From positions 744,001-808,000 of the forward strand of contig JALQBC010000005.1 of the NCBI GenBank assembly GCA_023375675.1: a stretch of 64,000 bases of DNA, given 5' to 3'. Position numbers and translations under genes: made by a program. Below the pieces are notes generated by a model. That model saw only the letters and a program-made list of their open reading frames with translations, had not been told where the DNA came from and did not search any database. Below are positions 1-64,000 of this stretch, one piece after another. The DNA comes from Cytospora piceicola (lineage: Eukaryota; Ascomycota; Sordariomycetes; Diaporthales; Cytosporaceae). Each line of letters opens with the position of its first letter. Position 1 is the first letter of the stretch.

Positions 1-919
1 ATGTTGCTTCACATCATGCTTCATCGAGGCCCATACGGGTATCATTCGAAAGACCACATCAATGGCGACATGACATAATATACATATGCTCACAGTAAGT
101 ATATCTCCGATATACCGCCGCCACTCATAGAAACTGGCACGGTTGGCATATTCCGTTCCTTCTTGTCGCCTCTAGAAAAGCCCACCACCTTTCTACGGAC
201 CATCCAGAACAGTTCTATCGAACTTTTGCGACAAAACTCCCGAGAGAGGAAGCCCCCTTCTCTCCCGCATCTGGATGAGCCCTCGCTGCGCTATGCCCCT
301 CCCTCCCTTCTCCCCGTTCCTTCGGATCTTCAGGGGCTAGAGCTGATCTCGGGCAACGCTTGACAGCCCTGGCCCTTTTCCTGACCCCTCTAGCTCCGTT
401 GCCGTCGGCTTGCTGTCTGAGCGGCTCCGAACTAGGCCGCTGGAGACTAGCTGGCCGGCTACTGAGTCCATAGTGCGCATAGTGTGCTAACCGAGGCGGC
501 AAGGCCCTCGAGATCTTGTGAGGCTGTGAAGGGTTGATGACGACGGGGCAATCGATAGATGGAGGGATCATCCGCGAAGCTTTTGATACAGTAGGTAGAC
601 CTCCCCATTGGACTTCAGCAGACAGACTATGGGTTCGTAAAGAGACGCCTAGCCTTCCCATGCCTACCAAGAAAGCTCGTACCGATGCGTTACCTTGGGA
701 TACTTATGCATACCAGGCAATAAGCTGCCAAGCAGGGCGTTTTATAGAGATAGAGCTTAAAACCTGGTCTCGGACGGGCCATGGATCGATTCTCCTACTG
801 AAAGCCATAACCGTAATCGACACGAGAATGCGGTGTATCTTGTAATCCAACCCCACTCATCCTTCAACCAACGTGGAGGCAACTTGTTATACATATAAAG
901 AACGACAAGATGGCGTAGG
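1..919. other. Left-edge intergenic stretch, no supported gene
   Basis: No reading frame here has family resemblance, a believable start or fungal splice signals joining it to a neighbour. The overlapping short frames on both strands around 163-845 have low-complexity composition and look like chance. It probably holds the 3' untranslated region of the Ctf4-like gene to its right, which is transcribed leftwards. Confidence 0.6.
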
Positions 920-3537
920 TTACTCGTCAAAGTCCATACCGCCAACCCTCTTCTCACCAACCTCCCTGATCTTTTCCCCCAGGATCGTCCTCCCATACCT
1001 CTCCGCCACCTTGCCCGCCGCCTCGATCATCCTGCCCGTGCGGTCCCGCATGAGCTCCACCATCTCCAGGGCGCGCATCCCGCGCTCCTCGCCCTCGCGG
1101 CACTCGATCGCCAGCAGCTGCAGGAGAGTCTTGTCGATCTCGATCTCCAGGCGCGACAGCACCGTCCGCTGCGCGTGGGAGCCCGAGGTTGACTCGACCA
1201 GGTCCTGCATCTGCGCGGCCTGGACGCCGCGGAGCATGAACTGCTGCTCGAGCTTGCGCGCCTCCGAGGTCTCCTCGACCTCCTCTGAGATGTCCATCTC
1301 GTTCTCGGAGAAGACGTCCTCGTCGTCGCCGAGACCGTTGGCCGTCGGCTTAGTGTTGGCCTTGGGCTTGGGCGGTGCTGAGGTGAGGGGGATGGAGAAG
1401 TCGAACTCGGAGAGGAGGGGTCGTGGGAAGTAAGGGTATTGGTCGCCGCCCTTCAGGATGATACAGTGAAATCTGTTATCTGCGACAGCAATGGGGAAGT
1501 AGGACTCATGTTTTCGCCCAGAAGCCAGGCGAGGAAGGAGTTTGGTATCCAGTAGTGGGACCCAGCATGCTCGTGATGGCCGCCGCCAGTGCAGCAGAGT
1601 TAGGAGCACTCCCTCGCTATCATAAATGCACGGGTCCTATTTCATGTTACTAAATGTGGAATCTCGTAGCTGTCATGTTGAGTACTTACTCCGTTGTCCG
1701 AGAAGAAGACGCTCTTGACGGTAACGCCTTCTGGAAGTGCTACCGTATCCTCGTTTTGGCAAATCTCATCACGCTTGATATTCTCGATGGAGTATAGCAG
1801 CCTCGTCCGGCCGTCTGCACCGCAAGGTCCGTTGCCCATGGTCAAAACGTAATCCCGCCAGCTAACACAGGTGACCATCGGTGTGCTCTTTGGACGATAC
1901 ACTCGGTAGGGTATTCCAAAAAGTGTGTAGACACGGACGTAGTTTGCCGATGTCGTTACAGTGATGAATGAGTCTCCCAGGGACATGGCCAAGACTGACT
2001 CTCCCTTCGGCAGCTCTGTCCTCCAGTCATTTCGCTGGGTCCAGGTCTCATGGGGCCTGTAAAATATTGATGCTGGTGCGTCATCTGTTGGAGGACATGC
2101 GAAGAGGGTGCCAGTCTCATTGAGACAGGCCTTGTCGTACAGGAATGTATCCGTGAAATGAAAGTCCCGATGGAACTCATGATCGTAGAACTCCACGGTC
2201 ACGGTGTTGTGCGTATCCTGATCAACAGTCCAGACGAACCCAATAAGGTTAAGACAAAGGTACTTCCGATTCCCTCGCCAGGGGGTGGCACCGGGCTGGA
2301 AAGGTTCGTGATATTGAGGTCGCAATAGATTGGTACGCTTGTTCGGATGTTCACCAAAGATACCGTCATCGTCTGCCGGTCGCTTTCGGCCGAGGGTATA
2401 CCCAGCACCGTCATCATCGACAACGAAGTTGTCATCGTCCTCCCCAAACCCCTCATCAAGCAGGGAGTCCAGGTCGTCAGTCAGCTCTGTGCGGGCTGGG
2501 GGTGGACGCGGCTTCTGGCCATTGATCTGCGGTCTCCGGGAATTTGCTGAGGTTTCTGATAAAGGGTCGTGAATGAAAGGGGCTGGTTGCCTCGGCAGTT
2601 GGAGGAGCAAGGAGAACTGGTTAGAGATGAAGTCTGGGCAGATGTAGACCTCGCCGTCGGTTGTGGTTAGGGACAACAGATTGTTGGTTGGATGCCATGC
2701 GATGTCCATGACATTCGGATATTCGTATCTGCCAATAACACTTTGGTCTTTCGTCTGCCAGATAAGAACTTTCTTGTCCTTGGCAGCTGTCGCGAGCATG
2801 GCTCCATTGGGTGACCAGGCGATGGCAGTAATGTCGCCCTCATGTCCGTTCCTGAAAGATCGTTGGTGCTCCCAGTCGTTCTTGGATACGACCAAGACGT
2901 CCCTGATCGGCGTCGGGACCGCGAACGCCCTCCCGTCCGGATGCCAGGCCACGGCGGAAGAAGCCTCGTCTTGCATATCCAAAGCCCCGATTACACCGTC
3001 GACCTTCTTGATCAACTCTGGTTCCTCCGCTGTCATCGAGTAGACGTACACGACGCCATCGGTGCAAGACAGGGACAGCAGGCTGCCCTTAGGGTCGAAG
3101 GCAACATGTTTCGTCGGCTTCCCGTGCTCCTTCAGGTGGAATATCTTGGAGTTGTCGTCGGTTCCAACGACCTTTACCGTGAGCTCATCACTGGCAACAG
3201 CGCACAGCTTGCCGTCCGGAGACAATGCAATGGCGCGTATGGGCAAAGTGCAACGCGTGAGGAATCTCTCGAAGGTGTTGGTCTCGAGGGAGTATAAGCT
3301 GACGGTGCCATCCTCGGAGCCGACAATGAAGAAATCGTTATTGGCGACGACGCTGACGTTCTGTTCTTGGCAGTCGTCGATATTGATGGGTTCTCCGTCA
3401 AATCCAGTCTTATAGAGGCGAATGGTGTTGTTTGATCCCACTGTCACCAGTTTGGTCCCATCTGGCGTATAGGCACATCGAGTTGTGCCTTGTGTATGAG
3501 CCGGCCGAGGGCGAACGCGTTGGGCAGCCGAGGCCAT
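920..3537 (-). CDS. Ctf4/SepB/Mcl1-type replication adaptor with WD40 repeats
   Basis: Homologue of yeast Ctf4, fission yeast Mcl1, Aspergillus SepB and human WDHD1/And-1, the trimeric hub that ties the CMG helicase to DNA polymerase alpha and supports sister-chromatid cohesion. Two exons: 1690-3537 and 920-1636. The 53-bp intron 1637-1689 has donor GTAAGT and acceptor TAG in phase 0 and joins FFSDNG to DPCIYDSEG. The product is 854 residues, usual for the family. The N-terminal third is a WD40 propeller (YTPDGTKLVTVGSNN, IAWSPNGAMLATAAKDKKVLIW). An acidic linker (DDLDSLLDEGFGEDDDNFV) follows, then the second SepB-type propeller (PWRGNRKYLCLNLIG) and a helical C-terminus (LLQLLAIECREGEERGMRAL). 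The start is the first ATG before the propeller. Divergent from the WD40 gene at 4044; the promoter between them carries MCB-like sites, which suits G1/S control. Family assignment is firm. Confidence 0.93.
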
Positions 3538-3669
3538 ATTCAGATTGGGATTCCTGTTTCAATGAGATTACGTACTGGGCCACGAAAGGGTTCATAAGAA
3601 GTAGAATTGCGAAAGCTGGCTCAGCCGACTGATATGCGTCTATTCAACTGAGAAAGCAGAATTGGGGAG

Positions 3670-3717
3670 ACGCGACGAGACGCGTAGTGGGGCTAGTCCA
3701 ACTAATTAAGGTCGCGT
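3670..3717. promoter_or_regulatory. Cluster of three MCB-like (MluI cell-cycle box) cores
   Basis: ACGCGA at 3670, ACGCGT at 3680 and TCGCGT (reverse complement ACGCGA) at 3712 lie within 48 bases, about 130-180 bases upstream of the Ctf4-like start and about 330-370 bases upstream of the divergent WD40 start. MCB elements are bound by MBF (Mbp1/Swi6-type) and drive G1/S transcription of replication genes in yeasts. The cores are seen directly; their function here is inferred from position and the neighbour's role. Confidence 0.5.
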
Positions 3718-3794
3718 CGTGCCGCTTAGCAAGCTGACAGGTTGCCCCATGTAGGTAGACTACGAGTAATAACTGTAACCCTCATCCCTGGAAA

Positions 3795-3806
3795 CCCCCC
3801 CCCCCC
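3795..3806 (+). repeat. Poly-C tract (12 C)
   Basis: A run of twelve cytosines in the shared promoter between the Ctf4-like and WD40 genes. It is likely length-variable and error-prone in sequencing. Confidence 0.8.
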
Positions 3807-4043
3807 AATCCAGCTTACCCTGACAGCCTGAGCTTTTGAAGATTCAGGGGTAGAGGGGTGGTCTGTGCACAAATAGATATATGTAAGCACGTTCAAGAGT
3901 CGAGTTCAAGACTTCGATAGCAACATGTACAGACATAAAAAGTCGTAAACTTTCAAGTCTAATTCCCATCCTGACCTTTCATCTGTTCTTCATATAAGAG
4001 TTTTCCATCAGTCTGAGGATTAAGGCGAGGCAAACGACCCAAC

Positions 4044-5299
4044 ATGAACTCATCAGACCCAAGGCATTTCTTCGAGTCAGAGTGAGTGAAGCCAAACAGA
4101 ACAGATCGCCACCTAGCCAAGAAACGTGTGCTAATACCTCCCACAGCGCGGCTCAAAGCAAGAGGGAAAGACGGGAAGCCAAGTCAAGCAATAAGCTCGG
4201 CAACCCTATTGTTCTCAAGTCCAAAATCGCTGCAGCATGCGTGGACCCGCACTCTCCATCGAACAGTGTGTTCGTAGCTGAGACCGCGGGGTCAGTGAGA
4301 AGGATCAAGGTCGACGACGAAAACTCCAAGACCGTCTACCGCGGCCCCACAGCACCTATTACCTGCGTTGCAGTAGGCGGTTCGGGAAATAGGACCGTCT
4401 TCGCCGGCTCTTGGGACAAGAACATCTGGTCCTGGGACATCGAGACCCGTCAGCCCGGTCGCAAATTCGAGGGGCATTCTGATTTCGTCAAGGCGGTCGT
4501 ATGCACGCGCATAGCAGGGAAGGATATTCTGATCAGCGGCGGCGCAGACAAGAAAATTATGGTGTGGGACATCGCCTCAGGACGCCGCCTACATGTGCTA
4601 CAGGACCCGGTGACGACCATGCTCGCTGTGCAGTCCCTTGCGACCGACCCTCTGTTGAGCTCCCAGGATGAGACTGTGGTGGTCAGTGCAGGGAGTGACC
4701 CTCAAATTCGGAGATGGAAGGTACGGCTGGCTGACTGGGAGCAACTCGCGGATGTGGAACCCGGAACGCCGAACGTGGAGAGGAGGACAATAAATGTACA
4801 CGAGACTGGTGTCTACAAGGTGCTGTTTGATAACTTGGGCGACGAGGTCGACCTATGGACGGCCAGTGGTGATGGATCAACGAAATGCTTGTCGCGAGGG
4901 AAGGACTTCACGACTGAAGACAGCTTCGAGCACGGTGATCATGTCCGCGCCGTGGCGGTGACAGACCAATGGGTCATAACCGCCGGAAGGGATGAAGACC
5001 TCAAGGTGTGGGACAGGACGTCTGGCACACTTCATTGCTCATTGGAGGGCCACTATGATGAGGTTACCGACTTGTTGCTTCTCGCGAGCGGCCATGGATA
5101 CGACCAGAGACTTGTCAGTGTCAGCATCGATGGAACTGTGCGCACCTGGCCACTCGATAAGGCGGGTTTGGACGCCGCCGTGCAAGAGCAAACCAAAACT
5201 ACCACTAACGGAGTCGGAGATGACGATGCGGAGGAAGAGGCGGAGAACTTGCTCACTGCGGAAGAGGAGGCCGAGCTTGCGGAGCTAATGGACGACTAA
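4044..5299 (+). CDS. Small WD40-repeat protein, function unassigned
   Basis: Spliced model of 396 residues: exon 1 4044-4081 (MNSSDPRHFFES plus two bases) and exon 2 4147-5299. The 65-bp intron 4082-4146 has donor GTGAGT, branch-like GCTAAT and acceptor CAG. The join gives DAAQSKRERREAK in frame, which is why I prefer this start to any inside the intron. The body contains WD40 blades ending in SWDKNIWSWD, GGADKKIMVWD, AGRDEDLKVWD and SIDGTVRTWPLD, so it is probably a single beta-propeller scaffold. A basic N-terminal patch and an acidic tail (EEAENLLTAEEEAELAELMDD, partly) flank it. I do not recognise a specific orthologue. Divergent from the Ctf4-like gene. Confidence 0.85.
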
Positions 5300-7942
5300 A
5301 GGCATGAGAGGAGGCTACAGTATCAGAATAAGACACAACGCTATGTTTGAGCGAAGAGTGCCCGATCACCAACCTCGAGCTCTCCAGCACATCTATTCAT
5401 AACCCGCTTGACCCATACCGCGTGGACTCGTCGTGTGGCACCAAAGCGCTTACAGCATCTCATCACATCCAAGCAAGATCGTGAGATGTAAAGTGGTGCC
5501 TCACTCCGAAGAGACACTGCCGACCAACTTATCGCCGTGCGACAGTGATACCTGCGCGGAAAATTTTCCATTCGCGATTCCTTGGTACACAAAACAATGA
5601 CCAGATCTTTTCGGACAATCCCAGCCAAAGTTGGCCGTTGGTTATCGCAGTGCAGAGACGGAGGGAGATCTACCGCAAGAAGCAAGTTGACACGCCCAAC
5701 AGATAAGACATGAATCACATAGGATCCATGATTCCTTTGTCGACAAACAGCAACAGAGCGGCCTCAGTTGGAACCCCGTTCACATGGAAAAGGGCCTTGT
5801 GACTGAGTGGTGCTCTGTGGTGGATTGTTGCGACCCAGAATCTCTGATAACAGCTACTCGTGTGATACGCGCATGAGATTTCGAAACCGACCGCACAGTA
5901 TATGATCAACAGGAGATATGCAGGGTAACGCAAGGGAGCGGCTTCTCGCATAAAAACCCCTCTAGCTTGCCACATACTGTTAAACATGAAAAGGATTTCG
6001 TCGAGGAGCAAGGTATGGGGTTTGAGCTCCGAGGCAGGAATCAAAATACCGAGGTAAGGGGTGGAAATGCAACTGTCGAATGGCAATTGGTGCCCACGAC
6101 TCAAGTCCTAAGGTCCATCGAGGCAGAGGAGCATCTAGTCTTGAACAAGGTACCGTGGAGGCACAAGATCTCCAGTGCGGACCCTCGTGGATCTCTGGAA
6201 GCATATCTCCGTTACCAAACTGGAAGTCGCCCCAACACGTTTCATCATATGTCGACTCGACAGGACCTGCTGTTTGCCGTCTGCGGGTTGCGGTAAGAGC
6301 CTTGCATCCCATGCGTTACAAAACTTGATAACCCTCAAAGTCTGACAGTGCGAGAAAGGAGAAGGAAGGAAGAGACAGACCTCCGATCGATGCAACAGCA
6401 GTATGTCAGAGACCATGACCAGAGCCTCCCCTTCAGCCTTCGGGTCCGCATACAATGCCATTGGCCGCTGGTTTGCCCGTTTTTCCCGTAATTACGGCTC
6501 GGTACATTCCAGACACCAATAGCAATGTTCGTGCAACACGAGGTTAAATGCTTCCATACCGGACGGCCTTCGAGCATAATCATACGTATGAAGTCGTAGG
6601 TCGACACAAGCTCGTCCGAGTCCGAGTTTCTGATTTTAGTTATTCGCTTCTGGGAACACTGCCGTTCTTGCACGACTGAATAGTCGAACCATGTCGGAGC
6701 AAGCCACAATATCCCAATGGCTGCACAACCAAGCCCCATGTGGTATGTTCTGGGACAGCATTTATATACGGGCAGGGGAGGCCGCAGCGGATTCTTGCAA
6801 GCTCATGCGGTACTTCACGAATCCCGCGGCTGCTGTTGGACCATACAACTCATGAAAGAGTACAGTTCAGTTCGTACAGAGGTATGAAGTGCAACCACCC
6901 AGGAACCACCCAGGAGGTTGCGAACCGATTCACAGCAGGTGTTCGCCAGGTCTGAACGTCTTCTGGAAAAGTCGTATCTTTGACCCCTTACCTGAGGGGA
7001 CGGGAAACAAGGTAACTCGTGTTGGTACATTGATCATAGCTGGCATCTATGTAGATGGCCACTGCAACCAGCGCTCGGATATGAGCTGCAGCTGCAGCTG
7101 CTTGCGTGTTCTGTCCCATGTCAGCCACGTTCCAAAGCATCCCCCTCGTTCTGGACACTCGGACGTGGTTTTCGAGTTGCCCATTGGCTGTCAGCGAGGG
7201 CGATGTCGCTTATATGTCGTCCATGGAACCGGGTCTGGCCTGCTTGTGGCCGTTTGTTGTCAATGCTCGAATCATATTGGACCAACATGTCGGACAGCGT
7301 GTGCTTCTACATCATCGGCGCACTTATTCGTGAGGTTCCTTGGTAACGTTGCGAGGGGCAGCCATTGCCCATTGCTGTCTTGTTTGGGCCTCACTGCCGC
7401 TATCCGCATCCTGCTCCAGATGTATTCTGTAGGGCCGGCCGGAAAAGAGGAAGGGGGAAAAAGAAGCAAGAAAGTACCCAGGTAGGACAGGTGAACTCTC
7501 TTCCCCCCCACATATCATTTTCGTCTTCATGTCCATTATTTTCATTGTCATTATCGTTAGTCAGACTGGTTGGGGCCTCAAGAACTCTTTTAGTCAGCTT
7601 GATTTTGTTTTACTTCCTCGTACCTAACTCACGATTTCTGGACTTCATTCTGCACGTTGTCGTGTGTTGGCGCTGTTGTGGAGACGGCTAAACACGATAC
7701 CAGCCCCAATTATTGTCACTTGTTACTGCCTGACCTGGAATTGGTCGTCATCAGACATTGCAATAGGGGGAACCAGCCACTGGACTGCGATTTAAGCTTA
7801 CATTCACCAGTTCACCAACCAAGCATAAAGCCCAGTCATCTATCGCCGGGTGTCCACTTTACCACTCTGATACCGACAGTTCTACTCGATTCGGCATCGA
7901 GTAGTGTGCTGGAGCCAGACTCAGTCTCATGGAGAGGCCAAG
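5300..7942. other. 2.6-kb stretch without a supported gene
   Basis: Several 100-130-codon frames lie end to end on the minus strand (5341-5718, 5715-6104, 6335-6739), and one 198-codon cysteine-rich frame lies on the plus strand (6889-7485) but opens with GTG rather than ATG. None shows a recognisable domain, and I could not link the minus-strand frames through believable introns. The right end is the promoter and leader of the gene at 7943. A multi-exon orphan gene cannot be excluded. Confidence 0.5.
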
Positions 7943-10900
7943 ATGGAGAATCAAGATCACCACCACGGAACCTTGGTAGCTTTCGAGGGCCCTACTGATG
8001 CTGTATCAACACAATTGCGACTACTTCCGACATCTCCTCAGGTCATGATATTACCAGATATACAGACTTATATGAAAGAAGGTGACGAAGACCGCTTCAG
8101 TGCACGAGCTCTCATTAGAAACACTCACGAAGCCGCTCAGGCAAGACACGATGTTGCCATGAATTTTCTGCGAGGATCTGGTGCCAGTAACAAAAGAATT
8201 GTGTTCTTGAGTGGCGGAACCGCGGGTGCCGTATCGCAATGCATATCAACCATTGGCGAGCATCAAGCACGAGGAGATTTCGTCGAGGCGGAGTCAATAT
8301 TCAGGAGCATTTCTCAAGGTGGTGTCAAAGGCCTGACCCGGCAACACAAATACTCCGATCCAAAAACGTTACAGATTCTGGGCGGAGAAGATGACCTGGA
8401 GGAGCCATGTTGGGTAACCGAAGGGTTTGAGGACCCGATCACCAAGGCCATGAAAGCGGCCGATGCTCTGTACGAGGAAACCGAGTCTTTACAACCGGTC
8501 GACTATTTTACCCGAAAGCGGCCGCGGAGCTTGAGCTTGCCCTTGTATGATCACGCGGACGCAATAGGCGAGTCTTCTCCCTTTTTCGTTTTCGGGTCCA
8601 CAAATGGGGAAGCTCAACTGGACTCGAATCCTCATAGCGATGAGCCATCCTACTTCCAGCAGACAACGGATGACCTTTCAAGTGTACGTTCCACAAGGGA
8701 ACAGCATGTCATCTCCAGAGGGCACTTGATATTTGATCGACCACCAAGCTGTATGGGAGAACCCTACAAACCTAGTATCGCAGAGCATCGGTCGCAACTG
8801 TTTCCACCCACGTCGGATGTTGTTCCATCGCCTCCGCCGACGCCAGACGGGGTCTTTTATGGTGAGGCCCGACTGGTGCAAATGCGGGCCTTGAGGACAA
8901 ACAAGCAACTGAGGAATACACGATCGCTTGATGACTTGGAACTAACTCAAACAACACGAAGACGCGATTCCTCTGTCAGCCGATCTCAAGTACCGAAAAC
9001 GGACGCGCCATCAGATGTCCCAGAAGCCAAGAGCCGGCATTTATCTATCGTCGAAGACCCATACTCCAGCAAGAACCTTCTTGACTTACCCCAGGCAAGA
9101 TTTGTTAAGGCCCACACCATGACGATACGGAAGTCTCCCACGTTTCAAAAGCGGCTGCCAAAACCTGCAAGGGAGTCGTATGTTCATCGCGGGACCGATG
9201 CGACGGACTTCGAAGTCGAGCCAAGCTCATTGGATGAGCCGTTCCAGCCCGTACTGCCACTCACCGAGGATCTTGTAATTCGTTTCACTGGTGAGGCTTG
9301 TGATCCGATACTGGACTCTGTGATGCAGTCCCTCAAAACGGAAACCCTCCCCGTATCTCCATACACGCATACATCGACGCGCACTGGGCGGACTGATTCG
9401 TGCTCTTCGACCGTCATAACCGGGGATCTTACCCATTTCAAGGACCCGATATGGTCGCCTCGAGTGGCAGAGTACCCTTGTGACTGGGCATCCAAAGAAT
9501 ACGATCCATTCGCGGCGCGAGGGCATCCTGTGCGTTCCTCCAACTCGACACTACACACTCCAAGTCCGCCTCCTTCAACGGTGTCTATGTATACTCGACA
9601 ACTACCCACGCCGTCCCAGACACCACCTCCTGTGCCGAACAGGTCTGAATCTAGATTCCATGAATTTCCAATAACGGTTCAGCCAAACGCCGTCGCCATT
9701 CAAAATGCGCTGCGGTCTATTCTGAATGTCTACCTAACTCCTCAACAGCATGGGGGATATCATCAATCCAGCCGTTCTCCTCTGCCCTGTATGGACAACC
9801 TATGGGGTCCCATTTCTAGGATCACAGAAGTCCATGACAATAACAGAATGACTAAAGGGAACACGGACCTTATTCTGGCGATCGGTTGCCAAAGAGGCGT
9901 AAAGGGGGACTTCCTGCCTGCGCTTATGGGTCAGATTGAGAAGCTGGGGACGAAATCGAGTGGCATATCTCGAAGTGGTCGCTTAGACATCAGGTATGCT
10001 TTGTTTACAAGGAGCTGATATGAGGAGCTTGAGCTAAATCCCCTCTAGGTACTTGGTCGCCAACGCAATGCAGTCTTTCACCGCTCAGCCTTTGGCGCAA
10101 CAGGCACACAACAACCCCTTTGAAACCCCACAACTGCTCGCATGCTCGATCGTTCCTCATCTGGAGACATACCTTACTGCGCACTCTAGAGTTCGATTCC
10201 TTTTGCTCGAATACCCAGCCGAGCATCTAGCGACCGTCCTAGCTCTGCAGAAGCTGATTGGAAGCAATATCCTCAGGGTGGCGGGGGTAATTGATTCCGA
10301 GGCGACGTCGCCCACCTCAGACCCGCCGCACAGCAGACAGAGTTCCAGGTCTGGCACGGTCTTGCACAACCCAGACGGCAGTATCTTGGACTCAATCAAT
10401 CTTGGAGGACCGCGTTTCCCTGACAACAGGTCGAGCTTGGTTCATCGCAGGACGTACTCGTTTTCGAAGGCGAACTACCTCCTTACCTGCTCCGCCACCG
10501 AGGCCGAGATAGCAGGTTTCATCTCGACAATTTGGAAGCTCCTCATCGAGGTGGACTCTTTCTATGTCCCCGAGCGTAGCCTCTCGCACGGCAGCAGAAC
10601 GGGGCCTGCCAGGTCTATGAAGGGCGCTATCACCGGAACGGTACCGCAGCCCAAGCTGACGAGCAAGCTCACTTTGCAAGGACGTCACGAAAACTCGCCG
10701 GTATACACACACAAACCGCCCATGTTACGGCCTTACGTGAATGACGGTGAAGAAGGGAGTAGCAGCACCAAACCACGGATAACAACATCTGCCTCAGCGC
10801 TGGCTCATGACTTCCCCCTCGCGCCGCCGCCGCCACCCCCTCCTCCGCCACCCCGATCTATTTCCCCAACTCCCTCCACGACAACCACAAGATCTCGAGG

Positions 10901-11141
10901 AAGGGGTGATCCAGGGTACAACCCAGGACAAAGGTCTCGTTCGAGGTCGACTACCCGCCGCAGACTGGCGAGAGCAGCCGAGAGTAGAGATGACGGGGCC
11001 AGTCTATATGCTATAAGTGTGGTCGAGGACGGAGAGTTCTATGATGAGGAGGAGAGGAGGCTGATGCCGATGTATATGCGGCAGAAGGAGTTGGGGAGGG
11101 GGAATAGTCGGAAGGCCTTGAAGTGGCTGGGGCTGGTATGA
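7943..11141 (+). CDS. Large disordered Pro/Ser-rich fungal protein, function unknown
   Basis: Two exons, 7943-9993 and 10049-11141. The 55-bp intron 9994-10048 has donor GTATGC, branch GAGCTAAAT and acceptor TAG; the junction reads SGRLDIR/YLVANAMQSF. The predicted protein has 1047 residues. I start at the ATG giving MENQDHHHGTLVAFEG because the frame upstream lacks an ATG. The first ~150 residues look folded (NKRIVFLSGGTAGAVSQCIS, a helical AESIFRSISQ stretch). The middle is long, Ser/Pro-rich and probably disordered (PSPPPTPDG). A second ordered patch spans the intron (LILAIGCQRGVKGDFLPALMGQIEKL). Near the C-terminus are a run of about ten prolines (nt 10822-10857) and an Arg/Ser patch. Similar fungal proteins are often labelled 'gastric mucin-like', a label reflecting composition only. 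No function is assigned. Confidence 0.8.
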
Positions 11142-11746
11142 GTGTCTGCTGAGAAAATTCATTTGGCCGCCAGGGTAGACCTGCATACTTTTGGTACTCT
11201 TCATGAGCGTGTTTGTATTTCTTTGGAGTTTTTCCCTAGGTACCGATTCGGCTTGTGAATGGATACATCTAGTTGCATAATTCTGTATTCGATTTATGTT
11301 AAGACGAGAGAATTGGGTGATGTTCTCCTTCAGGGGGTATGCATGAACTGGTATGTTATCACGAACATATAAGCGCTTACCAAAGCGAATGGCCATAGCA
11401 TAAATAGTTTGTTTCGCTCCTCATCTGCCGTTACTGAACATGCTGTCCTTTCCCCTTCGTCAAGAAAAGTCTCGGGTTGTCGAGACGCTACCATCTCCCC
11501 TACTGACAGACACACTGTCCTAAGCGATAGTCGTAAAATGTGACCGCAAAACATAGCTGAATAATGAACCCCAAGGAACCAAGGAGTACTGGTCCCCAAA
11601 GATTCGGGAAGCGTATGGAATGTGCAAAGGAAGCCTCTACGTGATAAACACCCTTCTGCAACAAGAGGATCCTCAGGGACTATAACTTCTTACTTCGAAG
11701 GGTTACCAGATGTCCTTCAGAATCAGGAGGCTTGTATAACTGGCCT

Positions 11747-11780
<34 letters not shown>

Positions 11781-12876
11781 TAGGTTGGACGCATTGCCAT
11801 CTACTGTACTTCCTTTCTCCATTGCAACCAAGCAACACGAAATGAAGTAAAAGCTAGGCCTCGAGCAACATCCGCACTACCCACCAAACACAAGACTGCT
11901 AAAGTACAGATGAACAGAGGTGGCCCAGAGCGAAGGATTCAAATAAGTCCGAGGGCCATCATCACAGTAGCCACAAGTCTCTTGTGCCTATCGTAGTCAT
12001 GTCTTGCATAGGAGTAGGGACCAAGTCCTCAGCTACCCGATCATCATGAGTGAAAGTGACCTGTCATCTACTTCCGGGCCCTGGAGAGCATGACAGCAGT
12101 CGGCCAACAGATGAGTGATCAGCATTGCCATGAAGACCTCGATGTCCAAGCATGATGGACTTGTAACTAGGGGAGGTGTCTGATGCTTAACATTTGGCAG
12201 TATCAGCATTGGGGGAGTTGTTGACCTGTCAACTGAGTCCACATATGATTCAGTAGTAGTCAAGTCCCAGACACCCAAATCGTGTGGACGAGATACTGTA
12301 TAAGTCTTTGGAATATCTCATTGTATTGACCTTTTTTACGTCCCTAGCCTTAAGAACTTGATTGGAAAAAAGCCAAAGAAATCAATGTCCATCATAATCC
12401 CCATCACTGACAGAACGGCGCGAAGATAGGATCACGACAGATGAAAGACAAGAACTCCAGTTGTGTATGTATTATGTGAGGACATGCCATCTGGATAGTA
12501 AACGCTCCATGGTGACCTCCTTGGCCCTTTCCTGCATGAATCCGTCAAGGGGACAAAGCAGTATGTATGCCTTAGGAGATGCCCGGTCCATCCATCATGA
12601 TGATGTTTGATGCTTGCGTCTGAAGCTTCCCGACCCCGGAAAACAAATCCAAAGTGACGATCACTTGGTTCTATGCGCAAGAAGGCCAACAGAAAACACG
12701 AACGCAGGAAAATCAAAGTCCGAATCCCATATCCGCCAGCCTGCACTCCTGACTACCCTGCACGTCTCCCATGTTCCACATCTCGTGACGGTCGTGAGCA
12801 GCCGTTCTCCCAAAACTTGGCGTTGGTTCGATACTTATACAAACTTGACGAGACGGGAGTTGGTGGCATCATTTGT
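11142..12876. other. Intergenic, convergent 3' ends; no supported gene
   Basis: It lies between the 3' ends of the gene ending at 11141 (+) and the Ypt1 gene ending at 12877 (-). It contains a 30-base AT microsatellite and AT-richer sequence. Short frames here (for example 12432-12746) show no family resemblance. Confidence 0.6.
11749..11778 (+). repeat. (AT)15 microsatellite
   Basis: Fifteen uninterrupted AT units in the convergent intergenic region. A candidate length-polymorphic marker. Confidence 0.95.
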
Positions 12877-13879
12877 TTAGCAGCAGCTGTTGCTGGATCC
12901 GGACGATACGCCGTGGCCTGGGCCGACCTGGACGTTTGGCTTAGTGTTGTTCGTGGCGGTGGTTCCCATGCGCTCCTTGATCTGCCGGGCCATGGTCAGG
13001 AAAGCCTGCTCGACGTTGCTGGCGTTCTTGGCCGAGGTCTCGAGGAATGGGATGCCGAGACTGTCAGCAAACTCCTGTTTATTGGATTAGTAAAGCGAAC
13101 CTCTGATTAGATAGCGATACCAGCATGTTGTAGTGCTCAGTGGCAGCGGCATAACGTCATTCAAAGGGTATGTGAAGTCGTACCTTCGCCACACTGTACT
13201 CAACGACCTTTTTATCGGCCATATCGCTCTTGTTTCCAACGAGCAACTTGTTGACGCCCTCTGTGGCATATCTGTCAATCTCCTGCAGCCATTGCTTCAC
13301 GTTGTTGAACGAGTCCATATCGGTGACATCATAGACGACGCAGATGCCGTGGGCTCCACGGTAGTAGGAAGATGTGATGGTTCGGAATCTCTCTTGACCC
13401 GCAGTATCCCACTGGTGATTACAAAGTCGTATTAGCACTTGTCTTTTTGCGATGCGGACTAGATGGGGAAAGGGTTGTCTTACGATTTGCAGCTTCACCG
13501 TCTTGCCATCGAGCTCGATTGTCCTGATTTTCTATTATACTGTCAGATAAAGCAGTGTTGGAAGGGGTGTGGGAGCGGCCATTTGCGTACGAAGTCAACA
13601 CCGATTGTGGAGATGTAGGACTCGGTGTAAGTGTCGTCGGCAAATCGCAGCAGCAAGCAAGACTTTCCAACACCGGAATCTCCGATGAGGAGGAGCTTGA
13701 AGAGGTAGTCGTATCTAGAGGATGTCAACAGCTGATTCGAGTAGATTCAAGATAGTCTGGGCCGAGGGCGGGATGTTGTCGCAAGGTTAGGCAGGAGAGG
13801 CTCTAGAAGTCGGTGTCAGCACAAGACGGCATCGGAGACGGAGACGGTCAGTGATAGCCACGTACTACTCGGGATTCAT
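12877..13879 (-). CDS. ypt1: Rab GTPase Ypt1 (Rab1 orthologue), five coding exons
   Basis: Controls ER-to-Golgi traffic and autophagosome formation. Coding exons in order: 13869-13879 (11 nt, MNP plus two bases of the next codon), 13591-13714, 13484-13531, 13184-13411 and 12877-13074. Introns are 154, 59, 72 and 109 bp, all GT..AG. The joined frame is 609 nt, 202 residues, the usual Ypt1 length. Motifs: P-loop GDSGVGKS (about residues 15-22), switch [16 protein letters not shown]3 [10 protein letters not shown]4 NKSD, G5 ETSAKN, and C-terminal NSCC for double geranylgeranylation. The second ATG-led reading ([10 protein letters not shown], extending into intron 1) is rejected because splicing from MNPE gives the conserved [12 protein letters not shown] start. 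Identification is very secure. Confidence 0.96.
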
Positions 13880-15454
13880 GATGACTCGGTTGCAATTTGC
13901 TGGTCAAAAATGAGATCTAGGACTGGAAGTGGGTTGCTGGCGAAATGGGAAGACAGCAACGGATAGGAAGTGGACGGAAAGTTGATGGAGATGGGGGGGT
14001 TTGATGGAGATGATGTTGCAGGCTGGCTGGCAGGTAACGTCCAGCCGTCTAGTAGCGTTGACAATGCCCGGCAGAAGTGCCCAGGTGGACACTGAAGAAG
14101 GCCCGTGCATCAATAGATCCACGTGACTCTACTTGGTACTTGTACACTGTGCTTGCCTGTTACTGGACAGGTGGGACTCTTTAGGGGCCGAGCCTTCTGC
14201 TAGGTGCTTTGTCTACTATGCAAAATAAGCAGGACCACCTGTAGCAATCAACCTCACACTGCGTTTTAACACATCCCCGGTTGTTACAGATAGGGAATCT
14301 GTGAACGCCTCCAGCCCAATGTTGGTTATACAGTCACGCGCGTTCGTATAGTCAAAACTCACATTGTCATGGTGAGCCATACGGAAGCATCTGCAGGGGA
14401 CCGCCTCATCACACTTGCACCGAGTCAAGGAAAGCGCAGCTGATAATTCCGCATGTCTCGTCTACACATTTCGCATCTTTACCAGCGGGACGAATGACAC
14501 AGAGAGAGAGAGACATACATGTAGTGTATGCACGTGGGGTTTGCTATTTCGGTGTCTATGACTGTTTCACGTGAATCGTTCTAAGTCCAACCTAGTAATT
14601 GCCCAAATGCAACCTTGGAAGGGTCCTTCTGAAGTAACCCGACATAATGAAGAATCAATCATTCAAGGTAACCTAAAACCTTGGACTACCTAGGTAGAGC
14701 GTGGGAGGCCTGTCCTCCAAATTCGACGATGCAATAGTCCATCCAGCCTTATACTTCTTGTCGTCAGCTTTAGGGGACTGAGTTGTAGACCCTTGTCATT
14801 TTTTTATTTAAGCATGAATTAAGAAGATCGATGAGTAACATTATACGTAAGATCTGCTCTACCTAAGGTTGCTTAGATACTCACTGTAACGGCGGAAAGT
14901 GATACGAACTTTCAAGACAGTAGTGTCGTTATCCATAGATGAAAATAATGATCCATCACTAATATACCAAGCTTTTGTTTTTGAGGTAGCCCGTGGCATA
15001 GCTAAATAGGTAGGTGACTGCCCAATACGGGTTGTTCGTCGAGTCTACGCTGTCCAGATGAGGCCTATCCAGATCCTTAAGGACGAACGGGCGATCCGGG
15101 GAGATTCGCCGCCAGCAGTGGAGATGCGGGGCTCCAGGCACTTCAGGGGGGTCCCAGCTTTGAAGCTTGGCTCTAGAGCCATGGGGGAGCCTGTAGTATA
15201 GACAGTCCCGTACCCGCCGTACCCGCCCGTTTGGAACCTTTGACGTCCACCTCTATTAATGTTGCATCTCGGCACCTGCTCGGCTGCATCACCGCATCAG
15301 ACCATGTGCTAGAAACTTCACCTGCATCCATCATCGGAAATTCCCTAGAGCCCACCAACAAAGCCTCACACTAACATTGATCACAAACAACCTTCGGGCA
15401 ATCGAGTAGCTTCACCATCGCTCCCCTGGTTATTCATGTAGAGACTCAAGACAA
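13880..15454. other. Intergenic between divergent genes
   Basis: Upstream regions of Ypt1 (-) and of the gene at 15455 (+). It contains a short AG-repeat (about 14503-14516) and one TACCTAGGTA palindrome. I see no supported gene; the frames at 14216-14428 and 14959-15361 are short and featureless. Confidence 0.6.
14687..14696. repeat. Palindrome TACCTAGGTA, copy 1
   Basis: Exact 10-bp inverted repeat, in the context CTACCTAGGTAG, in the intergenic DNA left of the gene at 15455. First of seven exact copies counted by eye. Confidence 0.7.
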
Positions 15455-16391
15455 ATGTCCGCCTCGCGCCGACTCCTGCGGACCACCACACCATCCTCGA
15501 CAAATGTCGTGAATAGTACCGCCAGCCGGCGGTCAAGGTCCTTTCTCGCCGGACTCATACCAACAAGCCCTGCGCAGACGACCTCTACTTCGACACCCTC
15601 TTCGGTAGCTTCCAAACCCCTGACTACTCTCCAAGAAGCAAATCCCCGAAACCTACCCGAGGTATGGTTCAATGCGAATACCACACCACCATTGGGCAAG
15701 GGCCCGAACAAGCCGCCAGATGAGCGCAAGGCAAAGTTGGGTCACAGTGAGTCACCCTCCTGCGCTGCACAAGAACAAGTTGGACAGCAGAGCTGATCAA
15801 GACGTTTCTGTAGCACTCCGCATTCTTCAGGAACGCCTACCCACTCTGCTCCAGTCACCACTCCCTTCAGAGATCCTCGCCCCGAACATCTCCCTCCACC
15901 TCTTCCCGTCGACCCACCCGTACCTCCCCACCGTATCCGGCCGCGTCGCCTACATCGCCGCCTTGTGGACTTCCCCCATCGCATGGAACAGCCTCCCTAT
16001 CATCGGCGACGTCAAGCTCGAGATCTTGTCAGAGCGCATACTAAAGCAGCCGGGAAAGAGACCGGGCTCCGGCAACGAGCAGCTGGTCGTGAGGTGGCGC
16101 ACCGCAGGCAGGGGTATCGGGTGGAGGTTGCCCTTCCGAGATATGCTGGGGCTGGGAGAGCATACGAACAACCATGAGTTTTGGGGACTGTTCATCTTCG
16201 AATTTGATGGAGAGGGCAGGATACTAAGTCATACGATCGAAAATGTCCAGACTGGAGGAGACTGGGAGAAGGGCATGGGCGCCAAGGTTGTCGGTCTGAC
16301 GGATTGGCTGCTCGGTGGTATGAGAGGGAACAGCGAGGGCTGTCCTGCATTTGAAATACATGAGGAACACAGCCTGCATCGGCGCAGGTGA
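15455..16391 (+). CDS. Putative mitochondrial protein of unknown function
   Basis: Two exons, 15455-15746 and 15814-16391, with a 67-bp intron (donor GTGAGT, branch GCTGATC, acceptor TAG). The joined product has 289 residues. The N-terminus (MSASRRLLRTTTPSS...TASRRSRSFLAG) is rich in Arg/Ser/Thr with no acidic residues, as in a mitochondrial presequence. The C-terminal two thirds look like a small alpha/beta domain: RILQERLPTLLQSPLPSEIL, then strands in LEILSERILK, LVVRWRTAGRGIGWR, FWGLFIFEFDGEGRILSHTI. This order (helix, then curved sheet ending in FDGEGRI..HTIENV) resembles NTF2/SnoaL-like folds. The fold suggestion is inference from pattern only, and no catalytic residues can be named. Confidence 0.8.
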
Positions 16392-16679
16392 CACGATTTG
16401 ACCATGGTTAGGTAAACGGCGTTCAGCGGAGGGCAGGGGGCGGGCAGGTTTTGAAGATTATTTTCGTCTATGGCACCCTACAGGCGCGGTGGCTCACTCC
16501 ACTCATACATACCCATGACTTTGTACGATAACAATGTATGCATTGAAACATCGACTTGATATTCAACAGTCATGGCTATCGTATATCCTGCTTCTGGTCC
16601 TGCGACCAGAAGAATCAAAGGGCTGCCGTCTACCCAACGCTAATGCAAACTAAATCACATACACATAATGCCAGTTCCC

Positions 16680-17522
16680 CTAGCTATGCTCGATAACAAA
16701 TTCCGCCAGCCCATCCTCATCCACCATGAGGATCTGCTTATCCCTCATCCTACTCGTTACCACACTCGTGCCGTTGATCCACCCCCACCAGATCTTCTGC
16801 ACCACGTTATCCGTCGAGCTCGGCAGACGCCCTATCATGGTATGCCTCTTCAGGTCATCCTTCGTGCTGGTGATTAAAAGTCTCTCTGCGCCCGTGAAAG
16901 AATCAATCACGTGGAAAAGACACCCAAATATCTGCTCGCTCTCGATGTCCCCAAGATGGAGCTCCTCAAAGGCGCAAGCAACGTGCCTCACCCGGCGCGT
17001 GTCCGCCCGGTTCAGGAAATACACCATAGGGGCGTTGATATTGGACGAGTCATACGGCTCCAGCTCGCCCAGCAGGAACAGCGTGTCCTGCTTGAAGTTG
17101 AACCAGACCTTGGCCTCGGACGACCGCGGCTTGGCCAGCATGGAGGGGATCCTCCACGCGAAGGCCAGCTCGTAGTGCTTCAGGGCGAGCTGGCGCGTCT
17201 CGTGGCTGACGTGCAGCAGCACGGGGGCGGGCGGGAGCCTCGCCCTGCGCGCGAGCTGGGCGCGCTTCTCCGGTACGCACTCCGCATCGAAACACGCCGC
17301 GATGACGACGCGCGGCTGGAGGAGGTGTTCCCAGATCTTGAGCCGCAGTTCTGGGGGGAGGTCCCCGAAGCATGTGAATGTGGCTGGGTGCGGCGCCTGG
17401 TTTGTCTGGAGTGATGGCTGCTGCTCTGCCGGGGTGGCGTAGTGGCCGTCACTGCATACTTGGAACTCGAGCCAGAAGGTCTTTTCCTCTTCCTCTCTAG
17501 TTCCACATCTGCGCAGAGCCAT
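16680..17522 (-). CDS. 2EXR-type F-box-like protein
   Basis: Single exon, 280 residues. Residues about 50-100 carry the signature of the fungal 2EXR family: FGDLPPELRLKIWEHLLQPR followed about 35 residues later by LLHVSHETRQLALKHYE. This family expanded strongly in filamentous ascomycetes. The N-terminal block resembles an F-box (substrate adaptor of SCF ubiquitin ligases), but partners are usually unknown. The remainder (VWFNFKQDTLFL, FLNRADTRRVRHVACAFEEL) matches the usual middle of such proteins. The start is the only ATG ahead of the domain. Convergent with the gene at 15455, with 288 bases between. Confidence 0.85.
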   Translation of the reverse strand: MALRRCGTREEEEKTFWLEFQVCSDGHYATPAEQQPSLQTNQAPHPATFTCFGDLPPELRLKIWEHLLQPRVVIAACFDAECVPEKRAQLARRARLPPAPVLLHVSHETRQLALKHYELAFAWRIPSMLAKPRSSEAKVWFNFKQDTLFLLGELEPYDSSNINAPMVYFLNRADTRRVRHVACAFEELHLGDIESEQIFGCLFHVIDSFTGAERLLITSTKDDLKRHTMIGRLPSSTDNVVQKIWWGWINGTSVVTSRMRDKQILMVDEDGLAEFVIEHS

Positions 17523-17698
17523 ATCTTGGTAACAATCGGGAGAGGGTGTTGATGAGAATGCATATCCGGGGATGAAGATAACAGAGACACATTACACGGG
17601 GTGTGGCTTGGGCTCAAATATGGGGGTGGCGCTTGGCGCGGAACCACGGAGGCCGGTCGAGCCACTCAGCAGACGGAACGGGCTGGCCCGTGAATACC

Positions 17699-17708
17699 TA
17701 CCTAGGTA
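17699..17708. repeat. Palindrome TACCTAGGTA, copy 2
   Basis: Exact copy about 180 bases upstream of the 2EXR gene start; flanked by CTACCTA on the left, giving a partly repeated ACCTACCTAGGTACTT. Confidence 0.7.
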
Positions 17709-17959
17709 CTTAAGGATGAGGTGCATGAGGTTGACCAACTTTCGTTTCTTCACCTTTCTCCATCGTATTCTGCTTCCCACCGGCATATGCGCAAATATGA
17801 TGCTTTCGAGGCTGGTCTTTGCAATTGCAACATACATTGTCGGCGATGCTCTGATAAGAGGATGATGGCCCGACCTGCTAGTGTCAACGTGTCAAATCAC
17901 CACGAAGCTCGACCTTCTGGGACTTGGAGATCTATGGACACTATATGCTACGCTCTGAT

Positions 17960-17969
17960 TACCTAGGTA
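17960..17969. repeat. Palindrome TACCTAGGTA, copy 3
   Basis: Exact copy 251 bases right of copy 2, in the same divergent promoter region. Confidence 0.7.
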
Positions 17970-19280
17970 CCCCGAGATCTAGGCGTGGTGCAATTACATA
18001 CACTGTCCCTTCAAGGCTTTATGACCATGTGATCTGGGGTACCAATTGGTACAGAGCATGTCGGCCCGAGGCTCAAAAAGTACCCCTGAGGCCCGCGCCA
18101 AAAGAGTGCCAACTCGCTCGAGTTCTCCTGGCTATCCGCTGGGCAGGCACCCGCATTAAGATCATGCAGGGAGCTTGGGTATCTGCCGGTCCGGGGTTGT
18201 GACATCTCTCACGTGGCCATCAACGGCCATCACAAATCCACCAGTCACCGCGGGGACAGTGATCCTCAACTACCACATCAAAACTCGGATATGGCCCTTC
18301 GTTCGGGAAAGAAGGGAGGGATCCCAAGGCTCACGATGATGACCACGCTGAAAGAGGGCATAGGTGAAGAATTCGTCATCTTTGCGAAGACCTGCGTGAC
18401 CTGTCTCATTTAAAAGCTGGGCGACAGGGCTCTTGAAAGCCTGGTTTCAGCTATCGAAAGCACGCCCCTGTCGCATTTAAATTCTCCGTGGCGGCTCTCA
18501 CTCATGGGATTCCAATCACGGTAGTCTGTAACGTAGTGCTGAAAGACCTTAAGTAAGTGGGCCTGACGGATGTGCCCTGTCCTTCGCCTATTCTTGTCAT
18601 TTTTGATGCAATTATTCCAAGGAGTTGAGAACTCGTTCCATGGTTCTGGCTAATTCCAATCTACCCTTTCTGTTTCGTCGGACGAGAACCTCCTGTAAAG
18701 AAAGTCAGGGTCATCGGCAATTGTCCGACCGCGGCGCAGTTTCGCGGAATTGAAGGTCTCTCGTCGTGGGTCAACATCCTGTTTTGGAATTGACATCGGA
18801 AACTTATCGCTTCCAACCCCAGATCCACCACAGCACTACCTAGAGCGCTGAGCCGCGAGCTCGATAGATCTGTACATTACGATGCTCCCGTGAATATGGG
18901 CGGTAGGAAAACATTCTACGACATGGTGACTTCAATGTTTTCGAAACAAGTTTAGCAGGGGCTCAGCAGGGAAAATTTCTTAGCCCTCTGGGGGGATATT
19001 GGACCCCAACACCACATCCCAGTCCTTTTACTAATAATATACAGAGCCAGACTGACTACAGTCTTTAATAGACTATGAATCCACCTCGACCAGGGGTAAG
19101 TCACCTTACGCAGTTTGTGCTGAGACGGGCGCCACTGCATGCCTAGGCTGACACCATTGGTGGAAAGGGGTAACCAACGAGCCACCCACCTCTGCCTCGT
19201 CACTCGGCAAAAGTGAGATGGCTCCCCTTCCTCGTTTTACGGAACAATGTTGTTGGTGGAGCTCACAGCCCTCCATGCTT

Positions 19281-19321
19281 GCGGGGGCCAAAGTCCATCA
19301 CGGGGATCACTAGGGGCGGAG
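19281..19321 (+). promoter_or_regulatory. Two SYGGRG (CreA/CRE1-type) motifs
   Basis: GCGGGG at 19281 and GCGGAG at 19316 fit the six-base CreA consensus and lie about 210 and 170 bases upstream of the rhamnogalacturonan hydrolase start. Fungal pectinase genes are typically glucose-repressed through such sites, and paired sites are the effective form. The consensus is short and degenerate, so this is suggestive only. Confidence 0.35.
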
Positions 19322-19487
19322 ATTAAGGTATGGTTCCCCAGTTCATCCAACACGAGCCTCGAGGTGTACAAAAACTCTGCGATTATAACCACCCGTCCCT
19401 CGCTGCATCTGGACGACAGGTAAGTTTGGTGAGGTCTATCTCATTCTTAGTCCCCTTTTTCCAGATACCACGACCCCCGTTGCGAAC

Positions 19488-21074
19488 ATGCGGTCTTACG
19501 TGCCTGCCTTCCTTTCTGTCCTCGCTGCTGTGCAGCCTTTCGTTTCCGCCCAGCTGTCAGGCACTGTTGGCCCGACCACGACCACTGCCCAAAAGGCATC
19601 TACCAAGGTCTGCAACATCCTGGACTATGGCGGTGTTGCTTCGGCCACGACCGACAACTCGGCCGCTATTGCGTCTGCGTGGGCCGCCTGCAAGACCGGA
19701 GGCCAGGTCTACATCCCGTCCGGCGACTACGGCCTCGAGAGCTGGGTTACGCTGACCGGCGGCAAGTCGGTCTCCATCAACCTCGAGGGTATCATCTACC
19801 GCATGAGCTCTGGCACCGATGGTGGGAACATGTTCTTCATCGAGCACACCACGGACTTTGAGTTCTACTCGGCTACCTCGCAGGGTGCTATTCAGGGATA
19901 TGGCTATGAGTTCCACTCTCAGGGATCATATGGCCCTCGTATCCTGCGGTTCTACGAGGTCGTTGACTTCTCCATTCACGACGTTGCTCTTGTCGACAGC
20001 CCGGCTTTCCACTTTACCATGGACACTTGCTCCAACGGGGAGGTTTACAACATGGTCGTCAGGGGAGGCAATGAGGTATGTTTTCACTCTTGTTGAAAGG
20101 GCTTCACCGTGTTTTCTATGACGGCGAAGCATGACAGTCCCGATGAAAACTAATTTCTGATCAAAATTTTAGGGTGGACTCGATGGCATTGATGTCTGGG
20201 GCACAAACATCTGGATTCACGACGTCGAGGTTACAAGTAAGTTGGCTACTACTCTCTCCGTCAGCACTTCTGAGCACTCTGAAAAATCCCCTTGTGGGAT
20301 AGTATGTTCCAAATACTTTCCATCTCCGTTCTTCCCTGTCTTCATTTTGATCAATAGAGCCTCTCAGATGACTGACCAGACACTACAGACAAGGACGAGT
20401 GTGTGACCGTCAAGTCACCAGCTTCCAATATCCTCGTCGACGGTGTCTTCTGCAACTGGTCCGGCGGCTGCGCCATCGGCTCCCTGGGTGCTGACACTGA
20501 CATCCACGACATCGAGTACAACCACATCTACAGCCAGAATTGCAACCAGCAGTTGATGATCAAGTCCAACGGCGGATCGGGCGAGCTCTACAACGGCGTC
20601 TTCAACAACTTCATGGGCCACTCCAACGCGTACACGCTCGACCTCGACTCGGCCTGGAGCTCCATGTCGACCGTTGACGGCGACGGCGTGCAGTACACCA
20701 ACCTCACGTTCTCGCACTGGCACGGCACGGCGACGAACGGCGCCCAGAGGCCCGTCGTCCGCGTCATATGCCCCGCCGGCGTCCCCTGCTCCGAGATCGA
20801 CGTCGAGTCGTTCTACGTCTGGACCGAGTCCGGATCCTCCGAGTACCACCTCTGCGAAAACGCCTATGGTGGCGGGTCGTGCGTAAAGAGTGACTCGGGC
20901 TCAATGACGGCGTACACGAGCACCGCGACGCTCACCACGGTGAGTGGTTATACCGTAACCACGATGCCCGGTGAGATCTCTGCCGGTCTGGGAATCACGA
21001 CGTCAATTGACATCCCGGCTATCCCGACATCGTTCTACCCTGGCTTGACGCCTACCAGCGCCCTGCTTGGCTGA
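19488..21074 (+). CDS. Secreted rhamnogalacturonan hydrolase, GH28
   Basis: Cuts the alternating galacturonic acid-rhamnose backbone of pectic rhamnogalacturonan I in plant cell walls. Three exons: 19488-20075, 20173-20236 and 20389-21074. Introns are 97 and 152 bp, GT..AG, and the junctions give [13 protein letters not shown] and [12 protein letters not shown]. The product has 445 residues. A signal peptide ([21 protein letters not shown]) precedes a QLSGTVGP mature end. Parallel beta-helix motifs of the rhamnogalacturonase branch rather than plain polygalacturonases: [39 protein letters not shown] with the acidic pair at residues 220-221, [25 protein letters not shown], and the terminal [11 protein letters not shown]. 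Candidate N-glycosylation sites are NWS and NLT. Upstream CreA-like sites suggest glucose repression. Confidence 0.94.
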
Positions 21075-22213
21075 TGCACTGCGTCTCTTCGGTGATCTGA
21101 CCTGCGGGGCGGGGAGAGGCTGGGAAAGACGTCTCTGCCAGAGTGGTGGGCTGTTCTGTTCGAGCGTGGACGCGATATTCAGGCTTCTATATGTTGTATA
21201 TATTCACTATTGAGGTCAATGGCACACGTATATATTCCCCACCATTTTCCTGGCACGAATGCTTGTCCGTGTGAAATTTTGTCCTTGTACTTGCTCGTCA
21301 CACGTCGACCGACAATTGTTCCCTGTGATTATGATTCAACAAGACGGATGCTAACTCTGGACGATCAATTGTTTGTCTTGGTATTGATGTGATTAGTCAC
21401 CTTGGTCCGACCTTCCTCCGGACAGCCCTGGCCAGCCGGGGCCGAGAAAAGTGGAAACCTGAGTACCGAAAGGCCGGCAGAGGTGCGGGAAACTAGAGTT
21501 TGACAGCGACACAGCGCCCCTTCGGCACGTACTTCTTGGGAGTATGTTTCGGTTCCAAAGAGCAGAAGTCCTATTGGCCCGTCTCCAGGCCGTCCTTTTA
21601 TCCGTTCTCCCTTCCAAGAGCCAGGAGCTCGGATCAAGATGGGTTCCGTTCGGCCGGTGCCCCGACCTGCCCGGTTACATGTTATCGACGTTGGAGATGC
21701 CTGCTCGGTTTGAAGAAGTCGCTTTCACATGCCTCTTGCATCGAGGGATCCATGCACACTCGATGCACCCTCAGCAGGGAGGGTCGTCCCAGCCCCACGT
21801 GCTTCTTTTCGTTGCTCAAAACAGCATAGGCTGACAGGGCGGTCAATGTGGAAGAGAACTAGGAAAACACTCATGGTTTTCTACTTACTATAACTGCTGG
21901 TCCCCTTTCAAGTCATTTCTCGTTACTGCAGTAACACTTGACTAAAACCTTGGAAGCGCAATGGCCGAGAATTACTAAGTAACTGCATGCACTGAATTTC
22001 CAGGACCAATGCCGGTACATGTACGTACATATGTACCTATGTATGCTGGGCCCACTCAGCCTAGAATTAGTGGACACCTCGACGCTGGATCAGCCCTGGA
22101 CTGTGGAGAGAGCCCTGAGCGGCCTTGAAAACCCCCAAATCATGGGAGAAACGTAGAAGCGAGAACCTTAAAGGCGAGAAGCGAGAAAGGCGCGAAACCA
22201 AGAGCTTAGTCAC

Positions 22214-22223
22214 TACCTAGGTA
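22214..22223. repeat. Palindrome TACCTAGGTA, copy 4
   Basis: Exact copy in the intergenic region between the rhamnogalacturonan hydrolase and carnitine acetyltransferase genes. Confidence 0.7.
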
Positions 22224-22594
22224 TAACAAACATCCATAAATACTACATCCTATACTTCAAAGTACACGCTTCCAAGGTTGAGCCGTTGGAGGGGTCACGA
22301 GTCAAACAGCCTTTGTCCCGGGGACCAACCAGAAGACTTCCCCTTGGTCCGAAGATAATCAATCATCAGCCCTGAAGCATCAGCAGCAGCAGCCGCCTGC
22401 GACTAGCAACTAGCCACTACCAGATTTCCCCAAAAGCGCCTGCAGGTGGTGCCCCATGGGGTACATGTGTGCCCTCTAGCTGGTTCCAGTTCTACGGCAT
22501 CGCTAGCGCTGGTCTTCCTATCCCAAATCTGGACCGAGACAGAGGCCTCGACCGCAGGCCCGGACAAGCGCCTACTTCCAATGTTCTTTATGGC

Positions 22595-22604
22595 TACCTA
22601 GGTA
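22595..22604. repeat. Palindrome TACCTAGGTA, copy 5
   Basis: Exact copy 381 bases right of copy 4, about 0.9 kb upstream of the carnitine acetyltransferase start. Confidence 0.7.
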
Positions 22605-23520
22605 CTGCGGACGTACTGTCTTGAGGTATTCCTTTCCACTCCTCCGTTCCCCCAGGATACCTAGATAATTTCCAGACCAGAGGATCCTGGGCCTAGACTG
22701 TGTATAGAAGAAAATTAGAGCTAGAACCTGCCTAAGGTGAACCATGACTTTGCTCAGTTGTCCCCCACATATCATATACATCCAGCGTTGGCTAACATGG
22801 TTATTTTCGAGACTTGATACCAGAAAACCCCCCTGTCAGATGATTTCTTTTCTACAAAGGGTCTTGCGCTTCGATTATTCTTATATATTGCTACGCACTC
22901 CACCACCGTTATCGCCAACATATCAGTAGAGAGAAAAAAAGACCGGATTCGCCCAGGTATGTATCATGTCCCTTTCATGCGGTTTTCCCTCCCCCCCTTC
23001 ATCCTGGCATCTCGGCAAATTCCAGCCCATCTTGGCTTCACTCGGTCCTGCGGAACAGTTTCATCGCATACTCCCCTAGGGGCTCCATCATCCGGCATCC
23101 GCCACATAGAGATACTTCAGAGGCAACCCGACTTCAAGGAAAGTCAATGTACTGCTAGTAAATCCCACATGTCAAGGCCACATGGGACAAGACATGCTGC
23201 CGTACATGCGTGGGGCCCACCCATACTCTCAATCTAATCACACCTCTCATATACTTGTACATCCCCCCTCCCCCCCCACGAGGATTCTGTGAAATGAAAT
23301 ATATGATGGACCATGTCCCTCGAAGAATGCATTCGCCGTCGGAGTCTGGTATCATCGTTATCTGGCTGGTATACTGGACTTCAGTGCTGCAGTATCTCAA
23401 GTGGGAATGCCATCTTGTTACCTCCACGACTTCCATTTGAACCGACCACCCTGCAAGGGTTGAGCATAAGCATTTGAGTGTGTCCACTACATACTTGAGA
23501 GCTGTGTGGACTAACCAAAC

Positions 23521-26349
23521 ATGCCTACCCAAGTCCGTATCTTTACCTTGCCCAAGTCTCTCGGAGAGACTCTCTCGGCGCCCATCCCACATTCCCTTCT
23601 CTCCGGCTCAGTTCCAATCAACGGAGAGAAACCCAACGGGGCCCCAGAGCCTAAAATGGCCCCTGGCATTGGCAGCATGGGATTGAACGGAGACAAGTCC
23701 TACCCGGGCGTCACATATGCCCACCAGGAGAAACTGCCGAAGCTTCCCATCCCAGAACTTGAAAGTTCCTGCAAAAAGTACCTCGCCGCCCTCAAGCCTC
23801 TTCAGTCACCACGGGAGCACTCGGATACCCAGCAAGCTGTCCAGGATTTCCTGAAGCATGAGGGGCCGGAACTACAAGAGAAGTTGAAGAAGTATGCAGA
23901 AGGAAGGACAAGTTATATCGAGCAGTTCTGTGAGTGGCCTTGCCCCTACGTGAGACTGAAGCCCTGCTAACTATCTCAGGGTACGATTCGTACCTGAACT
24001 ATGACAACCCCGTCGTGCTCAACTTGAACCCATTTTTCTTGCTAGAAGATGACCCAACTCCGGCCCGGAACAATCAAGTCACCCGTGCAGCTTCGCTCGT
24101 GGTGTCAGCGTTGGAGTTTGTGCGAGCGGTCCGCAAGGAGGAGCTACCTCCAGACACGATCAGGGGAACACCCCTGGATATGTACCAGTACTCAAGGCTC
24201 TTCGGAACGGCACGAGTACCTACCGATGCTGGTTGCCAAATAGAGCAGGATCCAGAGTCCAAGCACATCATCATAATGTGTCATGGCCAGTTCTACTGGT
24301 TCGATGTACTTGATGACAACTCGGATCTGATCATGACAGAGAGGGATGTGTCAATCAACTTACAAACCATCGTCGACGACGCCGCCCAGACGCCTATCCA
24401 GGATGCTGCAAAGGGGGCATTGGGTGTGCTCAGCACGGAGAACAGGAAAGTCTGGTCTGGATTACGGGACGTCTTGACCGGAGAAGAAGGCTCCAACAAC
24501 GCCGACTGTTTAGGCATCGTCGACTCTGCACTGTTCATCGTCTGTCTTGACTACACCGAGCCCGCGACAGCATCTGCTCTGTGCCAGAATATGCTTTGCG
24601 GTACGAGCGAGATAGAGAAAGGGGTACAGATCGGTACCTGCACAAATCGCTGGTACGACAAACTACAGATCATCGTCTGCAAGAACGGAAGTGCAGGCAT
24701 CAACTTCGAACATACGGGTGTAGACGGCCACACAGTCCTGCGATTTGCTAGCGACGTATACACCGACACGATACTACGATTCGCGAGGACGATAAACGGA
24801 CAAGCACCGACACTATGGGCCTCAACGAGTCCTGATCCCTCGAAACGTGACCCCGACAGTTTCGGCGATGTTAATACCACGCCACACAAATTGGAATGGG
24901 ACATGACCCCGGAGCTGAAGATCGCGGTGCGCTTCGCCGAGACTCGACTGGCCGACCTGATCGAGCAGAACGAGTTCCAGTGCCTCGACTTCCAGGCATA
25001 CGGCAAGAACTTCATCACGTCCATGGGCTTCTCCCCCGACGCCTTCGTCCAGATGGCCTTCCAGGCAGCATACTACGGCCTGTACGGCCGCGTCGAGTGC
25101 ACTTACGAGCCAGCCATGACAAAGATGTACCTCCACGGCCGGACCGAGGCCGTGCGCACCATCTCCCGGGAGTCGGTCAACTTCGTGCAGACCTTCTGGG
25201 CCGACAACCCCGCCGAGCAGAAGGTCGAGGCCCTGAAGAGGGCCTGCCAGACGCACGTGGACAACACCAAGGAGTGTGCCAAGGGCCAGGGCTGCGACAG
25301 GCACATGTACGCGCTGTTCTGCCTCTGGCAGCGGCTCATGGACGGCACCACCACGGCCGGCAGCTCGGGCGGGAGCAGCGGGTACACGAGCCCCGTGGAC
25401 GGCGCCGGAAGCCCCGAGCCCGGGTCGCCCTCCTCGCCGGCGAGCCCGGCGCGGGAGTCGGTCATATCGGCCGACAGCGACGACCAGGCCAACAGCAGCA
25501 GCGGCAACAACATGGTCACGCGGGCGAGGGGCGACAGCACCAACTCGCGCGGGGCCTCGCAGCAGCAGCAGCAGCAGCAGCAGCTGCCGCTGCTCTTCGC
25601 CGACGCGGGCTGGGACAAGCTCAACAACACCATCATGTCGACGTCCAACTGCGGCAACCCGTCCCTGCGGCACTTCGGCTTCGGGCCCGTGTCGGGCGAC
25701 GGGTTCGGGATCGGGTACATCATCAAGGACGAGGGCATCGCCATCTGCGTGTCGAGCAAGCACCGGCAGACGAGGCGGTTCGTCGACACGCTCGAGAGCT
25801 ACCTCCTGGAGATCCGCCGGGTGCTGCGCGTGGCGGGCCGGCACCCCGCGGCCCCGAGGCAGACGCGCGCCCGGGAGATCGACCGCGACCGCCCGGGGCT
25901 GGCGCGGAGGCCGCCCCCCGCCAACAGGCTCAAGAGCAGGGGGAGGCTCATCACCGGCCCGCCGGCCGACGCGCCGGGCCCCCGCGGCGGCCAGAGGCTG
26001 GGGAGCGTGGCTGGCCGGGGCGGCGGGGCGCAGAGCCCGACGGACGAGAGCGTCACGCTCAGTGAGGACGATGAGCTGGGTGGTTGTGAGTGTTTCTTGC
26101 CCCCTTCCCGCTGTTTAACGAGTCCTTTCTTTCTTTCTATTTTTTTTGTTGAGAAAGATGATTGGTACTGTGGAAATAACGGACTGCTGACACTTCACAG
26201 ATGGGTTCTTCGATGCCGGCATGCTCCTTCAAGCTCTGAAGGCACGCGGGCAAGGCGTGGACGCTGGTGAGACCAAGGCCTCTGAGCGGGCTGTTGTTCA
26301 GGCCAGGAGGAGGGATGTTGGCAAGAAGTTGCGGCTGATCGATTACTGA
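23521..26349 (+). CDS. Carnitine O-acetyltransferase, Yat2/FacC type
   Basis: Transfers acetyl groups between CoA and carnitine so that acetyl units can move between cytosol, peroxisome and mitochondrion, as needed for growth on acetate or fatty acids. Three exons: 23521-23929, 23980-26085 and 26201-26349. The 50- and 115-bp introns are GT..AG, and the junctions read EQF/WYDSYLNYDNP and DELGG/YGFFDAGML. The product has 887 residues, in the range of long cytosolic Yat2/FacC forms. The catalytic histidine is in NFEHTGVDGHTV (about H381). Other hallmarks are YGRVECTYEPAMT, RTEAVRTISRESVNF and the acyltransferase C-terminal block FGFGPVSGDGFGIGYIIKD. No organelle targeting signal is obvious. An insertion rich in Gly/Ser/Pro with eight glutamines (nt 25560-25583) interrupts the C-terminal half, and a basic, disordered tail follows. 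Confidence 0.92.
25560..25583 (+). repeat. (CAG)8 polyglutamine tract
   Basis: Eight CAG codons inside the low-complexity insertion of the carnitine acetyltransferase gene, likely polymorphic in length. Confidence 0.9.
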
Positions 26350-27935
26350 AGCATGCACGGCTTCGTCTTTGTCTTTTGGCTTTGGGATCTGGTCTTGTTG
26401 GGCGTTGGCTCAGGACATTTTGTTTTTGGTTATCGAGAAGGGGGCCTCTTCTGTAAGGGCATGTCTGCCACATCATATACCCGCAGAGAAGATTCTGCGC
26501 TCAGCTTTTGCCGCTGTCTATGGAGGTATATTTGATTTTGTGTTTTTGCAGATAGAGAGAATACCTTGTATAGCTTGCACGAGACTGCAGCATGAGGAGA
26601 CAATTCTGCAACTGCCGTTGTTGACATTACTACACAAGTAGATACATGTGTTCCTTTCTTCTCGCTCGCCTTGCTATTCTAGTAACGACTGACACATTTT
26701 CTCTATGCATATAAGTCGCTTCCATCCCCCATATCCTTATATTTCTTTCTATACTCATAAACCATCGGCGCCCCTCATGGACCGGCCGTAACCTTCACTT
26801 TCAACTCCCTACTTAGGTACTTAGAGTCGTCTCTGGTTATGGCAGCTATGTCAGCCAAAGCTTGACGTACCGTAGATAGCCACTCCGTACCAATATCATA
26901 TTCCGGGAAGCATAACAAGAATCGTACAAAGGACGTCCGTGACGCAATTCGCTGTTGTCTATGTCTGTCGTGTCTGTTTCAAGGGCTCATCTGATGGTCA
27001 CCGTCCCGCGGGGAGGCAGTAGATCGCCCTGGTTTCACTGCCTGATCTCAAAGGTCTGGGAGGGATCGTAGGAGGCGTCAACTTGCTGGGCTGTACTTCG
27101 GCCTACAAAAGCCGGTCCTTCACCCTGACATACTTGTCCCATAGGTAGTTCCTGGTCAGGCCTGATCTGCTGACTGCCCGGCTTTCCATGCCTTTTCCCT
27201 CCCTACCTAAGTACTTGGCCCCTCCCTGCCTTCCTCCTCATGACCTGACGACTGCTTCGCCCCAAGATTTCTCACTTTGCCGCCACGGTCGACGATTGAA
27301 AATAGCAAGACAAGAGCAAGGTGAATGATCAACTGCAAGTTGAGGTGATGCCTTCCCTTTGCCTTCCATGCAGAGTGCAGACCTCAGCTATGCGCACGAG
27401 CCTTGTTTCAACCGTGAGATTTGCTAAACGGGCATCTCATGAGAAGTTTCAGCATGTTCACTGAAGCGGATTTCATGACCAAGAGGATCAAGAGTAACAA
27501 GGTGAGCGATGGAGGTGATTAATTGCCAAGGCACCAACTTGGCCCAGGTACTTACGTAAGCAGGCGCGCCGGGTTGTTAACCTTTATTTACCATACTTTA
27601 TTTACCAGTATTTACAGTCCACAACCAGTCAATCAAGTCCAGAGACCGCAATTACCAGGGAAACATCTGCTTTTGTTACACCAGTATTTCTTAAACTACC
27701 TGCGACTGAACGTTCGAGATCAATCAATCCCGACGGAGGTCTTGATTCGGCAACAACACGTCTATCCTTTCTCATAAAATTCATCTCACCATAACCATCA
27801 TCAAATCCATCTGACCCGAACCCTGGCCATACGACCACTCACCTCCGAGCATTGTCTATTGTTGGCCACTTGCTGGTCGTTACGGCTGTGTTAGGATAAA
27901 AGTGGCTGTTATCAGTATTCAACTTGGGATGACAG
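26350..27935. other. Intergenic, no supported gene
   Basis: 3' region of the carnitine acetyltransferase gene and promoter of the zinc-finger gene. It contains two one-mismatch relatives of the recurrent palindrome (TACTTAGGTA at 26810 and TACCTAAGTA at 27204). No reading frame with family resemblance was seen. Confidence 0.6.
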
Positions 27936-29147
27936 ATGTTTTCCGATATCTTCACAACACGAGAGGGACGGGGAAGTCACACTTCAGCTTCGTCCCATCA
28001 ACAGCCGCCTACACTTTCACCTGACCTACCGCGAGTTACATCGGATATTCTCCAGGACCCTCCCGCCCAGAACATTCTTACATCCGATGTCTCCCGCCCA
28101 GTCAACTCAATTGGCCAAAGGGATATAGGCCATGAGGCGCCTCGCGCCCTACAGACACCGGCCAAACAGGCCACCAACCCATTGGAGCCCCACTCCGCTT
28201 CACAGAAACGACCGCATTCTTCCGGTTCGGCGCCGACCCCAGGCCGGTCACGAATAGAGGTCGTGCTCAATGTCTCGCCGTTCAAGTCTGCCCCTGGCCA
28301 GGCGCATTTTTACGACGCAGATGATCTTGAGGACGGGCCGGTCACTTTAGATGTCGCTCCCAAGACGAAGCGAGGACCCAAACCGAAAGCCCACCAAGCC
28401 ATCAAGAATTCCACACCAGCCAACGCAACCACGAAAGGCAAGCGCCCGCGAGGACGTCCTAAAGGCTGGCGTCCGGGCATGCCATCTACCAAAACCGGCC
28501 TTCTCACTGCATCGGCCTACAAGTACCTCGACAAGGACGGCAATGTCAGGATTCCCCCTCCATCGGTGCCCAAGAGCACTGGAGTGAAGCGTAGAGGACG
28601 ACCCCCACGAGATTCGTCACCCACGCCACGGGGGGTCTGGGAGAAGCTCGTTGAACCTCCCCGGTACGTGCCGTTCCTATGTGAGTGGCCGGGCTGCAAG
28701 GCGCAACTGCAGAACATCGAGACTCTTAGGAAGCACATCCGGGTTGTCCACGGGCGGGCCGATCCTTTGGTGTGCCGGTGGTCGGCCTGTGATGGCAGGT
28801 CGGCGGAATTTACGCAAGACTACGAATTCCATGATCATGTCGATGAAGAACATCTTGTTCCGTTTACTTGGCACCTTGGTGATGGACAAATGAATGAGAA
28901 ATCCATAGTGGAGCAGGAGAAGCATTCGGACGAAATGCCGGCTTATTTGTTTGGCACAAACGGCGAGCAGGTGACGCCCTCGGTGGAAAACCAAGAGGTC
29001 GAGGACTTCATGACCTGGCGGGAGAACAGACGGCGGCTCAGGCAGATACTCATGCAGAGAGACGCCAATGCTCCATTGGAGGAGGACGATGATGACAACA
29101 AAGACGAGGATGAGAATGAGGATGACGAGGAGGCTCTTCCGACTTAG
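27936..29147 (+). CDS. AT-hook and C2H2 zinc-finger protein, probable DNA-binding regulator
   Basis: Single exon, 403 residues. The N-terminal 140 residues are Ser/Pro-rich and likely disordered. Three AT-hook-like motifs follow: KRGPKPK (about 145-151), KRPRGRPKG (169-177) and KRRGRPPR (218-225), the GRP core binding the minor groove of AT-rich DNA. Two C2H2 fingers come next: CEWPGC...H-x4-H (C249, C254, H267, H272) and a divergent one, C280, C285, H301, H306. The C-terminus is very acidic (EEDDDDNKDEDENEDDEE) and could act in activation or histone contact. The ATG chosen is the first in a frame that stays open to the stop; an upstream non-coding exon is possible. Nuclear role as regulator or chromatin protein is inferred from the domains. 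Confidence 0.85.
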   Translation: MFSDIFTTREGRGSHTSASSHQQPPTLSPDLPRVTSDILQDPPAQNILTSDVSRPVNSIGQRDIGHEAPRALQTPAKQATNPLEPHSASQKRPHSSGSAPTPGRSRIEVVLNVSPFKSAPGQAHFYDADDLEDGPVTLDVAPKTKRGPKPKAHQAIKNSTPANATTKGKRPRGRPKGWRPGMPSTKTGLLTASAYKYLDKDGNVRIPPPSVPKSTGVKRRGRPPRDSSPTPRGVWEKLVEPPRYVPFLCEWPGCKAQLQNIETLRKHIRVVHGRADPLVCRWSACDGRSAEFTQDYEFHDHVDEEHLVPFTWHLGDGQMNEKSIVEQEKHSDEMPAYLFGTNGEQVTPSVENQEVEDFMTWRENRRRLRQILMQRDANAPLEEDDDDNKDEDENEDDEEALPT

Positions 29148-31095
29148 GGGCGCGGTTTAGGGGCGCACAGAGAACTGGCCTCGTTCCCGAGACTAATTTG
29201 AAAACCTCGGAAGGAAGCAGCTTCTCAGGATTTCCCTCGCAATCTGAAATTGAGCATATCGGCCTCGACCTCAAACCTGCAGCGCATTTTACTCGGTATT
29301 TGCCAAGGGCTTGGCCCTCACTTTCAATCATGGGCCTTTTCTCCAAAGCGCAGCAGATATCGTTCATGTTCACGTTCGTGTACAAATATGTACCCGAGCA
29401 GAATGGCGACGTTCATTCATAATGCGCAACCGCTCGGCGTCATGGGAGATACGAGGGGCATCGAAAGCATTATGGACAGCCATGATCTTACACAGTGGGG
29501 ACGGCGATGAAAAGAGCACGGACGCACAGCATGGTCACTGAGGTTGCGTGTCCGAAACACCGCGCCGGGCGTCGGGGTTTGATGGCATGATCCGGTCAGC
29601 GAGGCGTATCGCTCTTGCTGTCAATGCGACACGGACGCTGTGTCTCCTGAGAGTGATGCTGAGGCTCGTCAGCCTACCGGCTTCAGGGCGGAATTCCAAA
29701 CACCTGACACAGTTCAGCACCTCAGCACAGGGGACATTCCAGCGGATCAACTGGAAATGGGGATCCCAAAATAATGCGCCAGTTACGTCACTCCGTGGAG
29801 CTTGTCTCGTCAAGCCACTGACAAGCGCGACGAAGAGATTCCGACGATCCGGAAGGCGTACGACCAGTATTTATTATCAAAGGCATCAAATAATGAAGTA
29901 TTTTCATCGTCAGGCATCGATCCTCACCAGTATGTTCCGTGGCGATGTCGAGACTCAACAAGGTTTACATGTGTACGTACACAAGTACCGGTAGTAGGGT
30001 GCTTAGGCTACCTAGGTACCTACTCAGGTATTTGTAAGCCAATAAACGTTGCTGCTGGACGTTGAAGATTGGCAAAAACGGACTGAACGGCGATGGCTGG
30101 CGCGAGGCCTGGAAAGGAACAGCTTGGTTAGGAAGGTGGACACTCACATCACCTGCCCTGCCTATCCTGCCTTAAAGCCTTGGAAGGTACGGAAGAATAT
30201 GTAGAGTCACTATCTGCCGGCAAGTATCTCTAGTTCCGAAGTATCTGAAGGTGTGCTCCAAGTCTTCCATTGACGCTTGTAGGGACGTCCCGTCGGCCTT
30301 GAGTTGCTTTGGTGGGTTTGGAGGGAGCTTGTAGATGAGAAGCCGTTGGCGTACCAAGTTTAATTCAGATAGACTTTCCTGTCAAGAAGTGCATCTCTGT
30401 TACATGCGTCCATTAATCATCCATGGATGGTTGGGTGTCTGACGGAACAAGTACAGAATTCTTGAAAATGGGATCCGTAAGTACCTAGCATACGGATTGG
30501 ATGTATGACAGAACCCCCCCATCCACCCTTCTAGGCCTCCCCCCCTCCAATACCCCAAACCCTTGACCAATCCTTTTCGCCTTCCAAGGTCGTATTCCAA
30601 GGAAGGTTGTTTTCACCATTGATCCCCGAATTGATCGTCCCAACATCCCCCTCACTTGCTTAGAAACCCGTCTTCTCTTTCAATCTTCTAATGATTAAAG
30701 TTTTGAAAACATTACCAGAGTGAAGAGACTCCCTAAGTCACTGGGCACGAAGAAGTGAAGCAAGTACAAAGATCAGCCGAGCCCTGGAGATCCAGAAACG
30801 TGGCGCATCTCCTTTTGGGCTCTTCTAGGCTCTTGCTACAGGGAATACCCGCCCAGACTGCCAGAGCACAGAGGCACTCAGCCTGCCTGCCCAGTGTTAT
30901 ACGGGTTATCGAGCTAGGTACCGTCTACCTTGACCCAGGTAGTACCGAGCCCCACCCCTTCGCCAACCCTGTCTCGCCTCGCCTCGCCCAGTGCCCAAAT
31001 CCCCAAATCAACTATCACTGCACTTTCATTTGACCCTCCAGTTGCTCCGTTCTCCTTGTCACTCAACTTAACCAGAACTTGCTCTGGTAAAACCA
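29148..31095. other. 1.9-kb intergenic region, no supported gene
   Basis: It lies between the zinc-finger gene and the NRC-2-like kinase. A 148-codon frame at 29548-29994 starts with GTG, is Arg-rich and has no domain. One TACCTAGGTA palindrome is present. The kinase gene's CT-rich leader (about 30960-31095) is typical of an expressed fungal promoter. Confidence 0.6.
30009..30018. repeat. Palindrome TACCTAGGTA, copy 6
   Basis: Exact copy about 1.1 kb upstream of the NRC-2-like kinase start, followed by the imperfect repeat CCTACTCAGGTA. Confidence 0.7.
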
Positions 31096-33278
31096 ATGCC
31101 TCGACAGTTCACCATCACCACAAACAACCGTTCCCTATCCGCAAAATGGCATCGGCCCCAACAGTCTCATCCTCATGATCCTGAAAACCCGATACCAATA
31201 TCGACACCGCCGAAACCGACTACCACTACCGCTACAACCTCGACTATGCCCTCCACCAAATCCACCAATGGCAACAGCCATTTTCCCCAGAAGTTGAAGA
31301 ACTTCTTCCGAATCAGCACATTCAACGGGGAAAAGCGTCCAGTCGTCCCCGAGTCCCACCCCTCCTACAAATCCGACAGCAAGACATCCTTCCGCCAGTC
31401 CAAATTCTTCTCCACCGTCGGTCGTTTGAGGAGCACCACGACCACTAGCGAAGGTCACCCTCTCGACGAGGCCCTGAGTCCAACTGCCAACGCCAATCCT
31501 TACTTTGCCCATCAGGGCCCGCCTGCCCTGCGACATCACAACGAGGGCTCCGTACCCCCCAGCCCGCCCGATACCCCCGAGTTCAAGATCGACGGCCCTA
31601 ATGGCACCATTGCAGAACAACCCACTGCTGCCACTAAGGAAGAGCTCGCCAGGAAACTGAGAAGGGTCGCCAGCGCCCCCAATGCACAGGGCATGTTTTC
31701 CAATGGAAACGGCAGCGGTGAGCGGCCTGCGACGGCAGAACTGGGTAAGGAGCCACTGGCCGTAAACAAGAGCGCGAGCACCTTGGGACTGGTAGAAACA
31801 AAACATTCAGGCGACCACAATTCCCTTGTGGTGCCTGACACGGATAGCCTTGGGTCTCTCCCTCCTCCCGGCCGGACGCCCCTCGCATTTAGGAGAACAT
31901 ACAGTAGCAACTCTATCAAGGTCCGCAATGTCGAGGTTGGTCCCCAGAGTTTCGACAAGATCAAGTTGATTGGCAAGGGAGATGTCGGCAAGGTCTATCT
32001 CGTCAAGGAGAAGAAGAGCAGCCGGCTATATGCCATGAAAGGTACGTGCTCCCTTCGTCCCCGTCTCGTCATGGTGCCTGTCGGCTGACAAATACCCTCG
32101 CAGTCTTGAGCAAGAAGGAGATGATCAAGCGTAACAAGATCAAGAGAGCCCTTGCCGAGCAAGAGATTCTCGCAACCAGCAACCACCCCTTCATTGTTAC
32201 TCTTTACCACTCGTTCCAGTCCGAGGACTACCTTTATCTGTGTATGGAATACTGCAGCGGTGGAGAGTTCTTCAGGGCTCTACAAACCCGGCCAGGCAAA
32301 TGCATCCCGGAGGATGACGCGCGATTCTATGCCGCCGAGGTCACTGCAGCGTTAGAATATCTTCACCTTATGGGTTTCATCTACCGGGATCTGAAGCCAG
32401 AGAGTAAGCCACAGAGAAGACATTGTCTCGGGAAACCACATGCTAACCCGAACTCCAGACATTCTACTACACCAGTCTGGCCACATCATGCTGTCAGATT
32501 TCGACTTGTCAAAGCAGTCTGACCCAGGTGGCAAGCCGACTATGATTGTTGGCAAGAACGGAGCCAGCACAACCTCGCTACCCACGATCGACACCAAGTC
32601 TTGCATTGCCAATTTCCGCACCAACTCATTCGTTGGAACAGAGGAGTACATTGCACCCGAAGTCATCAAAGGAAGCGGCCACACAAGTGCCGTCGACTGG
32701 TGGACTCTGGGTATCTTGATCTATGAGATGTTATACGGCACAACCCCCTTCAAGGGAAAGAACCGAAATGCAACGTTCGCGAATATCCTTAGGGAGGACA
32801 TCCCATTCCCAGATCACTCGGGTGCGCCTCAAATATCAAAGTGAGTTCTCCCAAAGAGGCAAAGACAGAGGGATGGCCATGCTAACGTTTGTCTAGTCTC
32901 TGCAAATCTCTGATACGCAAGCTGCTCATCAAGGACGAGAACCGTCGGCTGGGCGCCCGTGCCGGAGCCTCAGATATCAAGATGCACCCATTCTTCAGAA
33001 CGACACAATGGGCTCTCATCCGCCACATGAAGCCCCCAATTGTTCCCAACCAGGGACGAGGCATCGACACTATCAACTTCCGCAACGTTAAGGAGAGCGA
33101 CAGCGTGGATATTAGCACATCAAGACCGATGCCGCTGAAGGGCGTCCCCTTGGATAGTGGCCTGGCAACCCCTGGTGGTGAGGTCGTCGATCCCTTCGAG
33201 GAGTTCAACAGCGTCACGCTGCACCACGATGGTGATGACCATGATTCTGATATTGGATACGACTCATCACCACACTGA
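31096..33278 (+). CDS. nrc-2: NRC-2/Fpk1-type AGC protein kinase
   Basis: Orthologue of Neurospora NRC-2 and yeast Fpk1/Fpk2, which phosphorylate plasma-membrane flippases and influence polarity and conidiation. Four exons: 31096-32041, 32104-32403, 32459-32840 and 32897-33278. Introns are 62, 55 and 56 bp, and exon junctions preserve the kinase motifs. The product has 669 residues. The first ~285 residues are Ser/Thr/Pro-rich and disordered. The kinase domain has the Gly loop GKGDVG (293-298), Lys in YAMK (about 315), catalytic loop YRDLKPEN (D411), metal-binding DFD in place of DFG (429-431), and APEVI. The long activation-segment insertion ([16 protein letters not shown]...) is typical of this AGC subfamily, like plant AGCVIII kinases. 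The AGC tail includes [11 protein letters not shown]. In Fpk1-type kinases the DFD variant is normal. Confidence 0.93.
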
Positions 33279-34409
33279 AGTGCCGGCAGGGAAGAGGGTT
33301 TGAGTCGTCTCGGTGTCTAAGCCCACTATTCACAGGTCATTCACGGATCAATGGCACCAGGCTTGACACTCTTCGCCTCCGATTTCGACTACACCGTTCG
33401 AAGTCTGGCGCGACTCCTTCTCAATGATGAAAGATATATTAGCGTGGGGATGTTGCGATGATTCACCCGCGTTCGACGGATACCGTTTTGCAAAAGGAGG
33501 GGTGTGGTTGGGCTCTTACGCGAACTGTATGAAGACGGGTAATAAGGAGCGACCGGAACCCCAAAGTCGTAGTGGTAATGGACGACTGTGCTACCTTCCT
33601 CACAGCTTTTCCTTGTGACGCTCATTCAAGGAGGGTGTGGGGAAGAAGGTTGGGCAAGATTCTGCAGGTGGCGGGTGCAGAGGGGAAAGGATATTAGCAT
33701 CATGGCGTCTTCCGGTTAAGGCGTTCTGGATGAGAGACTTAGGGCAAAACGGTATCGAGCAACTCTCTGCTCTCCTCAACATCTCTCCTGTCATGTGCAC
33801 CATGCCTCAGCTGTCTGCGATTTGATGAGTGGTATCATGAAAAGGATACAACAGTGTCAGTGCTTAGCCTGCCTGGATGTCAATGTTATCTCGCCATGGC
33901 GCAGCCTCAACCAGCCTTATGCGGTGAGAAGACGGGTACATGACGGGAGGGTAGATGGGTGCAGCAGGAACCTGATTTGATCATGCTTACTTGGGAGGTG
34001 AGCTGTTTATACCACAATTGCGGGCTAGATTGTTTCCAGCTAAATGACACTTTTCGTGGTTTTCTATCACAGTGCACCTACTGCTTCTCTGCTCTTGTTC
34101 GTTTCGCACTACTGCTGCAGCTGATGTCTTTGCTCAGCTGGCCAAGGTCAGCCTGCAGCCATGTCTCAGCCTCATGTATCACACCAACGCCCACCCTCTC
34201 CCAGTCGGTAGCATTTAGGAATCAACTTTGAAAGTAAAGGTTTTGACACTACATCTTCACGGTTCATAATGAACAGTCGTGACACGGATGCACCTGTCTC
34301 TTAAGGAACATCCAAAAGCCGCCGAGAGCGACCAGAACGCTGCTGCTCATCGTCGCCGTCCTCTCCGGAACAGGGCCCGAGGAGCAACGGAGCGCCAGCG
34401 TCGCCACCA
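33279..34409. other. Intergenic, no supported gene
   Basis: 3' region of the kinase gene and promoter of the CorA-like gene. Frames of 60-90 codons occur on both strands but lack any recognisable feature. Confidence 0.6.
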
Positions 34410-36596
34410 ATGCCCCACAACGTCGACGAGCTCTCCCCGCCCGCTTCGTGCTCAATCCTCACATGGGGCCACAACACGGCTGCGAATGATGGGGCAGGGC
34501 GGCAGCCCGCAGCGGACTGCAGGCGCAGGCCCCTGGTGACCTGTGACGACCTGCGGGACGAGATCGCCAGCCTCGCCGCCCGGCGTGACGGCCCCACGAG
34601 GGCAGCCGCGGCCACCATGTCCTCCTTCGTCGCCGCCGCCGGCGCGGAACGGCAGGAACGGCAGCGGCAGGAGCAGGAGCAGGTGCGGCGCCAGGCCCCG
34701 CGCAAGCCCCTCATAATCCTCCACGGCCTCCCCGAGCCCTTCCTGTCAACCCTCCTGGAGAGCCCCCTGGGCATCGACCCGGCGTTCGCCGAGGCGCACG
34801 CGGAAGGGCGGCGGTACCGCCCGCGGGGCGCCGCCCACAGGCGACGACGGGGCGCCGGGGCCACGACGCCGGCGGCGGCGGCGCACTGGGACTACCCCGA
34901 GCTGGTGGCGGGGTACAGGCCGGCCGTGGGGCAGCAGGAGAGGCCCCTCGCCCGGGAGCGGCCGGGGCGGGCGCGGCGCCCGGCGGTGATGCCGGTGGGC
35001 GGCGGCGCGGACGAGGAACTGGCCGCCGCGTTCTGCCGGGCGAGCCTGTGGGCGGGCGCAGGAGGGGCCGACGTGCTGCTTCTGGATGCTCCGGTCTGGC
35101 GGCGCCCGGGGGGTGCGCTGCGAAGGGCTCGGGGGAGGAGTCGTGCTTCGGTGGAGGGGAATCTTGTGGCGCGACACTTTGACGGGGGTAGTTGGCCGGT
35201 CGTCCCCCGTGAGCAGGGCGGGGCTATACCTACCCTCGAGGAGGTCCTCCAGGAGACCTTGGGTGCTGGCGACGTAGATGGGACGCTGGAGGAGGTTCTC
35301 GAGGAGGAGGCTTATGACCACTGGCTTGAGTTTTTCGAGTTCTTCACTCCGACTCCGAGACGCAAGGCCATCATACTCGACAGCTTGTCACTAGAATGGC
35401 AGGTCATGGAAGCCCTGGAGAGGAACACGGACATGAGGAACGATATCGCGCGACGGAGGAGAAACCCGAGTCTCGGGTCCTATCCAGACTGGGAATGCCT
35501 GACGCGACGACTCCGGCTGCGCGTCGAAATGTTCTCGACCATGCCGCAGCTACTCGAAGTCCCCACAGCCCAGCCTAGGGAGAAAGAAGTTCCTACAGCC
35601 CAGCCTAGGAGAAAAGAGATATACATGCACGAAGACGACCTGGTCCGCTTACCGGCAGTCAGGCAGCCGGTTCCCGCCGGCGACGGCGGTGATCCGTACT
35701 CAGGTGCCAACGAGAACCAGCGCGCCCTGGACCGAGTAACCTACCTCGGAGGGGTCCTCCTCCCGTTCTCTATCGTCTCGGGGGTCCTCTCTATGAACGA
35801 GGACTTCGGGCCGGGCCATGCCCTCTTCTGGGTGTTCTGGGTCGCCGCCGTGCCTCTGGCCGTGGTTGCGATCCTGGTGATATACGCGGACAAGCTGCGG
35901 CAGGCTGAGGTCTGGGTCGCGGTCCCTGTAGAGGACGAGGACTCCGATGCGAGTGGAGGGTCTGTGCCTGAAGAGAAGGGATACGAGTCCAAGAAGAGGG
36001 GGAGGAAGAGACAAGGACTCCGGCCAGAACCGGTACCGAGGGCCTCGATGTCTGGGGGCAGCGTGCACTTTCCTCAGCCGGAGGCTATCACGTACAGCAC
36101 AGCAGGGGAAGTCGTTATCAACCTGGGCACAATGACAGCAACCATAGAGGATTCGGCGATATCCGCCGAGCCGCCTCCACATTCGTCTCCAGCTCCCCCC
36201 ATGCCCGATGACGACCAAGACCAGCCCGGACAGCAAGCAGGCGAAGAGGTAGAAGGGGTAGAAATCCACATCCCTGAGGTAGCTAACCTCCCTGCGGCTG
36301 CTAACACCCCTCAGGCTGTTGATTTAGGCCGGGACGACCTCCGGTATTTTCAGCACTGGGTGCGTCCTCCGCCTCCTCCTGGGGGGACGCAGTCTGCTCC
36401 TCTGCGCATCCCGCCCATCACCAACCCAATCCCGACCGTCGGCACCACCCATACTATGGTTCACCGCGGCAGCTACCACCGCCGCCGGCTAATGCGCAAA
36501 CAACAACTAGGCTGGGTCGGCGCCGTGCTGTGCATGCTCAACTTGCGGAAGCCGTCGTTGGTGTCGGAGGGTGAGCCCGTTGGCGCGACTTGGTGA
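34410..36596 (+). CDS. Fungal CorA-like membrane protein
   Basis: Single exon, 728 residues, with a short hydrophobic hairpin typical of the CorA superfamily of divalent-cation channels. TM1 is at about 443-461 (VTYLGGVLLPFSIVSGVLS) and TM2 at about 471-492 (ALFWVFWVAAVPLAVVAILV). Between them lies SMNEDFGPG, matching the fungal variant of the CorA GMN signature, here MNE with Ser instead of Gly. The preceding region (WECLTRRLRLRVEMFS, LDRVTYLGG) resembles the long stalk helix. In many ascomycete relatives transport has not been shown, so a sensor or structural role is also possible. The N-terminal 260 residues are unusually GC-rich, Arg/Ala-rich and low in complexity, and the true start is uncertain. 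A duplicated EVPTAQPR block lies at nt 35559-35618. The C-terminal tail is long and Pro-rich. Confidence 0.78.
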   Translation: MPHNVDELSPPASCSILTWGHNTAANDGAGRQPAADCRRRPLVTCDDLRDEIASLAARRDGPTRAAAATMSSFVAAAGAERQERQRQEQEQVRRQAPRKPLIILHGLPEPFLSTLLESPLGIDPAFAEAHAEGRRYRPRGAAHRRRRGAGATTPAAAAHWDYPELVAGYRPAVGQQERPLARERPGRARRPAVMPVGGGADEELAAAFCRASLWAGAGGADVLLLDAPVWRRPGGALRRARGRSRASVEGNLVARHFDGGSWPVVPREQGGAIPTLEEVLQETLGAGDVDGTLEEVLEEEAYDHWLEFFEFFTPTPRRKAIILDSLSLEWQVMEALERNTDMRNDIARRRRNPSLGSYPDWECLTRRLRLRVEMFSTMPQLLEVPTAQPREKEVPTAQPRRKEIYMHEDDLVRLPAVRQPVPAGDGGDPYSGANENQRALDRVTYLGGVLLPFSIVSGVLSMNEDFGPGHALFWVFWVAAVPLAVVAILVIYADKLRQAEVWVAVPVEDEDSDASGGSVPEEKGYESKKRGRKRQGLRPEPVPRASMSGGSVHFPQPEAITYSTAGEVVINLGTMTATIEDSAISAEPPPHSSPAPPMPDDDQDQPGQQAGEEVEGVEIHIPEVANLPAAANTPQAVDLGRDDLRYFQHWVRPPPPPGGTQSAPLRIPPITNPIPTVGTTHTMVHRGSYHRRRLMRKQQLGWVGAVLCMLNLRKPSLVSEGEPVGATW
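35559..35618 (+). repeat. In-frame 30-bp tandem duplication in the CorA-like gene
   Basis: Two adjacent near-identical copies encode EVPTAQPREK and EVPTAQPRRK, just before the membrane hairpin. Probably a recent slippage or unequal-exchange duplication in a flexible linker. Confidence 0.8.
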
Positions 36597-37463
36597 ACCC
36601 GAAGACGGTCGATCGAGACGAAAGGATGCGATTCTGAACAAGCAGTCGCGTATATATGGAATCATCGTATATTACCAAGCTGCTCTTTTCCATATGCGAG
36701 TTCGTTGAGAAATATATCCTTATAACGCGTCGATCTGTGATATACTCGACGTCTGAGTTCGACTGACGTATGGCCATGCCTGATACGTAGTTTTTGTGCC
36801 TCTTGCGCAGCAGACTGCTGATTACTGACATCCCCACGGCTCGAAATGCTTGTCCAGTCGATCGGCTGAATTGCTCGATTCCTCTTTGTCGGTAGGTCTG
36901 TACCAGAAGCTGCAGCGGACATTAGACTATCACATCACATCAAACGAAGAGTGCAGATCGCTGGTCACGAAGTAAATTCGTACATACGTAGCTACAGCAA
37001 GTTTGTGTCCGCCTTGGGCCTTCGTGTACACGCGTGGCCAGCGTCTCCATGTGTTAGTCTCGATCTTCTTGTGTGTAGCAATCATTTGAGTGCGATCTGG
37101 CGTACTAAACTAGTAGAGACCAATTGAAGCACTCTAGCTGGAGAGACCGTACGTGGGAGCGTTTTCGCCCCCCTTTCAGTTTCCAGTATCGTTGTATGGT
37201 CTCGCATGTCGAAGCATGCTTGCCGTCACGGACCATGGTTCATCGAAACCGCTACTACCAATCACTCCCCCATTTTCTTGCTTTTTGGTTCTCGCTCGCC
37301 ATGAGAATTGGAACACCGGATCTAGCCTGCCAACTCCAGAGATGAAAGAGCAGATGTTTCCGTTGCCCATACCGCGAACAAATCCTCCCCATTAGACGCC
37401 GGAAATGATCATAAAATGCATTTGGCAACCAAGAAATAGTTGTCAAGTCGCACTCTGGCACGC
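36597..37463. other. Convergent intergenic region, no supported gene
   Basis: It lies between the 3' ends of the CorA-like (+) and PRPP synthetase (-) genes. No recognisable feature beyond short chance frames. Confidence 0.6.
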
Positions 37464-39211
37464 TCAATCGTGAGGGAACAGAGCACTGATGGATTCACCG
37501 TGGTGGACTCGTCGGATGGCCTCTCCGAATATGTGGGAAATGTCCAGGACTTCCAGTTTGGGGCATGCGGCCCGGTGCTCGTGCTGCGGTACCGAGTTGG
37601 TAACGATGATTTTGTCAATGGCCGAGGCATTGATACGGGTGATGGCATCACCACTGAGGATGCCATGGGTGAGAAGCGCATAGACTGTGGTGGCGCCGTC
37701 CTTCTTTAGCAGCTTCGCAGCTCTTGTGATGGTGTTTGCGGTGTCGGCCAAGTCGTCAACCAGGATGCAAGGACGACCTGTCACATCACCGACGAGCATC
37801 ATGGTGGCGTTCTGTCGGTCTGCAATGCGAGTTGGACGACGCTCCTGCAGCAAACAGTCAGTATCGAACGGAGACGGAAGGGTCAAGTTCCTACCTTGTG
37901 GATGAGGGCGAAGCTGAGGCCGAGGTTATCGGCGATGGCGGTAGCACGCTTCGCGCCTCCGGCGTCAGGGCTGACGATGACTGCATCTCTGAATCCAGGA
38001 ATCGATCGTTCAATGTACCGCTGAAGCAACGGCTTTCCGTAGAGGTTATCCACGGGAATGTCAAAGAAACCTTGGTATCTGACGGTCGAATGTCAGCACC
38101 GCTCACCGAGCCCAGAATAGCCAAGCAGCGTTTGAGAGGGCCGAGGACACAATGCGTCACGGGGGCGAGAGGAAGGGCACGGGACACTTGTCCGGCACCT
38201 AAGAAGCAAAGGAAATAAGAATATGTACGAAGGACAATACATACTGAGGATCGTGCAAATCCATCGTAATGACCTGGGAAGACCAGAAGTTAGTATGAGC
38301 TACTAACCCCAATATTAAGGAGATATGAAAGATCTTGGCGGCAGTCCAGGTGGGACCGTGAAACCCAACACTTGTCTGGTTCCCAGATCGCGAAGGTGTA
38401 TCAGCTCTTTTTCAGGAGGCACATACATGATCCGCGCCCGCATTTGTCAAAAGGTCCGCCACCAATGTTCCGGCCTGGGCCACCCATTGCTTGTATCCGG
38501 GCTTCGCATGGAAGGCATTGATCATCTGAGGGTTCTCGTAATCGTGGGTGGTGTAGTTTCCAGTGTATCCAGCGGCGGAGGAGACACTGCCGGCGTGGTT
38601 TCGTCCTTCCGAACCATCATGACCCGATGACGCGTGCTCGCCGTTGGCCCGGGCGTGTCCATTTCCATTAGCAAGGGATGCTTGCGTCATCATCTTGGTG
38701 ATATCGATGCCAGTGCTGAGACCAGTGCTCATAGGCAAGTCTGGGCCTGGGGTAGCAGGGACACTCTCGAAGGTGTATTTGCCAGCTACATCGGTGGGGG
38801 CCTTGTTAAGGGGTGCGCCGGTCTTGTGGTATGGCAAATCAGGCTGTCGAGAGTAAGGGAACAGAGGCAAGACAGCGGTGACTCTCTTAGCAGAGCCAGT
38901 CTTGCAAGCGGAGATCACTGTCGAGTACCGTCAGTGAACGGAGGGGGAGAGAGGGAGGGAAGGGTTTGGATCTAACTGATGCAAGTTTCTATGAAATGGT
39001 CGTTGACTTTGTGGTCGGGGTCTTGAGTGCCAGCAGTCTGGATGATGTAGACATCCTTGCCACGAACAGTCTCCTTGATCTCGCATCTGCTCTCGCCGAC
39101 TGCGAACTTGGACAGGATTCGATTGCAAGGAGGGATGCCAAGTATATTGCAGATGTTGTGAACCAGCTCGGGGTGGGAGTTGCCCCCAAGCACGACAAGA
39201 TTCCGGACCAT
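37464..39211 (-). CDS. Ribose-phosphate pyrophosphokinase (PRPP synthetase), Prs1-like with insertion
   Basis: Makes PRPP from ribose 5-phosphate and ATP for purine, pyrimidine, histidine, tryptophan and NAD synthesis. Five exons: 38977-39211, 38427-38917, 38245-38273 (29 nt), 37895-38078 and 37464-37844. Introns are 59, 153, 166 and 50 bp, all GT..AG with phases that fit. The product has 439 residues. Motifs: [65 protein letters not shown] and the PRPP site [13 protein letters not shown]. Between [12 protein letters not shown] and [16 protein letters not shown] is a roughly 100-residue Gly/Ser/Asn-rich insertion, in the position of the non-homologous region of yeast Prs1, a subunit that functions in heteromers and is linked to cell-wall integrity. 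Paralogue-level assignment (Prs1 versus Prs5) is inferred from that insertion. Confidence 0.93.
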
Positions 39212-40439
39212 TTTGGAGGGTTGTTGTGGTGTAGAGTGGAGATTTGAAGTCGACGACGACGGTGTAGATGTCGAAGATATCGACAGCAGGGAATCCAGGC
39301 TGTAGGGTATGCTAGGCTACCAAGTAGCTAGCTGAGAGTATGTCGTGGGTGTTTCTGAATGACTCGAAAGTGCAAGATTCTAGATCATGAACCACACCGA
39401 CGTCAGAAGAAGAGAGCCGAGAATATGCGATAAGAGGCGACCTCGGATGGAGGGGCAGAGCAGAGAGGAGGGTAAGAGAAGACAACGAGAGGTCACTCTG
39501 TTCTAGTCTCCTTTTCTTCTTCTTCGAACGAGGCTCAGGGAGGATGTAGGGGCTGGCTGCTAGCAAGGAGTCTTTTAACTTTCTTCGCTAGAGAGGAACC
39601 ATCATGTCAGGAGGCTTCGACGTGAAAACCAGAGTGGGAATAAGATAGGTAAATTGCGGATGCGGCGAGCAGAGAGTGAAGAAAAAACTGATGAATCTGC
39701 CCAGGTCCAGGTTTCAATAGGCCTGAATGAGTGCCGACCCCAGATTCTTTTGCAGACACCGCCTTTGCCTAATTGCACTGAAGGCCCTGGATTGTCCAGT
39801 AAAAAAAACACAACCGCATTTCACACAGTAGCGTGCGTCAGCGTCATTCCAGGTGGGGCGGTGCCTGAATACTACCTATCATTGGCCACCTATTGCAACA
39901 TCGTGCCGCCCTGGCAGGCTGGCAGCTGCAGCTGGGGGGAGGCACGGATTTACCACTACGGGTAACGCGACCGTGGGGTATTCGGTACAGACTATGTAAC
40001 GTACCTACTTACCTGGAATCGCGACCATACCACCCTACAAATATACAGTGACTCTATCACCCGATTTTTACCCAGCTAAATCTCTACGAGGACGTCCGAA
40101 CAGATCAAAGCAAACGGACATCTCTCGTCACAAGTGCTGAGACGAGACACACATGAGTGGCACCTTTGTTGAGCTGATTCTGTCACTGGGCCTGGATTAT
40201 CAAAGAACTTTTGGACTGTAAGGCTGAAAGTATCCAGTCACCACATACCTCCCTTTACCTGAAGGCGTGACCCATCGGAAGACGGCAGCGTAGTCATACC
40301 GCAGAAGATCTCTCAATCGGTGATCCAAAGCAATAGCTTCACACTTCAGTCCCACCTCCGGCCACAACCTGCAGTAGCACTCACTTTGACGGAGCACCCC
40401 GAATTTCTCGAGAGCAGATTTTCATCATAGACAGCCATC
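39212..40439. other. Divergent promoter region of PRPP synthetase and Rpc9 genes
   Basis: No supported gene. Frames at 39312-39566 and 39654-39965 show no domain. It presumably contains both promoters and leaders. Confidence 0.6.
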
Positions 40440-40928
40440 ATGAAGATCCTCGAGTCGCAAAACGCCGTCTTGTCCAACTTCGAGGTCTACCAGCATCTGC
40501 TCAGCGAGCAGGCCAAGTACCAGAAGAACTATGAGAGGAAGAAGCAGGTCCCAAAGAACCTTCAGCTAGTCATCAGTCAGGTGAGCATTCTTAACTAAAT
40601 GACCCTCGCCATCAAGCAGAGGCCCAGACAACTGACATATACACCAAAGATCGTCGAGCATTTCCGCACGTCGCCTGACCCTCTCAGCCAGAGACCTATC
40701 ACTTATGACGCCGACACCATAGGCCGTCTGGTCGAGAGGCTGCGTGACTATGACCTGACCAAGGGAGAGGTCATCATGATACTCAACGTGCGGCCCGAGA
40801 ACGTCGCCATTCTGAACTGCCTGGTCGAGGACGCCGAATCCCGCTTCAACGAGGACCAGCAGAATGAGATGGTTGCCATCATCGAGGAAACCCTTGGGCC
40901 ATTCCCAGTCAAGGAGGATGCTGCCTGA
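40440..40928 (+). CDS. RNA polymerase III subunit Rpc9/Rpc17 (Rpb4-like)
   Basis: Stalk subunit of RNA polymerase III, pairing with Rpc8/Rpc25 and helping recruit TFIIIB for tRNA and 5S rRNA transcription. Two exons, 40440-40580 and 40650-40928. The 69-bp intron has donor GTGAGC and acceptor AAAG, phase 0, and the junction reads VISQ/IVEHFRTSPDPL. The product has 139 residues, close to human CRCP (148). Exon 1 gives MKILESQNAVLSNFEVYQHL, the family's N-terminus. Exon 2 carries the HRDC-like helical tip (RLRDYDLTKGEVIMILNVRPENVAILNCLVED) and the RFNEDQQNEMVAIIEETLG end. Without splicing the first 47 codons would be lost, which is why the start is placed at 40440. Convergent with the GTPase gene, 179 bases apart. 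Confidence 0.92.
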
Positions 40929-41107
40929 TGATTTGAATCCAGCACTTGAGCAGCAGAAACGACAAACGGGAGAGTCCTCCAAGAATGGCTGGATGGAACA
41001 CGTTGCATTGCTACCCCTGTTGCCCCATCGCCATGATGCAGCCGGAGATGCTTATACAAGCGAGTGGCTGCATATGAGCGGCTCGACCGTGCCGACATCA
41101 CATCACA

Positions 41108-41839
41108 TTACATCACGCAACACCCTCCATCGCTCTGGCCACCCTCTGCAGTTGTTGTCATTACGGCTATCTGACAGATCTCCTCAAACGCCAGTTGGAG
41201 TAGCTCCCCGGTCACAGCGGAGCACTCCATATACTTGTCAACCCTCATCTCCGAAGCAACTTGATAAGCCTCCTGTGGGTAGAGGATGCCATTCGGATCA
41301 TCCTCGGTCCTCAGATCTCGCTTCAGGCCCAGAACAGCGATTGGCAGTGTACTCTCGGTCCGGAATGTCGTGCGGACCTCCTTGATCCACTGCAACGATG
41401 TCAGTACGGAGTTTGCGGGAGATTGAGGGGTGGGGTGAAGAATCGCGAGTTGGGTTACGGACAACTTGTTGAAGGTTGATGAGACTCGGGCGGTGGCTGA
41501 TATCAAAGCATATGAGTATGAGATCTGGCCGGAGGAGGCGCCAGTTCTCAGGACTGGACGTGTCGTAGAACTCTAGTCGATATTGTCGCCTCCCGTATGA
41601 GACCTCAAAGATGAATGGTTGATCTAAGTCCTTGAGTAACGTAATCGAATTTGTGCCTGTCAAGTTGCTGTGCCCCTGGCTGATACGTCTGCACACACAT
41701 CGGAGTTAGCTATAATCGGCGTATTTTACCATGATGCCACGGTGCTCAACGTTGAAGAGGGTGAAACATACGATAAGAATGTGGACTTGCCAACTTTCTC
41801 ATCACCTAGGAGTAGTATGTATATCGTTTGAGGCTCCAT
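41108..41839 (-). CDS. Atypical Rho/Ras-like small GTPase with C-terminal CAAX box
   Basis: Three exons: 41772-41839, 41466-41688 and 41108-41389, with introns of 83 and 76 bp. The product has 190 residues. P-loop GDEKVGKS is intact (residues 12-19). The region replacing switch II reads LEFYDTSSPENWRLLRPDLILICFDIS, so the canonical DTAGQ is DTSSP and the catalytic Gln is absent. The NKxD motif is replaced by GLKRD. The G5 motif is MECSA, and the protein ends in CCVM, a CAAX prenylation signal with an extra Cys. WIKEVRTTF and the QEAYQVASEM stretch are Rho-like. These changes predict weak or no intrinsic GTP hydrolysis; fungi have such atypical Rho-like members. The second intron's donor is GTTGTC, unusual, but it is the only one that keeps LINLQQ/WIKEVRTTF in frame. 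Divergent from the Pus3 gene, 229 bases apart. Confidence 0.82.
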
Positions 41840-42068
41840 GGAGTTTTTGTAATGTATGCACAACGGTCGGATGAGGCAATTGAGTGATGGAGCTGGGGAA
41901 GATGAAGTCCCGTAAGTGAGTATGAAGTGTGCGATAAACTACGGAACTCACATGTATCAAAACTCCCTTATCGATAAGGATTTTCACAACGGAAATTTCT
42001 CATAACGGCACTCATCCAAGGAGGATAACAGAAAGGGCTTGGGTATTGACATGAGTTAAAGTACCCGA

Positions 42069-44036
42069 ATGAGGCCGCTCAGATTACTTAGCCGCGGTAT
42101 ACGATGGCAAGAGAATAGATTACTCGTTTCACCAAGTTCAAGTCTCCCATCCTCGACTCTGAGGCTTGCCGCTCAAAAGCCAGCCACCACAAGACTCATC
42201 TCATCAACGAGCAGAATGGCCGACTACAACAAATGGACAAAAGACGACCTCATCGCCCGGGTCAAAAAGCTTGAAAATGAGGCCCAGAGCGCCAGGTGGT
42301 TAGCGGCTCAGCACACTGAAGGCAACCAGGAGGCACCGTCCTCCCTCGCCGACGGGCCAGCCAAGAAGAGGCAGAAGCAGTTCAAGGGAAGAGCCATGGA
42401 CCCCAACAAGTTCACCACGCGCTTCATCGCCCTCAAGCTGGCCTACCTGGGCAAGAGCTACAACGGCTTCGAGTACCAGTGCTCGGGCGCCCTGTCCACC
42501 ATCGAGGAGGAGCTGTGGAAGGCCCTGGTCAAGGCCTGCCTGATCTTCCCGAACCCGGACAAGCCGAACGAGGTGGACTGGAGCGTGTGCGACTACTCGA
42601 AGTGCGGGCGGACGGATAGGGGCGTGAGCGCGTTTGGCCAGGTCGTCGCGCTGCGGGTGAGGAGTAACAAGCTTGCCAAGGGCTGGGCTAAGAAGCAGCA
42701 GCAGAAGAAGCAGCAGCAGGTCGCAGGAGGAGCTGGCAAGGGAGGTGGTGGCGAGGCCGTTCAGGTGGGTGTCGACACGGCTGCTGAGGAGACAAAGCCG
42801 GAGGAGAAGGAGGCAGAAGAGGAGGAGGAGGAGGAGGAGGAGGAGGATGACGAGTTACTGCCTGTGGACCAGGAGATCCAATACGTTTACATTCTCAACC
42901 GCCTGCTACCGCCAGATATCAAGATCTACGCCTGGAGCCCTAGGCCACCACCGGACTTCTCAGCCCGATTCTCCTGCCGCGAGAGGCAGTACCGCTACTT
43001 CTTCACACAGCCCGCCTTCCAGCCGCTCCCCAGCTTCCTCGAGAACAACAACAAGCACAAGCAGCAAAAACCAAAGCGCCCCACCTCGGACGACAACAGC
43101 ACCAACGACAGGCCCAAGCCAAGGGAAGGCTGGCTCGACATAGACGCCATGCGGGAGGCGGCCAAGCACTTCGAGGGCACGCACGACTTCCGCAACTTCT
43201 GCAAGGTCGACGCGGCCAAGCAGATCACCAACTTCACGCGGCGCGTCTTCGAGGCGGACGTCGTCGAGGTCGAGGGCGTCGACACGGCCGTCCCCTACCT
43301 GGACGGCCCGCAGTTCCGCGACGCCCGGCACGCCCGCGGCGGCGCGGCCCACCCCAGGGTGTACTACCTCCACGTGCGCGGGTCGGCCTTCCTGTGGCAC
43401 CAGATCCGCTGCATGGCGGCGGTCCTGTTCCTGGTCGGCCAGGGCCTGGAGCCGACCTCGGTCACCGCCGACCTGCTCGACCTGGCCCGGAACCCCCGGC
43501 GGCCGGCCTACGTCCTCGCCGAGGACACGCCGCTGGTGCTGTGGGACTGCAAGTTCGGGCGCGACCGCGAGGACGGGTCGGCGGACGAGGTCGACTGGCT
43601 GTACGTGGGCGAGGGCGAGGACGGCCCGCTCAACCTGCACGGCGGCTGGGACCTGGCCGGCGACCTGTGGGAGACGTGGCGCGAGCGCAAGATGGACGAG
43701 ATCCTCGCCAACCGGCTGCTGGACCTGGTGGCCACCAAGACGGGCGTGGGCCGGACGCCCTCGGACGCCGAGCTCGAGGCGGCGAGGGCCCAGGCGGGGA
43801 AGACGAAGCTGGGGGTCAGCACGAGGGTGTTCGAGGGGGGTCATGGGCCGCGGTTTATCGGGAATTACCTGCCTGTGCTGAAGAAGGAGCTGCTGCAGAC
43901 CCCCGAGGAGGCGAATGACAAGTGGGCGCAGCGGAAGGGGTTCAAGTCCGCGGAGGAGATGAGGGCGCTGGGGAACTGGAGGGATGCGATCAGGGAGAAG
44001 AAGAACGCCGGCAGCGAGGGCGGTGGCGATGAGTAG
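42069..44036 (+). CDS. tRNA pseudouridine synthase Deg1/Pus3 (positions 38/39)
   Basis: TruA-family enzyme converting U38/U39 of the tRNA anticodon arm to pseudouridine. Single exon, 655 residues from the first ATG, long for the family. The catalytic aspartate is in CGRTDRGVSAFGQ (D183). Other family blocks: LKLAYLGKSYNGFEYQ, YILNRLLPPDIKIYAWSP, FSARFSCRERQYRYFF, FEGTHDFRNFCKVD and FLWHQIRCMAAVLFLVGQGLEP. A KKQQQ/Gly-rich then acidic insertion (about residues 212-262) and a His/Lys/Asn-rich insertion near 325-355 enlarge it. The first 49 residues (MRPLRLLSRGIRWQEN...RLISSTSR) look like a mitochondrial presequence and precede a second ATG (MADYNKWTKDDLIARV) that would start a cytosolic/nuclear form. 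Yeast Deg1 modifies both cytosolic and mitochondrial tRNAs. Confidence 0.93.
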   Translation: MRPLRLLSRGIRWQENRLLVSPSSSLPSSTLRLAAQKPATTRLISSTSRMADYNKWTKDDLIARVKKLENEAQSARWLAAQHTEGNQEAPSSLADGPAKKRQKQFKGRAMDPNKFTTRFIALKLAYLGKSYNGFEYQCSGALSTIEEELWKALVKACLIFPNPDKPNEVDWSVCDYSKCGRTDRGVSAFGQVVALRVRSNKLAKGWAKKQQQKKQQQVAGGAGKGGGGEAVQVGVDTAAEETKPEEKEAEEEEEEEEEEDDELLPVDQEIQYVYILNRLLPPDIKIYAWSPRPPPDFSARFSCRERQYRYFFTQPAFQPLPSFLENNNKHKQQKPKRPTSDDNSTNDRPKPREGWLDIDAMREAAKHFEGTHDFRNFCKVDAAKQITNFTRRVFEADVVEVEGVDTAVPYLDGPQFRDARHARGGAAHPRVYYLHVRGSAFLWHQIRCMAAVLFLVGQGLEPTSVTADLLDLARNPRRPAYVLAEDTPLVLWDCKFGRDREDGSADEVDWLYVGEGEDGPLNLHGGWDLAGDLWETWRERKMDEILANRLLDLVATKTGVGRTPSDAELEAARAQAGKTKLGVSTRVFEGGHGPRFIGNYLPVLKKELLQTPEEANDKWAQRKGFKSAEEMRALGNWRDAIREKKNAGSEGGGDE

Positions 44037-44160
44037 AAATCATGTAGGCGTTGGCATTGAATATGGCATAAGAGATTCTGCATTAGATAGATAGATACCA
44101 CCGCTGGTTCAGGAAAACCCCAGCGGTCCGAACAAACCATCCCTTCCTCCCCAAGCCTCG

Positions 44161-45024
44161 TCATCCGCACGCACCCTTCTCATCCCACCTCTTACTCACA
44201 GGGACGCTCCCGTCCGGCTCCCACAGGCACCCCCTCACCCCCCTCCACACAGCCTCGACGATCCTCCTCCGGGGCAGCAGCCTCGGGAACACGACGACGA
44301 CGTCCTCCTCCCCGTCCACGACCACCACCAGGTAGTACCTCACCGCGAACCCCCGGAACGCCTCGTTGATCAGCACGTCGCGGATCTTCTCGGTCGGTAT
44401 GAACCGCGTCCCCGCGCGCCAGCTCGCCAGGTAGCTCCCGCCCGTCGAGCTGGTTTGGATGCCCAGCCCGCGCAGCACGAGGAGCGACTCGGTGGTGTGG
44501 ATGCGCAGGGTCGTCAGGTAGAGGAGCGCGGCGCACAGCGGGAGGAGGAGGTACGTGGGCAGGGAGGAGGCGAGGTTCTGGAAGGCCTGGCCTAGGGGCG
44601 AGAGGTGCACGGCGCGGAGGATGTAGCCGGCCCAGTCGGTTATGAACCAGGTAGAGGGCGGTTGATTGTTGTTGTTGTTGTAATTATAATTGGTTGTGGA
44701 GCCGTCCCCGTTCCCACTGACGACAATGCTGCTCTCATGGAGTAATCGGATGTGTTCGTTGGACGACACAATGGTCATGATGTTTGCCGCCGTCGGCGTG
44801 GCGGCTGCGATGTTCGTAGCATGTGCATGGCGGTAGTAAGGCGAGAGCGTCCATGCCGAGTACAGGAGCAACAATACGGATAGGCTGAGGAGGATGCGCA
44901 ACAGGAAGACGATAGCGAGGAGGATGCGTAGTGACAGGGTCGTAGAGGGGCACGTCGATACGGTGAACTTGGCCGTCGTGGGAGATGGGCGGCGTACGTG
45001 GAGCTGCGGCGCGGTAGTGAGCAT
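44161..45024 (-). CDS. PIG-H/Gpi15 subunit of GPI N-acetylglucosaminyltransferase
   Basis: Subunit of the ER-membrane complex that adds GlcNAc to phosphatidylinositol, the first step of GPI-anchor synthesis. Single exon, 287 residues from the ATG at 45024; the frame extends further upstream but without an ATG. Two hydrophobic stretches (ILLAIVFLLRILLSLSVLLLLYS and SLPTYLLLPLCAALLYLTTL) precede the PIG-H domain: ESLLVLRGLGIQTSSTGG, RFIPTEKIRDVLINEAFRGF, VRYYLVVVV and LPRRRIVEAVWRGVRG. A fungal-specific low-complexity insert (YNYNNNNNQ) lies in the lumen-side loop. The domain order fits Gpi15 with its usual membrane hairpin. Convergent with the Pus3 gene, 124 bases apart. Confidence 0.9.
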   Translation of the reverse strand: MLTTAPQLHVRRPSPTTAKFTVSTCPSTTLSLRILLAIVFLLRILLSLSVLLLLYSAWTLSPYYRHAHATNIAAATPTAANIMTIVSSNEHIRLLHESSIVVSGNGDGSTTNYNYNNNNNQPPSTWFITDWAGYILRAVHLSPLGQAFQNLASSLPTYLLLPLCAALLYLTTLRIHTTESLLVLRGLGIQTSSTGGSYLASWRAGTRFIPTEKIRDVLINEAFRGFAVRYYLVVVVDGEEDVVVVFPRLLPRRRIVEAVWRGVRGCLWEPDGSVPVSKRWDEKGACG

Positions 45025-46830
45025 GGTGCCGGCGTCGCGAGCTTTGGGAAGCTCTTGGTTGGGAGGCAAGGCAAGGCCTCGAGGGCATGCATGTATATGA
45101 AGCTGTCACAAGCCCCGGGCTCGAACGCAGCTTGATTGCCGGATTTCTTGTAGTCTGGCTGTTCTTGCGAGCGCGCATGCATAAGATCAATATCCCATCT
45201 TGAGAAAGAGAAAACCCCCTGGAGCGATCGACAGGAACAGGGTTGTCCCTATGTCACTCCCATTGACTGCACGCAAATGGAGCCAAGGATGCAGTCGCGT
45301 TTTGGCAATTGAGCTTGAAGCGGGCGACGGGATGACGCGGACGTCATTCGGCTGTGCCGTGGCGCGGGAAGTGTTGGGGTAATATAAAGCTACCGGAAAG
45401 CAGATTTAACGGCTGTAATGGCCTATTTGGTACGAAGGCTCACAATATTCTCACCCCACTATTCCATTTCCATAAGAACCCCACGACGGTGCCCAGCGCG
45501 AGTGCTGCAGTGGCCACCCACTCGCTTGGGTAACCAGCGATGCTGTGCTGTGGCCCGAAGCCGCGAAGACGATACCTTAGGGAGGCTTCACTCTGCAGGG
45601 GCGTCTTCACTGCGATTCGGCGTGCTGGATCACACTGTCTTGGGTTTGGGGTAAAGAGGAGAGATGGGGATGTCAACTTCCTTTTTGTCTTTTTCTTCTT
45701 CTTTTGATTGTCGATGCTCTCTTGTGTCAGTGTGATCAATTGTCATATCTTTTATTTGGTGTGCTGTATGTAGCTGCATCACCCTCAGAAGGTTGCCACT
45801 GTAAGACCCTGTAACCAACAAAACTGCAAAGGTTGAGTGTTCGAGAGCACTAACTACGGATCCTTTTTTCTTAAGGCCAGTCGAAACAAATAGGTCGTGT
45901 TACAACATACCAAGCTCCTGCTTCAAAGAGCTTGGAAATACCTTGAAAAGAAACCGTGTATTTTATGCCGCCTTAACTAACTAAACTACCTAATGCTAAA
46001 CATCCTTCTCCCATTCTCCTCCACCATTCCTCCACTGCCTGCCACTGTCACCCATACTGCAGCGAGAGACAAAACGGAGCAGCATAAACAACTTCAAGGA
46101 TATAAAAGGCTTGTCGAAAGAAGACGCCGTGAGGCAGCATTATAGATGTTCAAACCCGAGCTGACCTTTTACTGGTAGGCTTTTGTGTTTTTGTTCTGTG
46201 CCAGGGCCATCTGTATATGTTCTGTGCATGTTGCCGTCATTGCTTTTCATTTCCCCTGTTCCTCCCACTCGGTCATCATCATGAAGAAGGCAAAATAACA
46301 TATACAACAGGGTTCGCCTGTCCATATTCCCTCCCCTCTGTCTTTCCTTTCCTTCCTTTCCTTCCTTTAGGCTACTTGGCCATCGGTCATCACATCGTAA
46401 GGCTCAAGAGCCAAGGGATATTCTTCAGATATTGGAAATAATGTGTGAAATAGAAGCTTTAAAAAAAATGCAAGCGTGCGAACAGGAAAAGATACAGGTA
46501 TCTGAGTGAATGATGAGAAAATGTACAAGACTGTTGCCCTGGAATATGCGAGAGTAGAGCTCAAAAACCAATAAAAGCTCTTGTGAGGATTTTTGATTTT
46601 TGATCTCTGGGGGCCAACTCGTGGCTCCGTCATCGAGGATCTGGTATCAAATGCGCAGAATCAAATCAAAGCAGGACGCCAGCCGCCATGCATAAACGAA
46701 AGATGCCAGAAACAGAAGCCAACCAATCAATGGGGACGACCAAGCCAAAACAGAAAAGACTAAAAAGCATAACATGACATGACATACAACATAAAATAGA
46801 GAAAGAAACATGTCAAATCTGGGCCAGAAT
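45025..46830. other. 1.8-kb intergenic region, no supported gene
   Basis: Promoter of the PIG-H gene and the 3' region of the large WD40 gene, both on the minus strand. CT-rich stretches (about 46341-46371, CCTTTCCTTCC-like) are present. No frame with family resemblance. Confidence 0.6.
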
Positions 46831-49800
46831 TTAGATCATCTTCTGGCTCAGATCAAACTCCTCCCTCATCGTCTTGCCGTCGATAGGCGACATCAGCTCG
46901 CGGTTGTGGTAGCTGACGGGAGGGCCCTTGGGGGCGTGGATGCTCTCGTATGGCATCTCGACCGGCGACTTGGTCCGGCTCACGACGCTCGAGTTGTTGC
47001 GGCTCCGGCTCCCGCTCCTCATCCGCTCCGTCGCCCGGGAAATGCGTCCCGCGATGCTGTTGTCGATGCTGCTCCGGCCGCGGTTGTGGCCACGGGGGTT
47101 GGGCGGCGCAATGACGGGGATTGTCGTCTCGGAGAGGGGCTGGACGCTGTGGCCGTACTCGGGCTGGGAGTTCTGGTCGTCGCTGTCCATGACGATCTCG
47201 ATTGATCCCGAAGTCTTGCCCCCGTATACGACGGGTGGCTTTCCTCCATGCGCAAAAGGCAGAGGCGCCGGCGGGGGTGGCGGCGGGATAGCCAAGTGCT
47301 GAAGCTCCTTCAGGAAGGGAGGTGGTGGAGGTGGGGGTGGGATTTGATCCGCATTCGAAGGGCGACGGGATTGTCTGCCAACATAGTTGTCGTCCATAAC
47401 CCCGTCAATGGTGCGGTTGTACTTCGACGAGTGCGCGTCAGGAGTACTCAGCTTCCTGAGAGACTGTCCCCTGGCGAGTCTGCTTGGACCCGAATTGCCG
47501 TCGCCTTGGAGTGCCCGTGGCACCACCGGCTCCTCAGGCGGCGCAGACATGCAGCGCTGGATGGTGGGCCGGGAAGGCGGCTGGTAGACGGTAGAAGGCA
47601 GCAGGGTAAGTGTTTCGGCAGCAGCTGGTGGTTTGCTTTCCTGCGGCGAGTTCTGGCGTGATCCCTGTTGCGAAACAGGTGACTCAGCCTGAGCAAACGT
47701 CAAAGGAATAGGCGGGACCGGTTCCTCGGGACTGATTTCTCTCTGGCTGTCCATGACCAGGCGCATCGCTTTGGGAGTTGCCGGCAGTCCGATGAAAGGA
47801 CGCGTAGGCTGCTGCGCGTACATGCTCCTCTTCTCCGGCTCGGCGGTGCGGCTTCGAGGTGGTAGCTCCTTGGGCTGGACGAACGTAGTGCTGGGAAGCT
47901 CGAAGGCAGTTGGCGCACGGGAAATGCTCATGCCAGCGAAGGCGGGGGAGAACTGGTCAGGATGAGGGATAGGAGGAGCCAACGGACGCTTGGCAAGGGA
48001 CTTGCGGCGTTCTTCGAGTTCCCGAGCTGCGGCTTCCTTCTTGAGCTGACGCTCATCCTTGATGGCTCTTAAGTCTCCGGCGTGTCCTTGAACGACGAAC
48101 TCCACGCGCGGAGTATGCGACCTGGTCTCTGCGGACTCCTTTGGCTTAGAGGGCTCCAGAGCCACGAACAAACCGGGAGAGGGTTCACGGGATTTGCTTC
48201 CGCCACGTGACTGGGCCTTCCTGCTGCGGAACCGGGCTTGATCCTCCTTGGCCCTTCTGTAGTCCTCTTCGTCTTCAGAGCCGTAGTAATGCTGTCCTAC
48301 GGCTGACATAGGGACAGGCGACGATGGGGAGCGGGGGGCTGAGCCCTGTCGGTCGTTGCTACGTCCACGAGAAATGTCAAGAGGGGGAGGTCGGCTCGAA
48401 CCTCGACGAACTCTGCTTCTGGATGAAGCGCGGACAGTGCTGGCCTTGCGTACGGTGTTAGGATCCTCGTAATCCCGGCCTTGTCCATCATACCTGGCCT
48501 CGTTGTACTTGGAAGTGCTCAAATTCAGCAAGTCTTCTGGAGACATGGGGACTGGAGACGTGGGGGATCGTTTGCCAGCTCTGGGGGTGTACCCTCGAGA
48601 CTCGGTGCGGCCACGATCACTAGACCGCTCTCTAGAATCACCCTTCCGCGTTCCGCTACTTGCGCGGCTGGTGTTGCGTCCTTCCCTGCTACCAGCACGC
48701 GAACGAACCTTGGCTGCTTCCAAGCTGTTAATGTAGTCGTCGAGGCTTCTGCCTCCTTGATGGTCACGGTGAGCTGACCTGGCAACGCTGGAGGTAGCGG
48801 AAGCTGACGTAGCAGAGCTGGCGATCGACCCTGGACCACGGCGCCTACTGGGCCAATGGAAGCGAGTAGACGATGCGACTGACTGCTCCGGAGATGCTAC
48901 GTCACTGGCACCTGCGTTGAGGGACTGGAGCTGCATTTCGATACCAGTAGGGATGCGCTCGCGAGGCCCATTGCGGCTCCTCCGGCCATTTTGCATAAGC
49001 GCTGCCAAGGATTCAGGAGATGGAGATGGTGGAGGAGCTTCCTTCCTACGATGAGAAGTTCTCATCATTGATGGGCTAGCCGTAGCAGCCCTATCCAGCG
49101 ATAGACCCAAGTAGAGGTGTTTTTCATCCATGGAATTCTTCGGTTTGTGACTAGGCTTGGCAGGAGTGTCAGTGGGTGGGGTGAGGGCATCAATTGCTTC
49201 GGAACGCTGTGTGCTAGGCATCCGTGAAGAATTACGCAGGTTGGCATCGCTTGGCATCTCTCCAATGGAAGGAAGTCGTCCACGGCCAAAGTTGCTCGTC
49301 TGTGAGCGTGCCGTAGTCGGAGTGTTGAACGTGCTGCGATTTGACGGCCTGAGGAAGGCAGTGGTCATGTCCTCGCCTCTCGGGGAAATAGCCGACTCGG
49401 CAATGGGAGTGACACCGGCGGCGATGGGTGTTTGGCCGCCATCGTTGGATGAGAAAAATTTGGACTTCGTGTTCTGGTCGCCGAAGGAGGTGATAAGCTT
49501 CAATGCAGATGTCTTTGCGATACTGCGCTGAGGGCCACGGTTGAGACCAGGAGGTGACAGCGGAGGACTGAGGACTTCGGGGATGCTGGGATTCATGGAT
49601 GTGTTGATACTCTGGAACGTGACCTGCTGGGCAGATGGCGATGACCAGGGCTCGTCGGACTCCTTTCCAGAGCAGGCGAAGCTAAAATTTGGTCAGTAAG
49701 AGCGTTACTTGAGTCTTCGGGTCTTTCAAACTCACCATCGAATTGCCAGCTGCTGATGCCCATGCTGAACTGCCCATTCTCCCCACTTCTTGACAATCTG

Positions 49801-52041
49801 CGCCTGCCGCTCCCACACAGCTGGGAAGTAGATGCAAGTCAGGATCAGAGCCTCGAGATACTTCTTGTGGGAAATATAAACTTCAATCGCGTCGGTCTGG
49901 TCCCCCATGCCAATCATAATCGTCACTGCTGAGTGAATATCGCCATTCTCGAGAAGACGTTGGACATATGCCAGTCCAAGCTTGTGTTGCGCTGCCGAGC
50001 CGCCAATTCCACTCAGCGCCAAAAGCATCCAGTCCGAAGAAGTCATGTTCTCGGAGCTTGTGGCCATGATATCCGGATCGATGTCACCCAGCCATTTCGA
50101 AAGGAGAATCCGACCCGGTGACCCTTGTGGGTGCCGGCTCAACTCATCCCTCACCAAATCTTCAGCCTCTTTCGTCCACCCAAAGATTGTGCAGAGCATA
50201 TGCCGTCGAAGGTCATCGTTTGTCAGGCAACTGCTGTCAACCATGGGTGATCGCTTGTATGGTACATCGCTGAGACGGCTGCGGGTGAACTTGAACAGGT
50301 CCGATACTTTAGAGTCCTCGGGACTTCGCGGGACCTCATGTCGCAAACGAGAAGGCCTGTGTCGGGCACGGCTGGTTGATGAGCCCATGGAGATCGAGCT
50401 CAGGCTGCTCGTGGAGTATGAAGAGCTATCCCGCGCTTTCCTTTCTTGAGGAATATTCGATGATTGGATGGAAGAGCCGGCTGAAATATAGGTATTCTCA
50501 GTCAGACCTCGGGATCGGGTTGATCCTTGGTAGCGACCCGGAGTTCGTGAGCTAGTCGAGGACATGTCGGAGACTCCACTCTGACTAGACGCTGGGCTTG
50601 CTGTTCTATAAGGGTCCTCGTCAGATGACAGATGCATATCCCCTGCTCTGGCGATTCTAGCCATTGGAGGGGCAGGATCATCGTCGCTTTCAGAAATATC
50701 TGCACTGATTTGGATCGAGCCCATCTCAGAGTCGGAAGCGTTGGCTGCCCCTTTTTCCTGCTCCTCGATGGAAACTGGGGGAGATGGAGGAAGTAAGTTG
50801 GCAGGATGCTGTACGTTAGCAACCATCATGGCGGGGGCGTTGAGGTCGAACTGCTGGACAGTGTTGTTGGCTCCGAGAGTAAAGAGACTGGCTCCCGGCC
50901 CGTATACTGCCAACCCCTTGATGTGCTCCAACGTTGGTATCTTGTCATATGTAACATGTTTGGTACGTACATCCCAAGATAGAGTCTCCCTGTTGTACAC
51001 ATATCATCAGTCATGTTCACAGTGAAAGGACCGGAACGACTAGTTGAAATTACTCACGATTCGGTGTGCTGGATGATTCTTCCGTTTTTAGACCAGCCCA
51101 TCCAATTGGGCCCAGTCAGGTAATTCTCGGATTTTCTGAGAATGCGTACGACTTTTGCAGGATCCGCGCTGTTGAAGGCCTTGGATACACTCCAGACCCT
51201 CGAATCCCCATCATTGGTCTGGACTGCAAGCATGTCAGACTTTTGTCGAGACGAAGATGCATGCCAGCTTAGCGAGACAATCGGCGAGGGGCCTCTGGAA
51301 GTTGTCAGATTGTGCAAAATTGTGAACCTCGGCTGCAGAGTTGCGACGAGCAGAGAACCGTTTTGGTATCTACATCACAGTTAGAATAAATATTTTCTCT
51401 CAGGGACAATTGGTAAGCCACTAACCCAATCGCAAATGTTCGACAATCTGCCGATGGTGCCAATGCTGTCACGGCTATTTGGTCGATCGTCCTGGCGGAG
51501 ATGTGCTCCGATGTCGTCGGCTCAAAGAGTATAATGTTGCCCTGCGTATTACCTGTGTCACTGCTATTAGCCAGACTCAAGGGATGGGCGAACCCTCGCG
51601 CAGCAACTGTCACTCACCAAAAGCGACATTGCCGTTCCTCATCCAGGCGGCAACGGTCAAATGCTCATACGACGCAAAACGGGCCACTTCCTCTCCCGAC
51701 ATTATATCCCATACTATCGCCGTTTGACCTGCATCGTAACTGACCACTAGCCTGCCAGCTCCCAATTCGCTTTGGTTGTCGACAGCCAAGATCTGCACTT
51801 CTTCGGAGTGGCGGGAGAACCTCCGCTCTATGGTGAGTGTATCGTGGTGGCAACAAACAACCGAGTTGCCCTGGGCATAGAGAAACATGGAAGCGGTCGC
51901 CGCGGTCGGGTCGAAGTATCGAAGTATCGGGTTTGGGGACATCTTGAAATCCTCCATGGCTGTCCCTTTACTCCTCGAGGATAGTGGAGTCGAGGTCAAA
52001 TGGCCTCTCGAGGGCCTCGCTGAGGTGGCCATGCCGGACAT
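46831..52041 (-). CDS. Large WD40/alpha-solenoid protein with disordered Pro/Ser-rich tail, function unknown
   Basis: Five exons: 51618-52041, 51426-51552, 51058-51369, 49736-50989 and 46831-49681. Introns are 65, 56, 68 and 54 bp, all GT..AG with continuous phase. The product is 1655 residues. Residues 1 to about 330 form a WD40 propeller (LVVSYDAGQTAIVWDIMSG, SRVWSVSKAF, ETLSWDVRTKHVTYD, SLFTLGANNTVQQFDL). An acidic/Ser linker follows. A helical-repeat segment then runs to about residue 710: DEDPYR.., HMLCTIFGWTKEAEDLVRDEL, YVQRLLENGDIHSAVTIMIGMG, AIEVYISHKKYLEALILTCI. WD40 plus solenoid is the architecture of coat and SEA/nuclear-pore scaffolds and of Gemin5-like proteins. The last ~900 residues are disordered, with Arg/Ser blocks, a charged coiled-coil-like patch (KKEAAARELEERRKSLAKR) and two polyproline runs. 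I do not recognise the orthologue. Confidence 0.85.
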
Positions 52042-53569
52042 GATATGCTTCGCTTACAATCTTAAGAAGTGGCAGACAGTTAGTCGGAAGGTTGCATGAG
52101 GCAGGTGTTTCCCCTCCTCGGGGAGAGTTTGCACGCGACCCGGGTTTCTCGAAGACTGACGGAATACGGGGCGCACGAAAGATGTCTCACATACCAGGCG
52201 GTAGGGAAAGAATACCCTCCGAGTGTTGCAACGAACCAAAGTCGGGCGGTGAGGCTACACGGTAGGACCTTGGATCATCACATGGAACAACTAGATGTCC
52301 GTTCCCGGACGAGTCCGTCCTCCACGTTCGGTTGTCTCAGATATGCCGAGTCCCCAATATATGGCACGCGGTGAGGAGTTGACCAAGAAAGTACGGCTGT
52401 TGTACCCGGGGGGGATACTTGTGTCGCGCTGGTAGCGTGGGCGCTTTCCTTTTCCTGCCTCTCGACGTCGATCCCGGGGTGTGAATGGGCAAAAAGAAAA
52501 GAGGAAAGAGGAGAAAAAAGAACCGATGGTAAATAGACAAGATGGCGGGGGGCGTGAGGTTATGTCAGGTACAGCAAGACTCAAGTCGCACAACTGCGAT
52601 ATCAAACGGTCGTTAAGGCGCAAGAGATATGTAAGTGAGCGGCAACGATTTCCTGGTGATAAGTTACCCGCCTTGTGGGCGGGAGCGGCAGGATTCAAGG
52701 TTCGCCGGATCTCGCGAGCGTCTCAGGCGCTTGTTCTCTCGCAACAATGCCTCTCTATTGTTCACACTCGCTGATGAGGAAGTCTCATTCAGGTCTGAGT
52801 CGCAAGAACGCAAGAGATACAGAACAAGGGCAAAAATTGCAACAAAAAAACTTGAGGGAGGGGGAGGAAAGACACATCAGGGACAGTCGGAGAGGTGTGT
52901 GGGCTGGGATGGCAATAAGTTCGAGAGTCCAGCGCCTAGAGCGACAAGGCCTGGCCTGTCAATGGCCGATCCGGGAAGACATACAAAATTAGAGCTCTCA
53001 TGCCCTTGAAAAGTAGCGTATAGAGAAGCGGAGGTGAATATCAAGCGGGTACGGACCGGCTCATCTGAGGAGGTCTAGCACTGCATGGCAACGGAGAAGT
53101 CAGTACCCCCCCCAGCAGACTTGCAAGGGTTGGGATGGGCCCATGAGAGAAGCCACAGCATGCCAAAGCCAAGGAAGAGAGCAAGCATCAAAAAGAGGAA
53201 AAAGCTGGTGACTCTGATGGATGGAGATGCAGTAGCTTCCATCCTGGTTGGCCTGGATCGTGCTGGGATGTATATGGTACCAGTGGTACCGGTTGGTAGG
53301 CATGTGCCATACGTGCATATACCTACCTACCGTAGTAATTGGCCTCCACTTGTGCTGCATCTCACTGGCCTATTGCTACCACGTACTGGTACCCAGGTAT
53401 CTTTATAGTCTACATATCATAATACCTCTGTAAGATGATCATTTCCCAGGCCAATTGAACAGGACAATTTGTCTGCTCACGTTTCTTCTCATCAAAGCCA
53501 CGATATGACTTTCATCGTTGGCCAGTTGTTGTCCCTCTCCTGGACTTGTTGAGGCCTAAAGGACGGACG

Positions 53570-54043
53570 ATGGCCGCTGGCCGCTGGCTTTTGCTCAGGA
53601 TGTTGTCCATGTTTGTCTGCGTATTGGTGGCCTCCAACACTTTTGGTATACGGTACCTATGGCGTTGGTGGGTTTTGCACAGAAGATGCAAGCACAGTAG
53701 GTCGGGTCCGCAAGTATTCCATACATGGTTGTATTGTACAGTGTGTTTTGCCATCCGTACCTTACATGGATTGCCCAACATCAACCTCGTAGGTATCGTT
53801 TGCGGTCGGTGCTTAGGCTTGCCATTGGCGGGGGTCCACTGTGCTTGCGCCAGCTGGACCCTTGACTTTGACTTTAGCTTGTACATATGGACGAACGGTA
53901 AAGGATTGATATCATGGCAGGATGGTAAAAGTCATGACTCTTCTGCTGCCGCCGTTGGTTGTGACGGTGAAGCCCAGAGAGGAGAAGCAGAGAGCCGGGC
54001 ATCCATGGATCTATCTTGCCGCCTCACTTTTTTTTTACTTTGA
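53570..54043 (+). CDS. Weak candidate: small secreted cysteine-containing protein
   Basis: A 157-codon frame from an ATG. The first residues (MAAGRWLLLRMLSMFVCVLVASNT) resemble a signal peptide. At least nine cysteines follow, some in CxxC or CxC spacing (CTVC, CGRC, CAC). Composition is Trp/Leu-rich with no recognised domain. No supporting splice or homology evidence, so chance is the leading alternative. Confidence 0.2.
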   Translation: MAAGRWLLLRMLSMFVCVLVASNTFGIRYLWRWWVLHRRCKHSRSGPQVFHTWLYCTVCFAIRTLHGLPNINLVGIVCGRCLGLPLAGVHCACASWTLDFDFSLYIWTNGKGLISWQDGKSHDSSAAAVGCDGEAQRGEAESRASMDLSCRLTFFLL

Positions 54044-54060
54044 TGTTGTCATTGTCGCAG

Positions 54061-54101
54061 CCACTGACCACTGACCACTGACCACTGACCACTGACCACT
54101 G
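54061..54101 (+). repeat. 7-bp minisatellite (CCACTGA), about 5.9 copies
   Basis: Five perfect CCACTGA units plus CCACTG, head to tail, in the gene-poor region. Likely to vary between strains. Confidence 0.95.
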
Positions 54102-54183
54102 CCACATGCGCAGGCCGTTTTGGGGGCACCTGGGGCCAGTGGCCCGTCAGCCTGTCAGGCCTGTAAACCGTGGCCCAGTTATG

Positions 54184-54193
54184 TACCTAGGTA
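54184..54193. repeat. Palindrome TACCTAGGTA, copy 7
   Basis: Exact copy, extended here to the perfect 14-bp palindrome TGTACCTAGGTACA. Confidence 0.7.
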
Positions 54194-57100
54194 CATACCT
54201 GTAAATGGTACGAAACACTGAGGTCTTGGGGTGCATCCAGAACTGCAGTGGGGTGGGGTGGGGGGGGGCCCAGCAAGAAATGTTGGAGAGAAGCTTCCCT
54301 AGTGGCCGGGAGCTTAGCCGCCGAAGGCTCGTCTCTCTGCAGGGTATGTGGGGCTAATATGTGTCGCCTTGCCAATCAGAGCCGCAAGACACCTTTTGAT
54401 CACAATCGACGCGCCGGTATTGACCGGGCCTCCCCTGTATTTTCACATCCCCCGCCCACGCATTGCTCAACTTCCTCTTCATCTTGTCCTATCACCATCA
54501 CCATCACCCATATCACCATCAAAAAGCCCATTGTTCGCTTCCCTCGTCACCCATCACTGATCATCAGTTCGTACGGACAAGCCACGGGGAATTGTCATTT
54601 CGGCTTGTGTACTTGGGTCTCGTTCTGAATCACTGATTCACTGTGCTTGTTTGCTTGTATTTCTCGCCGCAGACCGGAATCCTTGCGACCTCGATGACTT
54701 CGATGACTTCGATTGACCTCGAGTTGAATCCGACTCGACACCATGCCATTGTGCTGCTCTCTCCCTTGCCTGGTCATGTGCTCGACGCCGCTAGGGATCC
54801 TACATGGTCCCTCGTGACTCTTGGGCTTGTGGGATCCTCGCCCAGCGGCAATATGCTCAGCTCGATCATCACTTGCAATCAGAGCCAACACGTCCCGTGA
54901 CCGTGACCGGTCAGTCCAAGCGGTGGGAACTTTGTCAGTATCGTCAGTATCGTCAGTACTGTGCACACCCAATCGACGATTACTACATTACCATCCCAGT
55001 ATCTACATACACTGCATACATGGTGACTATCCGGTGTGCCGAGTAGTTCTCTGGCTGCCGAACCTATATGTCCATGGTACAGATTACACTAGATTGCATC
55101 CAGTGGTATGCCTGCACGGCTTCCACAGCCAACAGCAAGCACGGAAGAAACCTGCCACGACTGGGTTCCAAGGTTCTCAACGGGCATAGATACCCAGAAC
55201 GGACTGGCCGCCCAACATCAAGGTGGCCCATCACCAAAAAGAATGAGATCTCGGCATGCCGCCGCCACCGTCTCGGCGTTAGTTCTCTCCGTTGCAACCG
55301 AGTAAAAGCACCACCGCTGAACCCTTACTTGGTGATAAGTATGGGGCTACTGTCGTCGTAGCTCCTGTCTGCACATGTCGAAACACGACGAACCAAATTT
55401 TCTGGGCATTGTCAAGAGCGACATGGATACACAGACACGCGTGCACGCAGGCACACACTTGTCACCTTGAATCAGATCAACAAGCAGTGTGATGCACACC
55501 TCGCCCTGCCATGCAACCACACGGCACCATTACCGCTTCTGACAAGATCGTCCACCCTCATGGTTGCTGCCCAAGCGTGGACCCTGTGTCGATGGTGATA
55601 AATGATTTTCATCTCATCACATTCGAAGTCCTCCGGGTTCTTCCTCCGATGTCCGCGCCGGTCTCCCAACGGTTTTTCGTCGTTAGTTGATTCGGCCAAG
55701 GGTCGGCAAACGAGTTTCAGGTCGTCCTGACGCTACAACTTGTTCTCGTCGCGGACGCTTCACGACACCAATCTCGGAGCCGAAACCGATTACCGTGAAT
55801 GTACTATCACTGACTTGCGTCCATGGGTATCTGTTCTATCAATCGCGCCATCTCCTTCCTCATTGACTCTCCACGGGCCACCTCTTAGCCTCAACACCAT
55901 CATGCATTGTTTCTCAAAGCGGCGTTAGTCCGTACATGCACGCTTGCTGTGCCCGGCACCGACATCCTGGTCAGCAAGACCGTTGTAGGAAGAGTAGGGA
56001 AGATGGAGCGAGATACCTTCTTTTTATCTCGTACCTCGGACTTGCTTCATGCATTGCTACCTCGTTGGTTTCCTCTGCAGAAGCCGGGGACGCTAGCTCA
56101 GTACCCCGCCACCGTCAGATGAGGCTATTTTCGACATCTTCTGCTCCCAGCTGTGGTGTCACGACATACAGTGCTCGCATGAAGATGAAGTCGGTCAGCA
56201 ACTGCCCGGGCAGCCGCATACAGAGCCAAACTCCTTCGAGGCGCAAAATGGCACCATGTATCACGGCATGAAGCACTGTAACCGTCTTTGTTCACCCCAC
56301 GCATATGGCCAGCAAGTCTCATTTCTAGTAGCAAGTTCGGGCTACAACTTTTCCAGCAAAGATATCCAGTCCATTCCACTAGCCTCATTTCCAGCACTTG
56401 TGCCTTGCAGCTCGTATGCTGTTCGATGGGTTCTAGAAAAATAAGGCATGGCTTAGGCACGGATACACAGATTAAAACCGTGGCGTATTATAAGGTTAGC
56501 ATTGAGCAAAACCATTATGCGCGGACGCGTCAAGAAGTGTACCATCAAGTCCTTGCAAATCCAACAATAATCCTTGACGGCTCTGGTGCTCTAACCCCCT
56601 TCTGGCTTACACGAAGGCGACGTGGTTTCTATACGCAACGATGAGGCACCAGAATCATCGGAATCGCCCATGGCACAACTGGAACTGCATCTACTGGCCT
56701 GAAGGAAGCATCGGATCCGTTCACTTTGTCTTGTCACCTATGTCTCGCTTTGAAGCTATGAGGGTAGTTCGTTCCGGGACCGAAGGACCTGCAGATGCGT
56801 GCATTTATCCCCGTCATTCGAGGCATCTAACCTTGTCTTCCACCAGTGGGAGGCGGGGCAGTCATGTCGTACAGAAAAGTCGACAGGGGTCCTAGTCATC
56901 GACAAAGGCTCTCAGCGTCCGACGACTCGATACTCCATATGGTGCTGCTACTATGCGACTTGATGCCGAGGAGTACTTCCAACAGAACAAGCCTTACAGA
57001 GTAGATGCTTGAAAATTATGGCAAATGTCTTCCCTTGTCGGCCGCAATGCAAAGGGTCATCTGGGATAGCGGGCCTTAAAAACTTCAAGGCTTTCTATCA

Positions 57101-57308
57101 TGACAGTAGGCAATCAGCAACGTTCACTCGTAGGGTTGCAGAAGCTTCCCGAGGTGCATCGACACTTGGAGCTCACCTTCCGGGTTGATGATAGTTCTAC
57201 ATAAAGTACTGCGCGCTTCTTGATGAGTCGGGATAGGAGCTCTTTGCCAAAACTTGCCAGTCCGATCTTCCTCACTTCCTCGATGTAAATCACTGCGGCA
57301 TTACCTGA

Positions 57309-57888
57309 GCCAGGGTCCCAAGGGAGCCACTGGATCTTGATCACATCTCAGATTTCTCATCACAACCGCAACTCGCAGCTGCATTTGATATCTGGGTTGC
57401 TCAGCATGGGATCGGCAAGCGTGCAAACTCGGGCACGCATTTCGTATCACGGTCTTTGGGATTGGAGAAATCGACTTTTACATCGGGTCAAGTCCTCCAT
57501 CAAAAATTGGATCCTTGGCTATGTGACGACAGTCTAATATTGGACGCCACAATTTACCCTTTCGGACGTATCGCAACTCGTCACCCCGCAACATCTTGCA
57601 GCATGAGACTTGTTGATTGACGAGTGGCTGATGGGCTCCTTCGGGCCTGGACCCTACTCGTCACTTGGGACCTCCTCTGATTTGCCAATGGCGAATAACA
57701 CCAATCCATCCTGCAGGGGCAAAATGGGGTGATGTCTGCTGGCTACCCGATGTTTCGGCCAACGGCTTGAGGTCGCGAAGCTAGAAAACGACCTCCAAGA
57801 TGTGGCCGCATGTCTGACGCGGTGCTCCCAACTGCGACGTCGAGGGGCGCAGGCATTCCGCGATTGCTTGATCATTCCAAGGGCTTGA
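57309..57888 (+). pseudogene. Possible decayed fragment of a Helo-like N-terminal-domain gene
   Basis: From just after a TGA near 57308 a frame of about 100 codons stays open without an early ATG; its composition looks protein-like (LDLDHISDFSSQPQLAAAF, VLHQKLDPWLCDDSLILD). Further right, at 57748-57888 in another register, is QRLEVAKLENDLQDVAACLT, which resembles the helix ending the fungal Helo-like N-terminal domain (typically LEKDLxDVxxCLxIC). A stop follows shortly. Helo-like domains cap fungal STAND/ankyrin conflict proteins. Without a search the resemblance is weak, and intact short exons are an alternative to decay. Confidence 0.25.
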
Positions 57889-58479
57889 GAGAGTTCTCAG
57901 GGGCCCCGACAAGGACTAGATGGCAGCGATGACACCTGGAACGATTTGGTCAATATCTCCGGTCATATAGCACAATGAATGCGTTCCTGTCACCTTTTCT
58001 CATGGAATCTGGGCTCCATTCAGCTCAGCCAGCAATCACACGGTAGATATTATACGACTTACCACCTTCCCCAGTCCCAGCTCCATTTAGATTAACTGCC
58101 CATATGCCTCAGTGTCCTTCATCATATTTGCGGGCGAGGGAGCGAATGGGAGCTTCTAATCTAGGGCAAGTGTCCTGATTGGGTTCTGAACTCCCTCCTC
58201 GGGAGCAATGGAACAGTGGTTATTATATTCAGTACCAACGTTACATCCTCGATCTCACTATGAACCAATGCGTTACATAGCAAGTTTCCAGGAGATTTGT
58301 GCTTGGCAGGGCGGAAGTTCGGATCCCTTACTGTTTTAGTTGATAATGTCGCCGACGCGTCGCCCGCTCATCGCCGTTGTGCGCCCTCCAGGAACGACGC
58401 ATCGCGAGAGCTGCTCTCAACAGCGTTGATTTCCCGTCATCCGACGTCCCTGCACTGATCCTGCTTATTTGGTAATTAG

Positions 58480-58495
58480 TTTTTTTTTTTTTTTT
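58480..58495 (+). repeat. T16 homopolymer
   Basis: Sixteen thymines in the gene-poor region, 485 bases right of which the membrane-protein gene ends. No other retroelement feature is attached. Confidence 0.8.
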
Positions 58496-58979
58496 GAGGT
58501 GCTATCAAGGTGTAGTTTATGGTCGTGGTTCCCTCCTCCGGTGGGCTGTCTGGGCCCCAAGGGAAGACTCGAGCCTGGGACATGGCCATCGAGACACGTT
58601 GTGGCTAGATGCTCTTTTTGATACTGACGCGTTGTTGTGAGTGGAAAATATCAGAACAATGGAGATCACAGGATTCAAACAACTGGAAGCTACGCGTGAC
58701 AGGCATATCCGGGCTCAGAGACCCAATTTGATAATGGGCGGGGTGACATCGGTAAGAACAGTGCAATATGTTTAAGACCCACTTAAGTTCCCAACGTCAC
58801 CTCATCCGCCGTTGTACGTGTCTTTGCCCTACAACACCAGGAACACCTCGCATCGGTAAAGAATCAAGCTACCGGTCCAGATTCCAATGTCACCTCAGCC
58901 GCACCCGGGTCCCCCTCACCCCTTGGCTTTCTCCATAAGCCGAACCTACTTCTCGCCGGCCGTCTGGAAGATGACAGCC

Positions 58980-60209
58980 TCAATGGCAAAACCCAGGCAA
59001 GAGGTCGGTTGCATTGAGTGTCGAACACGCCTGCGCCAATGCTAGCTGGTACTGCAACATCCCTACGTCAAAGGCCTTCTTCGCGTATACCGCCGAGTAC
59101 ACCCCCGTGACCACGCCGAAAATCGCGAGCATTCCAAATGCAATCGCCGTCCAGAACGTCCAGAACTGCAGTGTGTTCGTGCCGTCCTTGTTGAGTATGA
59201 ACTGCGCTCTGCCAAGCGGCTGCTGTGAGAGAACTTCTGCCAGCTCTCCGATCTCCTTTCGCCAGTAATGGTACTCCTGGATATCGTACTTTGTTGCCCG
59301 ACCGCAATTGCCGAGGCCGTGGAAGGCTTTCCCGTGTCGTCGCAGAAGGGACTTGGTTGACTTCTTGCCGAATGGAAACAGAAGGTTCAACGTGTCGATT
59401 GCCTCCTCGACGAGTGGTAGCGGGAGTACAGCGACATGTTTCTTAGCCATCCTATCGTGGTTCCAGAGGAAGATCTTGTGTTCATATATCAGGATTCGTC
59501 GCGGGGATCCAGGATCGATCTTGAGGTGGTCTGCGAGGTTACTTGTCCAGCTGATTTGATATCCGTGTTCTTTCACAAGGAGCGCCATCGAGAACTTGGG
59601 GTCGATTTTGTTTGAAAACATTGCCGGGCGCCCCTTTCTCTTTTCGAATTCACTGTGAATAAGGCTCTGGAAGGTGGTGTTATCTCTCCAGAGAATGGTC
59701 GTATCTACTTGCGTGATCTTGGGAACGGGGGATCGCCGCGGAATTTGAACGTGTAAGTTGATCCATATCCTTATTGCCAACTCGGCTGAGAGGCAATGGG
59801 GGTCTTGTAGGGAGACGGGTGTGTTGACTGCACCGTTGACGTCAAGACCCAACATAAGCTCGATGACCTGATCCCGTGGAAGATCTGGCTTGAACTTCTC
59901 AACAACATTGAGGAGTTTTTCTGGGCTATTGATGGCGTACGAAGCTGGATATTTGCTCATTCGTCCCAGTTCTTCGTGGACATAGTCCAGAAAGTCCCGG
60001 CATTGCTCGGCGTTGACTTCACCTCTAATCGCAGGCAAGAGTATTTTGACGTAGTTCGGATCGTGATCATATTGACGCCAATGTTTCGAGAATCTCTTCA
60101 ACGATTTTTGCATGTTGAAATTTTTCCGAGGCTCCAAAAAGTTGTCGAACTGAGATACGAAAGATCCCGCAGGCTCGAGCGCCACCGAGAAGTAGGTATA
60201 GCTGACCAT
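58980..60209 (-). CDS. Fungal accessory protein with one C-terminal membrane segment, function unknown
   Basis: Single exon, 409 residues, ATG at 60209. Residues 1 to about 345 are soluble-looking: a helical N-terminal half (KSLKRFSKHWRQYDHDPNYV, AEQCRDFLDYVHEELGRMSK) and a mixed C-terminal half including LAIRIWINLHVQIP, ILWRDNTTFQSLIHSEFEKR and HGYQISWTSNLADHL. One hydrophobic segment follows at about 349-377 (FWTFWTAIAFGMLAIFGVVT). After it comes AFDVGMLQYQLALAQACS and a short tail. FWTFW plus a transmembrane helix plus LQYQLALAQAC is an end I know from uncharacterised, patchily distributed fungal proteins. No enzyme motif is visible. Its 5' end faces the protease gene across 413 bases, so co-regulation is plausible. 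Confidence 0.8.
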   Translation of the reverse strand: MVSYTYFSVALEPAGSFVSQFDNFLEPRKNFNMQKSLKRFSKHWRQYDHDPNYVKILLPAIRGEVNAEQCRDFLDYVHEELGRMSKYPASYAINSPEKLLNVVEKFKPDLPRDQVIELMLGLDVNGAVNTPVSLQDPHCLSAELAIRIWINLHVQIPRRSPVPKITQVDTTILWRDNTTFQSLIHSEFEKRKGRPAMFSNKIDPKFSMALLVKEHGYQISWTSNLADHLKIDPGSPRRILIYEHKIFLWNHDRMAKKHVAVLPLPLVEEAIDTLNLLFPFGKKSTKSLLRRHGKAFHGLGNCGRATKYDIQEYHYWRKEIGELAEVLSQQPLGRAQFILNKDGTNTLQFWTFWTAIAFGMLAIFGVVTGVYSAVYAKKAFDVGMLQYQLALAQACSTLNATDLLPGFCH

Positions 60210-60622
60210 AAAATAAGCACGGAGGCACTGATAGCCTTTTTAATACTCGTCCAGCAGACCTTGGAGATTTCGTAAACGGCCGTCACTGGTTACCACCCGT
60301 TCCGAGCCAGTGCGTCTGCGTCAACCCCACCTCCCATCACCCTACCAGTCAATATATCATAGCGAAGCAAGACTGATACACCCTGTTCCCAGGCCTCAGA
60401 GTCATGTTACTGACCACATGCTTGGATGATTTCCATGCTAATGTAAACAAAATGTATTTGCCAAATTTGGAGGATTATTCACAGACATAAGCTTGCAGAC
60501 AAGATGAGTTCTCTTACCAAGCTACCGTAGCTTTCACCAGTATCACTTCTGCAAGACGAGCTGACAGTTGTTTGGCCTGTAGCTGCTGCCAATGAAAGCC
60601 CTGCCATTTAGCCACACTGCGA

Positions 60623-63323
60623 ATGTGGTTGCAGAGCCAAAACCCCTCATTGAGCCCGGTCAACCATCTTCCTCTAGAGGCCAAGAGTGCTGATGGAATT
60701 ATCGTTTCCAACTTCTCGTATCCAGCTTCAGAAATACCTCCCACAAGCAATATCCAAACGAATCCCAGCACGTGCGCAGTGTCAAAAATGTCGATGACAA
60801 TGACCTCGCCTGCAGCACCGACGACTGCGAGCAGCACCCCGAGCAGTGCGTTGCATGCGCAACAAGACAACGGAACTCTGATGAACATCTCTGATCCTCG
60901 CCTTCACCTTATATCCACAATGTGGAGGTTGTATCGGGCAGATCCAGAAGTGCGGCCGACAGGAAGTCTCAACCAGCTGTGGGATACCGAAATCCTTGAC
61001 CATATTGACAAAGACATGGAGCCAGCACGGCGCAAGATAAGAAGCAAGTCCAATTGCAAAACCACGATGGACACGATGTTTACGTCGGACCTCCTTATGA
61101 CAGGCACGGCTCAAATAGGGGCTAAACAAGTACTTCTGACCCCTTGCATCTGGTTCTTCTGTGGAAGTCGGTGGTGCAGAAGGATAGTCAAAGAAGTGGC
61201 TAAAGATATGGATTGGCCGAAACTCTATGGTATCCAGCAGGATTGCAAATATGAAGTCGGGGGACCCGTGCTCGCTGCACATGAAGATGGGCCCACGAGT
61301 CACGAGGAAGGGGGTCTTCAACTCGACCTAGAGCACGGCATCCACCTATCTGATCATTTCAGGGCATATTTGCATGTTCAAGATCCAGACAGCCTCCGAG
61401 AAAGAACTGCTGTCGGTCTTGCTTGTTGCGCCACTATAACGCAAGACCACACAATTATATCGCAAAAGCTTGCACGAGTGGCTGGAATCGTCGAAATGGA
61501 AAACATTGACGGATCTGAAAAGACATGTTTTGGGTTGACGACTTGCCATCACTTGGTGAACGCAAATATCGAACCATCACATGAGGAATTTCAAATCAAT
61601 TCCCAAGAGAGTTCCTGCGACACAGTACCAAGCCAGGAAAACCATGAGACTACATATGCAGAGAGCGATGTAGACAGCGATGTAGACAGCGATGATTATA
61701 GCGACGAGGCCAGTTTCACAGTTGGATTCGAACCTCACTCTTCACCTTCCATTCGAAAGACCAATCCTCTCTCGGACGTCAGATGGATAAATGTGAGCCA
61801 GTGTGTGGGGGGAGACTTTGCTGGTCTCAATGTCGGCTGCTCCACATCGAAAAGACCTGGGCTTCCGGTAGCAGACCTGGCAGTCTTCAAGCTGCCGCTT
61901 CTGCAGCATGATTTCGACTATAATACGTACCGGAACCCTTCGGGAAACCCAATCAGACTCGACTTCTGTCTGAGCGACACTCTTGGATCAGACGAGGTCT
62001 ACATCATCAATGATACGGCAGCGGCATGTCTGGCGTATCCGCTGTCTGGACCTATGCACTTCTGTATCAGAGGTGAGATTTTGGAAACTGTCAGGGTCAA
62101 ATGCGCAAAGCCTCTCGGTATGTGGTTTTGTCCGATGTATACAAGTCAATTCACTTACATTCTTAGACATTGGCTCGTCTGGATCGTGCGTTGTGAGAGG
62201 TGATGCGTTCTGCGGCATGATCGTGGCAATCTTCCCTAGAACGCAGTACGCATTGATGGTAACGACGGAGAACATATTCTCTGGAGTTTGGAACCTACTT
62301 CCCAGTATCTTAGATACAAAACTCACTCTTCTGTCTCCGCGCTGGGTCTCTATATCCTCTCATAATGGACCCCGTTCGACTCCTGTAGCGCGCCCTTACC
62401 CCGTGTTTGTCTACAAGAGCGACGAGCCTATGAATCGACCAAAAGATGCAGAGGATATAGTCCTTGCACAAGTTATCTACGATGAGAGCAGTCCATTTCT
62501 GAGTCAGATTGAAGACATACGGAGGAACTGGGAGTCAGAAATTGACCCAGCAATGCCTATCAGATTGAGCTTTTCGAAGGATGTGCATCGTTCGGTCACA
62601 ACCAAAGAACCGGAGTTCAGAATTGAGATTCGGAACGGCCATGTCATCATTTGTGATGCACGAAAGAAAGAACTTGGTCATCTTCCCCCCCTTAGGATCA
62701 CCTGTGAGGACAGGACAAAACAGCTTATGTGCCGCTTAAGACATCTGCAAGCCTTCTCTATGGTGTTAAAGCTCAAGACAACGGCGCCAGGAGGTCCTGT
62801 TGCCTCGGTCTATTTCCATCAGCGGTACTCCGACCCTAAGGCTCATGCTATATCATCCTATCAAATCATATTTAAAAATCGCGAATCCAGCGAGGTTTTT
62901 TTCACAGTGCTGAGACTGACCCATTCATACGGCGTTCGTCAGGTTGTCCCATCGCCAGATGAGGGAAAAGGCATCATGGTTAAAGGTAGAGGCATGTGGC
63001 ATGGGACTATCGACATCGAGGTTCCAGAAGCTCTGGCTTCGGAGTATAAGGACGCTGATTTCTTTATGGAAGACGTGTTCATGACCTTCATTAGTTTCAT
63101 ACCGGTGGACTTAAGCTGCTGCCAGCTAGAGGACTGGAATGGAGCAGGCAATGTGGGTTTCCAGTATGCAAGGGTGCAAGAGTTAAGCCAAACCTCATGG
63201 AGTGTTCAACAGAAACCAGGTTACACGTGGGTCAAAGGGGCTCAAGAGGACCAAGAGGACCAAGAGGACCAAGAGGACCAAGAGGGCAAAAAGGGCAAAC
63301 CTCTCAAAGGCGTTCAGCGATAG
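60623..63323 (+). CDS. Trypsin-like serine protease fused to a caspase-associated-type C-terminal domain
   Basis: Two exons, 60623-62117 and 62167-63323. The 49-bp intron has donor GTATGT and acceptor TAG; the junction reads AKPL/DIGSSGSCVV. The product has 883 residues from the first ATG; the ATG at residue 56 (nt 60788) is an equally good start. N-terminal region: a block around 144-205 (LLTPCIWFFCGSRWCRRIVK) found in uncharacterised fungal proteins. Protease core: His in FGLTTCHHLV (H309), Asp in VADLAVFKL (D418) and Ser in DIGSSGSC (S503), the full triad in trypsin order. An acidic DSDVDSDD insert lies between His and Asp. From about 672 to 830, ITCEDRTKQLMCRLRHLQAF, IIFKNRES..VFFTVLRLTHSYGVRQVVPS resembles the region C-terminal to caspase-like domains in fungal proteins. 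No signal peptide, so probably cytosolic. The protein ends in an EDQ repeat. Confidence 0.82.
63243..63287 (+). repeat. 9-bp coding tandem repeat (EDQ) near the protease C-terminus
   Basis: CAAGAGGAC repeated four times perfectly plus one copy with a single change, adding EDQ units, followed by a lysine-rich end (EGKKGKPLKG). In-frame 9-bp units allow length variation without frameshift. Confidence 0.92.
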
Positions 63324-63870
63324 CACGTGGCATTATGGTCTGGCATTTCAATGAGCTTCAGTCGGTAGTTTGAACTCCTCTGAAACGGTTGGGGAATATA
63401 AAGGTCTTTCGACATATTTTGTCCTCCGGAAATAGTGAAGTTGCGGAACATTGGATGTATTATCTCAGAGGCTCTTCGATTCAGTATTCGAGGATACAGA
63501 GACTGTCAGGCTTAAAACCACAGAACATCCTGTTAAATTTGCAGGACATTTTCGAAGCACATAGGTCGGTCCTTACTGCTGCGAGGACGGTAGGACGGAT
63601 TTCGCAATATACAGAATTGGCAAGATAATCGGCCGGTCCTATACGCATGACGCATCGACCACCTATACCACGACCTTGTCGAAGGTCGATGCGGCTCTCT
63701 AGGGCTGTCAAGCCTTCGGTGGTTCTAGACCACAAACAGTTGACACCAGCGGCTCACCTCCTTCCAGCTGCTCGTGATGTACCAATACTTATCGTCGAGT
63801 CCCGTCCCGTCCCGTTCTCGGCAACCCCTTGAAGTGAAGTCTAGCGACGATGACATGACTGCTCGAGTGC
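63324..63870. other. Short convergent intergenic region
   Basis: It lies between the 3' ends of the protease gene (+) and the epoxide hydrolase gene (-). Nothing recognisable. Confidence 0.6.
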
Positions 63871-64000
63871 TCATCCTTGGTGTAGAGCACGGTATGCCGG
63901 CGCATCAGGGGTGAACATCGTCCGAAGGTCTTCCACCAGAGCCTCCGGTTGCTCCCAAGCGGCAAAGTGGCCGCCTTTCTCGTGCTCCTTCTCAAAAACG
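63871..64000 (-). CDS. Epoxide hydrolase, C-terminal end only (runs off the window)
   Basis: The last 42 codons of a minus-strand gene that enters from the right edge. The frame reads [20 protein letters not shown] and then EDLRTMF before the stop at 63871-63873. [11 protein letters not shown] is the hallmark end of alpha/beta-hydrolase epoxide hydrolases of the fungal EHN family, with the catalytic-triad histidine in GGHF. These enzymes open epoxides in detoxification or secondary metabolism. The nucleophile Asp and the N-terminal domain lie outside the window, so activity cannot be judged. Confidence 0.8.

Follow-up and report, generated by a model that had tools for sequence, protein, structure and literature searches.

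A head-to-head gene pair in Cytospora piceicola encoding a putative trypsin-like serine protease and a single-helix membrane protein, with a divergent second pair in the same genome

Two adjoining genes, arranged head to head in the window (the whole 64,000-nucleotide stretch of C. piceicola DNA that was analyzed), encode a putative trypsin-like serine protease and a membrane-anchored helical protein. New is a second, very divergent head-to-head pair on contig C12 of the same genome, in which a paralog of the membrane protein lies beside a trypsin-like/PNG1-type transglutaminase fusion. The existence of so different a pair with the same layout suggests that the two genes work together, perhaps as a self-defense switch. 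The reading we favor, at a probability of about 0.42, is that the protease and membrane genes form one functional unit for a protease-triggered membrane response such as regulated cell death or defense. The features are listed in Table 1; the outer coordinates given in the first-pass annotation, 58980-63323, were correct.

Table 1. Features of the gene pair, in positions of the window
Feature	Position	Strand	Description
Membrane-anchored helical protein, 409 aa	58980..60209	-	Helical domain, conserved linker, one long helix with membrane span
Single long helix, model residues 346-395	59025..59174	-	FWTFW at start; hydrophobic segment about 352-374
Intergenic stretch between start codons	60210..60787		578 bases (413 if ATG 60623 is used)
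Trypsin-like protease gene (putative), exon 1	60788-62117	+	Invariant Cys and WFFCGSxWC in an N-terminal block; then His (TTCHH), an acidic linker, and Asp (ADLAVF)
Protease gene intron	62118-62166	+	49 bases, GTATGT...TTAG
Protease gene, exon 2	62167-63323	+	Ser motif GSSGSCVV, linker, C-terminal tail; stop codon included

Translation from ATG 60623 gives a protease product of 883 aa, and translation from ATG 60788, in the same frame, one of 828 aa; the latter start is the more likely, since it is where the Cytospora mali relative P0102 begins. Homology of the gene models of five relatives stops exactly at the intron position. The His, Asp, and Ser residues stand in trypsin order, as described earlier, at H309, D418, and S503 of the 883-aa form (H254, D363, and S448 of the 828-aa form), within the motifs of Table 1; this is the ordered His-Asp-Ser motif of the chymotrypsin/trypsin clan (S1-like). 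When the protein was shuffled 50,000 times, a loose triad signature never appeared, and the Ser part of the signature appeared 3 times. That Ser part was absent from 100 membrane-family proteins and present in one of the 176 window open frames of at least 100 aa, namely, the second exon of the protease gene itself. All eight aligned sequences, whose identities to the first row go down to 36%, retain His and Asp, and all three that extend far enough retain Ser; P0102 and P0104-P0107, whose gene models stop at the intron, were unscored at Ser, and P0109, found after the triad table, was left out of it. The regular expression for the triad missed the relative P0103 at the final position.

Neither of the Pfam models Trypsin and Trypsin_2 matched the window exons (E cutoff 1) or any of the nine members of alignment A4 (E cutoff 10), which consists of eight relatives plus exon 1 from the window, and the search against PDB sequences gave no meaningful match. 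The claimed trypsin character stood as regards the triad order. An AlphaFold model with a mean pLDDT of 32.3 left both the chymotrypsin fold and the suggested beta-sandwich beyond residue 670 unconfirmed. Judged by hydrophobicity only, the most hydrophobic stretches lie in the core and the tail, not at the N terminus. The product is termed a putative trypsin-like serine protease with predicted proteolytic activity.

The C-terminal tail, described before as of the caspase-associated type, does resemble that of one caspase-domain gene in the same genome (C12:776929), with a phmmer E value of 1.1e-6 against the two frames of that gene only and an hhalign E value of 1.6e-5 (probability 79%). When the phmmer target was enlarged to all 397 frames from the seven loci with PF00656, this gene was the best match, but with E values of 2.2e-4 for the window tail and 1.9e-3 for the tail of P0101. 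These seven loci are distributed over contigs C5, C9, C12, and C18, and those other than C12:776929 gave no significant match to the tail. We presume that the tail is akin to the beta-rich C-terminal tail of fungal caspase-domain proteins; the window protein differs from these in that Peptidase_C14 (PF00656) was absent from it by Pfam. The Cytospora leucostoma relative has no tail.

The membrane partner agrees with its first description as a head-to-head neighbor with FWTFW and a membrane helix. Its model (pLDDT 86.6) consists of helices, just two strands reaching three residues or more, and the helical domain has conserved WTxNLxxHL, YEHKIxLxNH, and EAIDTLNLLFPF stretches. The one strongly hydrophobic segment starts where FWTFW ends. 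Mean pLDDT was 74 for residues 341-350 and 91-97 for residues 351-400, the linker just before the membrane helix being conserved (DG-x-N, FWTFW) and modeled less confidently. No Pfam family was found in the window membrane protein. At least 100 relatives were listed, including those from Xylaria, Podospora, Fusarium, and Dothideomycetes, and the family is widespread in ascomycetes. Alignment A5 used 89 of the 100 listed relatives after 11 short or near-duplicate sequences were dropped (P0009, P0012, P0041, P0079, P0081, P0083, P0086, P0089, P0094, P0099, and P0100); no Pfam family was common to more than 2 of the 89. The intergenic stretch could contain a shared bidirectional promoter, and positions 60210-60500 had no unusual folding.

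The pairing recurs in relatives. The window-type protease has at least eight foreign relatives, the named ones, among the matches listed, all being Cytospora. For three of the eight listed, a membrane relative lies on a contig of the same size as that of the protease relative: C. mali (VP1G_05900/05902), C. leucostoma (VPNG_01009/01008), and one further source. The protease was less conserved than its partner in all three pairs, with identities to the window of 57.3 versus 70.5%, 50.8 versus 79.3%, and 38.8 versus 50.7%. Its few detectable relatives and greater divergence between species argue against a one-to-one housekeeping gene, the universal conservation of which the first-pass annotation had named as contrary to its proposal. 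Since the membrane family is widespread and only eight foreign protease relatives were listed, most listed membrane relatives are without a visible window-type partner, and among the matches listed, sequence comparison speaks against an obligate pairing of the family with this type of protease.

The membrane paralog of the second pair matches the window protein with an hhalign E value of 3.1e-30 at 31% identity. Its partner open frame contains TTAAHA, GLDYALVKV, and GDCGTWIID together with Transglut_core and Rad4 domains, and thus fuses a trypsin-like part, in which Cys occupies the nucleophile position, to a PNG1-type transglutaminase; the core of its PNG1-type domain is 63% identical to a separate copy at C28. 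As wholes, the two proteases were not significantly similar in sequence (hhalign E 0.015, probability 2.9%), with profile ranks among 2,001 of 5 for the N-terminal block, 26 for the Ser region, and 357 for the whole length. A third membrane paralog, on C44, is unpaired and completes the three membrane-family genes detected in the genome. PF00089 had no match in the genome and PF13365 had one, presumably HtrA-like. The pattern GD-x-G-x-W had 23 matches compared to 13 in the reversed control; of the 23, the C12 match alone lies in a long frame and resembles a trypsin motif. With so few trypsin-like genes detected, chance adjacency at C12 is unlikely.

In the proposed working of the pair, a cytosolic trypsin-like serine protease, whose N-terminal Cys-containing block and variable C-terminal module are candidate sensing or assembly parts, would be coexpressed from a shared promoter with a partner anchored by one helix in an internal or the plasma membrane. 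Upon a trigger, the protease would cleave or otherwise act on this putative substrate, most likely in the conserved linker just before the helix. This action may then free or rearrange the helical domain and so cause a membrane-level response, e.g., regulated cell death or defense.

Other explanations were weighed against this one. The genes may be neighbors without joint function, the Cytospora pairs reflecting lineage synteny and the C12 pair having arisen by coincidence or being left over from a single ancient segmental duplication. Both named pairs being from Cytospora, the far wider distribution of the membrane family among the matches listed, and the unpaired C44 paralog fit this account, which we consider somewhat unlikely; for a layout with paralogs at 31% identity, it requires either persistence or a chance origin in a genome with few trypsin-like genes detected, and the pair with identities of 50.7% for the membrane protein and 38.8% for the protease likewise lies on same-size contigs. 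A joint function outside immunity was judged unlikely. There, a regulated membrane-tether or quality-control pair would have the protease trim the membrane protein, releasing the helical domain as a signal, or survey damage, for which the conserved motifs beside the helix would be suited and the PNG1-type domain at C12 would provide a link to protein quality control. For housekeeping quality control, however, it would be unusual that the protease has so few relatives and a lower identity than its partner.

Very unlikely, in our estimate, is that the trypsin-like domain is a degenerate noncatalytic scaffold and the module acts through binding alone. In GSSGS, the triad Ser follows another Ser rather than Asp or Asn, Cys replaces Ser in the C12 copy, and trypsin Pfam models found no match; however, the triad residues are kept in every aligned sequence that reaches them, and some chymotrypsin-fold proteases use Cys as a nucleophile.

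The immunity or incompatibility role proposed for the favored protease-membrane unit is drawn solely by analogy with protease/gasdermin pairs. Parts of PMC12881547 and PMC10197012 describe protease/membrane-effector gene pairs as an established design in fungi, where regulated cell death is known via NLR, HeLo/amyloid, and S8- or CHAT-gasdermin pairs. The HET-Q2/HET-Q1 pairs treated there resemble the window pair in being adjoining fungal genes for a multidomain protease (S8 or CHAT) and a membrane-acting partner. The window pair differs in its trypsin-like protease (S8 and CHAT had no Pfam match in the window protein pieces and nine A4 members), in a helical partner with one membrane helix and no Pfam match to gasdermin, and in that no repeats or NLR core were found, neither protein matching NACHT or NB-ARC in Pfam. 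Of the suggested two-gene immunity module, the pairing is supported by its recurrence, whereas domains of the NLR, HeLo, gasdermin, and caspase types were absent by Pfam from the pair and the neighboring frames tested; the HeLo-like relic suspected nearby was not recovered, as the four open frames scanned from 53.5 to 56.7 kb had no Pfam match.

Trypsin-like protease/partner pairs also occur in bacterial defense, as described in part of PMC12799240, where proteases beside MBL pro-nucleases (Hachiman, AVAST, and others) are joined to varied other modules, as here; their partner is a nuclease proenzyme, in contrast to the membrane protein of the window. PADLOC gave no match for the window pair. 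The bacterial vWA-MoxR and NucA-trypsin conflict systems with Trypco1/Trypco2 share trypsin-like peptidases, a co-occurring neighbor, and interchangeable caspase or transglutaminase-type domains, according to part of PMC7159879, while none of their core components was found in the window pair by Pfam or PADLOC. The word "trypsin" does not occur in the main text of PMC12881547, PMC9815663, PMC10197012, or PMC12258605, on fungal NLRs and cell death.

A broader and rather unlikely possibility is that the ascomycete-wide single-helix family (WTxNLxxHL ... FWTFW) partners fast-changing trypsin-like proteases with interchangeable modules (caspase-associated tail or PNG1-type transglutaminase; Ser or Cys nucleophile) in a protease-triggered membrane defense or cell-death system that combines a trypsin fold with a non-gasdermin effector. 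If the pairing is functional, it would constitute a directly testable new protease-effector module and give a handle on a widespread membrane family that has no common Pfam family.

The genes for the trypsin-like protease and the single-helix membrane protein lie head to head in a genome of 43.6 Mb on 99 contigs (window at C47:744001-808000), with 578 bases between their facing starts, or 413 with the alternative protease ATG. Among the matches listed, the closest named relatives of both proteins come from Cytospora; judging by these two genes, the fungus probably belongs to Cytospora or is closely related to it. The left flank of the pair carries housekeeping-like genes, including an open frame that encodes a GEMI5 TPR domain, and then a gene-poor stretch. 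The right flank consists of an uncharacterised frame without a Pfam hit, which we take to resemble an alpha/beta hydrolase, followed by a small uncharacterised protein. No gasdermin, NLR, or HeLo matches were found in the pair and the neighbouring frames tested.

Features of the protease/membrane-protein pair, its relatives in the same genome, and pairs in other genomes
Feature	Location	Strand	Remarks
Membrane-protein gene	window 60209-58980	-	409 aa; single strongly hydrophobic segment close to C-terminal end
Protease gene	window 60788 (alternative ATG 60623) to 63323	+	49-base intron 62118-62166; 828 or 883 residues
Acidic Asp/Ser-rich linker	window 61620-61710		between protease His and Asp; length differs among relatives
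Short Gln-Glu-Asp repeat	window 63245-63290		near protease C-terminus; absent from P0101
Trypsin-like + PNG1/Rad4-type transglutaminase fusion	L012:3041-6115 (C12:442040-445114)	-	Cys at nucleophile position (GDCGTW)
Caspase-domain gene (L007)	C12:776929-777837		tail in downstream frame; ~330 kb away from the protease/membrane pair on C12
Separate transglutaminase part	C28:406922-408096		63% identical to that of the C12 fusion
Third membrane-family member	L020:4642-6117 (C44)	-	diverged, apparently with introns; helix end E 4.1e-9
C. mali P0102/P0002	both on 213,229-base contigs		tags VP1G_05902/05900, one tag between
C. leucostoma P0103/P0009	both on 1,559,245-base contigs		tags VPNG_01008/01009, consecutive
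P0105/P0005	both on 51,577-base contigs

The motifs TTCHH, ADLAVF, and GSSGSCVV place H309, D418, and S503 (883-residue numbering) in trypsin order, recovering the triad named in the first-pass annotation. A loose triad signature composed from general knowledge occurred in none of 50,000 shuffles of the protease, and its Ser part was found in 1 of the 176 window open frames of at least 100 aa, the protease gene's own. Among relatives, the signature matched P0101 but not P0103, whose Met at the last position falls outside the permitted V, I, A, or L. In eight aligned sequences, the window protease and its foreign relatives P0101 to P0107, His and Asp were invariant, as was Ser in all three that extend to its position; the gene models of the other five end at the intron position, before Ser. 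The N-terminal block shows invariant Cys and a WFFCGSxWC stretch. Four cysteines in this block, spaced C-x4-C-x4-C-x21-C (P0101 residues 88, 93, 98, and 120), are invariant in the eight sequences and possibly form a metal site. Pfam trypsin models matched none of nine alignment members (eight relatives and the first exon of the window gene) at E values up to 10, PDB chains gave no meaningful sequence match, and the AlphaFold model of P0101 was unusable (mean pLDDT 32.3); because of this, the putative trypsin-like assignment rests on motif and conservation.

Three of the eight foreign protease relatives had a membrane-protein relative on a contig of equal size among the 100 matches listed, a proxy that covers the largest contig per cluster only and in which strand is not visible. 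P0101 lies on a 3,045-base contig, too short to hold a neighbour, and P0104, P0106, P0107, and P0109 had no membrane partner on an equal-size contig among these matches. For 96 of the 99 listed foreign membrane relatives, no window-type protease was visible to the searches. The annotated P0009 has just 268 aa and a non-homologous end, a short form that is probably a gene-model error. The protease was the less similar partner in all three pairs, with identities to the window of 70.5% (membrane) and 57.3% (protease) in C. mali, 79.3% (169 residues of the conserved half only, which inflates the figure) and 50.8% in C. leucostoma, and 50.7% and 38.8% in P0005/P0105, a comparison that covers the two genes of each pair.

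The closest in-genome paralogue of the membrane protein, on contig C12 (31% identity, hhalign E 3.1e-30), forms a divergent pair with a long open frame bearing TTAAHA, GLDYALVKV, and GDCGTWIID, followed by a Rad4-type transglutaminase core (PF01841, E 4.4e-15; PF03835, E 9.1e-11), presumably the type named PNG1. The first-pass annotation was right in its observation of the pair and had proposed a search for its recurrence; the proxy co-occurrence and this C12 pair bear the pairing out, which exceeds the original claim because the second pair in the same genome is differently built. Since the window and C12 proteases have no significant whole-length similarity, the two pairs may descend from a very old duplication or have been assembled separately on one design. 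Visual inspection of the 9.9 kb read showed no trypsin-like neighbour of the C44 membrane-family member. In the genome, PF00089 had no match, PF13365 had one (C90, presumably HtrA-like), and the GD-x-G-x-W pattern had 23 matches versus 13 for a reversed control, with a fitting frame only at C12; these searches miss diverged copies, as the window and C12 proteases both escape the Pfam trypsin models.

A stretch downstream of the L007 caspase-domain gene was seen by eye to be similar to the window protease tail, which gave E 1.1e-6 by phmmer with the two frames of this gene as the target and E 1.6e-5 (probability 79%) by hhalign. In a wider control of all 397 frames of at least 40 aa on both strands of seven PF00656 loci, the same frame was the best match for the window tail (E 2.2e-4) and the P0101 tail (E 1.9e-3), and no other frame reached E 0.1 or better. 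The earlier description of the tail as caspase-associated has support as a resemblance to L007; the tail is carried by one of the four caspase-domain genes seen in the genome. The resemblance is weaker support after the control, and the odds given to the readings did not depend on it. Because C. leucostoma P0103 has the trypsin-like core without the tail, the tail is not a fixed part of the protease family.

In fungi, gasdermin genes are described in clusters with genes for S8 or CHAT proteases (PMC12881547, PMC10197012), whereas the window pair has a trypsin-like protease and no gasdermin match. The word trypsin does not occur in the main text of PMC12881547, PMC9815663, PMC10197012, and PMC12258605. 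A literature search on the Cytospora locus tags found no papers, and no title on a fungal protease/membrane pair was among the best matches listed, which does not prove absence from print. For bacteria, trypsin-like proteases paired with a pro-nuclease are reported in antiviral defence (PMC12799240), and trypsin-like peptidases with co-occurring neighbours in conflict systems (PMC7159879, PMC8195603). The window pair is not assigned to any family tested and is read as a fresh variant of the known design of a protease with a membrane partner, for which, by analogy, an immune or incompatibility role is plausible.
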